Below, piece after piece: positions 1 through 64,000 of a stretch of DNA of 64,000 bases (positions within the stretch are counted from its first letter, which is position 1; each line of letters begins with the position of its first letter). The position numbers were made by a program, and so were the translations under genes. The DNA comes from Lentisphaera profundi (GTDB lineage Bacteria; Verrucomicrobiota; Lentisphaeria; Lentisphaerales; Lentisphaeraceae). A model generated the notes under the pieces. It saw only the letters and a list, made by a program, of their open reading frames with translations, was not told where the DNA came from and searched no databases. Location of the stretch: contig NZ_CP117812.1 in the NCBI RefSeq assembly GCF_028728065.1, positions 248,001 through 312,000 of the forward strand, given 5' to 3'.

Positions 1-692
1 TTAATATAATTAAAATATAACGGACTTTCGTATAAACTTATATATTTATTTAGGTCGTCTCCTTTTAAACTTTTAGGTTTTGTAAGTTTATAAGCTGAAT
101 ATCCATGGTGCTCCGCGTTAAATATAGAGTTGTAATGCTTGTAATCACTTAAATTTTCGTTAACGGTAAGGTGTCTAGATGTATTAATTATTACCTGAGG
201 AGAAGGGAGAGGTATATTAGACATCAATAATGATGCTTCGTTATTATCAATAGACCTTAATAACTTTTTTAAATCTCCAATAGTGGTGTTTTTCGTCACA
301 TACACATCATACGTTGGGGGATTTAAAGCGGACCATCTCAATGTTTTTTCTTTTAAACTTTTCATACTCTGTATGATCTCACCATTGAATAATGTCTTTC
401 CACCATCCATTACTAATTGAGGATTAGATGTAAAGTTATTTAAAAATTCTAAGCGAAAAGTATTATCTCGTAGGAATTTAAATTTTATCGGCCGACAAAA
501 TAAATCGTTTAAGGAACCTAGTTTTAGTGATTTTTTGAATTCTACTTTTACACAATGTGATTTTAGCTTATTGTTAAGCTTTAAGATACTTTGGTCATCT
601 GCATCATCATAAACAAAGTTATTCACACTGTTTCCATATACTGAGTAGCCACATATTATAAATAAAAAAATCATCGTTAAATATTTGGTCAT
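1..692 (-). CDS. Secreted protein of unknown function, C-terminus outside the window
   Basis: Reading from ATG at 692 down to base 1 there are 230 codons without a stop, so the gene continues beyond the window. Residues 1-20 look like a signal peptide (MTKYLTMIFLFIICGYSVYG), so the product is probably exported. The mature part is hydrophilic, rich in Lys, Asn and Leu, with no motif I recognise. It lies downstream of the creC-like kinase in the same direction, about 137 bases away, separated by a short RHS-like scrap. It is more AT-rich than its neighbours, which may mean recent acquisition. No function is proposed. Confidence 0.6.
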   Translation of the reverse strand, partial: MTKYLTMIFLFIICGYSVYGNSVNNFVYDDADDQSILKLNNKLKSHCVKVEFKKSLKLGSLNDLFCRPIKFKFLRDNTFRLEFLNNFTSNPQLVMDGGKTLFNGEIIQSMKSLKEKTLRWSALNPPTYDVYVTKNTTIGDLKKLLRSIDNNEASLLMSNIPLPSPQVIINTSRHLTVNENLSDYKHYNSIFNAEHHGYSAYKLTKPKSLKGDDLNKYISLYESPLYFNYI

Positions 693-728
693 TTTTATAA
701 GCCTATTTTTATCATTCCAAGTATACGA

Positions 729-828
729 CTAACGAGAATCAGATACAAGATTTCCATCATCATCGTAAGTGAAAGATTCAGAAGCTTTTGGTATGTAGAC
801 GATACCATTGTGAATCTTAATATGATAC
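729..828 (-). pseudogene. Remnant of an RHS/YD-repeat protein
   Basis: Minus-strand translation just after the creC stop gives a peptide ending SESFTYDDDGNLVSDSR then TAG. The pattern F-T-Y-D-x-D-G-N-L is the hallmark of RHS/YD repeats, which normally occur many times in proteins of over 1000 residues. Here only one unit survives, without a start codon or the usual following Trp-Asp segment. I read it as a leftover of a deleted or displaced RHS gene. It could be chance, because the match is short. Confidence 0.4.
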
Positions 829-2283
829 TTAGAGATTAATCGGAAAACTGACTCTGACTTGGGTCCCTTTTTTGTCTGTAGGGGAAAGAAATTTGATTGT
901 GGACTGATGATGAGTGAGGATTTCGCGGACGATGGCAAGACCGAGGCCGGAGCTTTTGCGGCCGTTATTGGGGCGTGGTAAAGAGTAGAAGCGGTCAAAT
1001 ATCTTTTCTAAGGCATAATCGGGGATGCCCGAGCCCTGATCGTTAATAGTGATGTGATAGCAATTATCATCTCGTTCCATTTTGACTTCAATCGTGCTCT
1101 CTTCAGGCGAGAATTCAACGGCGTTTTTGATGAGGTTATTGATCGCTAATTGGAGTAGAAAATCATTGCCTACAATGGGAGACTCGTCGACTTCGCTTTG
1201 CCAGGAAAATTGATAGTGGGGAAAGCGCTCACGGCTTTCGTCGAGGATTTTTTGACAGAGTTTTTTTAAGTCGAGTTTTTGCATCTCCATTGGCTTAGCT
1301 TGATTCTCTAGGCGACTGAGAAAGAGAATATTTTCCACCATTTGCGTCATTCGCGTTGTTTCTTTACGAAGATTGGAGCAAAGTTTTTCGGCTTGCTCCG
1401 GGGACGCTTCATCCAAGAGTTCCAAGGCCCCATGCATGGCCGCAAGGGGACTTTTGAGTTCATGACTTAAGGTTTGCATATAGGATTCAACATAGGCTTT
1501 GCCATCGAGTTTTTTGAGGATTTCTTCCATGGTGTGAGCCAATATTTTTATTTCACCATAGGGAGTAGCGGGAAGTTGTGGGCGTTGGCCTTCACCAACG
1601 GATTTGGCGTAATCAGTGAGAGCTTCGATGGGACGAACAATACGGCGCGTGAAATAAAAACAGAGTAGAATAAGTAGTGCAAGAGTCAGTAAGGCGGTGC
1701 GGATAATTTTTTCTCTAGCTCTATCTAGATAGAGGCTCAAGCGCTTGACGGGTTTGACGTAAGTAATGGTGCCAGAAATGTTTTTATTGTGGTCGTAAAT
1801 GGGGAGGCTGACATGCAAGACGGAGCTCGAGGGAAGATCTTTGTCTGCACGGGTTGCTCGTGCTCCGTAATCTCCGGCGAGGGCTAAAGTGATATTTCGC
1901 CAATGACTAAAATCATTGCCCATTTCCTGATTATTGGCAGAGTGGAAAATGATTTTTCCGGTGGCATCAGTGAGGTATAATTCGGTATCGCTACCCCATT
2001 TTTCGAGAGCATAGATTTGTGCTTTAGGAGTGAGCTTAGGTTCTTGGGAATGTTGATCAAAAGTATTTTTCAGCGGAGCAAGCGCCATGGGATCAGAGTC
2101 TGAACGCAGTGCGTAAATGAGCGAGCGCAGGGTGAAGACTTGATCATACATCAGTTCTTCGCTGGCTTCTAGATAATGACGGCGGGCATTAGTATTGAGT
2201 GAATCAGTAAATAAATAAATGGCCAGAGCGGAGATAATACCGAAGGTTAAAATGATTCGTTGTTTAATGGTGAGGCGAGTCAT
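829..2283 (-). CDS. creC: Sensor histidine kinase, CreC-like
   Basis: A 484-residue membrane sensor kinase, close to the E. coli CreC length. It has TM1 at about 9-27, a periplasmic sensor segment at about 28-193, TM2 at about 194-212 and a HAMP linker to about 263. The H-box LSHELKSP places the phospho-acceptor His at 274. The N-box (INNLIKNAVEFSPE), G1 box (DQGSGIP), F box (IFDRFYSL) and G2 box (GLGLAI) are all present, so the kinase should be active. The ATG overlaps the upstream response-regulator stop by four bases (ATGA), indicating translational coupling. The creD homologue in the same cluster and the cre-type box at 8490-8505 support the CreC assignment over a generic EnvZ-type kinase. 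Confidence 0.85.
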   Translation of the reverse strand: MTRLTIKQRIILTFGIISALAIYLFTDSLNTNARRHYLEASEELMYDQVFTLRSLIYALRSDSDPMALAPLKNTFDQHSQEPKLTPKAQIYALEKWGSDTELYLTDATGKIIFHSANNQEMGNDFSHWRNITLALAGDYGARATRADKDLPSSSVLHVSLPIYDHNKNISGTITYVKPVKRLSLYLDRAREKIIRTALLTLALLILLCFYFTRRIVRPIEALTDYAKSVGEGQRPQLPATPYGEIKILAHTMEEILKKLDGKAYVESYMQTLSHELKSPLAAMHGALELLDEASPEQAEKLCSNLRKETTRMTQMVENILFLSRLENQAKPMEMQKLDLKKLCQKILDESRERFPHYQFSWQSEVDESPIVGNDFLLQLAINNLIKNAVEFSPEESTIEVKMERDDNCYHITINDQGSGIPDYALEKIFDRFYSLPRPNNGRKSSGLGLAIVREILTHHQSTIKFLSPTDKKGTQVRVSFPINL

Positions 2284-2963
2284 TCATTATCCTCAAGAGA
2301 ATAACCAAAACCACGGTGAGTGACAATGAGGTCTTTGCCAATAGTTTTTTTAAGCTTAGCACGCAAGCTTTTAACGTGGGCATCCACAGTACGTTCCATT
2401 GCCGAATTGGGATCTTGCCAGGCCCGCTCTAGAAGTTGCTGACGACTAAAGATACGACCAGGATGTTCTGCTAAGGCTTCAATTAGGTGAAACTCATGGG
2501 CAGAGAGTTTGAGTTTAAAATCGCCATAAGAAGCGGCAAAAGTCTGTGAATTGATATGAAGCTTAGAACTATGGGAGCATTCAGTTTTGACTTCAAAAGA
2601 ATTTTGCGTACGTCGCAAAACACTTTTCACTCGGGCGGCCAATTCACGTGGGCTGAAGGGCTTGGTGACATAATCATCTGCGCCCAGTTCCAAGCCAACA
2701 ATGCGATCTATTTCATCTGAACGAGCAGTGAGCATAATGACGGGAATATTTTGCGTAGTGCGCAATTCACGGCAAAAGTCGAAGCCACTACCATCGGGTA
2801 GGCCGATATCGAGAATAATGAGTGCAGGGGCTTCATCCACTAAAAATTCATGAGCTTGAGCAAGGGTGGGTGCCCAAAGATTTTCGAAGCCTTCTAAATC
2901 CAGTGCGATGCGAATATTATCGGCAATGGAGGGCTCGTCTTCAACAATTAAAATTTTGGGCAT
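2280..2963 (-). CDS. creB: OmpR-family response regulator, CreB-like
   Basis: A 227-residue protein with an N-terminal receiver domain: acidic residues in VEDE, phospho-acceptor Asp52 in LDIGLPDGSG, the switch Thr in MLTAR and Lys in TKPFS. A winged-helix DNA-binding domain follows from about residue 130. The ATG at 2963 has AGGAG upstream. It overlaps the creC-like gene by four bases. The expected role is to bind TTCAC direct repeats and activate envelope genes when phosphorylated by the partner kinase. A perfect box lies in front of creD at 8490-8505. I see no perfect copy in front of this gene. Confidence 0.85.
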   Translation of the reverse strand: MPKILIVEDEPSIADNIRIALDLEGFENLWAPTLAQAHEFLVDEAPALIILDIGLPDGSGFDFCRELRTTQNIPVIMLTARSDEIDRIVGLELGADDYVTKPFSPRELAARVKSVLRRTQNSFEVKTECSHSSKLHINSQTFAASYGDFKLKLSAHEFHLIEALAEHPGRIFSRQQLLERAWQDPNSAMERTVDAHVKSLRAKLKKTIGKDLIVTHRGFGYSLEDNE

Positions 2964-3053
2964 AAAAACTCCTGTATAGATATGAAAGTAAGTGTGATAA
3001 AAATTTTACCAAGTTCAAAAAATAGATAGATGACTCTTGGAGTTCTTAATTAG

Positions 3054-3206
3054 TGCTTCGCACACGAGGGAGCGCTACCCCTCGAGCTCCCTAGCAATGG
3101 GTGGGAACGCAAGAGCTTGTAAGATGATATTGGGTTCTGCCCAAGATATAAATGCCTCCGGCGGCCGAGGAGCCCTCGGGGCCATACTGAAAAATGTAGA
3201 AATAAG
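3054..3206. repeat. Dispersed palindromic intergenic repeat (copy A)
   Basis: Noncoding mosaic of small inverted repeats between creB and the EpsI-like gene. It holds GTGCTTCGCAC, a GAGGGAGC/GCTCCCT stem, TTGGGTTCTGCCCAA, and CCGAGGAGCCCTCGG preceded by TATAAATGCCTCCGG. The 3147-3206 part closely matches 10135-10183 and 10195-10265. The 3054-3095 part matches 8628-8665. Overlapping small open frames here have no gene-like features. Confidence 0.7.
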
Positions 3207-3253
3207 CTTAAAAATCTTAAGTTCCTTAACCCGGCGAATTGAGTACTTCGTAC

Positions 3254-3760
3254 TCACCTTAGGGAAATCGTGTGAATTTTGGTAATAGATAACCATGGTC
3301 CCGTACTTTGTTTGAATAAGGCTTTCCAGTACCAAGATGAGGCATCGCTAATGAATTTATTATCTTTATCAATAATGATTTCTGAGACGAGGTAATTTTT
3401 ATGTTTCCAATCAGCCTCAAATTGAGACCAGAGCTGGCCTTTCGAATCTTTATAAAGGGGAAGGTAGTTGATTTTTGCACCATTGGATTGTAGGCAGACA
3501 GAAGCGGAATGCAATTTGCGACTCGGGCGGGTGACATAACGCAAAATATACTCATCTTCACCATCATGAAAACGACCTACTTTGCCAGGGAAATAGCGGA
3601 GAAATACTTTTTCCTGTTCACCCATGGGAAGTGGATAAAGGCTTTTGCCTTCAAGTGAACTTGGCCAAGGGATATCTACTTCAGGAGAGATTTCTTTGGA
3701 AGACGGTAAGAAACTCATAAGGGCAATTAAAATGGCGAGACTAGCATAGAGTTTTTGCAT
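3254..3760 (-). CDS. EpsI-like exosortase-associated protein (DUF3485-like)
   Basis: A 168-residue protein starting at ATG 3760, chosen because a GGAG Shine-Dalgarno lies just upstream; the open frame extends further back but only inside the exosortase gene. It has one N-terminal hydrophobic helix (residues about 3-17) and a periplasmic domain. The segment KLHSASVCLQSNG resembles the conserved His/Cys motif of EpsI/DUF3485 proteins, which accompany exosortases as a separate gene or a C-terminal fusion. The start overlaps the exosortase 3' end by 20 bases, so the two are co-translated. It is likely an accessory of the same sorting system. Its biochemical role is unknown even in the family. Confidence 0.65.
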   Translation of the reverse strand: MQKLYASLAILIALMSFLPSSKEISPEVDIPWPSSLEGKSLYPLPMGEQEKVFLRYFPGKVGRFHDGEDEYILRYVTRPSRKLHSASVCLQSNGAKINYLPLYKDSKGQLWSQFEADWKHKNYLVSEIIIDKDNKFISDASSWYWKALFKQSTGPWLSITKIHTISLR

Positions 3761-4520
3761 GAGAGCTCCTTTTTTGGATGAAGAGAATCGCAAAGATATA
3801 AAGGGTAAAAATGAAGAGTCCGACAGCACTATGAGAAAATTCGGGGAGTTCTAAAGGAGTGTTCTCCAAATAAAACAAAGCCGTATTACGGATAATATTG
3901 GAAGCAATAATCAAGCAGAAACCGAGGCCAAAGAATTTGAAAAATGCTTTTGCTTTCATTTTTTCATGGATGGCGATGATCGCAATCAAGAGCAAGCCAG
4001 CCCAGAGCATATTGATGCCGCTACAAGGAGCATCGACAATGGTCTGACGCCCTTGCCATTCTAAGACAGTGCCATGTGCTTGGACATGGATACCCCCGAT
4101 TTTGAGCAAAATGGCAGATGCTTGAGTGGAGAATAAACGCAGGGGATAACCAAGGAAAAACTGAATACTCGAGATGATGGGTAAAGACAAGAGCAAGAGT
4201 GCAAAGGATGGCCAAAGCCATTTACGCTCAAAAGCTTTAGAGCAGAGGAGGTTGAGGTTGAGGGCAAAGATAAAAGCGAGGGCAATCTCAGGGATATTCA
4301 AGAAAAGTCCTATGAGGGTCAAAAATGATAATCCAGAGCTAAGTATGAGTGCCTGTTTATCGATTCTCGTATTCTTCCAATCCTGCCTGTAAAGAAAGAA
4401 AGCAAGGATAAATAAAGCAACAAGGCAATGACTATCACTAGCAATAAAGCGGTGCCCCAGCCAAACGAGACTGGTCCAGTTAGCGAGTAAACAGCAAACT
4501 ATGGCGAGAGAAAATTTCAT
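3741..4520 (-). CDS. Exosortase (XrtN-like transpeptidase)
   Basis: A 259-residue polytopic inner-membrane protein with about eight hydrophobic helices. The exosortase/archaeosortase triad is visible: Cys166 in VDAPCSGINMLW, Arg211 in SNIIRNTALF and His230 in EFSHSAVGLF. These enzymes are thought to cleave a C-terminal PEP-like sorting signal and transfer the protein to a surface acceptor. The gene directly follows the VIT/vWA protein, whose C-terminus is such a signal, and precedes an EpsI-like gene. The pairing with one VIT-domain target recalls the XrtN subgroup. I am confident it is an exosortase and less sure of the subgroup. Confidence 0.85.
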   Translation of the reverse strand: MKFSLAIVCCLLANWTSLVWLGHRFIASDSHCLVALFILAFFLYRQDWKNTRIDKQALILSSGLSFLTLIGLFLNIPEIALAFIFALNLNLLCSKAFERKWLWPSFALLLLSLPIISSIQFFLGYPLRLFSTQASAILLKIGGIHVQAHGTVLEWQGRQTIVDAPCSGINMLWAGLLLIAIIAIHEKMKAKAFFKFFGLGFCLIIASNIIRNTALFYLENTPLELPEFSHSAVGLFIFTLYIFAILFIQKRSSHAKTLC

Positions 4521-7133
4521 TTATTTATTAGCCAGAAGCTTATGTTTTTCTTTGCTTAAGTAATAAATCAAAAAGAGGGATAAGATAATGATCAGTGCCC
4601 AAGTTTCTGGCTCTGGAACAGTGGGGACCGAGGAAGGATCGACGGCTTCAAGGCCGGCAGCGTCATACTGAGCCTGAGTCTCGAGCACAACGGCACCTGA
4701 GAGTGGTGTGACAAGTTGGTATTTAGCGGCAGTTTGAGCCACAACATCCAAGTTTTTGGCGTCGGAAAAATAAGCACTATACACTTCGTCGGAAATCATT
4801 AAGCGTGCGAGATGTGAGGAGGCTTGATGATCAGTTTTAGTGAATGAGTCGGCGTCGATAAAAGTACGTTTAAATTGCGGCCATTCGCTGGGGTTTAGCA
4901 TCAGTTCAAATAAATCAATAAGTTCAGCGCGATTGCTCGCGGCTAAATTTGAGTAATGCGGAGATTTTTTAATTTCTTGTAAAATCTTGTTGGCTCCCGA
5001 ATTAAATTGGAAATTGAGAATGGGAACTAGACCACGACGTTTTTGATATTGATTGAGTTTATTACTGCTACTTAAAAGATAGGGTTGTGGACCATGGATC
5101 CAAATGATGGAATGTTCATGTGTAGCGAGTTCAATGATTTGATCCAGGGCGTAGAGATTATCACGACCACCCTCAAAATCATAATCTTCGTAATCACTGA
5201 GGGCCTGAACCTTAGTGAGTTCGGTTCCGGCAATGAAAACTTCAAAATTCTTGTGATCAATGAGTTTTTTTATAGTGGGAGCTAAAGCCTCTTTTTCTTT
5301 GGCCATACTATGAGAACCATCAATTAGAACGAGGAACTTTTCACGACTGAAGGGTGAACCATAGCTGAGTTTTGAGCTAATGAGGCGGCTCTCGTCATGA
5401 TGATCTAGACCCCAAAACTCATTGATGTCCCGCCTGGGGAGTTCGATACGGAAATGATGAGCCATTTGTTCCTGACTTAAAGTTCCTCGTAAGGAATAGC
5501 TGTTTTTCGCTGACTTTTCGAGTTTTAATTCGGGGAGGTGAGCACTAGTCATGTTTTGCTTGGACTCCAACCAAACTTGGTGGTCCAAATTCGGTGCAAG
5601 ATGAAAGTTTGAAGCTAGGATTTGTGGAGGATAAAAATAGGCATGTTTTTTGTCTTGACTCAAGGGCATGGGGCTGGTGATGCCGATGCGAATTTTCATG
5701 CGTTTTTGAGCAAGTACAGGGAAGCATTGGACAAAGATGCGATTTTTAGCACTCCAGGTCACGAGTACGGGATCACGTCTTTGGCGGACAATTTTTTGAT
5801 AAGCACTTTTGACTTTAGAACTTTTTGCGAAAGCCGCTTCGCGTTCTTCGCCATTGACCCAGAGCGTGAGGCGACTGATAACAGCCTGATCGGGAAGGAT
5901 GATTTCCATACGAGCTTCACGACTTTGTCGTTCATGTAAATTTTCGAATTCCATAATCCATTCGCTATAAGCAATTGCGGGATCCGCATCGAGTTTACTA
6001 TCAAACTGTGAGCTAATGAGAAAAAGTTGTTCTTGTTTGGTGCCAATTTCCTGGTCGCCGACATCGGGGTCCCAGTTGAAGCGACTGCGACCAAGCAGGC
6101 CAGAACCATTCTTACGTTCAATCTTTTTGGGGCTTTTCCCTGTGACTTGAAAGTAAAGCTGATTGAGGAGCTTATCTGAAACAGAATTATTGACGGGTAA
6201 ATCACCAACTGCGGCAGTGCCAGAACCAAAGCCACGCTGAGCTTTTTTGAGAATATGTTCAGTTGAACCAAGATTGCGAATGAGCGAAGCGGCGGCGGAT
6301 TTCTCTTGATGGCTTGTTGCCTTCGCATATTTATGAATACCGTACTCAGTAATGGCAGTTGGGATTTTGCTGAGCAGTAAGAAAGCAAAGAGTAAGCCAA
6401 GAGCCTTGAAGAAATGCAGGAGCTTAGAAGCTTTAATTTCGTGCATGCGGTAATAGTGTTTTCGTAAATTATAGACCCCTGCAAAGCCAAATAAGGGAGC
6501 GAGGCTGAGCAGACCCATGCCCATGAAAATAATGGCCAGTGCACTCAGAGGAGAGAGTGGAACAAAGTAGAGGCAGTAATAAAAAGAAGCTGCCAAGGCC
6601 GCATTTTGCAGATAAATCATTTTTGGATTAAAGACTTTGTTTTGCTTCAAATGCCAATAGCTAATAAAATTAGATAGAGGAGGAAGCGAGCAAAGAATAA
6701 TATGGGGAAAGTCGGGTAAGGGATCAAAAAAACTATCAGCAAAAGGATGGTAGAGTAATTCAATGATTATTGCTGCGGCGGGCAGGACCATGGTGAAAAA
6801 TAAGTAGAAAAAACTCTCCCAAGGACCAAAATCACCTGGAGTGGCTGCGATCAGTTTTGAGTTTTTGCCCACAGGGAGCTTTGATTTTTTGGATTTTGAA
6901 TATTTCATCACCCCCGATTTGAGATCCAATGAAAGCGCTTTGGGCTGAGATATTTTAGTAAGTATAGACTCGAGTTTTTGTAGGTCGATTTCTTTGTCCC
7001 CATCCTCGAATAAAGATTCAATGATTTGACGCAGTTCTTCTTTGCGTTGATCATTTCTGCAGAGTTCATGATTTTTAATAAAATCATTGAGGCCTTGCTT
7101 CGCCTCTGCGGTAAAATTAAATGATGTATTCAT
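4521..7133 (-). CDS. VIT and vWA domain membrane protein with exosortase sorting tail
   Basis: An 870-residue protein with a cytoplasmic N-terminus (1-100) and several membrane helices between about 105 and 270. A VIT-like domain spans about 395-500 (EARMEIILPDQAVISRL). A von Willebrand A domain begins near 600 with the MIDAS motif DGSHS at 605-609. The tail has P-E-P-E-T-W at about 840-845, one hydrophobic helix and a basic end (KEKHKLLANK), which is the three-part exosortase signal. Its start overlaps the creD stop by four bases, and the exosortase gene begins one base after its own stop. It is probably the dedicated substrate of that exosortase. Metal-dependent adhesion or envelope sensing is an inference from the vWA domain. 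Confidence 0.8.
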   Translation of the reverse strand: MNTSFNFTAEAKQGLNDFIKNHELCRNDQRKEELRQIIESLFEDGDKEIDLQKLESILTKISQPKALSLDLKSGVMKYSKSKKSKLPVGKNSKLIAATPGDFGPWESFFYLFFTMVLPAAAIIIELLYHPFADSFFDPLPDFPHIILCSLPPLSNFISYWHLKQNKVFNPKMIYLQNAALAASFYYCLYFVPLSPLSALAIIFMGMGLLSLAPLFGFAGVYNLRKHYYRMHEIKASKLLHFFKALGLLFAFLLLSKIPTAITEYGIHKYAKATSHQEKSAAASLIRNLGSTEHILKKAQRGFGSGTAAVGDLPVNNSVSDKLLNQLYFQVTGKSPKKIERKNGSGLLGRSRFNWDPDVGDQEIGTKQEQLFLISSQFDSKLDADPAIAYSEWIMEFENLHERQSREARMEIILPDQAVISRLTLWVNGEEREAAFAKSSKVKSAYQKIVRQRRDPVLVTWSAKNRIFVQCFPVLAQKRMKIRIGITSPMPLSQDKKHAYFYPPQILASNFHLAPNLDHQVWLESKQNMTSAHLPELKLEKSAKNSYSLRGTLSQEQMAHHFRIELPRRDINEFWGLDHHDESRLISSKLSYGSPFSREKFLVLIDGSHSMAKEKEALAPTIKKLIDHKNFEVFIAGTELTKVQALSDYEDYDFEGGRDNLYALDQIIELATHEHSIIWIHGPQPYLLSSSNKLNQYQKRRGLVPILNFQFNSGANKILQEIKKSPHYSNLAASNRAELIDLFELMLNPSEWPQFKRTFIDADSFTKTDHQASSHLARLMISDEVYSAYFSDAKNLDVVAQTAAKYQLVTPLSGAVVLETQAQYDAAGLEAVDPSSVPTVPEPETWALIIILSLFLIYYLSKEKHKLLANK

Positions 7134-8443
7134 GCCTTAATCTCCTTGGTGTTATATCGACTTAAATCCCTTGTGAAATACATTACGGTAGCCAGAGTGA
7201 TGATTAATCCAAGGCTACCCATGAGCAGGGCATAATCCTCTAATTGTATGGTCCCATAAAGGTAGCCATAGAGTCCTCCGGTGGTGAAGCCAATGCTTAA
7301 TGAGTTTTTCCAGTTGGCGAGCAAGCTACGGGAATAGAGTGCCATCATAATTGAGCAAATGACCGATGCGATTAAATAGGCAAGGGCAAAGCTTAGGTGT
7401 TCGGAAATGGAAAGTAAGAGGACATAAAACATTAGGGAAGCAAAACCAAAGAGGATGTATTGCAGAGGATGAATGATTTGTCCGCTGAGGCGTTCGCAAA
7501 TGAAGATCGCAGCAAAAGTAAAACAGAGAAAGAGTAGGGTGTATTTTACGAGGCGGTGAACTTGGCTATAGCTCCCATTAAATTGAATGAGGCGCACACT
7601 GCAAGTTTCTTGTTCCAGTGCGTGCTCGCGATCACGCCATGAGCTTATAAAATCGCGTTGGAGATCATGAATTTCCCAATGGGAATCAAAGCCTGTATCA
7701 GATATATTATAGCTAGTCGGTAAATACTTCCCTTCAAAGCCGGGATGGGGCCAAGTGGATTGGACTTGAATGATGCTTTGGCGACCACTCGGAACGAAGC
7801 TTAGTTCTTGACTACCATTAATTTGAAGCTGGGTCGATAGAGTGATTTGTTGTTCATTGGCATCTAAATTTAAAGGGAAATGAAAGCCTGTTTTTAATCC
7901 ATTATCAATAGGGATTCCTGGACGAGCGTTAATGTTTTGCTCACAATGCTTCAAGTTGATTTGACGGCTCAAACCCTTGAGGTCACTAATGCCAAAGCTG
8001 AGTATAGCTTGATCCCAGAGTAGTTTTTCCTTTCCGTAAAGTTGCGTGATGGAGGTGAAATTAAAAGCGAGTTGATAATCGAGATCGCTTTTGTAGACGA
8101 TGGTTTTGAAAATGGATTTCTTTCGTTCTTCAGGATGGATTTGACCCAAAATATCGAGCTTCTCAGGATGAAGGTGAATGAAAGTCTCTTTATCTGAAGC
8201 GAGGGGGATAGAGAGTATGGCCCCATAAATATTTTGTGGTCCACCCCATTTATGTTGAATTTCTTTGAGGACTTCTGCACTACGATTTTCTCGTTCATGA
8301 ATGAGATCTAAAATCAAAGATTTTGGAATGTAGAGTAGAGCAATGATAATGGCGATCATTGCAATTTTGGCCATGAGTGAATTTTTTAGTTGCTTTAGAA
8401 AGTCGCGCTGCTTAAAGTTTAGGGGGGATTCATCACTCATCAT
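7130..8443 (-). CDS. creD: CreD-family inner-membrane protein
   Basis: A 437-residue protein with one N-terminal helix (about 24-42), a large periplasmic domain, and a C-terminal bundle of about six helices from residue 300. Diagnostic CreD sequence is present: GPQNIYGAILSIPL near residue 70, WPHPGFEGKYLPTSYN in the periplasmic domain, and LLLSISEHLSFALAYLIAS in the bundle. In enterobacteria and Aeromonas the gene is the main target of CreBC and responds to envelope stress. Here it leads an operon with the exosortase genes and carries a cre-type box 47-62 bases upstream of its ATG. Confidence 0.88.
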   Translation of the reverse strand: MMSDESPLNFKQRDFLKQLKNSLMAKIAMIAIIIALLYIPKSLILDLIHERENRSAEVLKEIQHKWGGPQNIYGAILSIPLASDKETFIHLHPEKLDILGQIHPEERKKSIFKTIVYKSDLDYQLAFNFTSITQLYGKEKLLWDQAILSFGISDLKGLSRQINLKHCEQNINARPGIPIDNGLKTGFHFPLNLDANEQQITLSTQLQINGSQELSFVPSGRQSIIQVQSTWPHPGFEGKYLPTSYNISDTGFDSHWEIHDLQRDFISSWRDREHALEQETCSVRLIQFNGSYSQVHRLVKYTLLFLCFTFAAIFICERLSGQIIHPLQYILFGFASLMFYVLLLSISEHLSFALAYLIASVICSIMMALYSRSLLANWKNSLSIGFTTGGLYGYLYGTIQLEDYALLMGSLGLIITLATVMYFTRDLSRYNTKEIKA

Positions 8444-8489
8444 TTTTTCCTCAGATTTATTAAAGTTAAATCTACTAAAAGTGACTTAT

Positions 8490-8505
8490 GTGAAAATGAC
8501 GTGAA
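8490..8505 (-). promoter_or_regulatory. CreB-type operator (cre tag) upstream of creD
   Basis: On the minus strand the sequence reads TTCACGTCATTTTCAC, an exact match to the published CreB consensus TTCAC-N6-TTCAC. A further TTCAC occurs a little upstream, at 8520-8524. The site lies 47 bases before the creD ATG at 8443, a suitable place for activation. It links the exosortase operon to the creBC-like pair about 5.5 kb downstream. Confidence 0.7.
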
Positions 8506-8627
8506 TCGCTGATGAACTTTGTGAATTCTCGAGTAAAAGGCCTGTTTAGTTCGCGAAAATTTAAGATTCGTTTAAGTTAGGAGTCATTGAGGATTTCTAT
8601 CCGCTAGGATAGAGAGCATGATGCTTC

Positions 8628-8718
8628 GCATAAGAGAGGGAGCTTTCCCCCTCGAGCACCCTCAGCAAGATACTGCCGTATAGGCGAATGCTTTTTATCC
8701 GTCTGTCTGGCAAGACCC
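8628..8718. repeat. Dispersed palindromic intergenic repeat (copy B)
   Basis: The creD-ychJ spacer (8444-8774) contains, besides the cre box, the same small-hairpin units as copy A. These are ATGCTTCGCAT, a GAGGGAGC stem, then at 8692-8718 a 27-base unit around CTGTCTGGCAA that reappears inverted at 10057-10083 with about 24 of 27 bases matching. No open reading frame with a ribosome site is present. Confidence 0.65.
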
Positions 8719-8774
8719 TTGACCAGGCGACTAGGTTCTAGGTAATCGTGTTAAAAATTAAAAGAGAGAGAATT

Positions 8775-9152
8775 ATGTGTCCTTGTGGAAGTGGAAAAAA
8801 GTACCCCCAATGTTGTGCCCTTTATCATGGTGGGAGTTTTCCCGAAACAGCCGAGCAGCTCATGCGTTCGCGTTACTGTGCCTTTGTAAAACACGATGTG
8901 GAATATTTGTTGCGAACTCAGCACAAAGATTTAGCCAGTGCCAATGATCGTCAAGAAATTTTAGATACTTTCCAGGACTGTCAATGGCTTGAACTCAAAG
9001 TTCTTGACAGCAAGAAGGGTGCAAAAGGCGATATTGAGGGAAGCGTAGAATTCCTTGCGACTTACGCAAATGAAGGCCAAGTTTTTGAGCATCGAGAAAA
9101 TTCTCGTTTCAAAAAAGTTGGCCCTCAATGGTTTTATCATTCAATTGTTTAA
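8775..9152 (+). CDS. ychJ: YchJ/UPF0225-family SEC-C motif protein
   Basis: A 125-residue cytoplasmic protein. The N-terminus CPCGSGKKYPQCC is a SEC-C type zinc-binding motif. It is followed by LMRSRYCAFVKHDVEYLLRTQH, split here as LMRSRYCAFV and VEYLLRTQH, which is the YchJ signature of an NTF2-like fold. An in-frame GTG lies nine codons upstream, but ATG at 8775 places the zinc motif at the start as in the family. No operon partner: the next gene is on the other strand. The cellular function of the family is not established. Confidence 0.82.
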   Translation: MCPCGSGKKYPQCCALYHGGSFPETAEQLMRSRYCAFVKHDVEYLLRTQHKDLASANDRQEILDTFQDCQWLELKVLDSKKGAKGDIEGSVEFLATYANEGQVFEHRENSRFKKVGPQWFYHSIV

Positions 9153-9289
9153 AATTTGCTAGTTCAGTTTAGACTATTAGTCCTCCATGTAAAAGGCAAA
9201 GATAAACGGACTTAGTTTTTGAGGCAAGGCCGAGCTGGTGCTCTGCGTACCCAGCTTATTCATTTTTTGTTAGTGCATTAATATTTGTT

Positions 9290-9829
9290 CTATTTATCGT
9301 CTTCTAAACGCTCTTCTTTTTTGGCTTCACGTCTTGCTTGGCGTTCTTCTTTAGTGAGGTGGTCATGCTTGTCTTTTTTACTCTTAACTCCGATCACATC
9401 ACCAGCAGCGACCTCAGCTTTAGCTTCATGATCGTGAACAGCTTTGGCATTATTTTTTTCGAGGTGCGCACCCTTTTCATGATCGTGACCGGTCTTTTTG
9501 TTGTGATGTGCTAAGCCATGGCCTTTATCGTGTTCATGACCCGTTTTCTCTGCGTGCTTGGTCGTGTTATCACTCGATTTTTCTGTCGTCGTTTTCTCTT
9601 TCGTACTTTTTTCTTTTGTTGATTTCTCTTTCGTACTTTTTTCTTTTGTTGATTTCTCTTTCGTACTTTTTTCTTTTGTCGATTTTTGTTTGTTTCCAGA
9701 AGATTTAGCCGTTTTAGTGCTTTTTGAACTGCTTTTACCACCACTACTTTTTTTGCTACCGCCCTTTTTACCTGCCGTGATATTAAATGTAAGTCCGAAA
9801 ATCATGAGTAAGATTAGAAATTTTTTCAT
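9290..9829 (-). CDS. Secreted Lys/His-rich low-complexity protein with STKEK repeats
   Basis: A 179-residue product with a signal peptide (about 1-19, MKKFLILLMIFGLTFNITA) and a GGAG ribosome site. The mature chain is almost entirely low complexity: Lys/Ser-rich, then six STKEK pentapeptides, then a His-rich stretch with repeated H-D-H, H-E-H and GHDHEK words. It ends in a charged tail of KKEERLEDDK type. His-rich exported proteins often bind metal ions and Lys-rich ones bind polyanions; both are inferences here. The repeat is encoded by a 30-base DNA unit and so may vary in length between strains. No homologous family is recognised. Confidence 0.7.
   Translation of the reverse strand: MKKFLILLMIFGLTFNITAGKKGGSKKSSGGKSSSKSTKTAKSSGNKQKSTKEKSTKEKSTKEKSTKEKSTKEKSTKEKTTTEKSSDNTTKHAEKTGHEHDKGHGLAHHNKKTGHDHEKGAHLEKNNAKAVHDHEAKAEVAAGDVIGVKSKKDKHDHLTKEERQARREAKKEERLEDDK
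9601..9690 (-). repeat. Three 30-bp tandem repeats coding for STKEK units
   Basis: Units at 9601-9630, 9631-9660 and 9661-9690 differ only at the end of the third. Each codes for two STKEK pentapeptides in the overlapping secreted protein. Because 30 is a multiple of three, gain or loss of units keeps the frame. Confidence 0.9.
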
Positions 9830-10020
9830 TGTTGGCTCCGTTATTTAGTCAATCTTACAAACTAAATCGCTGCCGTGGAAGAGAATCTTTCACGAAAGAG
9901 AAAAAAAGATGATAATTGTTTAAGGTAAATACGATTAACAAGCTCCGCAATGGTAGGGGATTTAAGGGACAGTAAGGTGAGTTTCGTAAATCAAGGATAT
10001 GTCTGAATGTTAAAAATAAG

Positions 10021-10265
10021 CGCTGGAGCGAAGCTCCGAGTGTAGGGATTCTTAAGGGGTGTTGCCAGACAGGCGGGTAAAAATCATTGGTCCGTACAAC
10101 AGAACCTTAAGCGAGGTTTGGGGCGGAACCCCAGTATAAATACCTCCGGTGGCCGAGGAGCCCTCGGGGCCCTACTAAAAAAGTTAACCGCAGGTATAAA
10201 TACCCTTAAGTTTCCACTCATTAGAGGAGCCCTCGGTGCCATACTGAAAAATGTAGAAGAAGACT
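10021..10265. repeat. Dispersed palindromic intergenic repeats (copies C and D)
   Basis: The 9830-10367 spacer holds no gene but is rich in hairpins: GGAGCGAAGCTCC at about 10025-10037, GGGGCGGAACCCC at about 10120-10132, and CCGAGGAGCCCTCGG. Unit 10135-10183 matches 3147-3196. Unit 10195-10265 repeats its ends, including the tail CCATACTGAAAAATGTAGAA, with a different middle. Unit 10057-10083 is an inverted copy of 8692-8718. Confidence 0.65.
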
Positions 10266-10367
10266 GAAATCAATATAAACCCTAATACATTAATCGTCCC
10301 TAGGGCAGTACTCTTGATGTGTTGAGCGGGGCATGTAGTGTGAGAAAACTTTAAACTAGGCATATAT

Positions 10368-10823
10368 GTGAATCAGATCAGCATTGTTATCTTTATGTTC
10401 TTTGTCGGTAGCCTAATTGCCTTGCAGGGATCAGTGAATTCTGCTTTGGGAAAATTTTTAGAGCACCCCTTACACGCGGCTATTTTTTCATTTGGACTGG
10501 GACTCGTGGCCTTATTAATTGCGAGCCTCTGCCTGAAAACAGGCTTGCCGACGACAGCTAAAATTTTCTCTGCGCCAAAAGTGATTCTCATTGGAGGTTT
10601 ATTGGGGGCGGTATTTGTCACTTCAGTGATACTCTGTGTCCCGAAAGTGGGAGTGGCTAATGTAGTAATGGCCGCTTTATGTGGTCAGATCGTACTCTCG
10701 CTCATACTCGATCACTTTGGTGTTTTTGGCGCCGCTGCACGACCGATCGACTTGAAACGCTTAGCCGGAGCCCTTTTTGTGATAATAGGGGTGATCTTAG
10801 TTTCACTCCCTAGAACTCGGTGA
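10368..10823 (+). CDS. Small DMT-superfamily transporter (DUF606/YdcZ family)
   Basis: A 151-residue protein with about five hydrophobic helices covering most of the chain. The start IVIFMFFVGSLIALQGSVNS and the middle VGVANVVMAALCGQIVLSLI match the pattern of DUF606 (YdcZ) proteins, half-size members of the drug/metabolite transporter superfamily that probably act as dimers. The GTG at 10368 is used, with AGG about eight bases upstream; an ATG nine codons in is the alternative. It is a single gene with no partner. The substrate is unknown. Confidence 0.78.
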   Translation: MNQISIVIFMFFVGSLIALQGSVNSALGKFLEHPLHAAIFSFGLGLVALLIASLCLKTGLPTTAKIFSAPKVILIGGLLGAVFVTSVILCVPKVGVANVVMAALCGQIVLSLILDHFGVFGAAARPIDLKRLAGALFVIIGVILVSLPRTR

Positions 10824-10866
10824 TTTTCAAAATTTGAGATGAGTAATAGAGAGTAAATCTTAGCCA

Positions 10867-12460
10867 GATGCACTCCGACAGATCATTCTCAAGTGCTATT
10901 AAAAAATAGCTTAAAGTTATAATTTCCAATAAAAAATCCCACTTAATCGCCTATATTGTAGTAGCTTACACCGACAATAACAGCAAGTGGGACTTTCAAT
11001 GTACGATACTCTTTTTCCCGAATATTTCATCGAGGAATTACGGCAAACTATAGGAATTTTATGCGGACCATTGAAGATTGCGGGGCAAATCATACTTCGT
11101 CCTGAATTTCAAGAGATCAAAAAGGCAATTGAAGATGATCAACTTCAGTTGAGTAAAGATAGAGCCGCCACTAGAAACCGCGAGTTTAAAAACAGCTCTA
11201 CCCAAAAACACCCCCCAGCTGAATTGGTGGTGGCGTTGTTCATAGCCCGTCACTTTTATGATAATTGTTACGGTGAACGAGGCTATAGTATGCTATGTGA
11301 GAATAGTTCCTTGCAGCAGTTTATTGGGCGCTTGGGCATAGGAAGCTTCCCTTCACGCAATACGATTCATGAACAAGTCTCTGCTCTTTCTGAGAAGACC
11401 CTTAATCTTTTTCATCAAGCTATTTTGAACTGCGTTAAGGAGTGTGGCCTGGATGATTTTTCAGCAGTGATTATTGATTCTACAGCCATTAAGGCCGATT
11501 CAGCGTGGCCTGTCGATAGTCAATTACTAAAGAACCTTAGTTGTAAAATGATGAAAAATATCAGTGACGTTCATGATCAGCTTCCCTGTGTTGAGCGCAG
11601 AAAGATCCCTCTCAAACGCCTGCAAAATTACTGTGATTATATGAGTAAACTGGATTTCGAGATCTCTATGCTTAAAGGAAAAAAAGGAGCAAGAAAAATG
11701 AGGCAAAAGTTTTATACGCAAGAACTTTTACCGAGGTGCCGAAAATTTATTATTCGCCTGGAGAAGACTCTTCCTCAAATTAAACAACACTGTGAAAGTG
11801 CCAAAGTTCTGATGATTGACGAATGTCTATCTCGCTTCATAGATAAAGTTTTGATGGTTGAACATCGCTTCAACATGGCTCCTAAGGACTACGATACGAA
11901 GACGGCACGGAAAATTTACAGCATGAGTGATAATGATGCAGCATTTATTAAAAAGGGTGGTCGAGAAACCGTATTTGGCTACCGACCAAATTTCGCCTTT
12001 AGTGCCAATGGTTTTCTGACATCATTCACCCTAGAATCTGGAAATACTAGTGACAGCAAGGCCTTCAGTAATTGCCTTGATGAAAATAAAAAGATGACGG
12101 GCGAGACCGCAATGATGATCAGTGTGGATGACGGATATAGCTCTGCCGCCAATTTAGATGATGCCATCGAAAAAGGGGCGACATTAGTCAGTGTTAGTGG
12201 CTCAAAGGGAAAGAAGCTCTTAGGAGAAGATATTTATGAGAGTGAAAACTACCAACTTGCGAGAAATATCCGATCAATTTCCGAAGCAGGTATTTCAAAG
12301 CTGAAGAACTATCACAACCTTGAGCGATTTACCGTTTGTGGCTTAAAGAGGGTTCGTCAAGAAACTCTCATAAGCGCCATAGGATTCAACTTGGAAAGGA
12401 TCTGCCAGTTATTATGTCAAATAGAGATTGAGGTCGCCGCATAGAATGTCGGAGTGCATC
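10867..12460 (+). mobile_element. Insertion sequence, intact copy (1594 bp)
   Basis: Bounded by perfect 14-bp terminal inverted repeats, GATGCACTCCGACA on the left and its complement on the right. It is flanked by 6-bp target duplications TAGCCA at 10861-10866 and 12461-12466. It carries one transposase gene. A second copy, shorter by one base, lies inverted at 27812-29404 with its own 6-bp duplication, which confirms the boundaries. Confidence 0.93.
10999..12444 (+). CDS. DDE transposase of the 1.6-kb IS
   Basis: A 481-residue transposase from ATG 10999 (an in-frame GTG lies four codons earlier). The N-terminal part (about 1-140) resembles the helical domain of IS1182/IS5-type enzymes (ERGYSMLCENSSLQQFIG). 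The first catalytic Asp is likely in VIIDSTAIKAD, followed by a long helical insertion rich in Lys/Arg. The segment SMSDNDAAFIKKGGRETVFGYRPN and the acidic VSVDDGYSS follow. The C-terminal ERFTVCGLKRVRQETLISA probably contains the last catalytic region. The IS family (IS1182-like or an unclassified group) cannot be settled by eye. This copy has no internal stop and may be active. Confidence 0.85.
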   Translation: MYDTLFPEYFIEELRQTIGILCGPLKIAGQIILRPEFQEIKKAIEDDQLQLSKDRAATRNREFKNSSTQKHPPAELVVALFIARHFYDNCYGERGYSMLCENSSLQQFIGRLGIGSFPSRNTIHEQVSALSEKTLNLFHQAILNCVKECGLDDFSAVIIDSTAIKADSAWPVDSQLLKNLSCKMMKNISDVHDQLPCVERRKIPLKRLQNYCDYMSKLDFEISMLKGKKGARKMRQKFYTQELLPRCRKFIIRLEKTLPQIKQHCESAKVLMIDECLSRFIDKVLMVEHRFNMAPKDYDTKTARKIYSMSDNDAAFIKKGGRETVFGYRPNFAFSANGFLTSFTLESGNTSDSKAFSNCLDENKKMTGETAMMISVDDGYSSAANLDDAIEKGATLVSVSGSKGKKLLGEDIYESENYQLARNIRSISEAGISKLKNYHNLERFTVCGLKRVRQETLISAIGFNLERICQLLCQIEIEVAA

Positions 12461-12469
12461 TAGCCAGTA

Positions 12470-14083
12470 CTATTCATTGATGAGTTCAAAATCACTCGGA
12501 GACCATGTTTTATCAAACCATGCTTGAAGTGGGCCATAGAGGCGCAACATAGCAAACCATGCTTTGCCTGGAGTCGTTTGAGTCCAGTTGTCTAATGGTT
12601 TGCCTTGAGGTGCCTTAGGTCCAAAATAAAGAGTGACCGAACCATCTTTATTATAGACGAGCTGATCACGCTTATTATTTTTACTTGGGTAAGCAGAACC
12701 GCCCGGGACTTGTAATTCTGATCGTGTTTGAGGGTCATAAGCCACCATCGACCAAAAATCTTTGGCAGGTGCATTAGCTGGTAAAGTGACTTGATAAGTT
12801 TTTTCTCCGTAGAGGATGTCGCCATTTTTGTCACCAGTGGTCAATGCATAATTTGAACCGACACCAGGGATTTGCAGTGCCATTGCAGGTGTATTCACTG
12901 TAGCAAGATAGAAAAATAATGTACGTGCATCCATATTTCGACCACCTAAGCCCTTGTCTTTAAGCCACTGGTAATCACGACCTACAAAACCTGTGTACCA
13001 TTGTTTCCCTTTAAAGAGGTATGCATTTTTATCGTTAGATTTAAAGGCAATACTCCGTGCAGTCGCATTGCCCACCGCCACGGCGTCGGTTAAAATAGCT
13101 TTAAGGCGTGCATCAGGTTTAAATGCTTTGCCTTTTTGAATGCCAATTGCAGATGCTTGACCACGCAATTCAGGATCAATAAAAGAAAGAGGTTCTTTTT
13201 GTAGTACGTGCCAGAGTTCTTCGTAAAACGCATAGTCATTGGCATGTACTGTATTAAAATATTTTCCTGAACCATTAACAAACTTCATGGGTTTTGGTTT
13301 TGATGATTGTGCCAAGGGATAGATTTTCAGTCCTGTGCGCCACATGTTTGAAGCATGATCAGGTTTACCATCTTTCAAGAATCCACGAAGGATGAGCCAG
13401 TTATTATAACTTCTTGATTGAGCGATCCAAACTTTCTGATCTCGCCCTGCAATCTTCACGGTTGTACGGGTGTCTTTCGCGCGGTCCTGCATGCCATTGA
13501 GGGTTGGTTTTAGTTTGCCTTTGTAATCAGGAGGTAAAATTACATAGGCACCACCTTTTTTCGCATCTGGCCCTGGTGCACCCATATCAACTACAAATCG
13601 GAAAAAGGCATCATTTACTGTACCCGGGCCCGCTCCTGGTGGGATCTCCACTACGGTAACTCCATCTTTTTCTAGATCTAGCATTGCAAGGGCGTAAACA
13701 GTGTCGGTATTACCGGTTAAAAAGAGTGGTTTTGAATCCATGAGATCGTCAAAAATTAAAACCTCGTTTGAATTGTCTAATCCAAGAGATTTCATACCCA
13801 AGCGAATGCCTTCTACTGAGGTGGCGGGGATAAAGTTTAAAAAGACGTCAATACCACGGATAAAGTCTAAATTATCGTAAACTTTACTCAAAGTTTCTTT
13901 GGTGGGAATACCATCGTAAAACTCGAGTTGACCAATTCTGGTTTCGACAAGATTTGGAGTCATGATTTGCTCAGGAATCTCCGTGGTGTATTTATCGCTA
14001 GAATATAGGCTTTCAGTTTGAGTGCAACTTGCAAGACTGAGCAGACTTAAGGTTAGAAGGAATCGTTTTGTCAATGTTTTCAT
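12470..14083 (-). CDS. DUF1254/DUF1214 lipoprotein
   Basis: A 537-residue product with a lipoprotein signal peptide ending LASC (Cys about 20). It has an N-terminal DUF1254 region (VYDNLDFIRGIDVFLNFIP, GNTDTVYALAMLDLEKDG) and a C-terminal DUF1214 region (DGSVTLYFGPKAPQGKP, WFAMLRLYGPLQAWFDKTW). Family members are common in marine and environmental bacteria and have no agreed biochemical role. The stop codon lies only nine bases from the right end of the IS, so any downstream partner or terminator has been cut off by the insertion. A fragment of a second copy of this family survives at 29817-29905. Confidence 0.85.
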   Translation of the reverse strand: MKTLTKRFLLTLSLLSLASCTQTESLYSSDKYTTEIPEQIMTPNLVETRIGQLEFYDGIPTKETLSKVYDNLDFIRGIDVFLNFIPATSVEGIRLGMKSLGLDNSNEVLIFDDLMDSKPLFLTGNTDTVYALAMLDLEKDGVTVVEIPPGAGPGTVNDAFFRFVVDMGAPGPDAKKGGAYVILPPDYKGKLKPTLNGMQDRAKDTRTTVKIAGRDQKVWIAQSRSYNNWLILRGFLKDGKPDHASNMWRTGLKIYPLAQSSKPKPMKFVNGSGKYFNTVHANDYAFYEELWHVLQKEPLSFIDPELRGQASAIGIQKGKAFKPDARLKAILTDAVAVGNATARSIAFKSNDKNAYLFKGKQWYTGFVGRDYQWLKDKGLGGRNMDARTLFFYLATVNTPAMALQIPGVGSNYALTTGDKNGDILYGEKTYQVTLPANAPAKDFWSMVAYDPQTRSELQVPGGSAYPSKNNKRDQLVYNKDGSVTLYFGPKAPQGKPLDNWTQTTPGKAWFAMLRLYGPLQAWFDKTWSPSDFELINE

Positions 14084-14112
14084 ATTTTTATTCTCGTTAG
14101 TATTTTGATATA

Positions 14113-15138
14113 TTAATATATTGGCCGAGCAATAAAGAGCAAATCTTTGCCACAGGTTTTTGTTTCTAGGAATTCGAGATCAATAGCTTCGTTGAGTGAG
14201 AGAGGATTGAGACCACTAACCGAGGTGCGACTTGCTTCGCCACCGAGGATTTTTGGGGCGACGAAAAACTGAATTTCATCGACGATTTGAGCTTTGAGTG
14301 CGGAAGAAGCGAGCCATCCACCGCCCTCAAGAAGTAGGGAAGAAACTTCATTAGTCCCTAATTGTGTTAGGAAATCTTGCCATTCACTTTTGTTTTGAGC
14401 ATGACAAAAAGTGGCACCGCCTGCTTGTGTAAAAGCTTTGTAGTCACCAGTGAATTCTTTGCGACTCCAAATGAAGCGTTGGGGATGACGGGGATGATCA
14501 ATTTCGCGAACATTGAGTGAGGGATTATCTTGGCGAAGGGTTTCGCCTCCCACCATGATGGCATCGCAACCCTGACGCAATTGTTGAACTTGGTGTCGAG
14601 CTTCGGGGCCCGTGATCCATTGTGACTGACCACTTTCAGTAGCAATTTTACCATCGAGAGTTTGGGCCATCTTTAAAATGACATAGGGCTTGTTGTCATT
14701 GATCCATTTAAAAAAGAAGCGATTGATCCATAGGCATTTTTCTTCGAGAATGGGGCCTTCTACTTGGACGCCTGCTTGCAAGAGATAATTAAAACCACGG
14801 CCAGCGTGTTCGGGGTTGGTATCGGTACAACCATAAATCACTTTGGAGATACCGGATTCAATAATCCATTCAGTACAGGGTTCAGTACGACCATAAGTAC
14901 AGCAAGGCTCTAAAGTAACGTAGATAGTAGCACCGACTAAGTCATCCGCTTTGCCAGCCTCGCGGGCATTGGTGATCGCATCTTTTTCGGCATGGTGAGT
15001 GCCGGCTTTTTTATGCCAGCCATCGGCAATGACTTGATCATCTTTAACGATTACCGCACCAACGTGTGGATTGGGAGAAGTGTGTCCCCAAGCTTTAAGG
15101 GCGTTATCAATAGCGCGTTGCATCCACTTTTCGTGCAT
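14113..15138 (-). CDS. ribD: Bifunctional riboflavin deaminase/reductase RibD
   Basis: A 341-residue enzyme. The N-terminal deaminase (about 1-145) has the zinc-site motif HAEKDAI and PCCTYGRTEPC, which deaminates the pyrimidine intermediate of riboflavin synthesis. The C-terminal reductase (about 146-341) has LKMAQTLDGKIA, the nucleotide-contact segment GGETLRQDNP and LLLEGGG. Both halves look complete. It stands alone without ribE, ribBA or ribH. I found no FMN riboswitch in the short upstream spacer (15139-15225), which it shares with the divergent cysteine desulfurase gene. Confidence 0.92.
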   Translation of the reverse strand: MHEKWMQRAIDNALKAWGHTSPNPHVGAVIVKDDQVIADGWHKKAGTHHAEKDAITNAREAGKADDLVGATIYVTLEPCCTYGRTEPCTEWIIESGISKVIYGCTDTNPEHAGRGFNYLLQAGVQVEGPILEEKCLWINRFFFKWINDNKPYVILKMAQTLDGKIATESGQSQWITGPEARHQVQQLRQGCDAIMVGGETLRQDNPSLNVREIDHPRHPQRFIWSRKEFTGDYKAFTQAGGATFCHAQNKSEWQDFLTQLGTNEVSSLLLEGGGWLASSALKAQIVDEIQFFVAPKILGGEASRTSVSGLNPLSLNEAIDLEFLETKTCGKDLLFIARPIY

Positions 15139-15225
15139 GGTAAATCCTTTATGATTTGATTTTTGCCTTGCGTGGCAATGAACTAGACATAAGTTAAAGG
15201 GATTTTAAAACTTAGAAAGCGGAAA

Positions 15226-16344
15226 ATGATGATTTACCTCGATAACAATGCGACGAGTCCTTTGGATCCTAGGGTTAGAGAACGAATGAAACCTTTTTTC
15301 GAAGAAGAGTTTGGAAATGCGGCGAGTAATCATGCTTATGGCTGGAAGGCCAAAGATGCAATTACTTGGGCGCGCGGCAAAGTCTCGTCATTGCTCAATG
15401 TAAAAATTGATGAGATAACTTTTACTTCTGGCGCCACCGAGAGTAATCACATGGTGATTCAAGGTGTGGTGCTGCATTGCCTTTTTCGTGGTGAAATTGA
15501 TCAATGCCATATCATTACCTCGAACGTGGAGCACAAATGTGTGCTTGAAGCCTTTGAGCGAGCGCGTCAGCTGGGGGCGCAGATTACAATTTTAGAAGCG
15601 AATACTGAGGGCGGTATAAATGTGGCTCAGTTAGAGCAAGCTTTACGACCTGAGACACGCTTAGTGAGTCTTATGTATGCGAACAATGAGTTAGGAACGA
15701 TCAATCCCATTGCAGGACTCTCTCGCCTCTGTCGTGAAAATTCAGTTTTATTTCATTGTGACGCAGCTCAAGCGGTGGGAAAAATGGATTTAGACTTAGA
15801 GTTCGTGGATTATCTATCGCTTTCTGCACACAAGTTTTATGGCCCTAAGGGTGCTGGAGCTTTGTACTGCTGTACTCGAGCCAAAGTAAAATTAGAAACG
15901 CTGATGCCCGGTGGTGGCCAAGAAAATGGCTTGCGCTCCGGTACGGTGAATGTTGCTGCCGTTGTCGGTTTAGGCGCGGCTGCGGAGATCGCAAAGAATA
16001 AAAGTCATCGCAAGGAAATTGCGGAACTCACCGAGAAGCTACTTTGCGGAATTCGCAAAGCCTGTCCTCAAGTTCAGCTTAATGGAGCGAAAGAGAATCG
16101 CCTCTTGGGTCATTTGAGTCTAACTTTCCCCAATATAGATCCCGATGATTTAGAGATGGAATTAGATGAGATTGCCTACTCCAATAGTTCAGCATGCAGT
16201 GCGGGACAAAATAAAGGGAGTTATGTCTTGCGAGCTATTGGCCTCAGTGAGAAAATGGCTTTGCGTAGCTTGCGCTTAGGCGTGGGACGCTTTAGCACAG
16301 AAAAAGAAATTGAGAGTGCTATCCGCCTTTTTGAGAATTTATAA
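15226..16344 (+). CDS. Cysteine desulfurase, NifS/IscS family
   Basis: A 372-residue PLP enzyme that removes sulfur from cysteine as a protein-bound persulfide for Fe-S clusters or thio-modification. Family features seen: YLDNNATSPLD at the N-terminus, FTSGATESNH, the PLP-lysine motif SAHKFYGPKGAGAL, and the persulfide Cys in SNSSACSAG near residue 320. Two ATG codons stand together at 15226 and 15229. No scaffold (iscU/nifU) or regulator is adjacent, so whether it serves Fe-S assembly or tRNA thiolation is open. It is transcribed divergently from ribD. Confidence 0.88.
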   Translation: MMIYLDNNATSPLDPRVRERMKPFFEEEFGNAASNHAYGWKAKDAITWARGKVSSLLNVKIDEITFTSGATESNHMVIQGVVLHCLFRGEIDQCHIITSNVEHKCVLEAFERARQLGAQITILEANTEGGINVAQLEQALRPETRLVSLMYANNELGTINPIAGLSRLCRENSVLFHCDAAQAVGKMDLDLEFVDYLSLSAHKFYGPKGAGALYCCTRAKVKLETLMPGGGQENGLRSGTVNVAAVVGLGAAAEIAKNKSHRKEIAELTEKLLCGIRKACPQVQLNGAKENRLLGHLSLTFPNIDPDDLEMELDEIAYSNSSACSAGQNKGSYVLRAIGLSEKMALRSLRLGVGRFSTEKEIESAIRLFENL

Positions 16345-16347
16345 TTC

Positions 16348-17226
16348 TCAGCGAAAATTCTTTTCTAAAAAATCTAAGATAACTTGATTGGCTTCTGGAC
16401 TCATAAAGAGTTTTCCTCCGTGGCCAGCATTTTTGACAATGAAAAGCTGACTGGGTGCACCTGCTTGTTTTTGTTTTTCGTGTAGGCGAAGGCTTTGTTC
16501 GATGGGGACAGCTGGATCTTTATCGCCATGCATAATGAGAAAAGGAGGATCATCTTTGGATACATTCCAAAATGCGGAAGCCTCTTTTGCAAGATGAGGG
16601 ACATCGCGAACTGTCTGGCCTAAAAGCTTAGCACCATTGCTCTGAGAAACTTTTTCAAGGCTCCGTTTTTCGCTGACGACGTTGGGTGGCATCGTTAATA
16701 AATCGGTGGGCCCATACCAATCGATGACCGCTTGGACACGACTGGAGACTGATTCTTTTGTGGGCGTAAATTGAGTACCTAAGAGGGCGGCAAGATGACC
16801 GCCAGCAGAATCACCCCAAGCAATGATTTGATTGGGATTAAGATTGTATTTGAGGGCATTTTTTCTTAAAAAGCGTACAGCACTGCGGCAATCATCAATT
16901 TGTGCGGGCCATTGATGATCGGGGATGAGGCGGTAATTAATACTTGCAATAGCATAGCCGTGCTCAATTAACCAAAGTCCTTTGAGGCGATCTTTGCTGC
17001 CGTTTTTCCAGCCACCACCATGAATCCACATAATAACTGGGACGGGAGAGTTAAATTTCTTTGGTAAGTAGAGATCGAGGGATTGTCGTGGGTTATTCTC
17101 AGTGCCATAGGCGAGATTCGTGAGCTTATGAATATGGTTTGGGACGGGGGGAGTCTTTTTGTTTTGAGCAGGGCTTACTAAAGGCAGGAAGACTGAAAGA
17201 AAGAAAATGAGAAAGAGACGAGTCAT
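16348..17226 (-). CDS. Secreted alpha/beta-hydrolase (esterase, BD-FAE/HSL-like)
   Basis: A 292-residue hydrolase with a signal peptide (MTRLFLIFFLSVFLPLVSPA). ATG 17226 is chosen over the one five codons earlier because GGAG lies nine bases before it. The oxyanion motif is WIHGGGW, the nucleophile Ser is in WGDSAGGH, the acid is in MHGDKDPAVP and the His in NAGHGG. This is the layout of HSL/BD-FAE esterases, often found in planctomycete and Lentisphaera polysaccharide-degradation regions as acetyl esterases. The stop lies three bases past the convergent cysteine desulfurase stop. Substrate unknown; sugar deacetylation is a reasonable guess. Confidence 0.82.
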   Translation of the reverse strand: MTRLFLIFFLSVFLPLVSPAQNKKTPPVPNHIHKLTNLAYGTENNPRQSLDLYLPKKFNSPVPVIMWIHGGGWKNGSKDRLKGLWLIEHGYAIASINYRLIPDHQWPAQIDDCRSAVRFLRKNALKYNLNPNQIIAWGDSAGGHLAALLGTQFTPTKESVSSRVQAVIDWYGPTDLLTMPPNVVSEKRSLEKVSQSNGAKLLGQTVRDVPHLAKEASAFWNVSKDDPPFLIMHGDKDPAVPIEQSLRLHEKQKQAGAPSQLFIVKNAGHGGKLFMSPEANQVILDFLEKNFR

Positions 17227-17338
17227 ATTAAAGGGCTCCATTTTTCTTGCTATACGTAAGTGAAGAGAAAAATCTTACAGGCAAAATTAAGTTTTGCCTT
17301 CAATAGATGCTCAAAGATGTCCCAGTCATACCGATTAA

Positions 17339-17666
17339 GACGAGAAAAAGCAATATCAATTCTCGTATGGATTCTCTGGAGCTTACGATGGTAAGCGCAT
17401 GTCAGCTTTCTCTGTTTCAGCATCCGATCTAGGGGCGGTCTTAGATATTGGCGAGACGACTCATGTAGCTCGGAGAGCAGGGCAGGTTAATGCAAGGCAT
17501 AGAGTTAACTTGGCTTATATGGATGGCCATGCAAAAAGTACGAATTGGATGGTTTTTTCTCCCATAGATTGTTCTTGGTTTTAACGAAAAGGGGAATGGG
17601 GTAAAAACGGGTGGTAATACGGGGACAACAGCTTGGCATAGCGTAGGAGATCCAGTCGTCCCTTAA
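17339..17666 (+). pseudogene. Remnant of a pseudopilin-like (prepilin) gene
   Basis: The 17227-17762 spacer holds the C-terminal half of a pseudopilin-like protein without its N-terminus. From 17339 the frame reads YGFSGAYDGKRMSAF, then ARHRVNLAYMDGHAKS, the typical C-terminal 'R-H ... DGHA/V' motif of these proteins, and stops at 17582-17584. A plausible tail, TGGNTGTTAWHSVGDPVVP and stop at 17664-17666, continues in the next frame, so there is also a frameshift. No start codon, ribosome site or class III leader remains. Confidence 0.6.
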
Positions 17667-17762
17667 AGGTAGTTTTAATAAGTTTGTTAATTGCGACTTA
17701 TTCAGATTATCAGTAAAAATTTCTAGAGGATTTGGCGTAAATCGTGTACTTAGCGCCCAGGC

Positions 17763-18713
17763 TTAAGCCTTTGGACTGAATTGTGCGGCAATCCTAGCGG
17801 CAACATCCGAAACTTTGCTGAGGGGTTGTTTTTCATGGGCATTCTTAACTTCTTTTCTATATTCACTTGGACTTAGTGAGAAAGTTTTAGAAAAGCTCGT
17901 ACTTAAATGTTGGGAGCTAGAGAAGGCCAAGTTTTGTGCAATGGCACTAATACTCAGCGTACTTTCACTTAATAAGCGGCGCGCTTCATGACATTTCTTG
18001 TTATTGATATATTTCAATGGCGATAAGCCATGAGCGGCGGAGAATTTTCGTCGAAAATGGACCTCGCTTAAAGTAAGTAAGTCAGCAAGTTCTCGAATGC
18101 TGATGACTTTATCAAGATTATCATTGAGAAAAGTATCAACGGTTTGAATAATATTGAGTGCTTCGCTTTGTTTGATATGCCGTTGCTTGAGTTGTTGCTT
18201 TTGACTTAGATCTAAGAGATAAAAAAATTCTAATAACTGACTCTTAACGTAGATCGAATTCAATTCTCCATCTTGTGCATGAGCATTTAAAAGCTTATGG
18301 AAAATATCGCGCATATTTTTTTCAGTAGAAATGACGCGAGGAATGAAGTTTTTGAAGAGGTGATTAACCTTGAGACGTTCTTCAGAACTCAGCCCTTCAT
18401 TTTCATGCTGCTCATAAAGATTGATTTGCATGAAAAATCGTTTGCCGGGAACAATTTGTCCCTTGAGAGAAGTTTGGATTTCGTAGGGTTTGACGAGAAT
18501 CATATCACCCGGTGACAGGTGATAAAATTGACCATTGACCCACCAATCCAATTCGCCTTCATCAACATAAATCAACTGATAAAAAGGCATGCTATGAGGG
18601 CTAATGGCATCCTCTATAAGCTTTGTAATCTCACGCATACCGAGAACGGCAATGAGTGGATGTAGACAAGGCTTATCATTGGCTCGGATACCATAGCGCA
18701 GGAGAGTGTTCAT
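17763..18713 (-). CDS. AraC-family transcriptional regulator
   Basis: A 316-residue protein with an N-terminal cupin-like sensor domain (about 30-110, YVDEGELDWWVNGQFYHL, LSPGDMILVKP) and a C-terminal AraC DNA-binding domain (about 190-290). The latter has two helix-turn-helix units (ISIRELADLLTLSEVHFRRK; ISAIAQNLAFSSSQHLSTSF) and the closing LSPSEYRKE. Such regulators usually respond to a sugar and control nearby catabolic genes. The closest candidates are the esterase (16348-17226) and the GH95 enzyme further right. The target is not shown by the sequence. Confidence 0.88.
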   Translation of the reverse strand: MNTLLRYGIRANDKPCLHPLIAVLGMREITKLIEDAISPHSMPFYQLIYVDEGELDWWVNGQFYHLSPGDMILVKPYEIQTSLKGQIVPGKRFFMQINLYEQHENEGLSSEERLKVNHLFKNFIPRVISTEKNMRDIFHKLLNAHAQDGELNSIYVKSQLLEFFYLLDLSQKQQLKQRHIKQSEALNIIQTVDTFLNDNLDKVISIRELADLLTLSEVHFRRKFSAAHGLSPLKYINNKKCHEARRLLSESTLSISAIAQNLAFSSSQHLSTSFSKTFSLSPSEYRKEVKNAHEKQPLSKVSDVAARIAAQFSPKA

Positions 18714-18842
18714 TGGATTACTTATTTAGGCTTATGTATATATTTTGATCATGTAATCTAAAATATAGCGTTATGTAAATAATTTAAAACCCAAGCTAAA
18801 TCCATGAGCTATTAATTTGGAAATGAATTAGATTGAGATGAG

Positions 18843-18870
18843 GACCTTTAATTTGACTCATAGATTCAAT
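18843..18870 (+). repeat. 28-bp direct repeat, left flank of IS4-like element
   Basis: A 28-base sequence starting GACCTTTAATTTGAC is repeated exactly at 21057-21084. The two copies bracket the transposase/DUF6788 region, so they mark either a long target duplication or a duplicated insertion site. Confidence 0.75.
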
Positions 18871-18954
18871 CTATATTGTCGCCAAAATAGTAGCATCGAA
18901 GATGGTCAATTAATTCGCCCTCGTCGAGGACGAGATTTATAATGTATTTTTCCA

Positions 18955-18993
18955 CCTGGGGTTTCACCCTGGCTTTTATACACTTTTTTGAAG
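18955..18993 (-). repeat. Left subterminal inverted repeat of IS4-like element
   Basis: On the minus strand this begins CTTCAAAAAAGTGTATAAAA and ends in a stem CCAGGG-TGAAA-CCCCAGG. The partner at 20952-20990 is identical except that the loop reads TTTCA, the reverse complement of TGAAA. Confidence 0.75.
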
Positions 18994-19000
18994 GGCTAGG

Positions 19001-20536
19001 TTAAAAGATATTTTGAGGATTATTTTGCAGTTCATTTAACAAGTCTTTGTGTTCTTGTTGAAATTGCAATACGGTCAAGACATCCATCATACCCCTGGAT
19101 AAAATTGTTGAACCAATGGGGTCTCGCCTTCGTCCTAACCAACCGCCTCTACGAGCGATAAGAGCAAAGAGTCTCAAATTGATGTCGATCTTATCATCAT
19201 TTGGGTGTTTCATGGCTTCTTTGACTTTATGGTATTCCTCATCGTCGAGAGAAGCTGATTGACTAATACCCGCAAGACTTCGGAGTTTCATGGTCATTTG
19301 AGCTGCAATAGTTATTAAAACTAGGTAACGGGCGACTTTGGAAGCTGAATTATAGCGTGCTTGCTCCAATTTATAAGTGGTCTTTAAGAGGCGAAAAAAT
19401 TCCTCAATTTTCCACCTCAATTCATAAATTTTTCCAATATAGGTCATTTTTTCTAAGGTATCTACATCCCTGTTTGTAAAAAGAATCCACAACAAAGGTT
19501 CTTCACCTTCAGGAGGGTTAAGTTCTTTGATAACAACTAAATTGACATCTACTGCTTGCGGGGTTTTTATATATTTATGATTTCGTTTGGCCTGACGATA
19601 TAAGCTGATTGGTACACTGCCTATATGTAATTGCGCGTTACGTTTAGCATTTATCTGCTCCGTTACTCGACCGCGTCCATCTAAGGGCAATTCCTTATAA
19701 GGACTGAGTGGGATATACTTGATAAGTTCACTAATTTTTGTACAGACATATCCATCTTTCATGGGATGTCCACCCTGTTTTTTTACAAGAGCGGATTAAG
19801 GTAACGCGTCAAAATTTGGTGTTTGAACATTCCGAATACTCTTGGCTCGCAGTACAAAATCATGGTTTTTATCCATCGTGGCTAACATGATAAAAATATC
19901 ATCAAACTCCCGATCTCCTACATGAATTGGGTTCCACTCTTTCAAGTGCTCTGCACTAGCGCGAATATGAGAGACCATTTGGTGTTTATGGTTTTCTTTG
20001 ATTTCTTCTAAATCATCTGTGCTCAGATATTTCTTCAGATACGAATCTGAATAATCCACCATATCCACATCGTCAGGCCCATCACAGTTAACTAGACAAT
20101 CGTGAAGAACGCCTAGGACACCTCCATCACTTGGGTTGACCGCAAGGTTACAAACATACTCATAACCTTTCCCTTTGCCGTCACCAATAGCTCGTCGATC
20201 TTCCTTGGTAGTGTGATGATAATAGTCTAATAATGAAATATCGTTCATGACTAGTACATCACTTCCTTTGGGGTGATGTGCTAAGCTGAGCTCACGACGA
20301 AAACTACGCAAAGCCTTTAAACTAATATTTTCATTATCCATAAAACGATACGTAGAAATAACTTCACTCCAAGGAAGAGTACTTGGGGACCTACCCGCTA
20401 TTTGACATGATGATCCCGTAGGTGAGTTGCTATATAGCTCCAGCTGACGTAGAAAAGCCTTCTTCGTAGAAAGATGTTTCATCCCAACTTTTTGAGCAAG
20501 TTCATGCCATAGCTCCAGTTCTTTTTCCGCTATCAT
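19001..20536 (-). pseudogene. Tn5/IS4-like transposase interrupted by an in-frame stop
   Basis: Two open frames in the same phase, 20536-19796 and 19762-19001, form one transposase of about 511 codons. They are separated by a single TAA at 19798-19796; the codons between (SALVKKQGGHP) read on normally. The N-terminal part has the Tn5-type helical DNA-binding region and VMNDISLLDYYHH with the first catalytic Asp. The second Asp is in HVGDREFDDIF. The C-terminal part has the IS4 Y-R-E-like signature around YELRWKIEEFFRLLKT with the catalytic Glu. ATG 20536 follows AGGTG. The nonsense codon should inactivate the enzyme unless it is read through. Confidence 0.82.
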
Positions 20537-20565
20537 TTTAATCACCTTCCATCGATTGATTTATA

Positions 20566-20613
20566 TTGAAATAATTACCGATATCACTATAGTGATATCG
20601 GTAATTATTTCAA
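20566..20613. promoter_or_regulatory. 48-bp perfect palindrome with symmetric divergent promoters
   Basis: Two 24-base arms are exact reverse complements, meeting between 20589 and 20590. Each strand contains TTGAAA, 16 bases, then TATAGT, a good sigma-70-like promoter; the two -10 boxes overlap at the centre. One promoter points to the transposase and the other to the DUF6788-like gene, so the two could exclude each other. The palindrome may also be an operator or a cruciform for the transposase. Confidence 0.7.
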
Positions 20614-20633
20614 CGAATAAAAGGGGCTTTATA

Positions 20634-20969
20634 ATGAGTAAAACTGATCAGGAAATAAAAGCACGAATCGAAAGAATAAAACAGGAAATCTCTGAACTAG
20701 GAGAACTCCGACCTGGAAGTATTTCACAACAATATAATGTGTGTGGAAACCCCAGCTGTAAGTGTAAAGACAAGCAGGATCCCCAAAAGCATGGGCCATA
20801 TCATAAGCTTAGTTATAGGAGAAAAGGCAAAGGATATACACAGTTCATAAAAGAAGCAGATCTACACAATGTTTCAGAGCAAATTCACAACTATAAAAAA
20901 CTTAAACAATTGACTGGTGAATGGATAGACCTTTCCCTCGAATTATTAGCTCTTCAAAAAAGTGTATAA
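20634..20969 (+). CDS. DUF6788-like small zinc-ribbon protein
   Basis: A 111-residue cytoplasmic protein from ATG 20634, which has AAAAGGGG upstream; the longer frame would begin inside the palindrome and is rejected. Its N-terminus is a helix rich in Lys/Glu (about 1-28). It then has YNVCGNPSCKCKD, a four-Cys-like metal site, followed by HGPYHKLSYRRKGKGYTQF and a helical tail. This pattern matches proteins named DUF6788, which are often found beside transposases. The last codons lie inside the right inverted repeat of the element, so it is part of the mobile unit. A DNA-binding or regulatory role is inference. Confidence 0.7.
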   Translation: MSKTDQEIKARIERIKQEISELGELRPGSISQQYNVCGNPSCKCKDKQDPQKHGPYHKLSYRRKGKGYTQFIKEADLHNVSEQIHNYKKLKQLTGEWIDLSLELLALQKSV

Positions 20970-20990
20970 AAGCCAGGGTTTCACCCCAGG
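20952..20990 (+). repeat. Right subterminal inverted repeat of IS4-like element
   Basis: Partner of the repeat at 18955-18993. It starts CTTCAAAAAAGTGTATAAAA, overlaps the stop codon of the DUF6788-like gene, and ends with CCAGGG-TTTCA-CCCCAGG. A further hairpin ACCCTCTTCGAGGGT follows at 21003-21017. Confidence 0.75.
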
Positions 20991-21056
20991 CTAAGTACAT
21001 TCACCCTCTTCGAGGGTGTAAATCATGCCCCCTTTTTTCAAAAATAATAATTTTTA

Positions 21057-21084
21057 GACCTTTAATTTGACTCATAGATTCAAT
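21057..21084 (+). repeat. 28-bp direct repeat, right flank of IS4-like element
   Basis: Exact copy of 18843-18870, starting GACCTTTAATTTGAC. Confidence 0.75.
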
Positions 21085-21092
21085 TAATAGCT

Positions 21093-21683
21093 TTATTTAA
21101 TTGCGATCATGCTAACGATGCTTTCTTTTGTTCCTTGGGGGAGTTTTTCTACCTTCTCAATGGATGGATTCTTGATCTCAATTTCGCCCATATAGGAACC
21201 TAGCATAATATGGAAAGCCTCATTTTGAACGGAGTAGGGATTTTGCTTTGCTTTGAAGTAGCAAGTGTATTGTACCCAATCTTTTTCAAAAGACTCTAGT
21301 TTGAAACGCAAGCCTAGGTTGTGCTGCTTTTGGCGCTTTGCGATTTCCGCAGCCCGAGTTTTTTTATCGAGTCCCTGTACGGTATTAACCGTATGCATAT
21401 AAATCATACCTTCACCCTGGCATTTGAGATCTATGGTGAATTTATACCATGAGCCTACTTCGGGTTCGACGAGAGTGGCAAAAGAAAAATAGTGAGGAGA
21501 AGAGCTGTGCTTTAGCTCTGTTTTAAATACCTTGCGTTTAAAGGTATACTTGTAGTCACGGTATTCTTGAGCAATACCCATCCACCATTCCGTTTTATAC
21601 TTTTTGAAACTAGGGTCAGAAATCAAATTGTCTTTGGCGTGAGCTGAACTCAGAATGAATAAAACTAGTAGTAAAAATCTCAT
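21093..21683 (-). CDS. Secreted protein, possible carbohydrate-binding jelly-roll fold
   Basis: A 196-residue product with a signal peptide (MRFLLLVLFILSSAHA). The mature start, NLISDPSFKKYKTEWW, and the later segments WYKFTIDLKCQG and WVQYTCYFKAKQNPYS resemble CBM_4_9-type modules, in which an 'N-L-I-x-D-x-S-F' start is followed by beta strands. There is no catalytic domain. The gene is followed at once by the right direct repeat of the IS4-like element, and upstream (21684-21880) lies a spacer without a recognisable gene. A sugar-binding role would fit the polysaccharide genes nearby but is weakly supported. Confidence 0.55.
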   Translation of the reverse strand: MRFLLLVLFILSSAHAKDNLISDPSFKKYKTEWWMGIAQEYRDYKYTFKRKVFKTELKHSSSPHYFSFATLVEPEVGSWYKFTIDLKCQGEGMIYMHTVNTVQGLDKKTRAAEIAKRQKQHNLGLRFKLESFEKDWVQYTCYFKAKQNPYSVQNEAFHIMLGSYMGEIEIKNPSIEKVEKLPQGTKESIVSMIAIK

Positions 21684-21880
21684 GTGTTACCCTTAATTAT
21701 TTTGTAGTATAATTAATAATACCCATTCGAGGCTAAGACTTGACAAGTAGGGGGAAATTTCGAAGTGTTTACAGGCGATCGTAGATGCCTATGGAGCCAG
21801 TTTAAACACTCAGTTAATTTACGACAGTGGTATTTTTGATACCTAAGTTTTCCAGAACTTCACAAATTCAATCGCGTGAA

Positions 21881-24040
21881 TTAACGATCATAATTGTAGA
21901 AGGTGACTTTTATGTTTTTGCTAAGCTTAGTGATTTCTTGCGGTGAGTAGACTGCTTGTGGAAGGATTAATTCACGCAGGGTGCTGATTGAATTCAGCCT
22001 TTTTAAGTCAGAGCAGAATTCATTAATGGTGAGCGCCTGTAAAGGGTACTGATAGATGGCTTCATAGTCACTGATTTTAGTACCTTTTATATTCAGTACT
22101 TCCAAAGGCAGGGTCCATATTTTATTTAAGGAGTTAACCGGGGTGTGAGCGATATTAAGTTTTTTAAGTGGACTATTCCATAGGATAGTGAGGTTACGGA
22201 AATTACTATGGCTTAGATCTAATTCAGATATCTTCCAATGACGGATTTCTTCGTAAGGTGCACAAAGACTTCTTGCAATAGATACACGGTAGCTAGCGTC
22301 GGATAGTTTATCGGCGGTGAATTGAAAGTGGCTACTTTTATTTCTTTTTGCCATGGAAGCACGAGCATATTTGATACAATCGGGCATTTCAAATTTATTA
22401 TGAATACTGGAGTTGATATGCCAAGCAACATATTGCTTATCAGCATTGTAAGAACTATCAAGAAGCTGGTTCGCTAGATTGAGTTGCTGTTGCCAAGTGT
22501 AGGGCTTCATTCTACCTGCTTTATCAAAAAAAGGTGAGATCGCTTCTGTGATCCAGCTAGTCTCTTGTTCTCCATGGTAGGATTTTAGTAAATCTTTAAT
22601 TTGCTTAAATTTGAATGCTCCCATTTCCATCAAAGCTAAGTGGTAAATTGCTTCTTGATTATTAGGCTGAAGCTGAAGGACTAAATTAATAGTTTCGGTA
22701 GCTTTGAAATAGTTCTTATTATGTCTGAAGGGAGTGAAAGCTTTTTCCATGAGCTCTTCTGCAGCCTGGTTTTTGAGTGTAGAGCTATATTTTTTTTCAG
22801 TTTGTAAATCTTCAACGAGTCCTAGTGCCTGGAGAGTAGATTCTTCAGATTCTTTTTGAGCACGTCGGGCTTCACTCTCAGATATGATTGATTTTTGTGC
22901 CATTTCTTCTGCATGGAACTTTGCGCTTTCTGCCGTGAGTTTTTCTTCTTTGAGCTGAGTAATGAAATAGGCTGTGAGTAGGACAATGAAACTCAGGGCG
23001 ATTGAGCCTAGAGTAAAGAGAGTTTTGTTTCGTTTAATAAGTAATTTGAGCTGTTTTAAGAAGCTTGCATCTTCTGCGGAGGTGGCAAAACCACTGAGAT
23101 ATGAGCGGATGTCATTTGCGAGCTCCGCAACATTTAAATAACGATTTTCAGGCTTCAGCGCCATCGCTTTGAGCACGACGGAATTGAGTGCAGTGGGGAT
23201 CATTAAGTCGGGGCAACGTTGGCGTGGACTTATGAAATCACCTTCTTGAGTTTTTTTGATTAATTGTTCAAGAGTTTCACCTTCAAGAGGTTTTTTGAAG
23301 CTAAGAAGAAAGTAAAGTACGCCGCCAAGACTATAAATATCTGTCCGAGACGACCTTGAACCGAAGCGTCTGGCAGTTTGCTCTGGTGCCATGTAGCCAG
23401 GAGTGCCTTTAATCTTATTATTGTAACTAAGCTCGAGGTTCACAGGGTGCATATCTTGTGTGGATAGATCTTCACTCACTGTATCGCAATCGCTCAGGTC
23501 GCGAGCCAAGCCCCAGTCACAGAGCAAAACTTGGCCGTAGTCATCAACCTGGATATTAGCGGGCTTAATATCTAAATGAAGAATATTTTTTGAATGAGCA
23601 AAAGAGATGGCATCACAGAGTTTGAGGAAAATCTCTAGGCATTGATTAAGAGGCAGGATATCAGAGTTTTTTGTTGATGAGCTAATTAAGTCTTGCAAAT
23701 TACTGCCACTGAGTTTTTTCATGATGAAATAGATTTGTCCATCTTCGACACCCATATCATAAAGAGGGACAATATTGGGGTGCTCGAGTTTGGAGGCAAG
23801 TCGAATTTCGTTGAGAAAATCATTTAGTTTAGTCTTGTCGTTTAGTGGGTAAGCTCTGGCAAGTTCTCGATCGGTAAAGGAATCAAAGCAATTGACAATT
23901 CTTTTCATGCCCCCACAGGCAATATCTTCGCCGTCAGTATAGCGCTTTTGGGAACCGATTTTTTGTAATAAGTTCTTTGACTCATCGCAAAAAGCATCGT
24001 CAAAGGAATGGCTCATGAATTGCTCGTCAAAGTCAATCAT
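21881..24040 (-). CDS. Membrane Ser/Thr protein kinase with WNK-like lysine placement and leucine-rich tail
   Basis: A 719-residue protein. The kinase domain (about 35-315) has alphaC Glu78 in FLNEIRLASKLEHPNIV, catalytic Asp157 in HLDIKPANI, DWG at 175-177 instead of DFG, and GTPGYMAPE. The usual VAIK lysine is replaced (L-A-R-A, residues 60-63). A Lys sits at 46 in the glycine loop ACGGMK, as in WNK kinases. A membrane helix (about 342-360) follows, then a coiled-coil, a TPR-like stretch around 430-480, and a C-terminal leucine-rich-like region (LDLSHSNFRNLTIL, LNIAHTPVNSL). It starts five bases after the ECF sigma stop, so the two form an operon. Confidence 0.88.
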   Translation of the reverse strand: MIDFDEQFMSHSFDDAFCDESKNLLQKIGSQKRYTDGEDIACGGMKRIVNCFDSFTDRELARAYPLNDKTKLNDFLNEIRLASKLEHPNIVPLYDMGVEDGQIYFIMKKLSGSNLQDLISSSTKNSDILPLNQCLEIFLKLCDAISFAHSKNILHLDIKPANIQVDDYGQVLLCDWGLARDLSDCDTVSEDLSTQDMHPVNLELSYNNKIKGTPGYMAPEQTARRFGSRSSRTDIYSLGGVLYFLLSFKKPLEGETLEQLIKKTQEGDFISPRQRCPDLMIPTALNSVVLKAMALKPENRYLNVAELANDIRSYLSGFATSAEDASFLKQLKLLIKRNKTLFTLGSIALSFIVLLTAYFITQLKEEKLTAESAKFHAEEMAQKSIISESEARRAQKESEESTLQALGLVEDLQTEKKYSSTLKNQAAEELMEKAFTPFRHNKNYFKATETINLVLQLQPNNQEAIYHLALMEMGAFKFKQIKDLLKSYHGEQETSWITEAISPFFDKAGRMKPYTWQQQLNLANQLLDSSYNADKQYVAWHINSSIHNKFEMPDCIKYARASMAKRNKSSHFQFTADKLSDASYRVSIARSLCAPYEEIRHWKISELDLSHSNFRNLTILWNSPLKKLNIAHTPVNSLNKIWTLPLEVLNIKGTKISDYEAIYQYPLQALTINEFCSDLKRLNSISTLRELILPQAVYSPQEITKLSKNIKVTFYNYDR

Positions 24041-24045
24041 AGCTT

Positions 24046-24639
24046 CTAGCAGAGCTCATCATCGAGAAAACGTATTTCTCGATTAAGGCGTTTGAGTACT
24101 CGCTGGCGGTAGACGTGAACGCTATTTTTTTGTAGTTGGAGTTCGGTACTAATTTCATTTACATCTTTGCCTTGACTAAAGAGTAGGAAGACTTGACGGT
24201 AGCTTTCTGAGAGCTCACCTTCAATGCGCTGCCATGATAATTTGAAGATGTGTTTTTTCCACTCGCTTTCTTCAATTTCATCTTTCGAGCTTTCATCAGC
24301 AAGAGGGTGAAAAGCCGTATCTTCACCTGCACGTTGGATTTTATTATTGTAACGTTTTGAACTACGGAAATGGCCGAGGCAGACATTTTTTGTGACGCCA
24401 TAAATCCAGTTGCGGAATTTGCCTTCACCAGGGACGTATTCGAAAGATTCCAAACTCTTCCATATTTCAATAAGAGCCTTTTGAACTAAATCATCACGAT
24501 CAGATTCGCTTGCGCCCATACGAATGACAACACTGTACAAATAAGCTTTGTATAATGCCGTAAACTCTTCCCAGGATTGCTCATTATGCTGTTCTCGGAT
24601 TTTAGCTATCAGTGTATGTCTGGTATTATATTTATCCAT
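24046..24639 (-). CDS. ECF sigma factor partnered with the adjacent kinase
   Basis: A 197-residue sigma-70 family protein. Region 2 lies at about 20-95 (DRDDLVQKALIEIWKSLESF, FRNWIYGVTKNVCLGHFR). Region 4 is at about 130-190 (LSESYRQVFLLFSQGKDVNEIS, KNSVHVYRQRVLKRLNRE). No region 3, so it is of the extracytoplasmic-function type seen in PVC bacteria. The kinase gene follows within five bases, a common arrangement in which phosphorylation is thought to control the sigma factor. No anti-sigma factor gene is seen. Likely targets are the divergent pseudopilin and GH95 genes to its right; this is inference. Confidence 0.88.
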   Translation of the reverse strand: MDKYNTRHTLIAKIREQHNEQSWEEFTALYKAYLYSVVIRMGASESDRDDLVQKALIEIWKSLESFEYVPGEGKFRNWIYGVTKNVCLGHFRSSKRYNNKIQRAGEDTAFHPLADESSKDEIEESEWKKHIFKLSWQRIEGELSESYRQVFLLFSQGKDVNEISTELQLQKNSVHVYRQRVLKRLNREIRFLDDELC

Positions 24640-24794
24640 GGCCCATAAGTTTACGATTAGATGCTGATCAATGTTAACACCTAAGAACTAAAAACACAAA
24701 GAGTTTTGATCAACAAAAAAAATGATAAATCCAGTCAAGTCTTATAATCAAGAGGCAATAAGTAGCTACAAGTTAAGTGAATCGGATACAAAAA

Positions 24795-25448
24795 ATGAAG
24801 AAATTTAAATTTAGTTTGATAGAGCTTTTGGTCGTGGTCGCTATTATTGGAATACTAGCTTCTCTGTTATTGCCGATATTGGGAAAAGCTCGAAAAAAGA
24901 GTCAAAGTGCGGTATGCAAGAGCAATACTAGGCAGTTGGGGACAGCAATGTTTCTCTATCAAGATGATGCAGATGGTTACTTTGTTCATTATCAAGGAAT
25001 GCACTCTGGGTGGCATAGCTGGAAATGGCAATTAGCACAGTATGTGGATGATGCCAGTACGTCACAGTGGTGGGATCACAAGTATACCGATATATTTGCG
25101 TGCCCAGAGTATTCCGATCAGCAAAATAGTCGACAAGGTATTGCCTACAGCTCAATTGAACTCGGCGGAGCTCCTTTTTATGGGACGCTAAGACCTCGTA
25201 AATTGACCGAGATTAGTCGTCCGACAGATACCTTGATGTTGGGGGATTCAACAACTAGCTATACTTACGTGGATAATATGTTGCTTCCTCCTTACAATCC
25301 GTGGGGGGCAGATAATGTATCATTGGGAAGGCATGAATATAAAAGTAATATTCAGTGGGTAGACGGACACGTTTCAAGTGAAACTCAATTAAGTTTACTG
25401 GGCGGCCAAGGTGGTGATCAAACTTATTACTGGTTAGCTGAAAAATAA
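24795..25448 (+). CDS. Pseudopilin-like protein with class III leader
   Basis: A 217-residue protein from ATG 24795; a GTG six codons earlier is less likely because the leader [19 protein letters not shown] is then in its normal short form. Cleavage before Ser or Phe and methylation by a prepilin peptidase are expected from S-L-I-E-L. The helix runs to about 25. The C-terminal region has LGRHEYKSNIQWVDGHVSS, the 'R-H ... DGHV' motif common to PVC pseudopilin-like (DUF1559-type) proteins. A TATAAT at 24744-24749 may be its -10 box. It is upstream of, and in line with, the GH95 gene. Confidence 0.82.
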   Translation: MKKFKFSLIELLVVVAIIGILASLLLPILGKARKKSQSAVCKSNTRQLGTAMFLYQDDADGYFVHYQGMHSGWHSWKWQLAQYVDDASTSQWWDHKYTDIFACPEYSDQQNSRQGIAYSSIELGGAPFYGTLRPRKLTEISRPTDTLMLGDSTTSYTYVDNMLLPPYNPWGADNVSLGRHEYKSNIQWVDGHVSSETQLSLLGGQGGDQTYYWLAEK

Positions 25449-25535
25449 GTTTCAGTATTATTTTCAAATCCCAATCAATTCTTATTTTCCTTCGGTTATT
25501 AGATCAATAACTCTAAATGAATTAAAAAGGGAATT

Positions 25536-27800
25536 ATGAAAAAAACCTTCTGTGTTTTATTACTGCTGTCGATCAACTATGTGTTGGCGGACTCAAATTT
25601 TGATATGAAATGGACAACAATGCCAAGCTCTTATGTTGAGGGTGCGATTTTAGGCAATGGTGAGCAAGGGACAATGATTTGGGCTCGCCCGGAAGAGAGT
25701 CTTCACTTTGATATCGGTGATACCCGTATTTATGATGAAACCAATCGTTTGCCTATAGGTAAATTTATTTTGAAAACGGCAGGGAAGCGACAAGACTTTT
25801 CAATGAAACTTTCCATGGAAGAAGCCGAGGCTTCCGGCGTCATTGTTACAAATAAAGGAAAAATTCATTTTCGTGCCCTGTCGGTCTCGGGAGAAAATCT
25901 CAACTTAGTCAAATTTAAACTTGAGGGTGCAGAAGCTATTGCCATAGAGCATTTCTCCTTGCCTGGGATTCATACGGGCAAACTCAGAAATGGCATCAAA
26001 GATGTAACGGGTAAAGCGACGCATACAATTATTGATTATAGTAATCTTCTCTATGCCGAAGCCATTGCCAAAACTGTAGAGAAATATAAGCCTGCAGCTG
26101 AATTTCGTATTGAAAGCGAAGGCATACACTCCCGTTTAGTTCCTTTAAAACAGGGTAAAGCTTATGGCTTAAATTGGACTTTGAAAAAAACAGGAGAAAG
26201 AGAATATCTTTTAGCTTGGAGGACTGACTATACTCGTGAGAACTTAAATACTCAGCAACAAAAAGAATGGCTAGCAAGTAAGAGAGTAAAACTAAGAGAA
26301 TCATTACTGGAAACTTATGAGCAGCACTTTGCAAAGCATGCAAAATGGTGGAAGGGGTACTTTGAAAAGTCCTTCGTGTCTATTCCCGATAAAAAGTTGG
26401 AGGCCTACTACAAATGGCAGCTTTATAAAGTTGCATCAGCCACTCGGAAGGGGAAACTTCCTATTGATCTCATGGGGCCTTGGTTTAGAGCTACAAATTG
26501 GCCAAAAATCTGGGCAAACCTTAATGTGCAATTGACTTACTTGCCGATGGCGGTTGCCAATCAGCCCGAGATCGCGGACACACTTTTCGCATTAATCGAC
26601 AATAAACCTGAGCTATTTATTGAAGCCGCAAACAAATATAAAAGTGATTCAGCGACTCATGCACGGGCCATTAGCCCTTATACCCCCGGAGGTTTTAGCT
26701 GGGAATATGGAAACTTTCTTTGGACACTTCACAACTACTGGCATTATTTAAAAGTTCATCCGGATGCAGAAAGAACGAAAACTAAGTTCTACCCGATGCT
26801 CAAGCGTGGCGCTAATTTTGTTTTACATAATTGTCGTGAAGATGAGAATGGCGTATTGCATACGCCTAAGGATATTTCTCCTGAATATTCCATAAATAAA
26901 ATTTTTCCTAAAGTCGAAGATACGACTTACAACCTGCAGTTTCTTCGCTGGGCCTTGAGTACCATTATTCATATTGAGAGCCAATACGATTTGCAAGATC
27001 CGCAAATTGTCAAATATAAATCTGCTTTAGCCAAGCTCGCACCTGTACTCTTGGAAGACGAGAGCGGAATTATGATTGGCAAAGAGGTGAAACTAGAAGT
27101 AGCTCACCGCCATTATTCTCACCTCGTAGGGCTCTACCCCACAAAGCAAATGGATTTAAATGACCCCGATCAATTTAAGCTAGCTCAAACTGCGGTGGAT
27201 TACTGGATTAATTTACCTATTCTCAATAGCTGGAGTTATAAGGGTTATAGTCGTACGGGAGCCGCATCAATGTATGCGATGCTCGGTCAGGGTGATAAGG
27301 CCTACGAGCAGCTGAAGATTTTCCTGAAAACTTATGGTACGGCAAATACGATGTATATCGAATCGGGCCCCGTAATTGAGACCCCCATTTCTGCGGCGGC
27401 CTCAGTACATGAAATGTTATTCCAATGCAGTTCATTGGATTTCATTACTGATAATTTCCAATTCTTTTCGGGTGTGCCATCTACTTGGAGTGATGTGAGT
27501 TTTGATAAGTTAAGAGCAGAGGGAGGCTACAGTTTAAGTGCGAGGAGAGAGCAAGGTGAATTGAGTGCCTTTAAGCTTATAGCCTCACAGGATAGAGAGC
27601 TCAAGATCTTTTTTCAGAAGGCGATCTTAGTGAAAAGTTCAAAGCATGGTAAATTGAAAACAGAATCGGAAGCGGGTAAACATGTACTCGAACTAAACAT
27701 CAAAAAAGGTGAAGTTCTGACTTTTGGCGATCAAGATAAATTCACTCAGCCAGTTAGTGGTTCCAATGGAGAAATGAATTATCATTTTGGCTTGAACTAA
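25536..27800 (+). CDS. Secreted GH95-type glycoside hydrolase (putative alpha-L-fucosidase)
   Basis: A 754-residue exported enzyme with signal peptide MKKTFCVLLLLSINYVLA and an AAGGGAAT ribosome site. The domain order is that of GH95: an N-terminal beta domain (about 20-270, starting AILGNGEQGTMIWARPEESLH), an (alpha/alpha)6 barrel (about 290-670) and a small C-terminal beta domain. Conserved segments are WANLNVQ (the Asn-x-Asn pair that assists the base) and AHRHYSHLVGLYP. The usual D-G-N-F-G segment carrying the catalytic Asp is replaced by GPVIETPISAAASVHEML. The family assignment is good, but fucosidase activity is not certain. The IS copy sits six bases after its stop. Confidence 0.78.
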   Translation: MKKTFCVLLLLSINYVLADSNFDMKWTTMPSSYVEGAILGNGEQGTMIWARPEESLHFDIGDTRIYDETNRLPIGKFILKTAGKRQDFSMKLSMEEAEASGVIVTNKGKIHFRALSVSGENLNLVKFKLEGAEAIAIEHFSLPGIHTGKLRNGIKDVTGKATHTIIDYSNLLYAEAIAKTVEKYKPAAEFRIESEGIHSRLVPLKQGKAYGLNWTLKKTGEREYLLAWRTDYTRENLNTQQQKEWLASKRVKLRESLLETYEQHFAKHAKWWKGYFEKSFVSIPDKKLEAYYKWQLYKVASATRKGKLPIDLMGPWFRATNWPKIWANLNVQLTYLPMAVANQPEIADTLFALIDNKPELFIEAANKYKSDSATHARAISPYTPGGFSWEYGNFLWTLHNYWHYLKVHPDAERTKTKFYPMLKRGANFVLHNCREDENGVLHTPKDISPEYSINKIFPKVEDTTYNLQFLRWALSTIIHIESQYDLQDPQIVKYKSALAKLAPVLLEDESGIMIGKEVKLEVAHRHYSHLVGLYPTKQMDLNDPDQFKLAQTAVDYWINLPILNSWSYKGYSRTGAASMYAMLGQGDKAYEQLKIFLKTYGTANTMYIESGPVIETPISAAASVHEMLFQCSSLDFITDNFQFFSGVPSTWSDVSFDKLRAEGGYSLSARREQGELSAFKLIASQDRELKIFFQKAILVKSSKHGKLKTESEAGKHVLELNIKKGEVLTFGDQDKFTQPVSGSNGEMNYHFGLN

Positions 27801-27811
27801 AAATACAGCTA

Positions 27812-29404
27812 GATGCACTCCGACATTCTATGCGGCGACCTCAATCTCTATTTGACATAATAACTGGCAGATCCTTTCCAAGTTGAATCCTATGGCGCTT
27901 ATGAGAGTTTCTTGACGAACCCTCTTTAAGCCACAAACGGTAAATCGCTCAAGGTTGTGATAGTTCTTCAGCTTTGAAATACCTGCTTCGGAAATTGATC
28001 GGATATTTCTCGCAAGTTGGTAGTTTTCACTCTCATAAATATCTTCTCCTAAGAGCTTCTTTCCCTTTGAGCCACTAACACTGACTAATGTCGCCCCTTT
28101 TTCGATGGCATCATCTAAATTGGCGGCAGAGCTATATCCGTCATCCACACTGATCATCATTGCGGTCTCGCCCGTCATCTTTTTATTTTCATCAAGGCAA
28201 TTACTGAAGGCCTTGCTGTCACTAGTATTTCCAGATTCTAGGGTGAATGATGTCAGAAAACCATTGGCACTAAAGGCGAAATTTGGTCGGTAGCCAAATA
28301 CGGTTTCTCGACCACCCTTTTTAATAAATGCTGCATCATTATCACTCATGCTGTAAATTTTCCGTGCCGTCTTCGTATCGTAGTCCTTAGGAGCCATGTT
28401 GAAGCGATGTTCAACCATCAAAACTTTATCTATGAAGCGAGATAGACATTCGTCAATCATCAGAACTTTGGCACTTTCACAGTGTTGTTTAATTTGAGGA
28501 AGAGTCTTCTCCAGGCGAATAATAAATTTTCGGCACCTCGGTAAAAGTTCTTGCGTATAAAACTTTTGCCTCATTTTTCTTGCTCCTTTTTTTCCTTTAA
28601 GCATAGAGATCTCGAAATCCAGTTTACTCATATAATCACAGTAATTTTGCAGGCGTTTGAGAGGGATCTTTCTGCGCTCAACACAGGGAAGCTGATCATG
28701 AACGTCACTGATATTTTTCATCATTTTACAACTAAGGTTCTTTAGTAATTGACTATCGACAGGCCACGCTGAATCGGCCTTAATGGCTGTAGAATCAATA
28801 ATCACTGCTGAAAAATCATCCAGGCCACACTCCTTAACGCAGTTCAAAATAGCTTGATGAAAAAGATTAAGGGTCTTCTCAGAAAGAGCAGAGACTTGTT
28901 CATGAATCGTATTGCGTGAAGGGAAGCTTCCTATGCCCAAGCGCCCAATAAACTGCTGCAAGGAACTATTCTCACATAGCATACTATAGCCTCGTTCACC
29001 GTAACAATTATCATAAAAGTGACGGGCTATGAACAACGCCACCACCAATTCAGCTGGGGGTGTTTTTGGGTAGAGCTGTTTTTAAACTCGCGGTTTCTAG
29101 TGGCGGCTCTATCTTTACTCAACTGAAGTTGATCATCTTCAATTGCCTTTTTGATCTCTTGAAATTCAGGACGAAGTATGATTTGCCCCGCAATCTTCAA
29201 TGGTCCGCATAAAATTCCTATAGTTTGCCGTAATTCCTCGATGAAATATTCGGGAAAAAGAGTATCGTACATTGAAAGTCCCACTTGCTGTTATTGTCGG
29301 TGTAAGCTACTACAATATAGGCGATTAAGTGGGATTTTTTATTGGAAATTATAACTTTAAGCTATTTTTTAATAGCACTTGAGAATGATCTGTCGGAGTG
29401 CATC
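27812..29404 (-). mobile_element. Insertion sequence, second copy (1593 bp, inverted)
   Basis: Same 14-bp terminal inverted repeats as 10867-12460, flanked by 6-bp target duplications CAGCTA at 27806-27811 and 29405-29410. It is one base shorter than the first copy, which breaks the transposase gene. Orientation is opposite to copy one. Confidence 0.93.
27828..29272 (-). pseudogene. Frameshifted transposase of IS copy 2
   Basis: The protein is identical to the intact copy, but a run of six C in that gene (11211-11216) is five here (29056-29060). The frame therefore ends after about 75 codons of the original (KHPQLNWWWRCS). The rest, from about codon 75 on, stays open as 27828-29048. No separate start signal for the second part is evident. 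It could be a true mutation, a programmed slip site or a sequencing error in a homopolymer. Confidence 0.85.
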
Positions 29405-29410
29405 CAGCTA

Positions 29411-29536
29411 GAACAGTATTTTGCAGCTGATGTCGAAGGTTTTTCTCGTGCTGCACATGTTTGGCGAGTATTGCCCTATTCAAAGTTTGAAGTCAGTAAA
29501 AAATGTATTGGTTTTACAAAGGCTTTAATAAATTAA
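29411..29536 (+). other. Open-frame scrap right of IS copy 2, possible gene remnant
   Basis: In the frame entering from the IS, the sequence reads QYFAADVEGFSRAAHVWRV and continues to a TAA at 29534-29536. It has no start codon outside the IS and does not join the GH95 frame if the IS is removed. Amino-acid composition looks protein-like, but I recognise no family. It is recorded as a possible 3' remnant only. Confidence 0.25.
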
Positions 29537-29544
29537 GTTCGAAA

Positions 29545-29580
29545 CATAAAAAAGCCCATCTTGATTTAAGAGGGGCGGTA
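29545..29580 (-). terminator. Terminator-like hairpin after the small membrane protein
   Basis: On the minus strand a GCCCCTCTT ... AAGATGGGC stem with one mismatch is followed by TTTTTT. It lies about ten bases past the stop of the 44-aa membrane protein. Confidence 0.6.
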
Positions 29581-29590
29581 TAAAGATTTT

Positions 29591-29725
29591 TTAGTTTATA
29601 GCTTTCATCAGGTAATAATAAAACGGTAACAAACTAATTATCAGTAGCAATAACAAAGTGATGACAAATAAGCTTGAATTTTTGCTTCTTTTAACAATTC
29701 TTTCATTTGAGTGAATTAACTGCAT
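29591..29725 (-). CDS. Small single-pass membrane protein (44 aa)
   Basis: A 44-residue product from ATG 29725, preceded by AAGGAG at a spacing of six. The N-terminus MQLIHSNERIVKRSKNSS is basic and probably cytoplasmic. It is followed by one strong membrane helix (LFVITLLLLLIISLLPFYYYL) and a short tail MKAIN. A good ribosome site, a membrane helix of the right length and a terminator-like hairpin after the stop argue for a real gene. No family is recognised. It sits among gene remnants, so it may be a survivor of a larger lost cluster. Confidence 0.6.
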   Translation of the reverse strand: MQLIHSNERIVKRSKNSSLFVITLLLLLIISLLPFYYYLMKAIN

Positions 29726-29778
29726 CTGAATCTCCTTGGTTTCAACTAATCTACAGAAGAAGACCTTGAAAAGCAAGT

Positions 29779-29809
29779 GCTTCATTAATAATCGGATTAT
29801 TAATGAAGC
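29779..29809. repeat. 31-base perfect palindrome
   Basis: Two 15-base arms, GCTTCATTAATAATC and its complement, surround one G. It lies between the 44-aa gene (start 29725, minus) and the DUF1254 remnant. It may be an operator of the small gene or the old terminator of the DUF1254 gene. No T-run follows on either strand. Confidence 0.7.
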
Positions 29810-29816
29810 AGAAGGG

Positions 29817-29905
29817 CTACTTTACGAGCGTGGGTTCACCTGGGTACCAAGTTTTATCGAACCATGGATCGAGTGGGCCATAGAGTCTAAAGAGCATTGT
29901 CTAGC
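29817..29905 (-). pseudogene. C-terminal remnant of a DUF1254/DUF1214 protein
   Basis: Minus-strand translation gives MLFRLYGPLDPWFDKTW, then YPGEPTLVK and TAG (29819-29817). This aligns with the end of the intact DUF1254 lipoprotein at 12470-14083 (MLRLYGPLQAWFDKTWSPSD). Only about 28 codons remain and the upstream part is replaced by unrelated sequence. The product would not be made. Confidence 0.7.
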
Positions 29906-29919
29906 CTTTGTTAGGGATG

Positions 29920-30045
29920 TCGATGGAGCCGACTTTAGGAGCTAATGGAATATGGGTGGACGGTCATGTTGAGAAGAAGTCAGCCGCATCTCTAATGGCG
30001 GGGCTTGATGGTGATGGGGAATATTATTTTAAAGTGATGAAATAA
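29920..30045 (+). pseudogene. C-terminal remnant of a pseudopilin-like protein
   Basis: The plus-strand frame ends GANGIWVDGHVEKKSAASL, then MAGLDGDGEYYFKVMK and TAA at 30043-30045. It matches the end of the intact pseudopilin at 24795-25448 (WVDGHVSSETQLSLLGGQ). No N-terminal part or start remains. The join with the oppositely oriented DUF1254 scrap is abrupt, near 29910. Confidence 0.65.
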
Positions 30046-30155
30046 ATTTTTGGTAGAAATTTTTGAATATTTCAATGGATTTATAAAAAATAATGATTTG
30101 ATGTCATAGAGTGTTTTTAGCTTGCGTATTACTTAGAAACTAAGTAAGGATATTT

Positions 30156-31556
30156 ATGAAACGCTTTTTGATTCTCATTATTTTTTGTTCAGCTTTTGCG
30201 AGCGCGGCAAAAAAGCCCAATATTATTATGATTTTTGCCGATGATATGCATTATGGCGCGCTAGGTGTAACTGGGTCGATTAAGACAAAAGCCAAGACAC
30301 CACATATTGACAGCATTTTTAATGAAGGGGTACGTTTCCCTAATGGCTATGCGAGCCACGCTACTTGTGCCCCTAGTCGTGCAGGTTTACTCACAGGGCG
30401 ATATCAGGCACGTTTTGATTTGGAGACTCTTCCAGGAGGAACTGAGGAGCGAAAAAAAGTAGGCTATGGGCTGAAGACTTCTGAAATTATGATTCCTGCC
30501 TTGATGAAAAAAGGAGGGTATAAAACCTGTGCGATAGGAAAATGGCATGTGGGTTCAGGTAAGGAATTTCAACCGAATGCTCGAGGTTTTGATCATTGGT
30601 TTGGCTATCGTGGATCCTGTGGATTTTATCAATTCAAGAGTCAGAATTTAGCCGCTAAGAAAGGTAAAGACTTAAGTCCCGTGTCAGCAGATGAAAAGCC
30701 GATTTTAGATATTGTTCGCAATGGAGAATCACTTCGCTTAGAGGGCTACTTAACGGATCACTTTACAAACGAAGCAAGTAAATGGATTAAAGATAATAAA
30801 GAAGGCCCCTTCTTTATGTATTTTGCACCCTATAATGTTCATGGACCTGATATAGTTCCCAGTAAATATATCCCGAAAGGCGGGACGGGACATGATGGTG
30901 TGATTGCCGCCCTTGATGCTTCAGTAGGTCATATTTTAAAAGCTGTCAAAGACGCGGGAATAGAAGAAAATACAGTGGTAGTTTTTAGTAATGATAATGG
31001 CGGTAAAAAAGACTACTCGACAATATTTAGAGGCAACAAAGCAACTTTTTATGAAGGCGGTGTGAGAGTTCCGTTTGCGATTAAATGGCCAAAAGTAATC
31101 AAGCCAGGAACGGAGTACGACGGGCTTGTTTCGACATTGGATATGTTGCCTACTTTTGTGAGTCTCGCAAAGGTTGCCTTGCCAAGTGATCGTCAATATG
31201 ACGGGCAGGATATACTGGCAGTTATAGCAGGGGATGCGAAGGATAGTCGTGAATCTCATTTTTGGAGGAATGGAGGTGCACGTGCAGCACGAGTGGGTGA
31301 CTGGAAATTGCTATGGTTAGGTGACAAAAAGAAGCATAAGGCCTTATTGAAGAAGCTTGGGATTACGCATGTAAAGGGACGAGGCGCGACTTATGCAGAG
31401 CGTGCAGATGAACTCTATTTAACGCCAGAACTTTATAATCTGAAGAAGGACCCAAAAGAAGAAAGAGATTTAGCACAGGCTAATCCAGAAAAATTACAAG
31501 AGATGATAAAGCACTACAAAGCGTGGGAAGCGACAATTCCAAAATGGCGCGAGTGA
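30156..31556 (+). CDS. Secreted sulfatase (formylglycine-dependent, S1 family)
   Basis: A 466-residue enzyme with signal peptide MKRFLILIIFCSAFASA and an AAGGA ribosome site. The N-terminal metal motif is IIMIFADDMHYGALG. The formylglycine Cys71 lies in TCAPSRAGLLTGR, which matches C-x-P-S-R-x-x-x-x-T-G. The lysine/His segment is AIGKWHVGSG and the later metal pair FSNDNGG. It should hydrolyse a sulfate ester after Cys is converted to formylglycine, for which no maturase gene is in this window. The substrate cannot be read from sequence; the neighbours suggest a sulfated polysaccharide. It is the first of four sulfatases. Confidence 0.92.
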   Translation: MKRFLILIIFCSAFASAAKKPNIIMIFADDMHYGALGVTGSIKTKAKTPHIDSIFNEGVRFPNGYASHATCAPSRAGLLTGRYQARFDLETLPGGTEERKKVGYGLKTSEIMIPALMKKGGYKTCAIGKWHVGSGKEFQPNARGFDHWFGYRGSCGFYQFKSQNLAAKKGKDLSPVSADEKPILDIVRNGESLRLEGYLTDHFTNEASKWIKDNKEGPFFMYFAPYNVHGPDIVPSKYIPKGGTGHDGVIAALDASVGHILKAVKDAGIEENTVVVFSNDNGGKKDYSTIFRGNKATFYEGGVRVPFAIKWPKVIKPGTEYDGLVSTLDMLPTFVSLAKVALPSDRQYDGQDILAVIAGDAKDSRESHFWRNGGARAARVGDWKLLWLGDKKKHKALLKKLGITHVKGRGATYAERADELYLTPELYNLKKDPKEERDLAQANPEKLQEMIKHYKAWEATIPKWRE

Positions 31557-31599
31557 AAGTAGCTAGATCGTTCGCTAAGCTCAGTGTAGATAAGAGTAT

Positions 31600-31665
31600 G
31601 TAGTTCACGCTTTAGCGTGAGAGATAGAATTAGATGCCGAATAGAATTCGGAGCTCCCAGCTTGA
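31600..31665. repeat. Small hairpins between two sulfatase genes
   Basis: Two short inverted repeats stand in the spacer: TTCACGCTTTAGCGTGAG at about 31605-31622 and CCGAATAGAATTCGG at about 31637-31651. They resemble the palindromic units of other spacers in this window in design, though not in exact sequence. No T-run follows, so simple terminators are unlikely. Confidence 0.5.
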
Positions 31666-31686
31666 GTTAATTTAAATAGGAAAAAA

Positions 31687-33276
31687 ATGATGAAGTGGAT
31701 AATTAGTTTTTTATATGTGTTTCTTAGTCTATCAGCGCAAGAAAAGATGAATGTAGTACTGCTTACCGTAGATGACATGAATGCGGATTCACTGGGAGCC
31801 TTTGGCTGTCCAGTCGAGGGGACCTCCCCTCAATTTGATGCTTTTGCGGAAGACGCAATGCGCTTTAATTATGCTCATGTTCATGCGACGAGCTGTATAC
31901 CATCACGCAATATTATTAGTAGCGGAAAATACCTCTACAATAGTGGACTTGAAGGTTTTTATCAGTTGCCTAAAGACCAGGTTACTTTTCGAACTTTACC
32001 GGAAGTACTTCAAGCCAATGGTTATTTCACGATGATTCGTGGCAAGGCGCATCACTCTTATCCTTATGTCCCGTACAAGCGAGCTTTTGATATTATCTTT
32101 GATGATGAACTCAAGGAGAAAAAACTTAATATTCGTCAGCCTAAAACTTTTTATGACTATACAAAAAAGGGTGTGGAGGCGGCGAAAAAAGCTGGCAAGC
32201 CTTTCTTTTATTCGATGGATATCCATGATCCTCATACGCCCTATTATGGTTTGATAAAAAAGAAGCTTACGGTGGGTTTGAACAAGGAAGATAAAAACAA
32301 CGCGCCAAGTCGAATTTTCAAAACTGAAGAAATTGTGATTCCGCCATTTTTACCACAAACGGATAAAGTGCGTTTGGAGATGGCCGCCTATTATTCTACT
32401 GTGCGTCGTGCGGATGATTCAATCGGCAAGATCATTCAAGCGCTGAAAGATACGGGTGTTTATGATAGTACGATCATTATCTTCCTATCAGATCATGGGA
32501 TGCCTGAGCCTTTTGGAAAAACTACCAATTATTATAATGGCTCACATACACCTTTGACGGTGCGTTGGCCAAAACATAGCCAAGCAGGTGCAATTGATAA
32601 TGAACACATGATTGGTGCGATCGATATTTTTCCATCCGTACTTGATATGCTTGGTATTGAGCAAGAGAAGGATTTAGATGGACGTTCATTTGCGTCAATT
32701 TTAAAGGGTGAAAGCCAAAGTGATCGCGATTATGTGTTGACCATGTACGCAGAAAATGTGGGAGGAAATCGTCAGCCAACACGATCCATCATCACTAAAG
32801 ATTTCGGCTATATTTATAACCTTTGGTCAGATGGTGAACGTAAATTTGCTTCGGCAACAAGAGGGACGCTTGCGTATAAGGAAATGGAGCGTTTAGCGAA
32901 AGAAGGCGATGCTCATTGGCAGGCGCGACTTAATTTATATACTCATCGTCAGCCGGAGGAACTCTATAATTATCATTTGGATGCTCATGCACTTAAAGAT
33001 TTGAGTGCGAGTCCTGAATACGCCGCGAAAATGGCCGAGATGCGAAATACTTTGGCCAAAGCCATGAAGCAAAGTGGTGACCCTTTATATGACTTGTTTA
33101 TGGATAGAGCGAATGAAGAGGCGATCCAGGCTCATTTGGATAAAGTGGATAAAGAGTCGAATGCGCGCAAGCAGCAGGCTATCTATTCTCGCAGTGGGAA
33201 AGCGAAGGCAGATAAGTCAAAGAAAAAACCATCGAAAAGTAAATCTGATGAAAAAAGGAAAAAGCCTAAGAAATAA
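31687..33276 (+). CDS. Secreted sulfatase, SGSH-like, with Lys-rich tail
   Basis: A 529-residue sulfatase with signal peptide MMKWIISFLYVFLSLSAQ. The N-terminal metal site is LLTVDDMNADSLGAFG. The modified Cys70 is in SCIPSRNIISSGKY, where the usual T-G is S-G as in N-sulfoglucosamine sulfohydrolase relatives. Later motifs are SMDIHDPHTPYYG and FLSDHGMPEPFGK. This pattern is closest to the heparan N-sulfatase-like branch, but the substrate is not proven. The last 25 residues are unusual, very rich in Lys and Ser (KKKPSKSKSDEKRKKPKK), and may hold the enzyme to anionic polysaccharide. A terminator follows at 33307-33338. Confidence 0.9.
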   Translation: MMKWIISFLYVFLSLSAQEKMNVVLLTVDDMNADSLGAFGCPVEGTSPQFDAFAEDAMRFNYAHVHATSCIPSRNIISSGKYLYNSGLEGFYQLPKDQVTFRTLPEVLQANGYFTMIRGKAHHSYPYVPYKRAFDIIFDDELKEKKLNIRQPKTFYDYTKKGVEAAKKAGKPFFYSMDIHDPHTPYYGLIKKKLTVGLNKEDKNNAPSRIFKTEEIVIPPFLPQTDKVRLEMAAYYSTVRRADDSIGKIIQALKDTGVYDSTIIIFLSDHGMPEPFGKTTNYYNGSHTPLTVRWPKHSQAGAIDNEHMIGAIDIFPSVLDMLGIEQEKDLDGRSFASILKGESQSDRDYVLTMYAENVGGNRQPTRSIITKDFGYIYNLWSDGERKFASATRGTLAYKEMERLAKEGDAHWQARLNLYTHRQPEELYNYHLDAHALKDLSASPEYAAKMAEMRNTLAKAMKQSGDPLYDLFMDRANEEAIQAHLDKVDKESNARKQQAIYSRSGKAKADKSKKKPSKSKSDEKRKKPKK

Positions 33277-33306
33277 GTAGCATTCTCAATGTAAAATGAT
33301 TAAACT

Positions 33307-33338
33307 TGGCTAAGCACAAACTTAGCCATTTTTATTTT
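33307..33338 (+). terminator. Intrinsic terminator after the second sulfatase
   Basis: Perfect 8-bp stem TGGCTAAG/CTTAGCCA, six-base loop, then a T-rich run TTTTTATTTT. It separates the sulfatase from the kinase gene, whose ATG is 14 bases further on. Confidence 0.85.
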
Positions 33339-33352
33339 AAGGGTACAATACG

Positions 33353-35263
33353 ATGGAAGACTCCGAAACTATTTTTGATGAAATGATTCCAGATTTGGCT
33401 GCGGGGATCATGGAAATGGATGAAAATATTCCCGATGTGTTTCCCTTGTGTGATGAGATTGCGGAGAATTCTAATCGCTATCAAAATGGTTCTACTATTG
33501 GTCAGGGAGGGATGAAATGTATCTCCGATTCGGTGGATATAATTACTGGTCGTCATGTTGCCATGGCACATCTCAAGGGCCATGATTCCCCTGAATTAAT
33601 GGAGAGCTTTTTCAAAGAAGCGCGCTTAACGGCTCGACTTGAGCACCCCAATATTGTACCATTGTATGATATGGGTTATAGCGAGGGAGGTGAAGCCTTT
33701 TTCACGATGAAAAAACTGGGTGGGCGTAATTTAACTGAGCTTATCACCGAATTCTCTAAAGAGAAAAACTATAAATCATTGCTTCCCAGAATCGTCGATG
33801 TGATGATCAAGATTTGTGATGCCATTGCCTATGCGCATTCGCGTGGGGTGATTCATTTAGACATTAAACCAGATAATATTCGTATAGGTGACTTTGGCGA
33901 AGTTCTGATTTGTGATTGGGGCTTAGCGAAAACTCTTGGGGATGAAGATTATGAGCTTGATGAAGACTTATTACCAGAAAATTTTAATACGGCAACGCTC
34001 AATGGTGTGCTTAAGGGTTCGCCGGGGTATATGGCGCCTGAGCAAGTCGACCGCAAGCGAGGACAAAAAGATCAACGTACAGATGTTTATGCACTTGGAG
34101 CAATCCTCTATGAATTGTTGTGTTTCCATGTGCCCAATGAGGGGAGTACGGTATTAGATAGTTTGGAGCGGACTCTTTGCGGGGATCGCAAAAGTCCTTC
34201 GTGTCACCAAAAATCTGTTCCGGCGAGTCTGGAGGCGATAAGTTTAAAGGCTTTAGCTTTGGAGCGCAGTGATCGTTATCAGAATGTACAGGATTTTCGT
34301 GATGATTTATTCAAATGGCTAGGAGGTTTTGCGACGAGTGCAGAAGAGCTAGGTTTTCTGGGCAGTCTAAAGTTATTTATTTTCAGGCACAGGCTTGCGA
34401 GTTTTTTCACTCTCATACTCTTGTCCTTAGCCGGGATATTTACCTATCGGATTAATCAAGAAAAGCAAACGGCGGTAGAGGCCTTAGAACTTTATACAAA
34501 GGAACAAAAACAAAAAGAAATATTTGGTAAAGAGGCTTCGCCACGTTTGGTGGGATTAGCGACTCGAGCTTTGAAAACTAATGATTTTGAGACGGCGAGT
34601 GAAATGATATCTTTGGCAGTGGAGGCCGACCCCCATCATGAATATGCTTGGGCTATCAAGGCACGCATTGATTTCATCCATAGCGATTTAGCGGAAGCGC
34701 GTCGTTCTTTGTCCTTGTCAGCAGGAAAGTCCCAGCATCATGGAGTCATTGATCTAGAAGTATTTTTGTTAGGACGCGATCAAAGTAAGCCCGATAGTTT
34801 AGATTTAAAAGATTTCCGTAAACTGGCGTCGCGACCTAACTCTAAGTACGATGTCGTGAGTGCGATTATCGCAAATATTAATAATTTCATTTTAGAAGAG
34901 CAAATTGAATTGTGTCAGCTGCTTTTGCAGATCAAAAATGGTGGGCGAAATTTGACTCATTTTAGCTATGAAATCAAAGCAACAGAGTTACATGTCGACT
35001 TGGCGGATAATAAGGCTTTGAAAAATTTGACGCCTCTGAAATACATCCCCATAACGCATTTGAATCTGAGCCGTAATCATGAGCTTAAGGGCCATGAATT
35101 AGAGCAGAATCCTTTAGTAATGATAGATCTTTCAAGAACGAATTTTAGTGATTGGAAGACGCTGTTTAAAATACCAAGCCTTAAGATGATACGTATTAAT
35201 AAGGGCATGAAAAATAATGTGCCTTCATTACCAGAAAATATTAAATTAGAAATAGTTAAATAA
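33353..35263 (+). CDS. Membrane Ser/Thr protein kinase with WNK-like lysine placement (second copy)
   Basis: A 636-residue paralogue of the kinase at 21881-24040. Kinase domain (about 42-325): glycine loop GQGGMK with Lys55, Ala72 at the normal lysine place (VAMAH), alphaC Glu89, catalytic Asp170 in HLDIKPDNI, DWG at 188-190, GSPGYMAPE. A conserved GGFATSAEELGFL segment precedes one membrane helix (about 350-368). The outer part has a short TPR-like region and ends in a leucine-rich-like tail (ITHLNLSRNHELKGHELEQN). AAGGG precedes the ATG. Unlike the first copy it has no sigma gene directly before it. It is followed by a pseudopilin and two sulfatases in the same direction. Confidence 0.88.
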   Translation: MEDSETIFDEMIPDLAAGIMEMDENIPDVFPLCDEIAENSNRYQNGSTIGQGGMKCISDSVDIITGRHVAMAHLKGHDSPELMESFFKEARLTARLEHPNIVPLYDMGYSEGGEAFFTMKKLGGRNLTELITEFSKEKNYKSLLPRIVDVMIKICDAIAYAHSRGVIHLDIKPDNIRIGDFGEVLICDWGLAKTLGDEDYELDEDLLPENFNTATLNGVLKGSPGYMAPEQVDRKRGQKDQRTDVYALGAILYELLCFHVPNEGSTVLDSLERTLCGDRKSPSCHQKSVPASLEAISLKALALERSDRYQNVQDFRDDLFKWLGGFATSAEELGFLGSLKLFIFRHRLASFFTLILLSLAGIFTYRINQEKQTAVEALELYTKEQKQKEIFGKEASPRLVGLATRALKTNDFETASEMISLAVEADPHHEYAWAIKARIDFIHSDLAEARRSLSLSAGKSQHHGVIDLEVFLLGRDQSKPDSLDLKDFRKLASRPNSKYDVVSAIIANINNFILEEQIELCQLLLQIKNGGRNLTHFSYEIKATELHVDLADNKALKNLTPLKYIPITHLNLSRNHELKGHELEQNPLVMIDLSRTNFSDWKTLFKIPSLKMIRINKGMKNNVPSLPENIKLEIVK

Positions 35264-35331
35264 AGCTGTCATCCTGTTTTCTTGACTCTCGTATGACTTA
35301 ATAAGATTAAGAAATCATGAGGATTCAATAA

Positions 35332-36018
35332 ATGAAAAAGTTTACCTTGATAGAGTTGCTAGTAGTCGTGGCAATTATTGGTATATTGGTTTCACTGATG
35401 ATGCCGAGTTTAAGCAAAGCACGAGAAAGTGCGCGCAGGGTGCAGTGCGTTAACAATCAGAAAAATCACTCGATAGCGATGTTTATGTCTTTCGATGATA
35501 ATAATCAATATTATCCTGCAAATAAAATTCAGGATCCTAATGCAGCAGGCAATACAGAGCGTGGGAGTAATTGGCTAGGGAAAAAGGGTACGCAAAATGC
35601 ATCAATCACCGTTGTGATGCGTCCGCTAAATCAGTATTTACAAAAAGTGAGCGAAGATGGAGAAATGCCAGTGGCACAATGTCCGTCTGATAAAGATGAA
35701 ATGGATGAATATGTCAAATGGGGCTCATCCTATTATCGCAATAAAGACGCCGTGATGAATGATCCAGGAGATGGTGACTCAGCCTCGCTTACGATTACCG
35801 ATATCATAAGTCCCTCAAAGCTTGTTACATATGGGGAATTGGGAGGAATTTGGATTATTCCCAATACAAATAGAGCGACGAAAGGGCAATATTATAATCA
35901 TACAGATATGGGAGATACCCGCTGGGTACTACAATTTGCTGATGGACATGTGGCGAATACATATGTTATTCCTGGAGATAAAGGTGCCGTGGGTGATTAT
36001 CTTTGGATTAATGAATAA
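35332..36018 (+). CDS. Pseudopilin-like protein with class III leader
   Basis: A 228-residue protein with the leader [19 protein letters not shown]; cleavage before Phe in F-T-L-I-E is expected. The N-terminal helix continues to about 25 and is followed by [19 protein letters not shown]. The C-terminal end has [22 protein letters not shown], shown here as its key words YNH and FADGHV, the usual motif of PVC pseudopilin-like proteins. The sulfatase at 36053 begins 34 bases after its stop. The recurring pseudopilin-hydrolase pairing in this window suggests a shared export or surface-assembly route; this is inference. Confidence 0.85.
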
Positions 36019-36052
36019 AATTGAAATTATTATGAATGAATTAGGAGATAAA

Positions 36053-37570
36053 ATGAAGTTTTTATTTACAGTATGCTGCTTAATAAGCCTCAGTGCTTTC
36101 GCCGATGATCGTCCCAATATCGTTTTAATTATGGCCGATGATATGGGCCGTGAAACCGTAGGTGCTCATGGAGCATTAGATTACAAAACTCCAGTCCTCG
36201 ATAAAATGGCGGGTGAAGGCATGAAGTTTAATCACTGTTACTCACTACCATTATGCACCCCCTCTCGTGTCAAGATTATGACGGGCAAGTATAGCTTCCG
36301 TAATTACGAAGGTTTTGGTGGCTTGCCACAAGGAGAAAAAACTTTTGGTCATGCGCTACAAAAGGCTGGTTATGAAACATGTGTTGTGGGTAAGTGGCAA
36401 TTGGGTGGTAAGCATGAACAGATTTTGGGCTTTGGTTGGGATGAGTATTGCCTCTGCAATGGTGTGACGCCCAAAGACCCTAAGGCGAAACCCTTGCGCC
36501 AAGGGAAAGAACGTTATTGGTATAATTCAAAAATCATTGCTAATGGGAAGTACTATGAAACGGATGAAATATATGGTCCGGACATGGTAAATGAATATGC
36601 CTGTGACTTTATTAAACGTCAAAAAGATAAACCATTTTTTCTTTATTATCCGATGATTCTTCCACATTCTCCATGGGCACCAACGCCTTTAAGTGAAAGC
36701 GGAGATAAGAGCGGAAAAAAGATCTGCGAAGTTCGTTATTTTAAAGATAATATTGAATACATCGATCACTTAGTGGGCAATGTATTAAAGGCCTTGGAAG
36801 AAAGTGGGCAGCGAGAAAATACAGTGGTGATGTTTACCGGGGATAATGGTACGGGTTATGCAGCATACTGTAATGATTCTAGCACCGAAACCAAACGTTT
36901 TTATTCAGTGAACGGAGACAAGCACGAAGAGCTGATTGCTGAAGCAGGAGAAAAGAGCCCGAAGCTAAAAAACACCAAGCCAGGCAAAGGAGAATATATG
37001 GAAGGGCCCGTGACTCGTACGAGCTACGGTGATGTTCCTGGACGAAAAGACACAATGTTGCGTGATGGTACGGGAGTGCCGATGATTGTGGATTGGCCGA
37101 AGTATAGAGAGCAATATAATGAGCAGGGGCATAGCTGGGATGACTTGATAGATTTTTCAGATTTTTTTGCCACAATTACAGAATTGGCGGATACAAAAGT
37201 GGCTTATCCAGTGGATGGAATCTCCTTTGCACCACGTTTACGTGGCGAAGGCAAAAATGATCGTCAGTTTGTATTTTGTCACTACTGGGATTTTGGACGT
37301 AGAGCCGAAGGCGCAAGAGATTCTATCCATGATCAACGTTGGAAAATCTATAATGATGGTAGCTTCTTTGATATGAAAAATGATCCCGATGAAAAACAGG
37401 CACTCAAAGTTGAAGACTTGAATGAGCAAGGAATTATGGCTCGTGGTCGCTTGATGGCAAGTTATCATGAGCTGAGAGCCATGACTTTGCCAGTGGCTAA
37501 AGTCTCTGATTTCAAAAAGCCGCCAGTAGTGAAAAAGAAGAAAAAATCGAATAAGAAAAAGCAAAAATGA
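36053..37570 (+). CDS. Secreted sulfatase with Lys-rich tail
   Basis: A 505-residue enzyme starting at ATG 36053 (TTAGGAGATAAA in front); the open frame extends 77 codons upstream but only inside the pseudopilin gene. It has signal peptide MKFLFTVCCLISLSAFA, metal site IVLIMADDMGRETVGAHG, modified Cys68 in LCTPSRVKIMTGKY, VVGKWQLGGK and FTGDNGTG. All sulfatase S1 residues seem present. The C-terminus is Lys-rich (VVKKKKKSNKKKQK), like that of the sulfatase at 31687-33276. Its stop overlaps the next sulfatase start by four bases (ATGA), so the two are made together. Confidence 0.92.
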   Translation: MKFLFTVCCLISLSAFADDRPNIVLIMADDMGRETVGAHGALDYKTPVLDKMAGEGMKFNHCYSLPLCTPSRVKIMTGKYSFRNYEGFGGLPQGEKTFGHALQKAGYETCVVGKWQLGGKHEQILGFGWDEYCLCNGVTPKDPKAKPLRQGKERYWYNSKIIANGKYYETDEIYGPDMVNEYACDFIKRQKDKPFFLYYPMILPHSPWAPTPLSESGDKSGKKICEVRYFKDNIEYIDHLVGNVLKALEESGQRENTVVMFTGDNGTGYAAYCNDSSTETKRFYSVNGDKHEELIAEAGEKSPKLKNTKPGKGEYMEGPVTRTSYGDVPGRKDTMLRDGTGVPMIVDWPKYREQYNEQGHSWDDLIDFSDFFATITELADTKVAYPVDGISFAPRLRGEGKNDRQFVFCHYWDFGRRAEGARDSIHDQRWKIYNDGSFFDMKNDPDEKQALKVEDLNEQGIMARGRLMASYHELRAMTLPVAKVSDFKKPPVVKKKKKSNKKKQK

Positions 37571-38913
37571 AAAAACTCTTTTATCTACTGATTTTCACTG
37601 GCGCGTATTTATTGTCAGGGGCTTCAAAGCCAAATATCATCTTGATTTTAGCAGATGATATGGGTTCGGGCGATGTTGGTTATCATGGTGCAGAAGATGC
37701 ACAGACGCCTGCCATTGATGCGATAGCAAAAGCGGGAGTTTGGTTTCGTCAGGGCTATGCAGCCGCCTCAGTTTGTGGCCCCTCGCGAGCCGGAATTTTG
37801 ACTGGACGTTATCAGCAATTATTCGGTGTTGTGATGAATGGTGATGCAGATAAGGGAATTCCCTTGGGACAGAAGAATCTGGCTGAACTGCTTAAGCCTG
37901 CGGGTTACAAAACTGCAGCGTTTGGTAAGTGGCATTTGGGGAGTAAGAAAGGGCAGTTCCCCAATGATCGTGGTTTTGATTTTTTCTATGGTTTTCATTT
38001 TGGTGCTCATGATTACTACCGGGCAGACAAGAAACTCAACAAGAAGAAAAAGGGCTATGCTCCCATTTATTTAAATAAAAAGGTGGTGAATTATCGTGAG
38101 GGCGATTACCTCACTGAGAAAATCACCGAGAATGCTTTGACGTTTATAGAGCAGAATAAATCGGAGCCCTTTTTTATGTATGTGGCTTACAATTCAGTTC
38201 ACTCGCCTTGGCAGGTGCCTGATTCATATTTGAAACGAATTCCTGATTCGGTACCTGAGTATCGACGTTTATTTTTAGCAATGGTCTTAGCAATGGATGA
38301 TGGCATAGGTGAAATTGAAGCTAAGCTAAAAGATTTAGGCATTGCAGATAATACGATTATTGTATTTACGACTGATAATGGCAGTCCTAAGATTGGTAAT
38401 AAAAAAGCCAATTCGGGCCAGTTTTGCATGTCAAAAACCAATAATTTTCGTGGCTATAAAGGCGATACTTATGAAGGTGGAATACGAGTGCCGATGGCAA
38501 TTAAATGGCCAAAAGTTTTACGAGCTTCACAACAATATGATCACCCAGTCATAGCTCATGACTTGGCACCGACTTTCTTGTCGGCAGCAGGTATTGAGTA
38601 TTCCGATGAACAATTTACAGGAGTTAATTTACTGCCTTATATAAGTGGTGAGAAAAAGGAAATTCCCCACGAGCAGTTATTTTGGCATCGTCATCCTGGT
38701 TTAGAAGATTTTGCCCTGCGCCAAGGTGATTGGAAATTAACGTGGAATGATCAAGAGGGGACAAGTAAAGAGTTTATAAAAAGAGCTGAGCTCAAACTTT
38801 TTAATCTTGAGCAAGATCCCTATGAAAAAAATGACTTGGCTAAAGCGATGCCCGAAAAAGTTCAAGCATTGAAAAAGACTTATGACCAATGGCATCAAAC
38901 CCATTTGAAATAG
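37567..38913 (+). CDS. Secreted sulfatase (S1 family)
   Basis: A 448-residue sulfatase with signal peptide MKKLFYLLIFTGAYLLSGA. It has metal site IILILADDMGSGDVGYHG, modified Cys70 in VCGPSRAGILTGRYQ, FGKWHLGSKKG, YNSVHSPWQVPD and FTTDNGSPK. It is arylsulfatase A-like and lacks the Lys-rich tail of its upstream neighbour. Translation is coupled to that neighbour through a four-base overlap. It is the last gene of the pseudopilin-sulfatase-sulfatase operon, which converges on the ECF sigma gene 25 bases away. Confidence 0.92.
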   Translation: MKKLFYLLIFTGAYLLSGASKPNIILILADDMGSGDVGYHGAEDAQTPAIDAIAKAGVWFRQGYAAASVCGPSRAGILTGRYQQLFGVVMNGDADKGIPLGQKNLAELLKPAGYKTAAFGKWHLGSKKGQFPNDRGFDFFYGFHFGAHDYYRADKKLNKKKKGYAPIYLNKKVVNYREGDYLTEKITENALTFIEQNKSEPFFMYVAYNSVHSPWQVPDSYLKRIPDSVPEYRRLFLAMVLAMDDGIGEIEAKLKDLGIADNTIIVFTTDNGSPKIGNKKANSGQFCMSKTNNFRGYKGDTYEGGIRVPMAIKWPKVLRASQQYDHPVIAHDLAPTFLSAAGIEYSDEQFTGVNLLPYISGEKKEIPHEQLFWHRHPGLEDFALRQGDWKLTWNDQEGTSKEFIKRAELKLFNLEQDPYEKNDLAKAMPEKVQALKKTYDQWHQTHLK

Positions 38914-38938
38914 AAATGAGAAGATGAAGAAGAGAGGT

Positions 38939-39547
38939 CTAGCTTAGCTCGTGCTTGAGGCGACTCACTTCATCCTTGAGGCGCGTCATGACGCGTTTTT
39001 TATAGACTGCAATGGTATTGGCGGGCACGTCAATTTCTTCACTTAATTGCTTAGGCAAAGCTCCTGTAGCCAAACGTTTGAAGATCTCAATGATTTTTTC
39101 AGAAAAATGGGGAGTGATATTAGTTAAAGCCATATTGAAGATGTAGTTCTCCCATTCGTTTTCGGCGATTTCTTCAATCTGATGTTCGGTAATTTGACTA
39201 CCGAGATCCCAAGTTTCAGTATTGCCTGCTTGCTCTTGTATTTCAGCTGAGCGGCTTTGTTTGCGACAAAAATCCCGCACTGTGTTTTTTGTCACTAAGT
39301 AGAGCCAAGAACGAAAGCGTGAGGTCTTATCGTAGTCAAATTCGGGTAGCTTGTTCCAAAGTTTTAATAAGACTGATTGGGTAATTTCTTCAGCATCATG
39401 ATGACGAATATTGAGTCGCCTCGCAATGATATAAATAAAGTGACGATAATAAAAGACAAATTCTTCCCAAGATTTTTCATCGTGCTGTAAACGCACACGC
39501 TCTAGCAGGGTAGCACGAGTCATGTAATTGGGGTTTTCGTCATTCAT
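38939..39547 (-). CDS. ECF sigma factor (second copy)
   Basis: A 202-residue sigma-70 family protein, similar in layout to the one at 24046-24639. Region 2 contains HDAEEITQSVLLKLWNKLPEF and FRSWLYLVTKNTVRDFCRK. Region 4 contains LPKQLSEEIDVPANTIAVYKK. Its N-terminus (RATLLERVRLQHDEKSWEEF) matches the other sigma factor, so the two are paralogues. It points against the sulfatase operon. The kinase at 33353 may be its partner, as in the first locus, though here they are separated by three genes. Confidence 0.88.
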   Translation of the reverse strand: MNDENPNYMTRATLLERVRLQHDEKSWEEFVFYYRHFIYIIARRLNIRHHDAEEITQSVLLKLWNKLPEFDYDKTSRFRSWLYLVTKNTVRDFCRKQSRSAEIQEQAGNTETWDLGSQITEHQIEEIAENEWENYIFNMALTNITPHFSEKIIEIFKRLATGALPKQLSEEIDVPANTIAVYKKRVMTRLKDEVSRLKHELS

Positions 39548-39667
39548 TTTTTACCTCGTTTAGCTTACTACGTTGATCATTTGATTTAGTGTACAATAAA
39601 ATTGTGTACTTGTCATCTCTTTTTTAGTTTAAATACACTTGAGCTTGAGGATAGATGTAATGTTATC

Positions 39668-39708
39668 GCCTTAGAGAAATAAGATGGATATATCTTGTGA
39701 CTTCTGAT
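39668..39708 (+). repeat. Imperfect direct repeat, left of the RloAB-like pair
   Basis: The block beginning GCCTTAGAGAAATAA and continuing ATGGATATAT matches 41484-41525 with about five differences over 41 bases. The right copy is the 5' leader and first codons of yehS, so the left copy looks like a stranded duplicate of that leader. Confidence 0.65.
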
Positions 39709-39797
39709 CTTGGCCTAGCTTAAGGAAAGAAAGGCAAGTAAAGTGCGTCTTCGTTGAATTTATTATCTATGACTTCGTTAGCAAAATAGGGGAAGAA

Positions 39798-40967
39798 ATG
39801 ATTCGCAAGATTTCGATTGAAAACTTTTTCAGTATAAAAAATGAGCTCGTGTTGGACTTTAAATTGTCTAAACGAGTACCTGATTTAGAGGCTTTTTATA
39901 AGAATGAAATGGGTGAGCGCTATCCGAAAATACTGGCATTTTTTGGTCACAATGCGGCGGGGAAAACAAACATTCTGAGAGCGCTATCTTTTCTGAAGTT
40001 TTTTGCTTTGGGTGCAGTAGAGATGAATAAAGGAGGAAACGCTCCCTTTGAACCTTACCTTTTTGATGAAGAGAGTGCGGATCAGTCCACTAAGTTTAAA
40101 TTAGAATTTAGTATTGGTGAGGAAGTTTTTAGCTACATACTCGAACTCAATCAATCGGAAGTTTTACTAGAAGTTCTCAAAACAAAGCGAAGCACTTATT
40201 TTAAGCGTGAAGGGGAAAAAATAAGTGGTCGTTTGAAAATGGTGAAGAAGCTGATTGGCTTTATTGCCGAAGACGTTTCCGTTTTGACCTTTTGCTATAA
40301 AAATAAATTGCAGGACCCTGAATTGGAGCCAGTACTCAACTTTTTTGAAGACTTATCGACCAATATAAACCCTGTGGGAAATGAAGATTTAGTCAATAAA
40401 ACTTTCCGAGTGAATGCCATTGTGAAAGCTCGTCTTGAGTTAAAAAAGCGAATTGTAGACTTTCTTAAACGGGCAAGCTTAGGTATTAGTGACCTGCGTT
40501 TTAAAGATAAAGAAATAATGTGTCAGGGTGAACTCAAAAAAAGAAGCTGTGCCTATGTCTACCATAGGGTGAATGGCGAAGAAAAAGAGCTTTTGATGAC
40601 TCAAGAATCCAAAGGTGTCCAGTATTTATACCTGATGCTTTTTGAGATTTTCAGGGCCTTGGAAAGTGGAGGCACGGTCATTATTGATGAGGTTAACGCA
40701 CATTTACATGCTCATGTGATTAAGGAATTCCTAGACTTATTTAATGATAGCGAAAGTAATCCTCATGGAGCTCAGTTGATTTTGTCTGGTCATGCTGATT
40801 ATATCATGAATTACTTGGAGAAGGAGCAAATTATTCTTTGTGAAAAAAATGAATTTTGTGTGACGGAAGCTTTTTTACTGAAGGATCTTAAAGGCCTTCG
40901 TAGGCAGGATAATATTCGCGACCTGTATAATGCTGGAGCCTACGGCGGAATCGCCTTGGAACTTTAA
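39798..40967 (+). CDS. RloA-like AAA ATPase (putative abortive-infection component)
   Basis: A 389-residue ATPase of the AAA_21/AAA_15 (OLD-like, SMC-type) group. The start IRKISIENFFSIKNEL is typical of recombination-type ATPases. Walker A is FFGHNAAGKTNILRAL near residue 50, the signature region around MTQESKGVQYLYLML near 270, and Walker B GGTVIIDEVNAHLHAH near 300. No nuclease domain is attached. The next gene, three bases later, is RloB-like, and the pair resembles RloAB/AbiL phage-defence modules. AGGGGAAG precedes the ATG. Flanking direct repeats suggest the pair came in as a unit. Confidence 0.82.
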   Translation: MIRKISIENFFSIKNELVLDFKLSKRVPDLEAFYKNEMGERYPKILAFFGHNAAGKTNILRALSFLKFFALGAVEMNKGGNAPFEPYLFDEESADQSTKFKLEFSIGEEVFSYILELNQSEVLLEVLKTKRSTYFKREGEKISGRLKMVKKLIGFIAEDVSVLTFCYKNKLQDPELEPVLNFFEDLSTNINPVGNEDLVNKTFRVNAIVKARLELKKRIVDFLKRASLGISDLRFKDKEIMCQGELKKRSCAYVYHRVNGEEKELLMTQESKGVQYLYLMLFEIFRALESGGTVIIDEVNAHLHAHVIKEFLDLFNDSESNPHGAQLILSGHADYIMNYLEKEQIILCEKNEFCVTEAFLLKDLKGLRRQDNIRDLYNAGAYGGIALEL

Positions 40968-40970
40968 ATT

Positions 40971-41447
40971 ATGTCTCTTGTGCGCAGAAAAAAGAAGACC
41001 TGTTTAATTATTTGTGAAAGTAAGGCCGATGAGCACTTTTTGACTTTTTTAAAGGATCGTTATCGTAATCATGATTGGCGATTTACTATTGAAAATGTAG
41101 GTGGAAGTGGAGATACAGTGTTCTGTCGAGCGAAAAAATCGAAAGGCTATAGTCGTATTTATTGTATCATTGATGCGTGCAAGGATGTGGATGTACAATG
41201 GCCGAGAGGGACAACGGGGATCATTTTGAAGCCCGGGATTGAAGCTCTGCCCTTACAATTATTAGGCAAGGCCTGTCCCTCTAATATGGTTTTGGCAAAA
41301 AATAAGTTTAAAGCAGTCTTTGGTTCAGAGGCAGCGAAGATAAGTAAGTTTAAATGGCAGTCAAAATTCACTAAGCTTATGCTGGAGAATAAAAGGGAAG
41401 ACTTAGAGCACTTAGATGAAATTATAAATATTTTTGAGCAAGTATAA
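40971..41447 (+). CDS. RloB-like protein (putative TOPRIM-type effector)
   Basis: A 158-residue protein. The start KKTCLIICESKADEHFLTFL gives the 'C-E-x-K-x-x-E' pattern of RloB proteins, where the Glu could bind metal as in TOPRIM folds. The downstream acidic segment YCIIDACKDVD may supply the Asp residues. It is shorter than typical RloB proteins, which have about 200 residues. It has no strong ribosome site but follows the ATPase stop by three bases, so coupling is likely. In AbiL-type systems this partner is thought to be the toxic arm. Nuclease activity here is inference. Confidence 0.7.
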   Translation: MSLVRRKKKTCLIICESKADEHFLTFLKDRYRNHDWRFTIENVGGSGDTVFCRAKKSKGYSRIYCIIDACKDVDVQWPRGTTGIILKPGIEALPLQLLGKACPSNMVLAKNKFKAVFGSEAAKISKFKWQSKFTKLMLENKREDLEHLDEIINIFEQV

Positions 41448-41483
41448 GTTCACTAGGTGTGGACGATAAATTAAACTGCCGTA

Positions 41484-41525
41484 GCCTTAGAGAAATAAAA
41501 TGGATATATACTTATGACTTTTAAT
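41484..41525 (+). repeat. Imperfect direct repeat, right of the RloAB-like pair (yehS leader)
   Basis: Partner of 39668-39708. It covers the leader of yehS, including the ATG at 41514. Confidence 0.65.
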
Positions 41526-41975
41526 GATGTCTTACGTCGTTTGCGCTTTACGCTACATATTAATAATGAAGCTATTATCGACCTCTGTGCAAAGGGTGGC
41601 AAAGAGCTTCTTCCTGCAAAATTAGATCAATATTTAAAACGTGAAGATGAAGAAGAATACGAAGAATGTTCAGCCGAAGATGGATCCGCCTTTTTAGATG
41701 GCCTCATTATTTGGAAGCGAGGGCCTAGTGATGGTGCTCCTAAAGCTAAGGGCAAGGTTGTCTTGGATAACAATATAATTTTGCGTAAATTGCGTATTGC
41801 CTTTGAATTGCGTGATACAGATATGTTAAGAGTTTTAGAGTTAGCCGAGATGCAGATTTCCAAATCTGAACTCAGTGCATTTTTCCGTACTCCTAAGCAT
41901 CGTAATTACATGGAAGTCCAAAGCCAGTTGTTACGTCGTTTTATGGTGGGCTTAGATAAATACCTGAGACTTTAG
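41514..41975 (+). CDS. yehS: DUF1456 family protein YehS
   Basis: A 153-residue protein with two copies of the DUF1456 unit. The first is FNDVLRRLRFTLHINNEAII at about 2-50 with YLKREDEEEYEEC, then FLDGLIIWKRGP. The second is NNIILRKLRIAFELRDTDML at about 87-140 with SELSAFFRTPKHRNY. The pattern matches E. coli YehS. The function is unknown. Its upstream region is duplicated to the left of the RloAB-like genes, which suggests those genes inserted here. It converges on guaA across a shared terminator. Confidence 0.88.
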   Translation: MTFNDVLRRLRFTLHINNEAIIDLCAKGGKELLPAKLDQYLKREDEEEYEECSAEDGSAFLDGLIIWKRGPSDGAPKAKGKVVLDNNIILRKLRIAFELRDTDMLRVLELAEMQISKSELSAFFRTPKHRNYMEVQSQLLRRFMVGLDKYLRL

Positions 41976-41993
41976 TTTTATTCGAATAAGCAT

Positions 41994-42026
41994 AAAAAAA
42001 GCGAGCTGAATTCAGCTCGCTTTTTT
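41994..42026. terminator. Bidirectional terminator between yehS and guaA
   Basis: The stem AGCGAGCTGA/TCAGCTCGCT is flanked by an A-run on the left and a T-run on the right, so it can stop transcripts from both convergent genes. Confidence 0.93.
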
Positions 42027-42045
42027 GTGGACTAGCTAAGGGGAT

Positions 42046-43842
42046 CTATTCCCATTCAATAGTGCCAGGAGGCTTATTGGTGACATCATAGAAGATGCCA
42101 TCAAAATCTGCTTTTTTGCGAATTTCGCTAATCATCTCTTGGAGTTGATTTTGCGGAATGCGCGAGAAGCTAGCGGTCATTGCTTCAGTGGAGTTAATGG
42201 GGCGAAGTACTAAAGATTCACCACCCTTATTACGTCCAACTGGAATGAGCGCAACAGGCATTTGCCAAATGCTTTCATAAAGACCTTTCTCGAAAAGGTA
42301 ATCAGTCACGACTTGATCGGCTTCACGTAGGCGATCAAGACGGTCTTTACTCGTATCACATTTCTTAAGAAGGATATCGCCAGACCAATCATCGCCACCG
42401 ACGTTATAAATAACGCGGTTGACTTCTGGAAAGCGGTTAGTAAGTGACGTCGAGATTTCTTCGAGCACTTCCCAATCAGCTTCGCCAGTGATAACACAGG
42501 GGTGAGCATAAGTTCTAGCGTCGCCTTGGACACCAACACTTTTCACCGGAAGGATGCGGCCAGTAACATTAAATTTCTCAAGGAAAGTATTGATGCGTGC
42601 TTCAGCAGCTGAGTAATCATCAGTTTCTTCAGTATCAGAACAGAGGATACGTACACCTAGGCCAGGACCAGGGAAGGGGTGACGCCATACGAGTTTGTGA
42701 GGAAGACCAAGCAGTTCGCCGAGTTCGCGAACTTCATCTTTATAAAGTTCAGCAAGTGGCTCAATAACTTTACCCTGATTAATGAGTTCTTGGATACGGT
42801 CAACACGATTGTGGTGAGTTTTGATGAGGTGAGAGTTTTCAGTTCCACCAGATTCAATTGTATCAGGATAAATTGTGCCTTGGCCAAGGAGCCAGGTATC
42901 GTCAACTAAATGAGATTCTTCGACAGCTTCACATTTCACATCGAGGAAAGTATCACCAATGATGATACGTTTAGCTTGTGGCTCACTTACGCCGGCAAGA
43001 TTTTTGAGGAAAGTTTCACCAGCATCAACAACGTGGAAATTTTCGAAACCAGCAAGTTTGAGTTCTTCTTTAACCCAAGCGGATTCATCTTTACGCATGA
43101 GGCCATTATCGACATGAAGGCCATACACGTTTTCATCGCCTAAAGCTTTGTTGAGAAGTGCAAATGCGACATTTGAGTCGACGCCACCACTTACGAGTAA
43201 GAAAACTTTTTTACCAGCAAATTCGTGACGGATATTATCGATACTCGCTTGCATGAAGGCTTTGATATCCCAATCGAAAGTACATCCACATTCTTTGAGA
43301 AAGTTTTTCATGAGGGCAAGGCCGCTCTTGGAGTGGGTAACTTCTGGGTGAAATTGGAGGCCGAAAATTTTCTTTTCAAGATTTTGTACAGAGGCCACAG
43401 GACAGTCAGGAGTGGAGGCCGTGATTTCGAAACCATCAGGGATTTGTGCCACAGAGTCGCCGTGACTCATCCACATGACTTCGGAATCGCTAAGACCCTT
43501 ATAGAGTGGTGAGTCAAAAGATTTTGCAACGCGTGCAATTCCGTATTCTTTGACGGTTCCGGGTTTTACTTCTCCGCCTAAAATATGGCAGATGAGTTGA
43601 TGACCGTAGCAAATACCTAAGATTGGGCCATTGAAATTGAGTATGTCCTTGTTGAAAGAAGGAGATTTTGCTGCATAAACACTTGAAGGGCCACCAGAAA
43701 AAATGAGACCCTTATAAGAACTTAGTGTACTGAGTTCTGCAGTAGGGGAAACGATTTCTGAGTAAACACCCATTCGACGAACGCGGTTGGCGATTAAGTG
43801 GGCATATTGTCCACCAAAATCCAAGACACCGATTTTATCCAT
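42046..43842 (-). CDS. guaA: GMP synthase (glutamine-hydrolysing)
   Basis: A 598-residue enzyme that aminates XMP to GMP. The class I glutaminase domain (about 1-190) has the nucleophile in LGICYGHQ and the His-Glu pair in LQFHPEVTHS. The ATP pyrophosphatase domain has the P-loop LLVSGGVDSN. The C-terminal dimerisation domain ends LVLRPINSTEAMTASFSRIP and PPGTIEWE. It is about 70 residues longer than E. coli GuaA, mostly through extra sequence in the C-terminal part around DDWSGDILLKKCDTSKDR. It is a single gene; guaB is not in the window. Confidence 0.95.
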   Translation of the reverse strand: MDKIGVLDFGGQYAHLIANRVRRMGVYSEIVSPTAELSTLSSYKGLIFSGGPSSVYAAKSPSFNKDILNFNGPILGICYGHQLICHILGGEVKPGTVKEYGIARVAKSFDSPLYKGLSDSEVMWMSHGDSVAQIPDGFEITASTPDCPVASVQNLEKKIFGLQFHPEVTHSKSGLALMKNFLKECGCTFDWDIKAFMQASIDNIRHEFAGKKVFLLVSGGVDSNVAFALLNKALGDENVYGLHVDNGLMRKDESAWVKEELKLAGFENFHVVDAGETFLKNLAGVSEPQAKRIIIGDTFLDVKCEAVEESHLVDDTWLLGQGTIYPDTIESGGTENSHLIKTHHNRVDRIQELINQGKVIEPLAELYKDEVRELGELLGLPHKLVWRHPFPGPGLGVRILCSDTEETDDYSAAEARINTFLEKFNVTGRILPVKSVGVQGDARTYAHPCVITGEADWEVLEEISTSLTNRFPEVNRVIYNVGGDDWSGDILLKKCDTSKDRLDRLREADQVVTDYLFEKGLYESIWQMPVALIPVGRNKGGESLVLRPINSTEAMTASFSRIPQNQLQEMISEIRKKADFDGIFYDVTNKPPGTIEWE

Positions 43843-43949
43843 TGTCGTTGTTCCAGAAGTTAAAATTAAGAAAGTGTGGAAAGTAACGCGCGTGCATCTA
43901 AATACAAGTTATTTATAGCGAGGATTGGAAGCCTAGTGCTTGAGATTTT

Positions 43950-44945
43950 TTAAAGAGTGATTTCTTGCTGGCTGAGGCAGTGTATGCCACCGCCTTCGAT
44001 GACGAAAAGGCGACAATCAATGGGGATAATTTTTTTATCTGGGAAGCATTGTTGAAGAATTTCCTGTGCCTCTAAATCCTTGCGGGTCTGTCCAAATTCA
44101 GGTATGAAAACTGCTTGATTAGAAATAAGAAAATTGGCGTAAGAGGCGGGGAGGATCTCGCCGTTTAGGTAGATGGGGTCAGGAAGAGGGAGTTCTACGA
44201 TCTCTAGATATTTTTCATGTGCTGATTCGAAATTTTGTAGTTGCTTAAGGTTTTTTTGGAGGGTTTCGAAGTTGGGATTGCGGTCATCACAAGTACAAGT
44301 TAAGACTCCGTCTTCTTTGAAGAAGCGTGTAATATTGTCGATATGACCATCAGTGTCGTCGTTGACGAGTCCGCCCTCTAGCATAATGATTTCGCTGACA
44401 CCAAAATGTTCCTTGATTGCGTCGATGAGTGCTGGTCTTGATTGCGCTGGATTGCGATTTGTATTGTAGATGACGCTCTCGGTGGAGATGGCAAGACCTT
44501 GGCCGTTGACTTCAATAGCTCCACCCTCGAGAATGAAGTCGGGGCTAATGCAATCAATAGCGTTGATTGTCGCAATTTGTTTTGCGATGGCATTATCTTT
44601 TGCGTAGTCCGCAAATTTTCCGCCCCAGGCATTAAAATCCCAATTGATTATGTGAACTTCTTTCTTTGGATTTTTGACAAAGATAGGGCCGAAATCGCGG
44701 CACCAAACATCGTCGGTGGCAAGGTCGATAAGTTCAATATTGTTAAGTGAACCAATATGATGTTTTGCTTGCTCTTGGAAGCTTTTCTCACAAAGAAGTT
44801 TTACCTTGGTGAAATCTGAAATGGCCGAAATGAGTTTAGCGAAATCTTCTAAGATTTGCGGACGCGAATGACTCCATATTTTATCTGAACAGGGCCAAGC
44901 CAAATAAATAGCGGATTGGGGATGCCATTCAGCAGGCATGCTCAT
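43950..44945 (-). CDS. aguA: Agmatine deiminase
   Basis: A 331-residue cytoplasmic enzyme of the guanidino-group-modifying fold that converts agmatine to N-carbamoylputrescine and ammonia. Active-site segments seen are MPAEWHPQSAIYLAWP at the start, DDVWCRDFGPIFV, EGGAIEVNGQG, NDDTDGHIDN with the catalytic His and Asp, and the nucleophile Cys in IEGGGIHCLSQQ at the C-terminus. The start overlaps the aguB stop by four bases. Together they make putrescine from agmatine. No arginine decarboxylase gene is in the window. Confidence 0.92.
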   Translation of the reverse strand: MSMPAEWHPQSAIYLAWPCSDKIWSHSRPQILEDFAKLISAISDFTKVKLLCEKSFQEQAKHHIGSLNNIELIDLATDDVWCRDFGPIFVKNPKKEVHIINWDFNAWGGKFADYAKDNAIAKQIATINAIDCISPDFILEGGAIEVNGQGLAISTESVIYNTNRNPAQSRPALIDAIKEHFGVSEIIMLEGGLVNDDTDGHIDNITRFFKEDGVLTCTCDDRNPNFETLQKNLKQLQNFESAHEKYLEIVELPLPDPIYLNGEILPASYANFLISNQAVFIPEFGQTRKDLEAQEILQQCFPDKKIIPIDCRLFVIEGGGIHCLSQQEITL

Positions 44946-45802
44946 GATTCGATCGTACGTTTGTTTAGATCTGAATAACTATCTATGCGTCGATCGCGTA
45001 AGAAAGGCCAGATTTGGCGATGTTCACGTAGTTTGCTGAGGTCGAGGTCTGCGAAAAGTATTTCTTCTTGGTCATCACTAGCTTGTGCAAGAGTCTGCCC
45101 GTAAAAGTCGGAGATGAATGAATGTCCCCAAAATTCGATGGGATCTTCAATGCCGACGCGATTCACGGCTGCATAGTAACATGAGTTGGCGACCGCTTGG
45201 CCGAGTTGGACTTGGGTCCAGGCGTGTTGTTGGGCTCGGCCGAGTTCGGTTTTTTCGTCGGGAAGCCAGCCAATAGCAGTGGGGACAAGGATGATTTCGG
45301 CACCAGCGAGACAGGCCAAGCGTGAGCTTTCGGGAAACCATTGATCCCAGCAGATAATGACGGAAATTTTTCCAAATTTAGTCTCGAAAACAGGGACGCC
45401 AAGATCGCCGGGGCTGAAGTAGAATTTTTCTTCGAAATAGGGGTCTTGAGGAATGTGCATCTTGCGATATTTTCCTAAGTAGCTACCATCGGCATCAATC
45501 ACGACGGCGCTATTGTAGTAAACTCCATTTAAGGCCTCTTCAAAAAATGAAAGTGCGAGGACGCAGTTAAATTCTTTGGCGATTATTTGGTAATCTGCAA
45601 GTAAGCTTTTATCAATTTTTTGAGCGTATTGAAAATTATCTGTGTTTTGTTCACGACAAAAGTAGTTGCTAAGGAAAAGCTCTTGGCTGCAAATGATATT
45701 GGCACCTTGTTTTACGGCATTCGCAATAAGTTCGAGGTGTTGAGTTTTATTGGCTTCTGGGGAACCATAGTCACGGCTTTGGAGGAGGGCTAATTTTGGC
45801 AT
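44942..45802 (-). CDS. aguB: N-carbamoylputrescine amidohydrolase
   Basis: A 286-residue nitrilase-superfamily enzyme that hydrolyses N-carbamoylputrescine to putrescine, CO2 and ammonia. The Glu-Lys-Cys triad is in CSQELFLSNYF, YRKMHIPQDPYFEEK and VIICWDQWFPE. The later segment SFISDFYGQTLAQASDD is usual for this subgroup. It is cotranscribed with aguA and with an unknown gene 11 bases upstream. Confidence 0.92.
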   Translation of the reverse strand: MPKLALLQSRDYGSPEANKTQHLELIANAVKQGANIICSQELFLSNYFCREQNTDNFQYAQKIDKSLLADYQIIAKEFNCVLALSFFEEALNGVYYNSAVVIDADGSYLGKYRKMHIPQDPYFEEKFYFSPGDLGVPVFETKFGKISVIICWDQWFPESSRLACLAGAEIILVPTAIGWLPDEKTELGRAQQHAWTQVQLGQAVANSCYYAAVNRVGIEDPIEFWGHSFISDFYGQTLAQASDDQEEILFADLDLSKLREHRQIWPFLRDRRIDSYSDLNKRTIES

Positions 45803-45813
45803 ATTGAGGGTTC

Positions 45814-46350
45814 CTAGCAGCGGATTTTGGGGCCGGTTTCGATATCGATTTTTTCTTTGTCACGGACTCTGTTGTGGAGGTCACAAGATAGTTCTTTTGA
45901 AGGAATGAAAAAACAGCCCTCAATATTTCCTTCGAACTCGTAGGGCTGAGTCGTGCAGTGGATTTCATCGCCTTCGATTATTAAGTACGCAGAGTTATCG
46001 AAGTCGGGTTCACTAGTGTTGCTAGCTTCTGCCGAACTAAGGTCTTTGATAGAAGCTTCCGAGAGTGGAGTACATGAGCTGATTTCTGCGTATTTTTCAA
46101 AGGTTTTCATGGCGTCTGATTGACTGCTGAGTATAGTGATAAAATCGGCGCAGTAAGTCGGCATGAGCTGTGAAGGCATTTGTCCACTACTGATATCTGA
46201 CCAAGTGTAGCGATCAAAGCCAATAATGACTTGTTCGAGACTTGTTTTGTTTAGCTCATCGGCAAAGCCTTGGAGCTCTTTAGTTTTGAGTTTCCAAAGG
46301 ATAATGTGTGGAGCGTAAAAATTCTGAATTTGTTGGTCTTGAAGTATCAT
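45814..46350 (-). CDS. Protein of unknown function upstream of aguB
   Basis: A 178-residue product without signal peptide or membrane helix. The first 90 residues look like a compact alpha/beta domain (IILWKLKTKELQGFADELN, VIIGFDRYTW). The remainder is acidic and Ser-rich, then YLIIEGDEIHCTTQPYEFEG, split as YLIIEGDEIHC and YEFEG. Six Cys residues, several near the C-terminus, could bind metal, though no classical motif is formed. It lies 11 bases before aguB in the same direction, so it is probably the first gene of that operon. I do not recognise a family. Confidence 0.6.
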   Translation of the reverse strand: MILQDQQIQNFYAPHIILWKLKTKELQGFADELNKTSLEQVIIGFDRYTWSDISSGQMPSQLMPTYCADFITILSSQSDAMKTFEKYAEISSCTPLSEASIKDLSSAEASNTSEPDFDNSAYLIIEGDEIHCTTQPYEFEGNIEGCFFIPSKELSCDLHNRVRDKEKIDIETGPKIRC

Positions 46351-46408
46351 GTCGAAAAAGATTAAAGTTACTTTTAAAAAGAGTTTGCCTTACATAGTAT
46401 AGGGGTTT

Positions 46409-46436
46409 GCAAAAAAGTCCTTTTAGATTAACTTAA
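46409..46436 (+). promoter_or_regulatory. Candidate nusA promoter
   Basis: TTGCAA is followed after 16 bases by TAACTT, within the divergent spacer before nusA. It lies upstream of a terminator-like hairpin. The match is moderate and other promoters are possible. Confidence 0.35.
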
Positions 46437-46464
46437 TCACTAGTTTTTTAAACCTGTATTACGC

Positions 46465-46490
46465 AAGGGGGGTTTCTTAACCCCCTTTTT
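46465..46490 (+). terminator. Terminator-like hairpin in the nusA leader
   Basis: A GGGGGTT/AACCCCC stem with a four-base loop is followed by TTTTT. There is no plus-strand gene before it, since the upstream gene is divergent, so it stands in the 5' leader of nusA, 41 bases before the ATG. It may act as an attenuator responsive to NusA itself. Confidence 0.7.
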
Positions 46491-46531
46491 GTATGCTTAG
46501 ATTTTAATATATTGAATGTTAGGAATGGAAT

Positions 46532-47773
46532 ATGAATAGTGAACTTGTTGCAATGGTTGAATACCTGGAGCAGGAAAAAGCCATCGATAAGGCGATACTT
46601 TTTGACCTCATTGAAGATGCAATGGCATCAGTCTACGAAAAAGAGGTTGATGAAGAATCAGAAATCAAGGTTACAATCAATCGCCGTACAGGTGATGTGA
46701 CGATTATTGCAGATGTTACTGTAGTTGACGAAGTTCTTGATAAGCGTAATGAGATTGATTTAGCCGCTGCACAAAAAGAGTACGGCGAAGAAGTCGCACT
46801 TGACGATGTTGTGAAGTGGACACTTCAGCCAGATCAAATGAGTCGTATTGCTGCTCAGAACACGCGTCAGGCAATTATGCAACGTCTTAGAACTTTTGAG
46901 AAAGAGCGCGTTGTTGAAGAGTATACTGACATGGTTGGTGAGCTTATTTCTGGTACAGTGCGTCACTTCGAGAAAAATGAATTGATTGTTGATTTCGGTC
47001 GTGCTCAGGGTAGCCTAGGTAAAATGGATCGCGTACCTCGTGAGCGTTTTGATAACGGTGATCACATTACTGCACTCCTTAAAGAAATTGACCCACGCAA
47101 GAGTGGTCCAAGTATCGTTCTTTCAAGAACTGATGCTAAGCTCGTAACGAAGCTTTTTGAGCGTGAAGTCACCGAGATTACTAATGGCCTTGTAGAAATT
47201 AAAGGCGTGGCACGTAAAGCTGGTTTCCGTACAAAGATTGCTGTAGCATCTGATTCATTAGATCCTGTAGGTGCTTGTATTGGTCTTCGTGGTTCACGTG
47301 TAAAAACAATTTGCCAAGAGCTCAATAACGAGAAACTCGATATTATTGGTTATAGCGAAGATGTAGAACAGTACGTTCGCGAAGCTTTTAAGCCGAATCC
47401 AATTGAAGAAGTTGATATCGATGACGATGGTCGCTTGATCAAGCTTATGGTTACAGAAGAATCTTACAGATCGATTGTTGGTCGTGATGGTGAAAATATC
47501 CGTCTCACTGAAGAATTGATGGATTGGGATATTGAAGTAGAGAAGCATGTCTACAACACAGAAATCACTTTCGATGAACATGTTCAAGAAGCTTTTCAAA
47601 CAATGATGAAGCTTCCAAATATGACTGAATTTCAAGCACGAACAATGATTGATGCGGGTTATCTTTCACTAGAAGGTGTATCTGAAGCTTCAGCAGATGA
47701 CTTGGTAGAAGTAGGAATTAGCGCTGACCAAGCCACTGAAATTATAGAATACGCTAAATCAAGACTCCAATAG
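46532..47773 (+). CDS. nusA: Transcription termination/antitermination factor NusA
   Basis: A 413-residue protein that binds RNA polymerase and modulates pausing and termination. The N-terminal polymerase-binding domain is at about 1-125 (LFDLIEDAMASVYEKE). An S1 domain follows at about 130-200 (GELISGTVRHFEKNELIVDFG), then KH domains (VGACIGLRGSRVKTICQELN; IVGRDGENIRLTEELMDWDI). A C-terminal acidic helix-hairpin-helix repeat is at about 360-413 (LSLEGVSEASADDLVEVGIS). AGGAATGGAAT precedes the ATG. infB follows 14 bases later. rimP, usually first in this operon, is missing. Confidence 0.95.
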   Translation: MNSELVAMVEYLEQEKAIDKAILFDLIEDAMASVYEKEVDEESEIKVTINRRTGDVTIIADVTVVDEVLDKRNEIDLAAAQKEYGEEVALDDVVKWTLQPDQMSRIAAQNTRQAIMQRLRTFEKERVVEEYTDMVGELISGTVRHFEKNELIVDFGRAQGSLGKMDRVPRERFDNGDHITALLKEIDPRKSGPSIVLSRTDAKLVTKLFEREVTEITNGLVEIKGVARKAGFRTKIAVASDSLDPVGACIGLRGSRVKTICQELNNEKLDIIGYSEDVEQYVREAFKPNPIEEVDIDDDGRLIKLMVTEESYRSIVGRDGENIRLTEELMDWDIEVEKHVYNTEITFDEHVQEAFQTMMKLPNMTEFQARTMIDAGYLSLEGVSEASADDLVEVGISADQATEIIEYAKSRLQ

Positions 47774-47787
47774 GAGATTAAATAATT

Positions 47788-49842
47788 ATGGCAAATCAAA
47801 GACAAAGACCTCAAGGCGGTCGTCCTGGCGGCGGTCGTGGTAAAGGTAGCCCCCGTAAGAAGGGTGGCAGAATTACACTTAAGCAGACAGAAGTAATTTT
47901 AGACAAAAAATGTGTTTTGGCAATCGCTCGTCGTTTGCACTTGGCACCTGAAGGCGTTTTAGCCTTTCTTGGTGAGCAGGGTTTTGATGACCTCACTTTA
48001 GAGTCAATCCTCGAAGATGATTACATCGAAATTGTAGAAGAGCACAAAGATGAGATGGAGCCACGTGATCCGAAAGAGATTCACATGAAGCCTCCATTCA
48101 TCGTAAAAGACGTTGCAGAAGCCATTGGTGAAAAGCCAAACGTGGTAGTAAGCGAACTCATGAAAATGCGTGTTTTTGCTTCTATTACACAATCTATTGC
48201 AGCAGACAAATGTGAAGCTTTACTTAAATCACGTGGATTAAAGCTCGTTGCAGAAAAGAGAGAGAAGCAACAAGAGGCTAAGCCTGTTGTTAAGCTTTTG
48301 GATCCTGAGCAACCTGAAGACAAAGAAGAAGATCGCTTAGCACGTCCGCCAATTGTTGCTATCATGGGTCACGTTGATCACGGTAAAACATCTTTGCTTG
48401 ATGCACTTAGAAATACAAACGTTGTAGCTAGTGAAGCCGGTGCGATCACTCAGCATACAGGTGCAAGTATGGTCGAGCGCAAAGGCATGAAAGTTACTTT
48501 TCTCGATACACCTGGTCACTCGGCCTTCTCAGCAATGAGAAAGCGTGGTGCTGATGTAACGGATATTTGTATTTTGCTCGTAGCGGCAGACGATGGCGTT
48601 AATGCTCAGACTAAAGAAGCTTTAAAAATCATTATGGAGTCAGGCCGTCCGATGATCATTGCGATCAATAAAATGGACTTGCCTACTGCCAACCCAGAAC
48701 GCGTTTTTACTGAGTTACAAAACCTCGGTATTCTTACAGAAGAATGGGGTGGTGATTATGGCGTAGTTAAGATTTCTGCAAAAACTGGTGATGGCCTCGA
48801 TGAATTAATCGAGCGTATTCATTTAGAATCAGAAGTTAATGAGCTTCAAGGCAATCCGAGCTTACCTGGTAGCTTTGTTGTTGTTGAATCCGAGCTAGAG
48901 CAAGGCATGGGTGCAACGGCAAATGTGGTTATCAAAAATGGTACTCTGAAGCCTGGTGATATGGTTCTTTGCGGTGAGTTTTATGGTAAAGTTAAAGCTT
49001 TAGTTGATGGCAAGGGTAAACGTCTCAAAAAGGTTGGACCTTCTGATGCGGTTAAACTTCTTGGTTTAAATGGACCTCCCGAAGTTGGAGCTAAAGGTTT
49101 TACTTGTAAGACTGAGCGTGAAGCGAAAACGTTTGCCGATGAACGCATACATGCAATGCGTCAAGAAAAGCTCGTGAAGCCACGTATTACTTCTTTAGAA
49201 GACTTGCTTAGTCAAGTTAATGAAGAAGAGAAGAAAATTTACAAAGTACTTATCAAATCTGATACGCGCGGTACTGGTGAAGCAATCGAATCTGAATTGA
49301 GAACAATTGAGTCAGAGAAGATTAACCTTGAAGTTATTACCAATGCTGTAGGTTCAATCAGTAATACAGATGTTCAGCAAGCTTCTGCTGCTGGCGCTGA
49401 GATTATTGGTTTCCATTCACGTGTTAATCCTGGTATCAACAAAGTTGCGAAGCAAGCAAAAGTTGAAATCAAGCTTTATTCATTGATCTACGAATTGATT
49501 GACGAAGCTCGTGAAGCGATGACTGGTTTACTTGATAAGACTCACAAAGAGCAAGCCGTTGGTAAAGCAGAGATCCTCCAAGTATTTGTGGCTCACCAAG
49601 GTAAAATTTGTGGTTCAGTAGTTCGTGATGGCAAAGTGAAGCTCAATGCTCACTGTCGTGTACATCGTGGCGAAGATATCATTTATACTGGTACGATCAA
49701 ATCTTTACGTCGTTTCCGTGACAATGTAAAAGAAGTTGCGAATGGTGTAGAATGTGGTGTCCTTCTGGATAACTTCAATGACTTTGAAGTTGGTGATCAA
49801 ATCGAAGTATTTGACTACATAGAAGTTGCTGACACGCTATAA
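47788..49842 (+). CDS. infB: Translation initiation factor IF-2
   Basis: A 684-residue GTPase that places initiator tRNA on the ribosome. The N-terminal part is short and basic (RPQGGRPGGGRGKGSPRKKG), then an IF2_N-like region. The G domain starts near 185 with P-loop GHVDHGKTSLLD, DTPGHSAF, NKMD and SAKTGDGL. Domains II-IV follow, ending FNDFEVGDQIEVFDYIEV. It is much shorter than E. coli IF-2 because the N-terminal extension is small. A terminator follows, so nusA-infB forms a two-gene operon; rbfA and truB are not next to it. Confidence 0.95.
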   Translation: MANQRQRPQGGRPGGGRGKGSPRKKGGRITLKQTEVILDKKCVLAIARRLHLAPEGVLAFLGEQGFDDLTLESILEDDYIEIVEEHKDEMEPRDPKEIHMKPPFIVKDVAEAIGEKPNVVVSELMKMRVFASITQSIAADKCEALLKSRGLKLVAEKREKQQEAKPVVKLLDPEQPEDKEEDRLARPPIVAIMGHVDHGKTSLLDALRNTNVVASEAGAITQHTGASMVERKGMKVTFLDTPGHSAFSAMRKRGADVTDICILLVAADDGVNAQTKEALKIIMESGRPMIIAINKMDLPTANPERVFTELQNLGILTEEWGGDYGVVKISAKTGDGLDELIERIHLESEVNELQGNPSLPGSFVVVESELEQGMGATANVVIKNGTLKPGDMVLCGEFYGKVKALVDGKGKRLKKVGPSDAVKLLGLNGPPEVGAKGFTCKTEREAKTFADERIHAMRQEKLVKPRITSLEDLLSQVNEEEKKIYKVLIKSDTRGTGEAIESELRTIESEKINLEVITNAVGSISNTDVQQASAAGAEIIGFHSRVNPGINKVAKQAKVEIKLYSLIYELIDEAREAMTGLLDKTHKEQAVGKAEILQVFVAHQGKICGSVVRDGKVKLNAHCRVHRGEDIIYTGTIKSLRRFRDNVKEVANGVECGVLLDNFNDFEVGDQIEVFDYIEVADTL

Positions 49843-49850
49843 ATAATTTG

Positions 49851-49877
49851 ACTGCCGCAGTAATGCGGCAGTTTTTA
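49851..49877 (+). terminator. Intrinsic terminator after infB
   Basis: A 9-bp stem ACTGCCGCA/TGCGGCAGT with a four-base loop, followed by a T-run. Confidence 0.9.
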
Positions 49878-49891
49878 TTTAAGGATAGAGA

Positions 49892-50389
49892 ATGAGAGTT
49901 TTAATTTTCACCCTGTTTTTATTGTTGATGTCCTGTTCGACGGATATTCATAATTATGAAGAAATGAAATTGTCTTCGCATATGCAAAATATGTTTCCCG
50001 ATGGAATTAGTAATGTAGATAACGAAAAAGCTGATTTGCGACTATTGCAAGATAAAGCTTTAGCCTTGTATTTCACCTCTAGCAATAACCCTCAATCACC
50101 TGAGTTTGAGCGTTTGCTCAGTGACATGGTAATTAAGTATGATTATCGTTTGGCTGTAGTTGTAGTCAATGTGGGTCCTTCTTATGAAGATTTTTTAGAA
50201 CAGGTTGAAAAGTACGGTTCTGATTTTTTTATCGTATCAGATAAAAGAGCTAAATCTTTAAGATCTGAATACAAAATCATGACTGCGCCAACATTAATAG
50301 TTTTTGGTAGGAATGGGAAATTAATTGATGAAGACGGTGTAGAATCCTTGGTCAATGATTATCCTCGAATTCCAGTCGCATGGGAGTAA
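49892..50389 (+). CDS. Thioredoxin-fold lipoprotein lacking the CXXC motif
   Basis: A 165-residue lipoprotein, lipobox LLMSC with Cys15. The mature part has ALALYFTSSNNPQSPEFERL, where tryparedoxin/thioredoxin-like proteins read 'Y-F-S-A-x-W-C-P-P-C'; here the Cys pair is replaced by Asn/Pro/Gln/Ser. The later segment MTAPTLIVFGRNGKLIDEDG carries the cis-Pro loop and final strand of the fold. It is therefore probably redox-inactive and structural or binding. The 3' end overlaps the frame of the next gene by a few bases before that gene's true start, in line with an operon with the cyclophilins. Confidence 0.65.
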   Translation: MRVLIFTLFLLLMSCSTDIHNYEEMKLSSHMQNMFPDGISNVDNEKADLRLLQDKALALYFTSSNNPQSPEFERLLSDMVIKYDYRLAVVVVNVGPSYEDFLEQVEKYGSDFFIVSDKRAKSLRSEYKIMTAPTLIVFGRNGKLIDEDGVESLVNDYPRIPVAWE

Positions 50390-50391
50390 GT

Positions 50392-51051
50392 ATGAAATAT
50401 ATTAAGATATTGATTTTCTTTAGTTTATTAGTTGCTTGTGGTAGTAATGATAAAAAAACTGAAGCAAAAGAAGAAGTGAGAAGTGATAAAGTTTCTAAGA
50501 AAGCGATCGAAACCTATGCCCATCCAGTAGTCAAGATTAGCACATCAAAAGGTGTCATGATTGCAGAACTTTATGAAGATAAGGCGCCGAATACGGTAGC
50601 AAATTTTGTGAGTTTAGTCGAGAGTGGCTACTATCAAGATATGCATTTTCATCGTGTGATCAAAGGCTTTATGGCTCAGGGAGGTTGTCCCTATTCCCGA
50701 ACTAATGATAAAAGCCGTAAGCGCCCTGGTACTGGTGGACCTGGCTATTCGTTTAACAACGAAACACATCCACAATTACGACATACTCAGAAAGGAATAC
50801 TTTCTATGGCAAATTCAGGCCCGCATACAAATGGCAGTCAATTTTTCATGCTTTTTAAGGAATCAAGTTTTTTGAATGGTAGCTATAATGTTTTTGGTCG
50901 AATTATAGAAGGCTTAGATGTTTTAGATAAGATAGAAGCCATAGGCGCTAAAAAAGATGGCTTGCCATTAAAAGAAAGAGTGACTTTCTCGATTACGCTC
51001 ATTCAGAAAAATGATCATCCCTATAAAGTAATTAAAAATTCAAATAACTGA
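50392..51051 (+). CDS. Cyclophilin-type peptidyl-prolyl isomerase, lipoprotein (1 of 3)
   Basis: A 219-residue lipoprotein with lipobox LLVAC; ATG 50392 is chosen because GGGAG stands five bases before it. A short charged linker is followed by a cyclophilin domain (about 45-215). This has FHRVIKGFMAQGGCP with the catalytic Arg, GILSMANSGPHTNGSQFF and FLNGSYNVFGRIIEGLDVL. It should assist proline isomerisation in the periplasm or at the envelope. A closely similar paralogue begins 128 bases downstream. Confidence 0.9.
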   Translation: MKYIKILIFFSLLVACGSNDKKTEAKEEVRSDKVSKKAIETYAHPVVKISTSKGVMIAELYEDKAPNTVANFVSLVESGYYQDMHFHRVIKGFMAQGGCPYSRTNDKSRKRPGTGGPGYSFNNETHPQLRHTQKGILSMANSGPHTNGSQFFMLFKESSFLNGSYNVFGRIIEGLDVLDKIEAIGAKKDGLPLKERVTFSITLIQKNDHPYKVIKNSNN

Positions 51052-51053
51052 TT

Positions 51054-51191
51054 ATGGCAAATCTGCGAGCTTCCGGAAAAGATTTTTTTAGCGTGTCAGA
51101 TGAAAAATTTAAATACACGATGATGAAGACTGCAGTATTAAATGATCATTTATATAACAGCGTCACAGGGGAGTCGATATGCGCATTATAA
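51054..51191 (+). CDS. Possible small protein between two cyclophilin genes (45 aa)
   Basis: An open frame of 45 codons, starting MANLRASGKDFFSVSDEKF and ending SVTGESICAL, fills the spacer between cyclophilins one and two. It overlaps the start of the second by 13 bases. The ATG lies three bases after the preceding stop, in a context (GATTATGGCAAAT) nearly identical to the start of the third cyclophilin (GATTATGGCCAAT). It may be a coupling leader, a true small protein, or the fused ends left by gene duplication. No family is recognised. Confidence 0.35.
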   Translation: MANLRASGKDFFSVSDEKFKYTMMKTAVLNDHLYNSVTGESICAL

Positions 51192-51874
51192 AATTTTTGA
51201 TTTTACTTAGTTTATTTGTGGCGTGCGAGAGAGATGAAAAATTAATTTTGCCAAAAGCGGAGTCACAAGCAAAAATTGAAGTACAAGGAGAAGCTACGCT
51301 CCCAACAAAAGTTGAATCAAGTGATAGCACTCAAAAAGCCATTGGAGCTTATGAGCATCCTCGGGTAAAAATCAGTACATCAAAGGGTGACATGGTTGCC
51401 GAGCTTTATGAAGATAAAGCACCTAATACGGTGGCAAACTTTGTGACTTTAGTGGAAAGTGGTTTTTATAAAGATATGAATTTTCATCGGGTTATTAAAG
51501 GCTTCATGGCTCAAGGAGGGTGTCCCCATTCTCGTTCAGGTACTGATAGTGGACAGCCAGGAACTGGTGGTCCAGGTTATTCTATTAATAACGAAATGCA
51601 CCCGCAGCTCCTCCATAATCAGAGAGGAATACTTTCTATGGCAAATTCTGGGCCCAATACAAATGGGAGCCAGTTTTTTATTCTCTTTAAAGAATCGAAA
51701 TTTTTGAATGGCGGCTACAGTGTTTATGGCCGTGTTATAGAAGGTCTAAATGTTTTAGATAAGATCGAAACTATAGGCGCTAGAAGAGATGGCTTGCCCT
51801 TACAAGAGCAAGTTACCTTCTCGATCACACTCATTCAGAAAAATGATCACCCCTACAAAGTAATTAAAAATTAA
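51179..51874 (+). CDS. Cyclophilin-type peptidyl-prolyl isomerase, lipoprotein (2 of 3)
   Basis: A 231-residue lipoprotein, lipobox LFVAC. The linker after Cys is longer than in copy one (about 25-50, rich in Glu, Lys and Thr). The cyclophilin domain has FHRVIKGFMAQGGCPHSRSG, GILSMANSGPNTNGSQFF and FLNGGYSVYGRVIEGLNVL, complete for catalysis. It ends in the same SITLIQKNDHPYKVIKN as copy one, showing a recent tandem duplication. Confidence 0.9.
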   Translation: MRIIKFLILLSLFVACERDEKLILPKAESQAKIEVQGEATLPTKVESSDSTQKAIGAYEHPRVKISTSKGDMVAELYEDKAPNTVANFVTLVESGFYKDMNFHRVIKGFMAQGGCPHSRSGTDSGQPGTGGPGYSINNEMHPQLLHNQRGILSMANSGPNTNGSQFFILFKESKFLNGGYSVYGRVIEGLNVLDKIETIGARRDGLPLQEQVTFSITLIQKNDHPYKVIKN

Positions 51875-51884
51875 GGAATAGATT

Positions 51885-52412
51885 ATGGCCAATCCTCGTG
51901 TAAAAATCATTACCGATAAGGGTACAATGATTGCCGAACTTTATGAAGATAAAGCTCCTAATACAGTCGCTAATATGATCACATTAGCTGAAGCAGGTTT
52001 TTACAAAGACTTGCGTTTTCATCGTATTTTAAAAGGCTTCATGGCTCAGGGCGGTTGCCCAAATACTAAAAAAGGTAAAGAATCAGGATCTCCTGGTACT
52101 GGTGGACCCGGTTATACTTTTGATAATGAGCACCATGCAGAAGCGAAGCACGATGCTCGTGGTATTCTTTCTATGGCAAATGCCGGACCTAATACGAATG
52201 GTAGTCAGTTCTTCGTTTGTTTTGGTGAGACTGCGTTTCTCGATGGTGGATATACTGTCTTCGGTAAAGTTGTAGAAGGCCTAGAAGTTATCGATGCACT
52301 CGAAGCAGTCGGTTCAGCTCAGGATCCAATCCCACCATCTGAAAAGGTTTTCTTCTCAATTGAAGTTGATTCAAAAGATGACAAAGATTACAAAGTGAAT
52401 AAAAACGCTTAA
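51885..52412 (+). CDS. Cyclophilin-type peptidyl-prolyl isomerase, cytoplasmic (3 of 3)
   Basis: A 175-residue enzyme without signal peptide, so cytoplasmic. It has FHRILKGFMAQGGCPNTKKG, GILSMANAGPNTNGSQFF and FLDGGYTVFGKVVEGLEVI. It is more acidic and more diverged than the two lipoprotein copies and is probably the ancestral form. The stop TAA shares one base with the ATG of the phosphoesterase gene that follows. Confidence 0.92.
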   Translation: MANPRVKIITDKGTMIAELYEDKAPNTVANMITLAEAGFYKDLRFHRILKGFMAQGGCPNTKKGKESGSPGTGGPGYTFDNEHHAEAKHDARGILSMANAGPNTNGSQFFVCFGETAFLDGGYTVFGKVVEGLEVIDALEAVGSAQDPIPPSEKVFFSIEVDSKDDKDYKVNKNA

Positions 52413-53272
52413 TGGATCAAAGCAGTCTTGAAGCTCGTAGCTTACGCGAACTTAAACAAGCAAAAAAAGGTGACTCGCTTAAAAAACGATTAATCAAGAG
52501 CTTGGTAAATTTAAGTGGCTTAGGCTCAAAAGGTTTAAAAAATGCTTTAGAACTTCAAGTCCGCGACTACAATTGGCGCTTTCCAGCACTTCCACGAGAA
52601 GCAGTTGGGATGCGCCTTTTGCATTTAAGTGATACACATCTAGATGGTGTGCCAGGTTTAGTGGACAAATTGATCGAGAAACTTGATGGTCTTGAGTTTG
52701 ATCTAGTGGTGTGGACCGGAGATTTTCGTTATGATAAAGGTGTATTTGATGAGCTTTGTCTTGAACCCACATACCAATTGGCGAGGTATTTAAAAAATCG
52801 TAGCCGTGTTTTAGCGGTACCTGGGAACCATGATTGTAGTCAAACATTAGAAAGTTTAGAAGTCTTGGGTATTGAAGTTTTACTCAATAGTGGTTTGGAG
52901 TACAGGGCGGGTTTTTTTATTGCCGGAGTCGATGATCCGCATTACTATAGGACAGATGATTTGAAACTTGCTTTACGAAAGAAAAAAGAAAATGATTTCA
53001 CTATGCTTTTAGCTCATAGTCCAGAGATCATTGAAGAAGCAGCTGCCAGAAGAATAGATTTTTATTTGTGTGGGCATACGCATGGTGGTCAGGTTTGTTT
53101 TCCGCTTGTAGGGATGATTTACTGGGGTGCACGATGTGCAAGGAAGTTTGCCAGTGGGAAATTTAACTACGGAAAAATGCAGGGCTATACTCACCGAGGA
53201 ACAGGATCGTCCAATTCCCCTATTCGTTTTAATTGCCCACCAGAAATAGTTATACATCAACTAGGAGTATGA
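52412..53272 (+). CDS. Metallophosphoesterase, YkuE/YaeI-like
   Basis: A 286-residue enzyme of the calcineurin-like phosphoesterase superfamily. Metal-binding motifs in order: LLHLSDTHLDG, VVWTGDFRYD, VPGNHDC, LLAHSPE and LCGHTHGGQVCFP. The order and spacing resemble the YkuE/YaeI group, reported to act on lipid-linked phosphates. A short N-terminal amphipathic segment may allow peripheral membrane contact; there is no clear signal peptide. The gene is translationally coupled to the third cyclophilin and is followed one base later by the C39-like peptidase gene. Confidence 0.82.
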   Translation: MDQSSLEARSLRELKQAKKGDSLKKRLIKSLVNLSGLGSKGLKNALELQVRDYNWRFPALPREAVGMRLLHLSDTHLDGVPGLVDKLIEKLDGLEFDLVVWTGDFRYDKGVFDELCLEPTYQLARYLKNRSRVLAVPGNHDCSQTLESLEVLGIEVLLNSGLEYRAGFFIAGVDDPHYYRTDDLKLALRKKKENDFTMLLAHSPEIIEEAAARRIDFYLCGHTHGGQVCFPLVGMIYWGARCARKFASGKFNYGKMQGYTHRGTGSSNSPIRFNCPPEIVIHQLGV

Positions 53273-53273
53273 A

Positions 53274-54404
53274 ATGAAAATTATTTTAAGTTTATGTGTA
53301 TTCTTATTGAGCGTTGTAAACGCTACAGAAATTGAATCACTTTTTAAAAGTAAAGAAACCACAAATATACCAGCATCCCAGTTTGCAGAAAAATATAATG
53401 ATTTCCAGTGGGAAGGAGAGAATACGCGTGTGGCGATCTCTAAGAATTCAAGCGTAGTGGGCTTTTCAGCGTATGAATCATTGGCCTACTTTACAGCGAC
53501 CGGTAAGTTAGTTCGTTTAGATAGTTGGCTGTACAATAAAGGCGATCAAGATACAATGAGTGTAGATGCTTTTGAAAAAATGTATCTAGAGGTGCTAAAA
53601 AAACTTAGTTCCTACTTCGGTGTGCAGCCCAAGAGATTTGCAAAAGATGGTGCTACGCGTGGGTTAGCCTATAGTTTCATGATTAGTCAGAAGCATGAAG
53701 TTCGTCTTTTAGTTGGTTATGATAAAAAGAAAAATGAAGCGAATTATCTTAGCTTAGTCATGCGTAACTATGCCACAAGTGATAGGGTTAATTCTGAGTC
53801 TAAAACAAAGGCGTTTCTGAAAAAAACTGAAACGGGCGATGTTTATATAACTAAAATCCCTATGATTGATCAAGGAGATAAAGGTTATTGTGTTCCCGCA
53901 ACTTTGACGAGAATCGGCCAACATTATGGAGTGGACGTAAGTATGCACGAACTAGCCATGGTCGCGAATTCGAGTAGTGATGGAGGAACGAGTCCGCGTA
54001 AAGCAATGGATGCAGTAAAAAAAGGTCGAATAGCACTAAGTATTCGCGATATAAAAGTGAGTTTTTATGATAAAAATCCTTATTTTTTAAGTGCGGGAAC
54101 GATTCGCTCAATGGCTAAAAAGATTTCTGAAAAAGATCGCAATATGGCAAAGTTTGAAAAAGAAATTATAAAGCGTATTAATCGTGGTCGTATGGTAGCT
54201 TGGTCAATGATGGTGGGGGCCTTTGAAGAAAAGGGGGCTCGTGAAGGTAGTTGGGGAGGGCATATGCGAATGATTATTGGATATAATTTAAAGACACATG
54301 AGATCTTGTATTCTGATTCTTGGGGTCGTGGGCATGAGTTGAAACGCTGGCCTTTAAAGTATGCTTACTTAGTAACAACGGGCCTTTACGACGTTGTTCC
54401 CTAA
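53274..54404 (+). CDS. Secreted C39-like papain-fold peptidase
   Basis: A 376-residue exported protein, signal peptide MKIILSLCVFLLSVVNA. The first half (about 20-185) is a beta-rich domain I do not recognise. The second half is a C39-type papain-like domain: IPMIDQGDKGYCVPATLTRI with catalytic Cys206, WGGHMRMIIGYN with the His near residue 325, and YSDSWGRGH with the Asp. C39 relatives cut leader peptides or peptidoglycan-associated peptides. Here there is no ABC transporter and the enzyme is exported. It starts one base after the phosphoesterase stop. Confidence 0.78.
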   Translation: MKIILSLCVFLLSVVNATEIESLFKSKETTNIPASQFAEKYNDFQWEGENTRVAISKNSSVVGFSAYESLAYFTATGKLVRLDSWLYNKGDQDTMSVDAFEKMYLEVLKKLSSYFGVQPKRFAKDGATRGLAYSFMISQKHEVRLLVGYDKKKNEANYLSLVMRNYATSDRVNSESKTKAFLKKTETGDVYITKIPMIDQGDKGYCVPATLTRIGQHYGVDVSMHELAMVANSSSDGGTSPRKAMDAVKKGRIALSIRDIKVSFYDKNPYFLSAGTIRSMAKKISEKDRNMAKFEKEIIKRINRGRMVAWSMMVGAFEEKGAREGSWGGHMRMIIGYNLKTHEILYSDSWGRGHELKRWPLKYAYLVTTGLYDVVP

Positions 54405-54518
54405 GGATTGCACTTCAAAGTTAGAGATAAGTCCATGTTTTTTTTCGCAGAAATATGGATTTCGAGATTTAGCGACTTAAATTCACATAACATTTTATAT
54501 ATAAGAGGAAGTTTGTCA

Positions 54519-56360
54519 ATGAAGAAATTATTACCCCTATTTAGTTTAGCACTCGTATTGCTGCAGTCCTGTACATCGCAATATAGTGAGTGGGAAAAGC
54601 CTTTGCCTGAGGGCGAGATTGTTCCCGGAGTTGAGTTGGTCCCAGATCCAATTGAAAGAGCCAATAGAATGAGTTTTTACGTCGATGATAAATTGATGAA
54701 TTATCTTGTTGAGCCAGCGTCAGATGGCTACCGCTATGTTGTACCTAAAGGTGCTCGTACTGGAATTGATAATTTCTTTGAAAATATTCTTTTCCCAAGA
54801 AACTTCCTCAATAATTTATTTCAGGCTGACTGGGATGGTTTAGGGAGAACGACGGATCGCTTTATTCTCAATACAACCGTTGGTATTCTTGGTTTTAGAG
54901 ATGTAGCGGCTGATCATTATAATATAAAAGCAGCTAAGCAAGATACAGGCCAAAGTTTTGCGAAGTGGGGTTGGGAAAATAATTTCTACCTCTATATCCC
55001 AATCTTAGGACCAAGTTCTGATCGTGATTTAGTCGGTAGAGTTGGTGATTATTTCATGAATCCTTTAATTTATAATGACAACACTAAGATCCTTAATTAT
55101 TTCTTGATCTTTAACAAAGCAACATTTTTCACTGATGCCTATCGTTCTTTAGTTGAAACTAACTATGATCCCTATGATTTACGTCGTTTGATTTATACTG
55201 TCACTCGTCGTTACAGTGCTGATCCCCTTAGTTTCCAAGGTGAAGATACTTCTGCAACTCAAACGCTCAGAGCCGTATACCTTCAGCCACGTGAAAAAGA
55301 TTTTGAAAACTGGAAAGTGGAAGGCGAGTTATTAGTTAAAAGCACGGGTGAAACAATTAAGTACAACTTTTGGTTACAAGATAAGCCTGCTCCATTAATG
55401 TATGTTATTCCTGGCTTAGGTTCTCATAGAAGTTCTGGTCAGCCAATGTTCTTAGCTGAGATGGCTTATTTAAAAGGTTATAATGTAGTGACTTTTTCTA
55501 ACTTAATGAATTTTGAGCCGATTTTAAAATCTAAAGATGCCATTTTTCCAGGCTATACACCAAATGATATTAAAAACATTAAAAAATTCATGGGTGCAAT
55601 TGATGCGGACTTAGAGAAAAATCATTCAGGTCAGTTTGGCGATAGATCAGTTATGGGTATTTCTTTAGGTGCTTATTACCTGCTCAATTTAGCGGCTTCT
55701 GAAACTGAAGAAGATGCTTTGAAGTTCAAAAAATATATTGCAATTGATGCGCCAGTGGATTTAATGTACGGTCTTAAGCAACTCGATAACTCTTATAATT
55801 CACCACTCAGTCTCGAGACTGAGGAAGAGAGAGAAAGATTTGTACTAGGGACATTAACGAAAGTTGCAGCAATTCTTGCTAATAGCGAAAAAATCACACA
55901 TAATCAAGCAATGCCTTTTACGGATCAAGAAGCCAAATACCTCATTGGTTTAAGTTTCCGTATGACACTACGTGATATGCTTTTTATTAGTGCTTACCAA
56001 GAAGAAATCATGGCTAATAATGAGTCCACGCCAAAAGAAGGTATATACAAGGCTTTAGGGCAGTACTCTTGGGAAGAGTACTACAAAATGTTTGTGATGC
56101 CTAAGCTTAAGGAAACCGGTTTGACTGAAGAGCAGATTGCTAAGGATGTTAGTTTGAGATCAGTAAGCAAGGCACTTAAAGAAAATGATAAAATAAGAGT
56201 TTTCACAAATCAAAATGATTTCTTAAATGAAGAAGGTAGTATTGCATGGATGAAATCTACTTTTGGAGATCGTCTTACGGTATTCCCTGATGGCGGCCAC
56301 TTAGGTAACCTTATCCAAGATAAAGTAAGGTCAGAAATCATTGAATCTCTAGAAGACTAA
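54519..56360 (+). CDS. Lipoprotein fusing an MlaA/VacJ domain to an alpha/beta hydrolase
   Basis: A 613-residue lipoprotein (lipobox LLQSC, Cys18). ATG 54519 has AGAGGAAG upstream; 37 codons further upstream lack such a site. Residues about 50-200 match MlaA/VacJ: YRYVVPKGARTGIDNFFENI, FPRNFLNNLFQADW, RFILNTTVGILGFRDVA and YIPILGPSSDRD. From about 270 a hydrolase domain follows with YVIPGLG, the nucleophile Ser382 in GISLG, Asp567 and His594 (DGGHLG). MlaA is an outer-membrane ring that removes misplaced phospholipids. The fused hydrolase may cleave lipids or acyl chains; this is inference. A terminator follows. Confidence 0.8.
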   Translation: MKKLLPLFSLALVLLQSCTSQYSEWEKPLPEGEIVPGVELVPDPIERANRMSFYVDDKLMNYLVEPASDGYRYVVPKGARTGIDNFFENILFPRNFLNNLFQADWDGLGRTTDRFILNTTVGILGFRDVAADHYNIKAAKQDTGQSFAKWGWENNFYLYIPILGPSSDRDLVGRVGDYFMNPLIYNDNTKILNYFLIFNKATFFTDAYRSLVETNYDPYDLRRLIYTVTRRYSADPLSFQGEDTSATQTLRAVYLQPREKDFENWKVEGELLVKSTGETIKYNFWLQDKPAPLMYVIPGLGSHRSSGQPMFLAEMAYLKGYNVVTFSNLMNFEPILKSKDAIFPGYTPNDIKNIKKFMGAIDADLEKNHSGQFGDRSVMGISLGAYYLLNLAASETEEDALKFKKYIAIDAPVDLMYGLKQLDNSYNSPLSLETEEERERFVLGTLTKVAAILANSEKITHNQAMPFTDQEAKYLIGLSFRMTLRDMLFISAYQEEIMANNESTPKEGIYKALGQYSWEEYYKMFVMPKLKETGLTEEQIAKDVSLRSVSKALKENDKIRVFTNQNDFLNEEGSIAWMKSTFGDRLTVFPDGGHLGNLIQDKVRSEIIESLED

Positions 56361-56381
56361 GTTCTTTCTTTAAATTCTTTC

Positions 56382-56412
56382 AAAAAGCCTCGTTTTCACG
56401 AGGCTTTTTTTT
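56382..56412 (+). terminator. Intrinsic terminator after the MlaA-hydrolase gene
   Basis: Stem AAGCCTCG/CGAGGCTT with a short loop and a run of eight T. Confidence 0.93.
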
Positions 56413-56547
56413 GCACACTTCATTTGTATCAAAGCGATTTTTTAATGGAACTTACTTTAAAAGTAAAGAAAGTTGATGTTTGTATCACATTATAAAGAGC
56501 TGTAATTTATGATTCAGGTATGTTTTCTAAATAGGTGTAATAATAAA

Positions 56548-57630
56548 ATGAAAAGAAAAGTTTCATTATGCTTTCTTCTAATAGCTGTGTTTGCTATTTC
56601 CTGTAAAGAAACAGTTATCGAAAAAGGAGTTTTAACAAACTCGTCAAATGAATTAATATTATATAATTGGGAAGAGTATACCCCTGCGAATATCATCGAA
56701 CAGTTTGAGAAAGAGACGGGTATAAAAGTTGTTATAAAAGAATTTCAAACAGTGGATGAACAGATTGCAACGTTGCAATCCGAGCCAGATTTTTGTGACT
56801 TAACAATAGTGGGTGTGACTGAAGCTAAGCAGGTTTTTACACCTTTAAAATTGATAGAGGAAATTGATAGAAATCAGCTTACTGGGAATCATAAGTATAA
56901 TGATTTTTTTAAAAATAGTGAAACTTATGGAGTTCCTTACTGTTCCGGACTATTAGGTTTTGCGGTAGATAAGCGTTACGTGGATTTGGCCTTCAAAGAT
57001 TTTAGTTTTTTGGTTTCAGACCCTCAATACAAAGGCAAAATATCTTTATTAGATGAGCCCTCAGATATTTATTATTTATTGATGAATAGCGTGGGAGCTA
57101 GTGTTAATTCCGTCAATCGCGATGATCATGATCGTGCAAGGCAGTTTACAAGTAAAATCATCAGCATGGAGCCTCATATACAGGACCTCTACTCAGGTTT
57201 AGATGATTTGAATGAAGGAAAGATATGGATGGCGATGGCTTACAGTGGCGATGCGCTCATGTACCAAGAGGAGAATAGTAATATAGAATTTGTTTACCCA
57301 CAGGATCGCCCATTCATATGGAGAGATATGCTTTGTTTAAATATAAATGCTCCTAATAAAAAGAATGCTTATCGCTTTCTCGACTTTATCAATACCCCAC
57401 AAGTGGCTGCAGAAATAGCCGTCCAGTTTAAGACTTCTCCGGGGATAATAGGGGCTGAAAAATATATGGACCGAGAGACTATGACTAACCCTTTGGTGAA
57501 TATCCCCAAAAGCTTGTCAGATACTTGTGAGGTTATAGTTAGGTTCAAAGAAAATAATGCCATTATTAATGAACTTTATACCTATCTCGTAAATGGTTCT
57601 CATAAGGATGATAATGATGAGTATAAATAG
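56548..57630 (+). CDS. PotD-like polyamine-binding lipoprotein
   Basis: A 360-residue lipoprotein from ATG 56548; upstream in-frame codons lack a ribosome site. Lipobox FAISC with Cys19. The mature part is a PotD/PotF-type periplasmic binding protein: LILYNWEEYTPANIIEQFEK, GVPYCSGLLGFAVDKRYVD, IWMAMAYSGDALMYQ and FIWRDMLCLNINAPNKKNAY. The last segments form the acidic-aromatic ligand site of the family. No ABC permease or ATPase gene is adjacent. Instead the stop lies inside the start of a hybrid kinase gene, an arrangement like NspS-MbaA of Vibrio. A sensory role is therefore likely. Confidence 0.82.
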   Translation: MKRKVSLCFLLIAVFAISCKETVIEKGVLTNSSNELILYNWEEYTPANIIEQFEKETGIKVVIKEFQTVDEQIATLQSEPDFCDLTIVGVTEAKQVFTPLKLIEEIDRNQLTGNHKYNDFFKNSETYGVPYCSGLLGFAVDKRYVDLAFKDFSFLVSDPQYKGKISLLDEPSDIYYLLMNSVGASVNSVNRDDHDRARQFTSKIISMEPHIQDLYSGLDDLNEGKIWMAMAYSGDALMYQEENSNIEFVYPQDRPFIWRDMLCLNINAPNKKNAYRFLDFINTPQVAAEIAVQFKTSPGIIGAEKYMDRETMTNPLVNIPKSLSDTCEVIVRFKENNAIINELYTYLVNGSHKDDNDEYK

Positions 57631-59848
57631 CCGTTTAAGTTTAAAACATAGGGTGCTTTTATACTTTGTGTTAATTAGTGTGGCGGCCATTTCATCATTA
57701 AGTTTAGGAGGTATTCGCTTCCTAGAAAAATCTTTATTAGAAAAAGATTTAATAAGCTCCAAATTACTAGCGCACGAAATACATTTTAATGTTAAGCAAG
57801 TGTTCGCAAATGCAGAACGTGATTTGAGATTGATCGCTCAATCTCCAGTTTTTGTCGGCGAAGATTTCTCTATAGAATATAAGGGAAGAGAGCTCAAGCG
57901 CTTAAAAGATTTAATTGGTAGTTTTGAGAATTTATCACTCTATGATAAAGAGGGCCATTTACTTACAACAACAAGTTATGGCTATGTAGGTGGAGTGAAG
58001 TACTCTAGTTATTTTAAAAAAACTCTTGAAGAGCAATCACTGCAAACCTCACCAGCCTATTACACTCTAGAGCCGCAGAGTTTAATTTTTTCTTTTACCA
58101 ATCCAGTGCTTGATCATTCTGGCCAGTTAAAATATGTGATTTATGCACAATTGAATTTATCTCAATTAAGCTCATTAATTACTCATTTGAATTTTGGTGA
58201 GAGTGGTTTTTCACAGTTAATTGATGAATATGGAAGGATTATTGCAAGTGGCGGTCAAGATGATCTTTTAACGCCAGTAAGTGCAGACCTGCAAGAGAAA
58301 TTAAGAACTGAGAGTGATGGTTTTCGTTTCGAACAAAATGGACTTCGACATGGGAGTGCCTGTAGCGATAGTAGATTTACAGTGTTGGTTTCACAAAGTT
58401 ATGACGAGGTACTTGCAGTCGTTAATGAAAGCCTCAAGAAACTAATTATCTATAGCATACTTGTCTTAGTCGTCGTCACGGTAATAGGGACATACTTTTC
58501 ATATACAATTTCAAGACCCTTAGAAGATTTGATAAAAAATGTACGCAACTACGTTAAGGGGGACCGTGTTAATACAAAAGGGTCCTACGGAGTTCCTGAG
58601 GAAATTGATCAATTGGGGAGCTCTTTTAATAAGATCCTTGGGCAGATTGAGCAGTATCAAGATAAAATGGAGCAATTGGTCAATGATAGGACAGAAGAGT
58701 TAGCTCATGCGAAAGATAAAGCTGAAGCGGCTAATAAGACAAAGACTTTATTTCTAAAAAACATGAGTCATGAAGTTCGGACTCCAATGAATGCTATTTT
58801 GGGTTTTTCACAGATCTTGAAGCAGAAAGAGACTGAATTTAATAAGATAAAGTTATTAGATAATGTGATTAATGCAGGCAATACTTTGTTGAAAATGCTC
58901 AATGATTTACTCGCTTTATCAAAAACTGGATCAGGTAAAATGGATGATAATGTGAGCTTGCTTAATCTGAAGATATTTTTTAAGGATATTGAGTTATTAT
59001 TTCTAGGGACTTGTGTTAAGAAAAAGTTATTTTTGAAATTCGACTTTGATGAAGCAATAGAAAATATCGTGCTCTTGGATAGTTTAAAGTTAAAGCAAGT
59101 CTTAGTGCATCTTATAGATAATGCGATCAAATTCACGGCTTCTGGCGGAGTGACAATAAAGATTAAAACCCAAGCTATAGATGATGATGCACGAATTGAT
59201 TTACTCATCTCGATAAAAGATACTGGTGTGGGTATTGAAAAAAGACATCAAGAGCAAATTTTCAAGGTGTTTGAACAGCAGCAAGATGGCGATTTTAATG
59301 AAAGTACTGGTGTGGGTATAGGTTTAGCTCTTTGTACACAATTATTAGGCTTTATGGGTGGTCATTTGGGACTGAATAGCACCATTTATGAAGGTAGTGT
59401 ATTTACTTTTAAAATTCCCAATGTGGAGCTAGGACTTGAATGTCAAGGAGATTTAAGTGCCATTGCAGATGAAGAATATGAAAATAAACGAATTTTGATT
59501 GCAGATAATAAAGATTTGAATAGGATGATCATTAAGACTGTTTGTGAAGCTTGTCACTTTAGTGTGGAAGAGGCAAAAACTGGAGTAGAAGTTCTGCGTA
59601 AATCTAGATCCTTTTTACCTGATATAATCTTTTTAGATTTAGAGATCGCTAAATTGAACGGCTTTGAAGTTATTCGTATCTTAAGAGAAGATGATCATGT
59701 TAAGAATATTAAGATAATTGCTCTTAGTACTAAAGAGTATCAACGAGCTAAGGCTTTGGAGGCTAGTGATAGTTTTATTTTGAAACCATTAGATCAGACG
59801 AGCGTAATTGATGCTTTGGCGCCGTTCATAGAACAACAAACAGGCTAA
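57614..59848 (+). CDS. Hybrid sensor histidine kinase coupled to the PotD-like protein
   Basis: A 744-residue protein; ATG 57614 is preferred because AGG stands six bases before it, and it overlaps the PotD-like gene by 17 bases. TM1 at about 11-30, a periplasmic dCache-like domain (about 35-275), TM2 at about 280-300, HAMP and a coiled segment follow. The H-box is NMSHEVRTPMNAILGFSQIL, the N-box LVHLIDNAIKFTASGG and the G boxes DTGVGIE and GVGIGLAL. A C-terminal receiver (about 625-744) has Asp in FLDLEIAKLNGFEV, ALST and LKPL. All phospho-relay residues are present. No phosphotransfer or output gene is next to it. Confidence 0.88.
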   Translation: MMSINSRLSLKHRVLLYFVLISVAAISSLSLGGIRFLEKSLLEKDLISSKLLAHEIHFNVKQVFANAERDLRLIAQSPVFVGEDFSIEYKGRELKRLKDLIGSFENLSLYDKEGHLLTTTSYGYVGGVKYSSYFKKTLEEQSLQTSPAYYTLEPQSLIFSFTNPVLDHSGQLKYVIYAQLNLSQLSSLITHLNFGESGFSQLIDEYGRIIASGGQDDLLTPVSADLQEKLRTESDGFRFEQNGLRHGSACSDSRFTVLVSQSYDEVLAVVNESLKKLIIYSILVLVVVTVIGTYFSYTISRPLEDLIKNVRNYVKGDRVNTKGSYGVPEEIDQLGSSFNKILGQIEQYQDKMEQLVNDRTEELAHAKDKAEAANKTKTLFLKNMSHEVRTPMNAILGFSQILKQKETEFNKIKLLDNVINAGNTLLKMLNDLLALSKTGSGKMDDNVSLLNLKIFFKDIELLFLGTCVKKKLFLKFDFDEAIENIVLLDSLKLKQVLVHLIDNAIKFTASGGVTIKIKTQAIDDDARIDLLISIKDTGVGIEKRHQEQIFKVFEQQQDGDFNESTGVGIGLALCTQLLGFMGGHLGLNSTIYEGSVFTFKIPNVELGLECQGDLSAIADEEYENKRILIADNKDLNRMIIKTVCEACHFSVEEAKTGVEVLRKSRSFLPDIIFLDLEIAKLNGFEVIRILREDDHVKNIKIIALSTKEYQRAKALEASDSFILKPLDQTSVIDALAPFIEQQTG

Positions 59849-60195
59849 TCAGCTTGGTTGCGTAAAATGCATTTAATTCGCTGTGGCGAGCCTATGGGTG
59901 CCTGTAGGCAACATAGTAAGTGCTAATATTATAATCCTTTGATTCACTAGAAAGAAAAGATTAGGTCACTTATTACATTTTAGGAATGTAAAGAGTTTTT
60001 CCAAATTACTTAATGCAGTCAATCCATTAAAGCCTTTGCGGAGCTTCACGGATTGGGGATGAAGTTTTAACTTACGGTCTTTAGAATGTTCTAGTATAGG
60101 CATTTCCTGGGCTTAGCCAAGAGTCTAATTCAACTACTCTCCTTTGGGATATGTTTCAAATTGCCCTTTACTAAGCTGATTTATATAGCTATGGG
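59849..60195. other. Spacer without recognised gene
   Basis: About 350 bases between the hybrid kinase and the ribosomal-protein terminator. There is no open frame with a ribosome site on either strand, no tRNA-like fold and no clear member of the palindromic repeat family. A small hairpin GCCTGTAGGC stands near 59911. I see nothing else that can be named. Confidence 0.5.
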
Positions 60196-60230
60196 CAAAA
60201 AAAAGAGAGTCCGAAGACTCTCTTTTTTTA
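60196..60230 (-). terminator. Terminator after rpsS
   Basis: Stem AGAGAGTC/GACTCTCT with loop CGAA, A-run on the left and T-run on the right in window orientation. It lies 23 bases past the rpsS stop and ends the ribosomal operon. Confidence 0.92.
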
Positions 60231-60252
60231 TAAATAACTGAAAAAGATCAGA

Positions 60253-60522
60253 TTATTTACCGGACATAACACCGTGAGTTCTGAAAGCACGTGTGAAAGA
60301 GAATTCACCGAGTTTGTGACCGACCATATTGTCAGTAACAAAAACGCTTGTGAAATCTTTACCATTGTGCACTTCGAAATTCAAGCCTACGAAAGTAGGA
60401 AGAATCATAGAGCGGCGTGACCAAGTTTTAATGGCTTTGTGGTCACCTGAAGCAATAGCTTTTTCAACTTTTGCTGCGAGATGAGAGTCCACAAAAGGAC
60501 CTTTTTTAATTGAACGTGGCAT
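60253..60522 (-). CDS. rpsS: Ribosomal protein S19
   Basis: An 89-residue small-subunit protein: [20 protein letters not shown] at the N-terminus, [21 protein letters not shown] in the middle (key words WSRRSMI and FEVHNGK), and [16 protein letters not shown] at the end, as in all bacterial S19. It is the last gene of the operon here. In most bacteria rplV, rpsC, rplP and more follow without a break; here a terminator and unrelated genes follow. Confidence 0.97.
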
Positions 60523-60525
60523 AGC

Positions 60526-61353
60526 TTATTTCTTCCTTTTTTCGATGATGAATTTAGAAGAGTTCTTACGAGGGTTACGAGTTTTGAAACCTTTCGAAAG
60601 TTGACCCCAAGGAGATACCGGGTGAGAACCACCAGAAGTACGACCTTCACCACCACCCATTGGGTGATCGACTGGATTCATTGCAACACCGCGAACGTGT
60701 GGACGTTTGCCTTGGAAACGCTTTTTACCAGCTTTACCAATTTTTGCTTTACGGTGGTCTGCGTTACCAACAACTCCGATTGTAGCCATACAATCAAGGT
60801 TAACGAGACGAACTTCTCCAGAAGGAAGTTTGATCTGAGCAAAGTCAACTTCTTTAGAACGCAAGATGGCCTGTTGACCAGCAGAACGAACCATTACAGC
60901 GCCTTTGCCAGGCTCAAGCTCAAGATTGTGAATAATAACACCAACGGGGATGTCTTTAATTTTAAGCGCGTTACCAGGCTTAAATTCTGCTTTGTCGCCA
61001 CTCATTACTGTGTCGCCTTGTTCAAGGCCAATAGGAGCGAGGATATAGCGCTTTTCACCATCTGCATAGTGAAGAAGAGCAATATTTGCAGTACGGTTAG
61101 GATCGTACTCGATTTCAGCAACTTTGGCAGGAATGCCAATTTTGTTACGTTTGAAGTCGATAGTACGGTACTTACGTTTGACACCACCACCACGGAAACG
61201 AGTAGTAATACGACCTGCGTTATTACGACCGCCAGTGCTTTTCTTACCTTTAGTAAGTGATCTTTCTGAATTTGAGCGAGTAATAGTCTCGTCAATTACA
61301 GTCACCATATTACGGAGAGAAGGTGTAGTAGGTTTGTATGTTTTAATAGCCAT
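60526..61353 (-). CDS. rplB: Ribosomal protein L2
   Basis: A 275-residue large-subunit protein near the peptidyl transferase centre. It has [39 protein letters not shown] and the conserved C-terminal [19 protein letters not shown] with the His needed for function. It has usual length and sits three bases before rpsS. Confidence 0.97.
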
Positions 61354-61366
61354 GTTTCACTGTCTC

Positions 61367-61648
61367 CTAGTAGAGGTTAATAATCTCACCAGATTTGAGA
61401 GTCACGATAGCTTTCTTCCAATTGGCTTTTTTACCAGCCATGGCAGTGCGCTGACGCTTCTTCTTACCAGTGTAGTTCATAGTGTTGACAGATTGTACTT
61501 TTACATTAAAGACTTGTTGAATTGCAGTAGCAATCTCAATCTTATTAGCGCTTTTAGCAACTTTGAATGTGTACTTGTTTTGATCTTCCATTGCAGCAGA
61601 AGATTTCTCAGTGAGAACAACAGTTTTAATTACTTTATAATTACTCAT
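61367..61648 (-). CDS. rplW: Ribosomal protein L23
   Basis: A 93-residue protein at the exit tunnel. ATG 61648 is chosen because GGAGG stands just before it; ten further codons upstream overlap rplD. It has KVIKTVVLTEKSSAAMEDQN, KIEIATAIQQVFNVKVQSVN and GKKKRQRTAMAGKKANWKKA. The start is one base after the rplD stop. Confidence 0.95.
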   Translation of the reverse strand: MSNYKVIKTVVLTEKSSAAMEDQNKYTFKVAKSANKIEIATAIQQVFNVKVQSVNTMNYTGKKKRQRTAMAGKKANWKKAIVTLKSGEIINLY

Positions 61649-61649
61649 C

Positions 61650-62297
61650 TTAAGCCTCCGCAGAAATACGTTCACCAAGTTGCTCGAGAGCAGCTTTGGA
61701 GATGATCACTTTCTTACCTGAGAGGATATCGTAGGCATTAACTTCAGATGCAGTCATTACAAGAGAAACGTTGTTGAAAGACTTTGCAGTGTTTTCAAGA
61801 TTCTCAATGTTTACAGCAAGGTCATCACTGAGGATGATTACTGGACGATCTGTTGCATTAACGCTTTCGAGGAAAGCAATAGCAGTTTTAGTTGAAGGTT
61901 TGTCAAATGCGAATGCGTCAACAATGATAAGTTCTTCCGCTTGGATACGCTCTGCGAGTGCACGGCGTACAGCTAAACGGCGAACTTTTTTGTTAACGTT
62001 CTTAGCGTATGAACGCGGCTTAGGACCGAACGCAACACCACCACCAGTCCAGATGGGAGAGCGAGTTGAGCCAGCACGAGCGTTACCAGTACCTTTTTGA
62101 CGCCAAGGCTTTCTACCACCACCGCGCTTTTCAGCACGAGTTTTAGTATTAGCGCTACCTGAACGAAGGCTAGCGAGGAAAGCTACAACGGATTCGTGTA
62201 CAGCTTGCTCACCTTTTTCGAATTCAAGCCACTTGGAATTGATTTCTAATTCACCGGAAGCTTGACCCTTTGAGTCTACAGTATTTACTTTAGTCAT
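61650..62297 (-). CDS. rplD: Ribosomal protein L4
   Basis: A 215-residue protein with the internal extended loop GGGRKPWRQKGTGNARAGST and SPIWTGGGVAFGPKPRSY, and the C-terminal domain LVMTASEVNAYDILSGKKV. In E. coli L4 also represses its own operon; whether that occurs here is not visible. It lies 15 bases after rplC. Confidence 0.96.
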   Translation of the reverse strand: MTKVNTVDSKGQASGELEINSKWLEFEKGEQAVHESVVAFLASLRSGSANTKTRAEKRGGGRKPWRQKGTGNARAGSTRSPIWTGGGVAFGPKPRSYAKNVNKKVRRLAVRRALAERIQAEELIIVDAFAFDKPSTKTAIAFLESVNATDRPVIILSDDLAVNIENLENTAKSFNNVSLVMTASEVNAYDILSGKKVIISKAALEQLGERISAEA

Positions 62298-62312
62298 GAT
62301 TCAATACTCCGA

Positions 62313-62945
62313 TTACTTCTTAATTGCTTTCTTAACGACAACAAAGCCGCCATTGAAACCAGGAACAGCACCTTTCACCATAAGGATGTTTTCTTCAGGA
62401 CGAACCTGAATAACTTTTAAACCTTGTGAGGTGCGCTGAACACTACCCATGTGACCAGGCATCTTTTTGCCTTTGAAAACACGGCCAGGCCAGTTACACA
62501 TACCAATGGAACCACCTTTACGTTCCCAGTCACCACCGTGAGATGCACGACCGCCACCGAAGTTCCAACGTTTTACAACGCCTTGGAAACCGCGACCCTT
62601 AGTCGTACCGATAACATCAACGTATGCAATATCGCTGAATTCTGCTACAGTGAGAACTGAACCGACTTCTTTATCAGAATCTGCATCGAGGCGGATTTCT
62701 TTGATAAGAGCAGGAGGATTCTCTTGGTTGTTAGATTTAGCAAGGTGTCCGAGGACAGCTTTAGTGACATTCTTAGCGCGCTTAGAACCGTAACCGATTT
62801 GAATTGCAGAGTAAGAATTTTTTTCCTTAGTTTTAAGGTCGAGTACTGGGCAAGGACCAGCTTCAATGACTGTAACAGGAACAAGAAGACCTTTGTCGTC
62901 GTATACCTGAGTCATACCCAATTTTTTACCAATTATACCAATCAT
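62313..62945 (-). CDS. rplC: Ribosomal protein L3
   Basis: A 210-residue protein starting MIGIIGKKLGMTQVYDDKG, with FQGVVKRWNFGGGRASHGGD (the glutamine-methylated loop in other bacteria), MCNWPGRVFKGKKMPGHMG and GFNGGFVVVKKAIKK at the end. Complete and normal in length. Confidence 0.97.
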   Translation of the reverse strand: MIGIIGKKLGMTQVYDDKGLLVPVTVIEAGPCPVLDLKTKEKNSYSAIQIGYGSKRAKNVTKAVLGHLAKSNNQENPPALIKEIRLDADSDKEVGSVLTVAEFSDIAYVDVIGTTKGRGFQGVVKRWNFGGGRASHGGDWERKGGSIGMCNWPGRVFKGKKMPGHMGSVQRTSQGLKVIQVRPEENILMVKGAVPGFNGGFVVVKKAIKK

Positions 62946-62957
62946 AAGTATCTCCTA

Positions 62958-63266
62958 TTAAATTTTGACAGCGATGTCAACACCAGCAGGAAGATTAAGC
63001 TTTTTGAGCTCGTCAACGCACTTAGGTGTGGGTTCAATAATGTCGAGGAGACGCTTATGTGTTCTGATTTCGAACTGATCCATAGCCTTCTTGTTCACGT
63101 GAGGTGAGCGGTTTACAGTGAAACGCTCAATTCTTGTGGGCAGAGGAATAGGACCTGCAACACGAGCACCAGCACGTTTTACAGTCTTGACAATATCTGA
63201 AGCAGAAGTGTCAAGTACGGCGTGGTCATAAGATTGCAATCTTATTCTAATGGTTTGCTTAGCCAT
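62958..63266 (-). CDS. rpsJ: Ribosomal protein S10
   Basis: A 102-residue protein: [40 protein letters not shown] and [21 protein letters not shown]10/NusE also acts in transcription antitermination with NusA. It follows fusA directly, without tuf between them. Confidence 0.97.
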
Positions 63267-63304
63267 ATGTTTTTACCTTACTTATTAAGTTAAGTTATTA
63301 TTAT

Positions 63305-64000
63305 TTATTTTTCTGATACTTCAGAGAAGTGCGAAAGCTCAATCGACGCAGAAGCGCGACCTTTGGTGAGCGAACGCAAGTCCGTGGTGTAACGGAAAAG
63401 TTTTGCTAGTGGAACGTGAGCAGAAATTTTCGAGAAATTTCCAACACTTTCCATATTGAGTACCGAACCTCGTCGAGATGAAATATCGCCAATGACGTCG
63501 CCTGTATTTTCTTCAGGAGTGTCAATTTCCAGTTTCATCATCGGTTCGAGTTTAACAAGTTGCGCCTTGAGAGCTGCATTGCGAAGTGCAATTGAGGCTG
63601 CGGCTTTGAATGCAATATCGCTAGAATCAGTCGAATGATGAGCTGCTCCAACAATAGAAACCTTCGTGTCCGTCAAGGGGTAACCGTGTTCAACACCGGT
63701 TCGAGAAGATTCGTTTATACCCTCGATTATAGAATTTTCAAATGATTCGGGAATAATACCGGGAGAAAGTCTATTGTCGAGCACGAAACCTTTGCCTCTT
63801 TCGAGAGGTTCGACTTTGAGTGAAACTTCGGCGAAAAGATTACCGTTGGGAGTTTCGCGAACAAAAGTCTCGGTAAATTCTGCCGTCTTAAGGATGGCTT
63901 CACGGTAAGAAACTTGTGGGCTACCTGTGTTGGCGTTTACTTTGAATTCGCGAATTAGGCGATCGGCAATAATTTCTAGGTGAAGTTCACCCATGCCAGA
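63305..64000 (-). CDS. fusA: Elongation factor G, C-terminal part
   Basis: Only the last 231 codons are in the window; the frame is open to base 64000. The sequence is that of EF-G domains III-V: SGMGELHLEIIADRLIREF, VSYREAILKTAEFTETFVRE, RLSPGIIPESFENSIIEGIN, and TPEENTGDVIGDISSRRGSV. The end is TTDLRSLTKGRASASIELSH. This is a translocation GTPase, upstream of rpsJ by 38 bases. It diverges somewhat from the commonest EF-G (for example FSEVSEK at the end), so an EF-G2-type paralogue is possible. Confidence 0.9.
   Translation of the reverse strand, partial: SGMGELHLEIIADRLIREFKVNANTGSPQVSYREAILKTAEFTETFVRETPNGNLFAEVSLKVEPLERGKGFVLDNRLSPGIIPESFENSIIEGINESSRTGVEHGYPLTDTKVSIVGAAHHSTDSSDIAFKAAASIALRNAALKAQLVKLEPMMKLEIDTPEENTGDVIGDISSRRGSVLNMESVGNFSKISAHVPLAKLFRYTTDLRSLTKGRASASIELSHFSEVSEK

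Follow-up and report, generated by a model that had tools for sequence, protein, structure and literature searches.

A probable CreBC-controlled operon joining creD to an exosortase and its candidate VIT/vWA substrate in Lentisphaera profundi

Why should genes for an exosortase, a VIT/vWA protein and an EpsI-like protein lie between creD and creB-creC in the genome of Lentisphaera profundi? The locus (Table 1) was found in a 64-kb stretch of DNA, referred to below as the window, and we consider it probable that a dedicated exosortase and a single VIT/vWA substrate share with creD an operon that is controlled by CreBC. The case is built from sequence, namely the order of the genes, an array of CreB boxes before creD and the recurrence of this array in distant CreC-bearing members of the phylum, where it precedes exosortase-VIT operons. 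The component parts are of known kinds and it is the tie between the exosortase-VIT pair and CreBC that appears to be new; a search of the open-access literature, outside which most subscription papers lie, returned no paper joining exosortase or VIT proteins with CreBC.

Table 1. Features of the creD-VIT-exosortase locus of L. profundi (positions are those of the window)
Feature	Position	Strand	Evidence
creD, inner membrane protein, 437 aa	7130-8443	minus	PF06123 416 bits (Pfam cut-off 23); NF008712 415 bits (cut-off 275)
VIT/vWA protein, 870 aa	4521-7133	minus	PF08487 37.3 bits (cut-off 26.5); TIGR04477 163.9 bits, below cut-off 250; alignment of 27 proteins; hydropathy; hhalign to sister subfamily
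C-terminal sorting-like tail VPEPETWALIIILSLFLIYYLSKEKHK of the VIT protein	4536-4622, limits approximate	minus	alignment and tail profile
Exosortase, 259 aa, Cys166/Arg211/His230	3741-4520	minus	PF09721 92.6 bits (cut-off 25.7); residues checked
EpsI-like protein, about 168 aa from ATG 3760	3254-3760, ORF open to 3829	minus	XrtT C-terminal part, 30.2 bits, E 1.7e-7
creB, response regulator	2280-2963	minus	NF008296 277.6 bits (cut-off 273)
creC, sensor histidine kinase	829-2283	minus	NF008312 433.9 bits (cut-off 356)
CreB-box array TTCAC-N4-TTCAT-N6-TTCAC-N6-TTCAC, before creD	8490-8525	minus	tag match, kept in 3/3 Lentisphaera genomes

The first-pass annotation had described creD, the VIT/vWA gene, the exosortase gene and the EpsI-like gene as overlapping or abutting in one direction and followed by creB and creC, and had reported both the Cys166, Arg211 and His230 residues of the exosortase and a PEP-type tail on the VIT/vWA protein; all of this is borne out. 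The creD and VIT genes overlap by 4 bp, the VIT and exosortase genes abut, and the likely start of the EpsI-like gene, an ATG behind AGGAG, falls within the exosortase gene; creB follows the EpsI-like gene after about 290 bp. Because the same order, from creD through to creC, is conserved in all three Lentisphaera genomes compared, the arrangement is not due to chance. Among named relatives of the VIT protein the closest, at 67% identity, is from Lentisphaera marina. Scans for promoters and terminators gave signals no higher than the shuffled level. Two genes upstream of creD, a short protein that looks exported carries a run of KSTKE repeats (9290-9829, minus strand), and a GC-rich repeat-like element bearing GGAGCTCGAGGGG is found between genes at 8600-8700 and 3090-3180 and also in relatives (L036, L037); the form of this element that was searched for has one copy only in the window.

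Both regulators score above their NCBIfam cut-offs, and the creB product is 44% identical to CreB of E. coli, with a similar recognition-helix region. Excerpts of two published studies place the cre/blr tag in Cre-regulon promoters (PMC3660660) and describe the tag upstream of creD as critical for binding of active CreB/BlrA (PMC4689548); the creD upstream region of E. coli MG1655 carries it. In L. profundi a perfect tag, TTCACnnnnnnTTCAC, is located at 8490-8505, 47 bp before the creD start, and it is conserved upstream of creD in all three Lentisphaera genomes. The two-box tag by itself was rejected as evidence, being too frequent, with 25 copies in the L. profundi genome against 12 for a reversed control. 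Of the three-box form TTCAY-N6-TTCAY-N6-TTCAY, in which the boxes repeat every 11 bp, there is one per genome in each of the three Lentisphaera genomes, always upstream of creD, with 1, 0 and 0 matches for the reversed control, and when the three arrays are aligned the core box positions are identical at 12/12 and the spacer positions at 2/12. Among 70 further creD genomes the three-box form gives 61 matches, overlapping ones counted apart, against 6 for the control, and is present in 27; for 28 genomes chosen for VIT or exosortase genes the corresponding numbers are 44, 2 and 15 (one genome, G189, belongs to both sets). The creD-VIT-exosortase unit is very probably under CreB control, as had been claimed from the initial reading, and the same array before exosortase-VIT operons elsewhere points the same way. 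The proposed role in envelope stress is carried over by analogy from proteobacterial work on CreBC and CreD. According to excerpts of a study on Stenotrophomonas, deletion of creD harmed envelope integrity, and CreBC acted to lower creD expression, not to raise it (PMC4689548), so that the sign of control may differ in Lentisphaera.

In order to follow the exosortase across the phylum we have searched 387 genomes using as probe the enzyme of G088 (L135), picked since it adjoins creD with arrays. Eighteen genomes, L. profundi included, have an exosortase of this type, and in every one of them a PEP-tailed VIT protein is encoded directly upstream, either of the type found in the window (6 genomes; window-type below) or of a sister type similar to TIGR03788, a sortase target (12 genomes). 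Near the operon start the array score is 15 of 15 in 13 genomes, 14 in G131 and 13 in G210, where the array is degraded, and 9-10 in G189, G279 and G084, as compared with random stretches of the same loci that score mostly 8-11, with 24/1080 at 12 or above, some of these necessarily overlapping the arrays. CreC exceeds its NCBIfam cut-off in exactly the 15 genomes that have the array; the remaining three (G189, G084, G279) have the exosortase-VIT pair with neither CreC nor array. The set was drawn with a probe from an array-bearing locus and its related genomes are not independent, with the 15 spanning 10 genera. Nine of these 15 (G080, G143, G214, G217, G237, G240, G277, G131 and G210) are not among the 73 genomes matched in a CreD search of 387 genomes, apparently the same draw, and the exosortase-VIT pair can therefore be a target without creD.

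Several other layouts were found. G088 has arrays at two places, before the VIT-exosortase pair and before creD, and in G214 the order is array, creB, creC, VIT gene and exosortase gene. In G050 and G227 (L200, L251) a VIT/vWA gene comes after creD, and next, in place of an exosortase gene, one for a sortase-like enzyme; the G050 enzyme exceeds the general sortase cut-off (48.7 of 39.35 bits) and its VIT protein reaches 549.4 of 551.65 on TIGR03788. An array in G059 (L195) is followed by an uncharacterised gene, a CreD-like gene and genes for an XrtK-like enzyme (42.2 of 55) and an MSEP-CTERM protein (441 of 150), and there are further arrays a short distance upstream of XrtK-like/MSEP genes in G143 (L293) and of an MSEP gene in G162 (L273). 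The genome G086, from the sister genus, has a gene for a DUF817 membrane protein (PF05675, 219 bits) that runs into creD (L124, 4821-6979), with neither VIT nor exosortase gene, and a perfect two-box tag at 4888, near the start of the DUF817 gene. Three-box arrays are further observed in G075 and G274 (L184, L189) upstream of very small proteins ending in GETDDAPGAAxLGLLLM and basic residues, ends that look like another C-terminal sorting signal.

The window-type VIT loci outside Lentisphaera are different in this respect. None of 24 has a three-box array in the stretch examined, and a two-box site occurs within 400 bp at 3 of the 24, twice inside a PadR-like reading frame. A PadR-like gene lies directly upstream at no fewer than 10 of the 24, that is, at least at L005, L039-L041, L044, L046, L050 and L053-L055, and may represent an older mode of control of window-type VIT genes. 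Where window-type VIT genomes outside Lentisphaera have creD, it is located elsewhere. Since the Cre link is seldom found at window-type loci outside Lentisphaera, a window-type VIT gene seems to have been recruited into the Cre regulon in Lentisphaera, and by sequence the usual partner of Cre looks like the sister-type VIT protein. The exosortase tree does not decide how many times such joining occurred, nor does it settle the placement of the Lentisphaera enzyme with those of other window-type loci (support 87/92 with G189, on a long branch).

The VIT protein itself has about 100 aa at its N-terminus ahead of several membrane helices (hydropathy places several hydrophobic segments within residues 105-263), followed by the VIT domain, a divergent vWA domain (DGSHS), the motif LVTPLSGAVVLET and the PEP-type tail. 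Alignment with 26 relatives shows a DGSxS motif, a near-invariant LVTxxSGAVVLET motif and the tail. The vWA domain of the L. profundi protein has no Pfam match, in contrast to the sister-subfamily members whose vWA domain Pfam does find, and profiles of the two groups (27 window-type and 12 sister proteins) align over VIT, vWA and tail with an hhalign probability of 98.2% (E 5e-14). The usual vWA metal site includes a later threonine and aspartate in addition to the DxSxS motif; as read from the hhalign alignment DxSxS is retained and the later Thr/Asp are replaced by GGxDN and WIHGPQP-like stretches, so that the metal-site residues of window-type VIT proteins look altered. A HAAS-type domain (PF22564), known as a PadR partner, would tie the N-terminus to the PadR-like genes found upstream of other window-type VIT genes; of five N-termini of VIT proteins one matches it, under cut-off (E 0.03), and that of L. 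profundi does not. An AlphaFold model of the protein was unusable (mean pLDDT 39.9). Because of the several hydrophobic N-terminal helices the protein would start as an inner-membrane protein, and the surface anchoring described earlier is putative.

The tail has a PEP motif, a hydrophobic stretch and a basic end, and PEP is invariant in the 15 tails that we have aligned. Established tail models recognize it poorly: NCBIfam tail models give matches of E 0.05 only, and Pfam PEP-CTERM (PF07589) has no match at E<=1 in the whole genome, the tail of the VIT protein included, and was therefore discarded as a test of the number of targets. A profile was instead built from the 15 tails, that of the L. 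profundi VIT protein among them, and searched against the L. profundi genome (5.46 Mb, 2 contigs). The VIT tail is the only significant match (E 6.5e-16); the other five have E values from 0.126 to 5.18, with a 293-aa protein at 1.55.

This 293-aa protein lies beside a second exosortase, and the genome has three in all. One is XrtZ (623 bits, cut-off 475; L064, 8930-11196, own genome C1), next to an Npun_F0296-type protein with a PGAP-CTERM tail. Another is XrtD-like with an EpsI-like end (L063, 9140-14370, own genome C2); its neighbours are a TPR protein and the 293-aa protein, whose PEP-type tail is APEPEFYLLIIIAGFILYKKLQQEK, also given as APEPEFYLLIIIAGFILYKK, and glycosyltransferase-like genes are nearby in a cluster read by eye. 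The third is the enzyme of the creD-VIT operon. Taken together, the three exosortases and the tail-profile matches lead to the assignment of one adjacent likely substrate to each enzyme. The many PEP-CTERM substrates that would have contradicted the first-pass annotation did not appear, and its proposal of a single VIT target agrees with the genome, the one closely related tail being encoded next to a different exosortase. It is possible that the two PEP-type tails are cross-processed.

The window exosortase belongs to the superfamily by both its PF09721 score and its catalytic triad, and is not readily placed within a named family. Its best NCBIfam model is Exosortase Q (XrtQ, NF012182), at 141.8 bits, as it is for its relatives (141-167 bits), but all fall well under the cut-off of 270 and an XrtQ identity was rejected; in the relatives, moreover, an EpsI-like domain or gene is present, with a match to XrtT. 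The EpsI-like assignment in L. profundi rests on the weak match to the C-terminal part of XrtT and on the homologous C-terminal domain of fused relatives. XrtN with its single VIT target (TIGR04476/TIGR04477) is similar in that one exosortase serves one VIT protein, and the L. profundi VIT protein is most like TIGR04477. Both proteins, however, score below the cut-offs (71.1 of 200 and 163.9 of 250 bits) and the L. profundi exosortase has a separate EpsI-like gene, so that the XrtN-type system suggested at the outset has been dropped.

The dedicated sortase system of proteobacteria (TIGR03784-TIGR03788) combines a two-component system with a VIT/vWA target and an enzyme of its own for C-terminal processing of that target. 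The resemblance extends to the sister VIT subfamily, which scores 409-421 bits on TIGR03788, and to G050 and G227 with their sortase-like enzyme after creD-VIT. The L. profundi operon differs in having an exosortase and PEP tails in place of a sortase and CreBC as regulator; it contains no sortase, and with the histidine kinase at 136.7 of 612 bits (TIGR03785) and the response regulator at 144.4 of 336 bits (TIGR03787) membership was rejected. The XrtK/MSEP-CTERM system (TIGR04287/TIGR04286) likewise pairs a VIT-domain target with an exosortase and has a CreB-type array upstream in G059, G143 and G162; the families are separate, however, and occur in 28 of 387 genomes, with no array at 14 of the 15 short loci examined. 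CreBCD and BlrAB-CreD of gammaproteobacteria share creB, creC, creD and the TTCACnnnnnnTTCAC tag before creD, as excerpts of their descriptions give it (PMC3660660, PMC4689548), and the Lentisphaera operon differs by its additional VIT, exosortase and EpsI-like genes and by arrays of at least three boxes.

Could the exosortase and VIT genes simply ride in the creD operon, co-transcribed by position and with no part in the Cre response? The Lentisphaera array does precede creD and not the VIT gene directly, and in other genomes the window-type VIT proteins are mostly encoded away from creD. Ten genomes with the other VIT subfamily, however, have a perfect array before the exosortase-VIT operon (in G214, before creB-creC-VIT-exosortase), mostly with no creD in the locus, and we regard such a passenger role as unlikely. 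That the boxes are bound by another regulator of the OmpR/PhoB type and not by CreB seems to us very improbable. Regulators of this type do bind 11-bp direct repeats, and every genome of the 18 has several related kinases and regulators, but the boxes match the published cre/blr tag, as excerpted (PMC3660660, PMC4689548), as well as the creD upstream region of E. coli MG1655, they precede creD in many genomes, they track CreC in the 18-genome set (15/15 with CreC vs 0/3 without) and the recognition-helix region of CreB is conserved.

Two further doubts concern the enzyme and its substrate. Were the exosortase a general PEP-CTERM enzyme, with further substrates shared, for example, with an exopolysaccharide cluster, the 293-aa protein with the second PEP-type tail, beside the XrtD-like exosortase and the glycosyltransferase cluster, would be a candidate. 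Against this the 15-tail profile yields one significant match with the other five at E 0.126 or worse, and Pfam PEP-CTERM finds nothing at E<=1, though it misses the VIT tail as well; we hold a general role to be quite unlikely. It is also improbable that the VIT tail is only a membrane anchor that is never cut. The N-terminal membrane helices are already present and a freed C-terminus would not be needed for membrane attachment; on the other hand, PEP is invariant in the aligned tails, and in all 18 loci the VIT gene adjoins that of an exosortase whose catalytic triad is complete.

On the preferred reading of a dedicated, CreBC-controlled pair, active CreB would bind the array and turn the operon on. 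The VIT protein would insert by means of its N-terminal helices and hold its VIT and vWA domains outside the inner membrane, and the exosortase, using Cys166, Arg211 and His230 and probably assisted by the EpsI-like protein, would cut it before the C-terminal helix and may hand the new end to a putative acceptor. The processed protein would in this way connect the inner membrane with an outer part of the envelope.

A broader reading, to which we give even chances, is that VIT/vWA proteins paired with a C-terminal processing enzyme constitute a standing class of CreBC effectors in Verrucomicrobiota-Lentisphaerota, in which one enzyme can be exchanged for another (XrtQ/T-like exosortase, XrtK or sortase-like) and the pair can replace creD. 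That creD-VIT is accompanied in one case by an exosortase and in the other by a sortase-like enzyme suggests that selection keeps the processed VIT protein and not the processing chemistry. Two old gaps would be joined here, the purpose of dedicated exosortase-VIT pairs and the targets of CreBC beyond creD. The conserved CreB array before the pairs suggests a condition under which cleavage might be sought and gives both systems a testable job: if this reading is true, CreBC would rebuild a cross-envelope link besides protecting the membrane through CreD.

Follow-up and report, generated by a model that had tools for sequence, protein, structure and literature searches.

The closest described system is MlaYZ, in which, according to two reports, MlaZ takes mislocalised phospholipid from the outer leaflet and hands it to MlaY, where it is degraded (PMC11131202, PMC12569750). 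The same two reports and a third describe MlaY as a periplasmic lipase and MlaZ as a homologue of MlaA (PMC11131202, PMC11977310, PMC12569750). Extraction followed by degradation is therefore a known mechanism for a pair of separate proteins. In the canonical Mla pathway of E. coli, MlaC binds MlaA at the foot of its channel, at Q205, M212 and F223 (PMC10719372). A long acidic tail of E. coli MlaA recruits MlaC. Proteins of the MlaA family form a donut-shaped channel in the outer membrane and are bound there to a trimeric porin. Whether transport linked to MlaA is retrograde, and what becomes of phospholipid pulled from the outer leaflet, are debated. The original MlaYZ paper is reportedly that of Guest et al. 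in PNAS in 2023, on PA3238/PA3239 of P. aeruginosa.

The window analysed here, a stretch of 64,000 nucleotides of the Lentisphaera profundi genome, encodes a lipoprotein in which an MlaA domain and an alpha/beta hydrolase form one chain. We consider it probable that this protein is a one-polypeptide MlaZ-MlaY, which extracts outer-leaflet phospholipid, hydrolyses it on the spot, and so replaces the return of phospholipid mediated by MlaC.

Integrity of the gene and its product

The gene occupies 54519-56360 on the + strand as a single unbroken open reading frame of 613 codons, encoding a lipoprotein of 613 amino acids that contains the MlaA domain and the hydrolase. A longer alternative frame opens with TTG at 54408; a GAGGA site stands immediately 5' of the ATG at 54519, which opens straight into a lipoprotein signal ending in LLQS-Cys18. 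The features are as follows.

54503..54511, + strand: Shine-Dalgarno-like AAGAGGAAG, 7 nt 5' of the ATG, read directly from the sequence
54519..54572, + strand: lipoprotein signal peptide, residues 1-18, lipobox L15-Q16-S17-C18
54642..55214, + strand: MlaA domain, residues 42-232, predicted outer-membrane lipid-extracting channel (PF04333, match to PDB 8i8r, family-invariant residues)
55215..55259, + strand: short linker, about residues 233-247, placed by alignment and N-termini, boundaries approximate
55260..56360, + strand: MlaY-type alpha/beta hydrolase domain, about residues 248-613, and stop codon
55662..55664, + strand: Ser382, predicted nucleophile in G-x-S-x-G, conserved in 58/58, aligned with MlaY Ser187
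56217..56219, + strand: Asp567, predicted catalytic acid, conserved in 57/57, aligned with MlaY Asp388
56298..56300, + strand: His594, predicted catalytic base in GGHxGN, conserved in 57/57, aligned with MlaY His415

The residue at position +2 of the lipobox is Thr in the window protein and Ser in Lentisphaera marina, and because Asp is absent at this position the fusion is likely to be sorted to the outer membrane. L. marina encodes the same MlaA-hydrolase fusion with 84% identity, and the fusion is present in dozens of further genomes. Between the window species and L. marina, dS exceeds 1, with a dN of 0.07 in the MlaA part and of 0.14 in the hydrolase part; dN/dS is about 0.02 (dS saturated) and about 0.11 for the two halves, and both are therefore under purifying selection. 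The existence of a disrupted reading frame elsewhere in the same genome, in an mlaE-like gene, might suggest that the fusion is an assembly artefact or two genes joined by chance. However, that L. marina and a large number of other genomes carry the same fusion, with both halves under purifying selection, excludes a frameshift join and makes such an origin vanishingly improbable, and the preliminary description was correct in treating the product as one protein.

Directly upstream, at 53274-54404 of the window, lies a gene for an exported Peptidase_C39-like protein (PF13529, E=1e-8), whose adjacency to the fusion is not kept in other genera. Further upstream, 50380-52412 holds three tandem genes for cyclophilin-type peptidyl-prolyl isomerases, two with lipoprotein-like signals and one without, which are probably paralogues targeted to different compartments. 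Beyond scattered cases we found no conservation of the gene neighbourhood of the fusion, and as such we propose no partner gene.

The MlaA domain

The N-terminal part, read in the preliminary description as MlaA over residues 50-200, matches PF04333 over residues 42-232 (E=3e-51, 174 bits against a cut-off of 25, profile positions 2-194 of 195), and its sequence also matches solved MlaA structures, among them 8i8r with E about 1e-10. It is the only MlaA copy in the genome. Residues invariant in MlaA, including E. coli N36, R37, P54, N106, G113, P151, R159, D160 and Y210, are kept in the window protein. Such MlaA-wide conservation in proteins linked to the hydrolase suggests that the channel is probably intact. 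An AlphaFold model built on an alignment of only two sequences, the window protein and that of L. marina, had a pLDDT of 31.

In the fused proteins the hydrolase comes after the helix that faces MlaC, by way of a short linker; in relatives with separate genes, the signal peptide and N-terminal segment of the hydrolase stand at the site of the linker instead. The simplest reading of these sequences is that the hydrolase may have taken over the place of MlaC at the channel exit. In the helix that faces MlaC, the residue aligned with E. coli Q219 is polar in all 30 of 30 MlaAs of the MlaC type but hydrophobic in 54 of 58 of the hydrolase type, a contrast that is a lead rather than a test since the position was chosen after a scan of all alignment columns. 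We also considered the fusion as a replacement of the acidic tail by which E. coli MlaA recruits MlaC, and dropped this as a sole explanation: the MlaC-type MlaAs of this phylum likewise have no long acidic tail of the E. coli kind, and so the hydrolase was not simply swapped in for it.

The hydrolase domain and its similarity to MlaY

Scans of the hydrolase half alone as a single sequence against Pfam and NCBIfam gave nothing significant. Among homologous domains, 30 of 57 match Abhydrolase_6 (best 2e-8), and a profile of the relatives searched against structures gave weak alpha/beta-hydrolase matches, the best being a venom phospholipase A1 (E=2e-4). The window protein has the order characteristic of the superfamily, with a G-x-S-x-G nucleophile elbow followed by Asp and then His. 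The preliminary assignment of residues 270-613 to a hydrolase with Ser382, Asp567 and His594 proved exact for all three residues, which are conserved in 58/58, 57/57 and 57/57 relatives, respectively.

A tblastn search of plasmid records with the hydrolase gave matches in P. aeruginosa, Skermanella and Fusobacterium, and in each of these an MlaA/VacJ gene follows directly downstream of the hydrolase gene. The P. aeruginosa hydrolase is 27% identical to the window domain over 337 residues (BLASTP, E=5e-36), with the triads aligned. Its gene neighbours are minC, a lauroyl acyltransferase gene, a pirin gene and the VacJ gene, which we take to be the setting of PA3238/PA3239. Although this level of identity to MlaY is low, about 27%, and alpha/beta hydrolases switch substrate readily, which is a counter-point to reading the domain as a phospholipase, homology and an aligned triad place the window hydrolase with MlaY at the level of sequence. 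The P. aeruginosa homologue itself can be identified here as MlaY from its sequence, in that its Ser187, Asp388 and His415 sit at the positions reported for the MlaY triad (PMC11977310). In Fusobacterium vincentii we noted an unannotated MlaY-MlaZ pair, hydrolase first (L108:3782-5822), and the pathway would therefore extend to a third phylum.

Split relatives and phylogeny

At the loci examined, the hydrolase is either fused to MlaA or encoded beside an MlaA gene. In eight genomes (L078-L085) a standalone MlaA gene is followed immediately by a separate hydrolase gene, and such adjacent pairs show that MlaA and the hydrolase belong together, as a fusion or as separate genes. Judged by eye, most of these split hydrolases have their own Sec-type signal peptide. 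Export is thus encoded in both arrangements, by a lipoprotein signal on the fusion and by Sec-type signals on the split hydrolases, and the latter signals would put the hydrolase in the periplasm or further out. In the trees of MlaA and of the hydrolase alike, the split pairs come together as a single supported clade and the two fused groups are held apart in the same manner, which fits inheritance of both parts as a unit. On the free MlaA tree the hydrolase-linked MlaAs stand apart from Pseudomonas MlaZ, with a joint clade not rejected (AU p=0.11).

Distribution across the phylum

We surveyed a sample of 289 genomes of the phylum using PF05494 for MlaC and, for the hydrolase, a profile built here from the alignment of relatives with a threshold of E<=1e-10. 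MlaA was found in 114 genomes, MlaC in 31 and the hydrolase in 83. All 83 hydrolase genomes have MlaA and 82 of them have no MlaC, while 30 of the 31 MlaC genomes have no hydrolase. Divided by content, the 114 MlaA genomes comprise 82 with the hydrolase only, 29 with MlaC only, one with both and two with neither, one of the last (G269) being cut by a contig end and lying beside a fused relative. Fisher's test of hydrolase against MlaC gives p of about 1e-23, a value that overstates independence in counting related genomes. The survey found that the fusion recurs across the class of the window species, Lentisphaeria, where 80 of 83 MlaA genomes have the hydrolase and the other three have MlaC beside a standalone MlaA.

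The one genome with both (G173) has two MlaAs. This member of another class encodes a standalone MlaA with MlaC as well as a fusion resembling those of Lentisphaeraceae (L038, L023), possibly acquired by horizontal transfer, and it offers a natural test of two parallel pathways. A single genome of the 289 has a match to MlaC without a match to MlaA (G155:C21:54687-55079).

This distribution bears on whether the MlaA domain is a mere outer-membrane anchor or docking platform for a hydrolase that acts on inner-leaflet or environmental lipids, with nothing channelled through the pore. In favour of such a role, secreted esterases are numerous in marine bacteria. However, in none of the 289 genomes does the hydrolase occur without MlaA, the channel-forming core of MlaA is conserved in full, well beyond what a lipid anchor needs, and a plain lipobox would suffice to anchor the enzyme. 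We therefore regard a pure anchoring role as unlikely.

Transport and envelope genes in the window genome

The preliminary description reported no mla transport genes nearby, which is true locally, although an mlaE-F-D-like cluster lies elsewhere in the genome. It proposed a genome-wide search for mlaBCDEF; the genome holds this cluster, with mlaE in broken frames, and a multi-MCE protein, but no match to the MlaC profile (PF05494), which does detect MlaC elsewhere in the class and in the phylum. The mlaE-like permease is in two broken frames at about 2255280-2256075 of the chromosome (G000:C1; L105:4780-5576, - strand), accompanied by mlaF- and mlaD-like genes and a small lipoprotein. Its N-terminal piece has 146 aa and covers MlaE profile positions 3-96, whereas the L. 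marina copy is whole, and the break is either a sequencing indel or a recent pseudogene. LptD is encoded in the window genome, and LPS is therefore probable in this species. No match to a PldA-type phospholipase (PLA1, PF02253) was found in the window protein or in the whole genome.

In one relative (G285, L057:10893-14398) an mlaD-mlaF-mlaE cluster that includes an ABC_trans_aux (PqiC-like) lipoprotein lies about 1 kb away from the fusion, an arrangement suggesting that an auxiliary lipoprotein of the Pqi type serves the MCE systems here in place of MlaC. In a relative from the same family (G233, L035:9400-10158) a gene for an mlaF-like ATPase stands tail to tail with the fusion gene.

The alpha/beta hydrolase fold also covers acyltransferases, and the hydrolase could conceivably remodel acyl chains, as an acyltransferase, a lysophospholipase or a thioesterase-like enzyme, before the lipid is returned by MCE transporters. 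The retention of mlaE-F-D-like and multi-MCE genes in the window genome would accord with such a role, as would the proximity of the fusion to mlaF or to mlaE-F-D in these two relatives, and ClsO, an outer-membrane lipoprotein, is a precedent for lipid remodelling at this site (PMC12846801). In contrast, the nearest characterised relative, MlaY, is reported as a degrading lipase (PMC11977310). MlaE was also undetected in nine hydrolase-bearing genomes, which is consistent with no return transporter being needed, though several of these genomes are incomplete. Remodelling before return thus appears very unlikely, and degradation by the fused hydrolase is the reading that we prefer.

Discussion

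We propose that the MlaA domain, seated in the outer membrane, draws mislocalised outer-leaflet phospholipid through its channel. The C-terminal domain, a predicted serine lipase of the MlaY type, would be tethered at the periplasmic exit of the channel, where MlaC docks in the canonical system, and would cleave the phospholipid as it leaves. Asymmetry would as such be restored through destruction rather than through return mediated by MlaC and MlaFEDB, and the fusion appears to stand in for MlaC, the usual lipid shuttle. From the domain make-up and integrity of the protein, the conservation of its triad, homology to MlaY, co-occurrence with MlaA, near-exclusion of MlaC and export signals of the split hydrolases, all observed here, we infer outer-membrane location, lipid extraction, phospholipase activity, the substrate and physical channelling. 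The earlier suggestion that the fusion degrades the phospholipid extracted by its MlaA part gains support from the homology to MlaY with its triad, the co-occurrence with MlaA and the near-absence of MlaC, with catalysis itself a prediction.

As far as the literature checked shows, what is new is the form fused in cis, the order with MlaA first, the spread across a class and the near-complete exclusion of MlaC. Our literature search found no report of an MlaA-hydrolase fusion, though the original MlaYZ paper might mention fusions. It also found no enzyme or membrane assay on a member of Lentisphaeria, a further counter-point to the proposed mechanism. An MlaA channel covalently tied to a lipase, with MlaC nearly excluded across a class, is comparative evidence that MlaA takes lipid away from the outer leaflet for disposal, and, as a construct of one chain, the fusion allows extraction and hydrolysis to be tested jointly. 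MlaYZ would be widened from a side pathway of Pseudomonas to the principal route that depends on MlaA in a class. More tentatively, and with slightly more doubt than conviction, we suggest that across most of Lentisphaeria the channel of MlaA has lost its connection to MlaC for good and is instead coupled in cis to a lipase of its own, extraction and destruction on the spot being the sole means of keeping outer-membrane asymmetry; should the MlaA tree be correct, pairing with an MlaY-type hydrolase would have arisen more than once with opposite gene order, as convergent lipid disposal.

MlaYZ and the fusion each combine an MlaA-family outer-membrane protein with an exported alpha/beta hydrolase bearing the same Ser/Asp/His triad, and for both the removal and degradation of outer-leaflet phospholipid is proposed; the genes of MlaYZ are adjacent, as in the split relatives. 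In contrast to the separate genes of Pseudomonas, Skermanella and Fusobacterium, in which the hydrolase comes first, the fusion is one polypeptide that begins with MlaA. Its hydrolase is 27% identical to MlaY and its MlaA domain falls outside the MlaZ group on the tree, with a joint clade not rejected. P. aeruginosa keeps the canonical Mla pathway besides MlaYZ, whereas the window genome has no MlaC. With canonical Mla (MlaA-MlaC-MlaBDEF) the fusion shares the invariant residues of MlaA, and its genome holds mlaE-F-D-like genes elsewhere, but a hydrolase takes the place of the acceptor and the gene is not beside mla transport genes. By analogy, with no MlaC present, the fusion is not a component of canonical Mla and would work like MlaYZ. 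PldA (OMPLA) reaches the end predicted for the fusion, hydrolysis of outer-leaflet phospholipid in the outer membrane, but it is a beta-barrel of unrelated fold, and in the fusion extraction would come before hydrolysis. The cardiolipin synthase ClsO (PMC12846801) is likewise an outer-membrane lipoprotein enzyme that handles mislocalised phospholipid, but it uses other chemistry, has no MlaA domain and is surface-exposed, while the fusion is presumed to be periplasmic.
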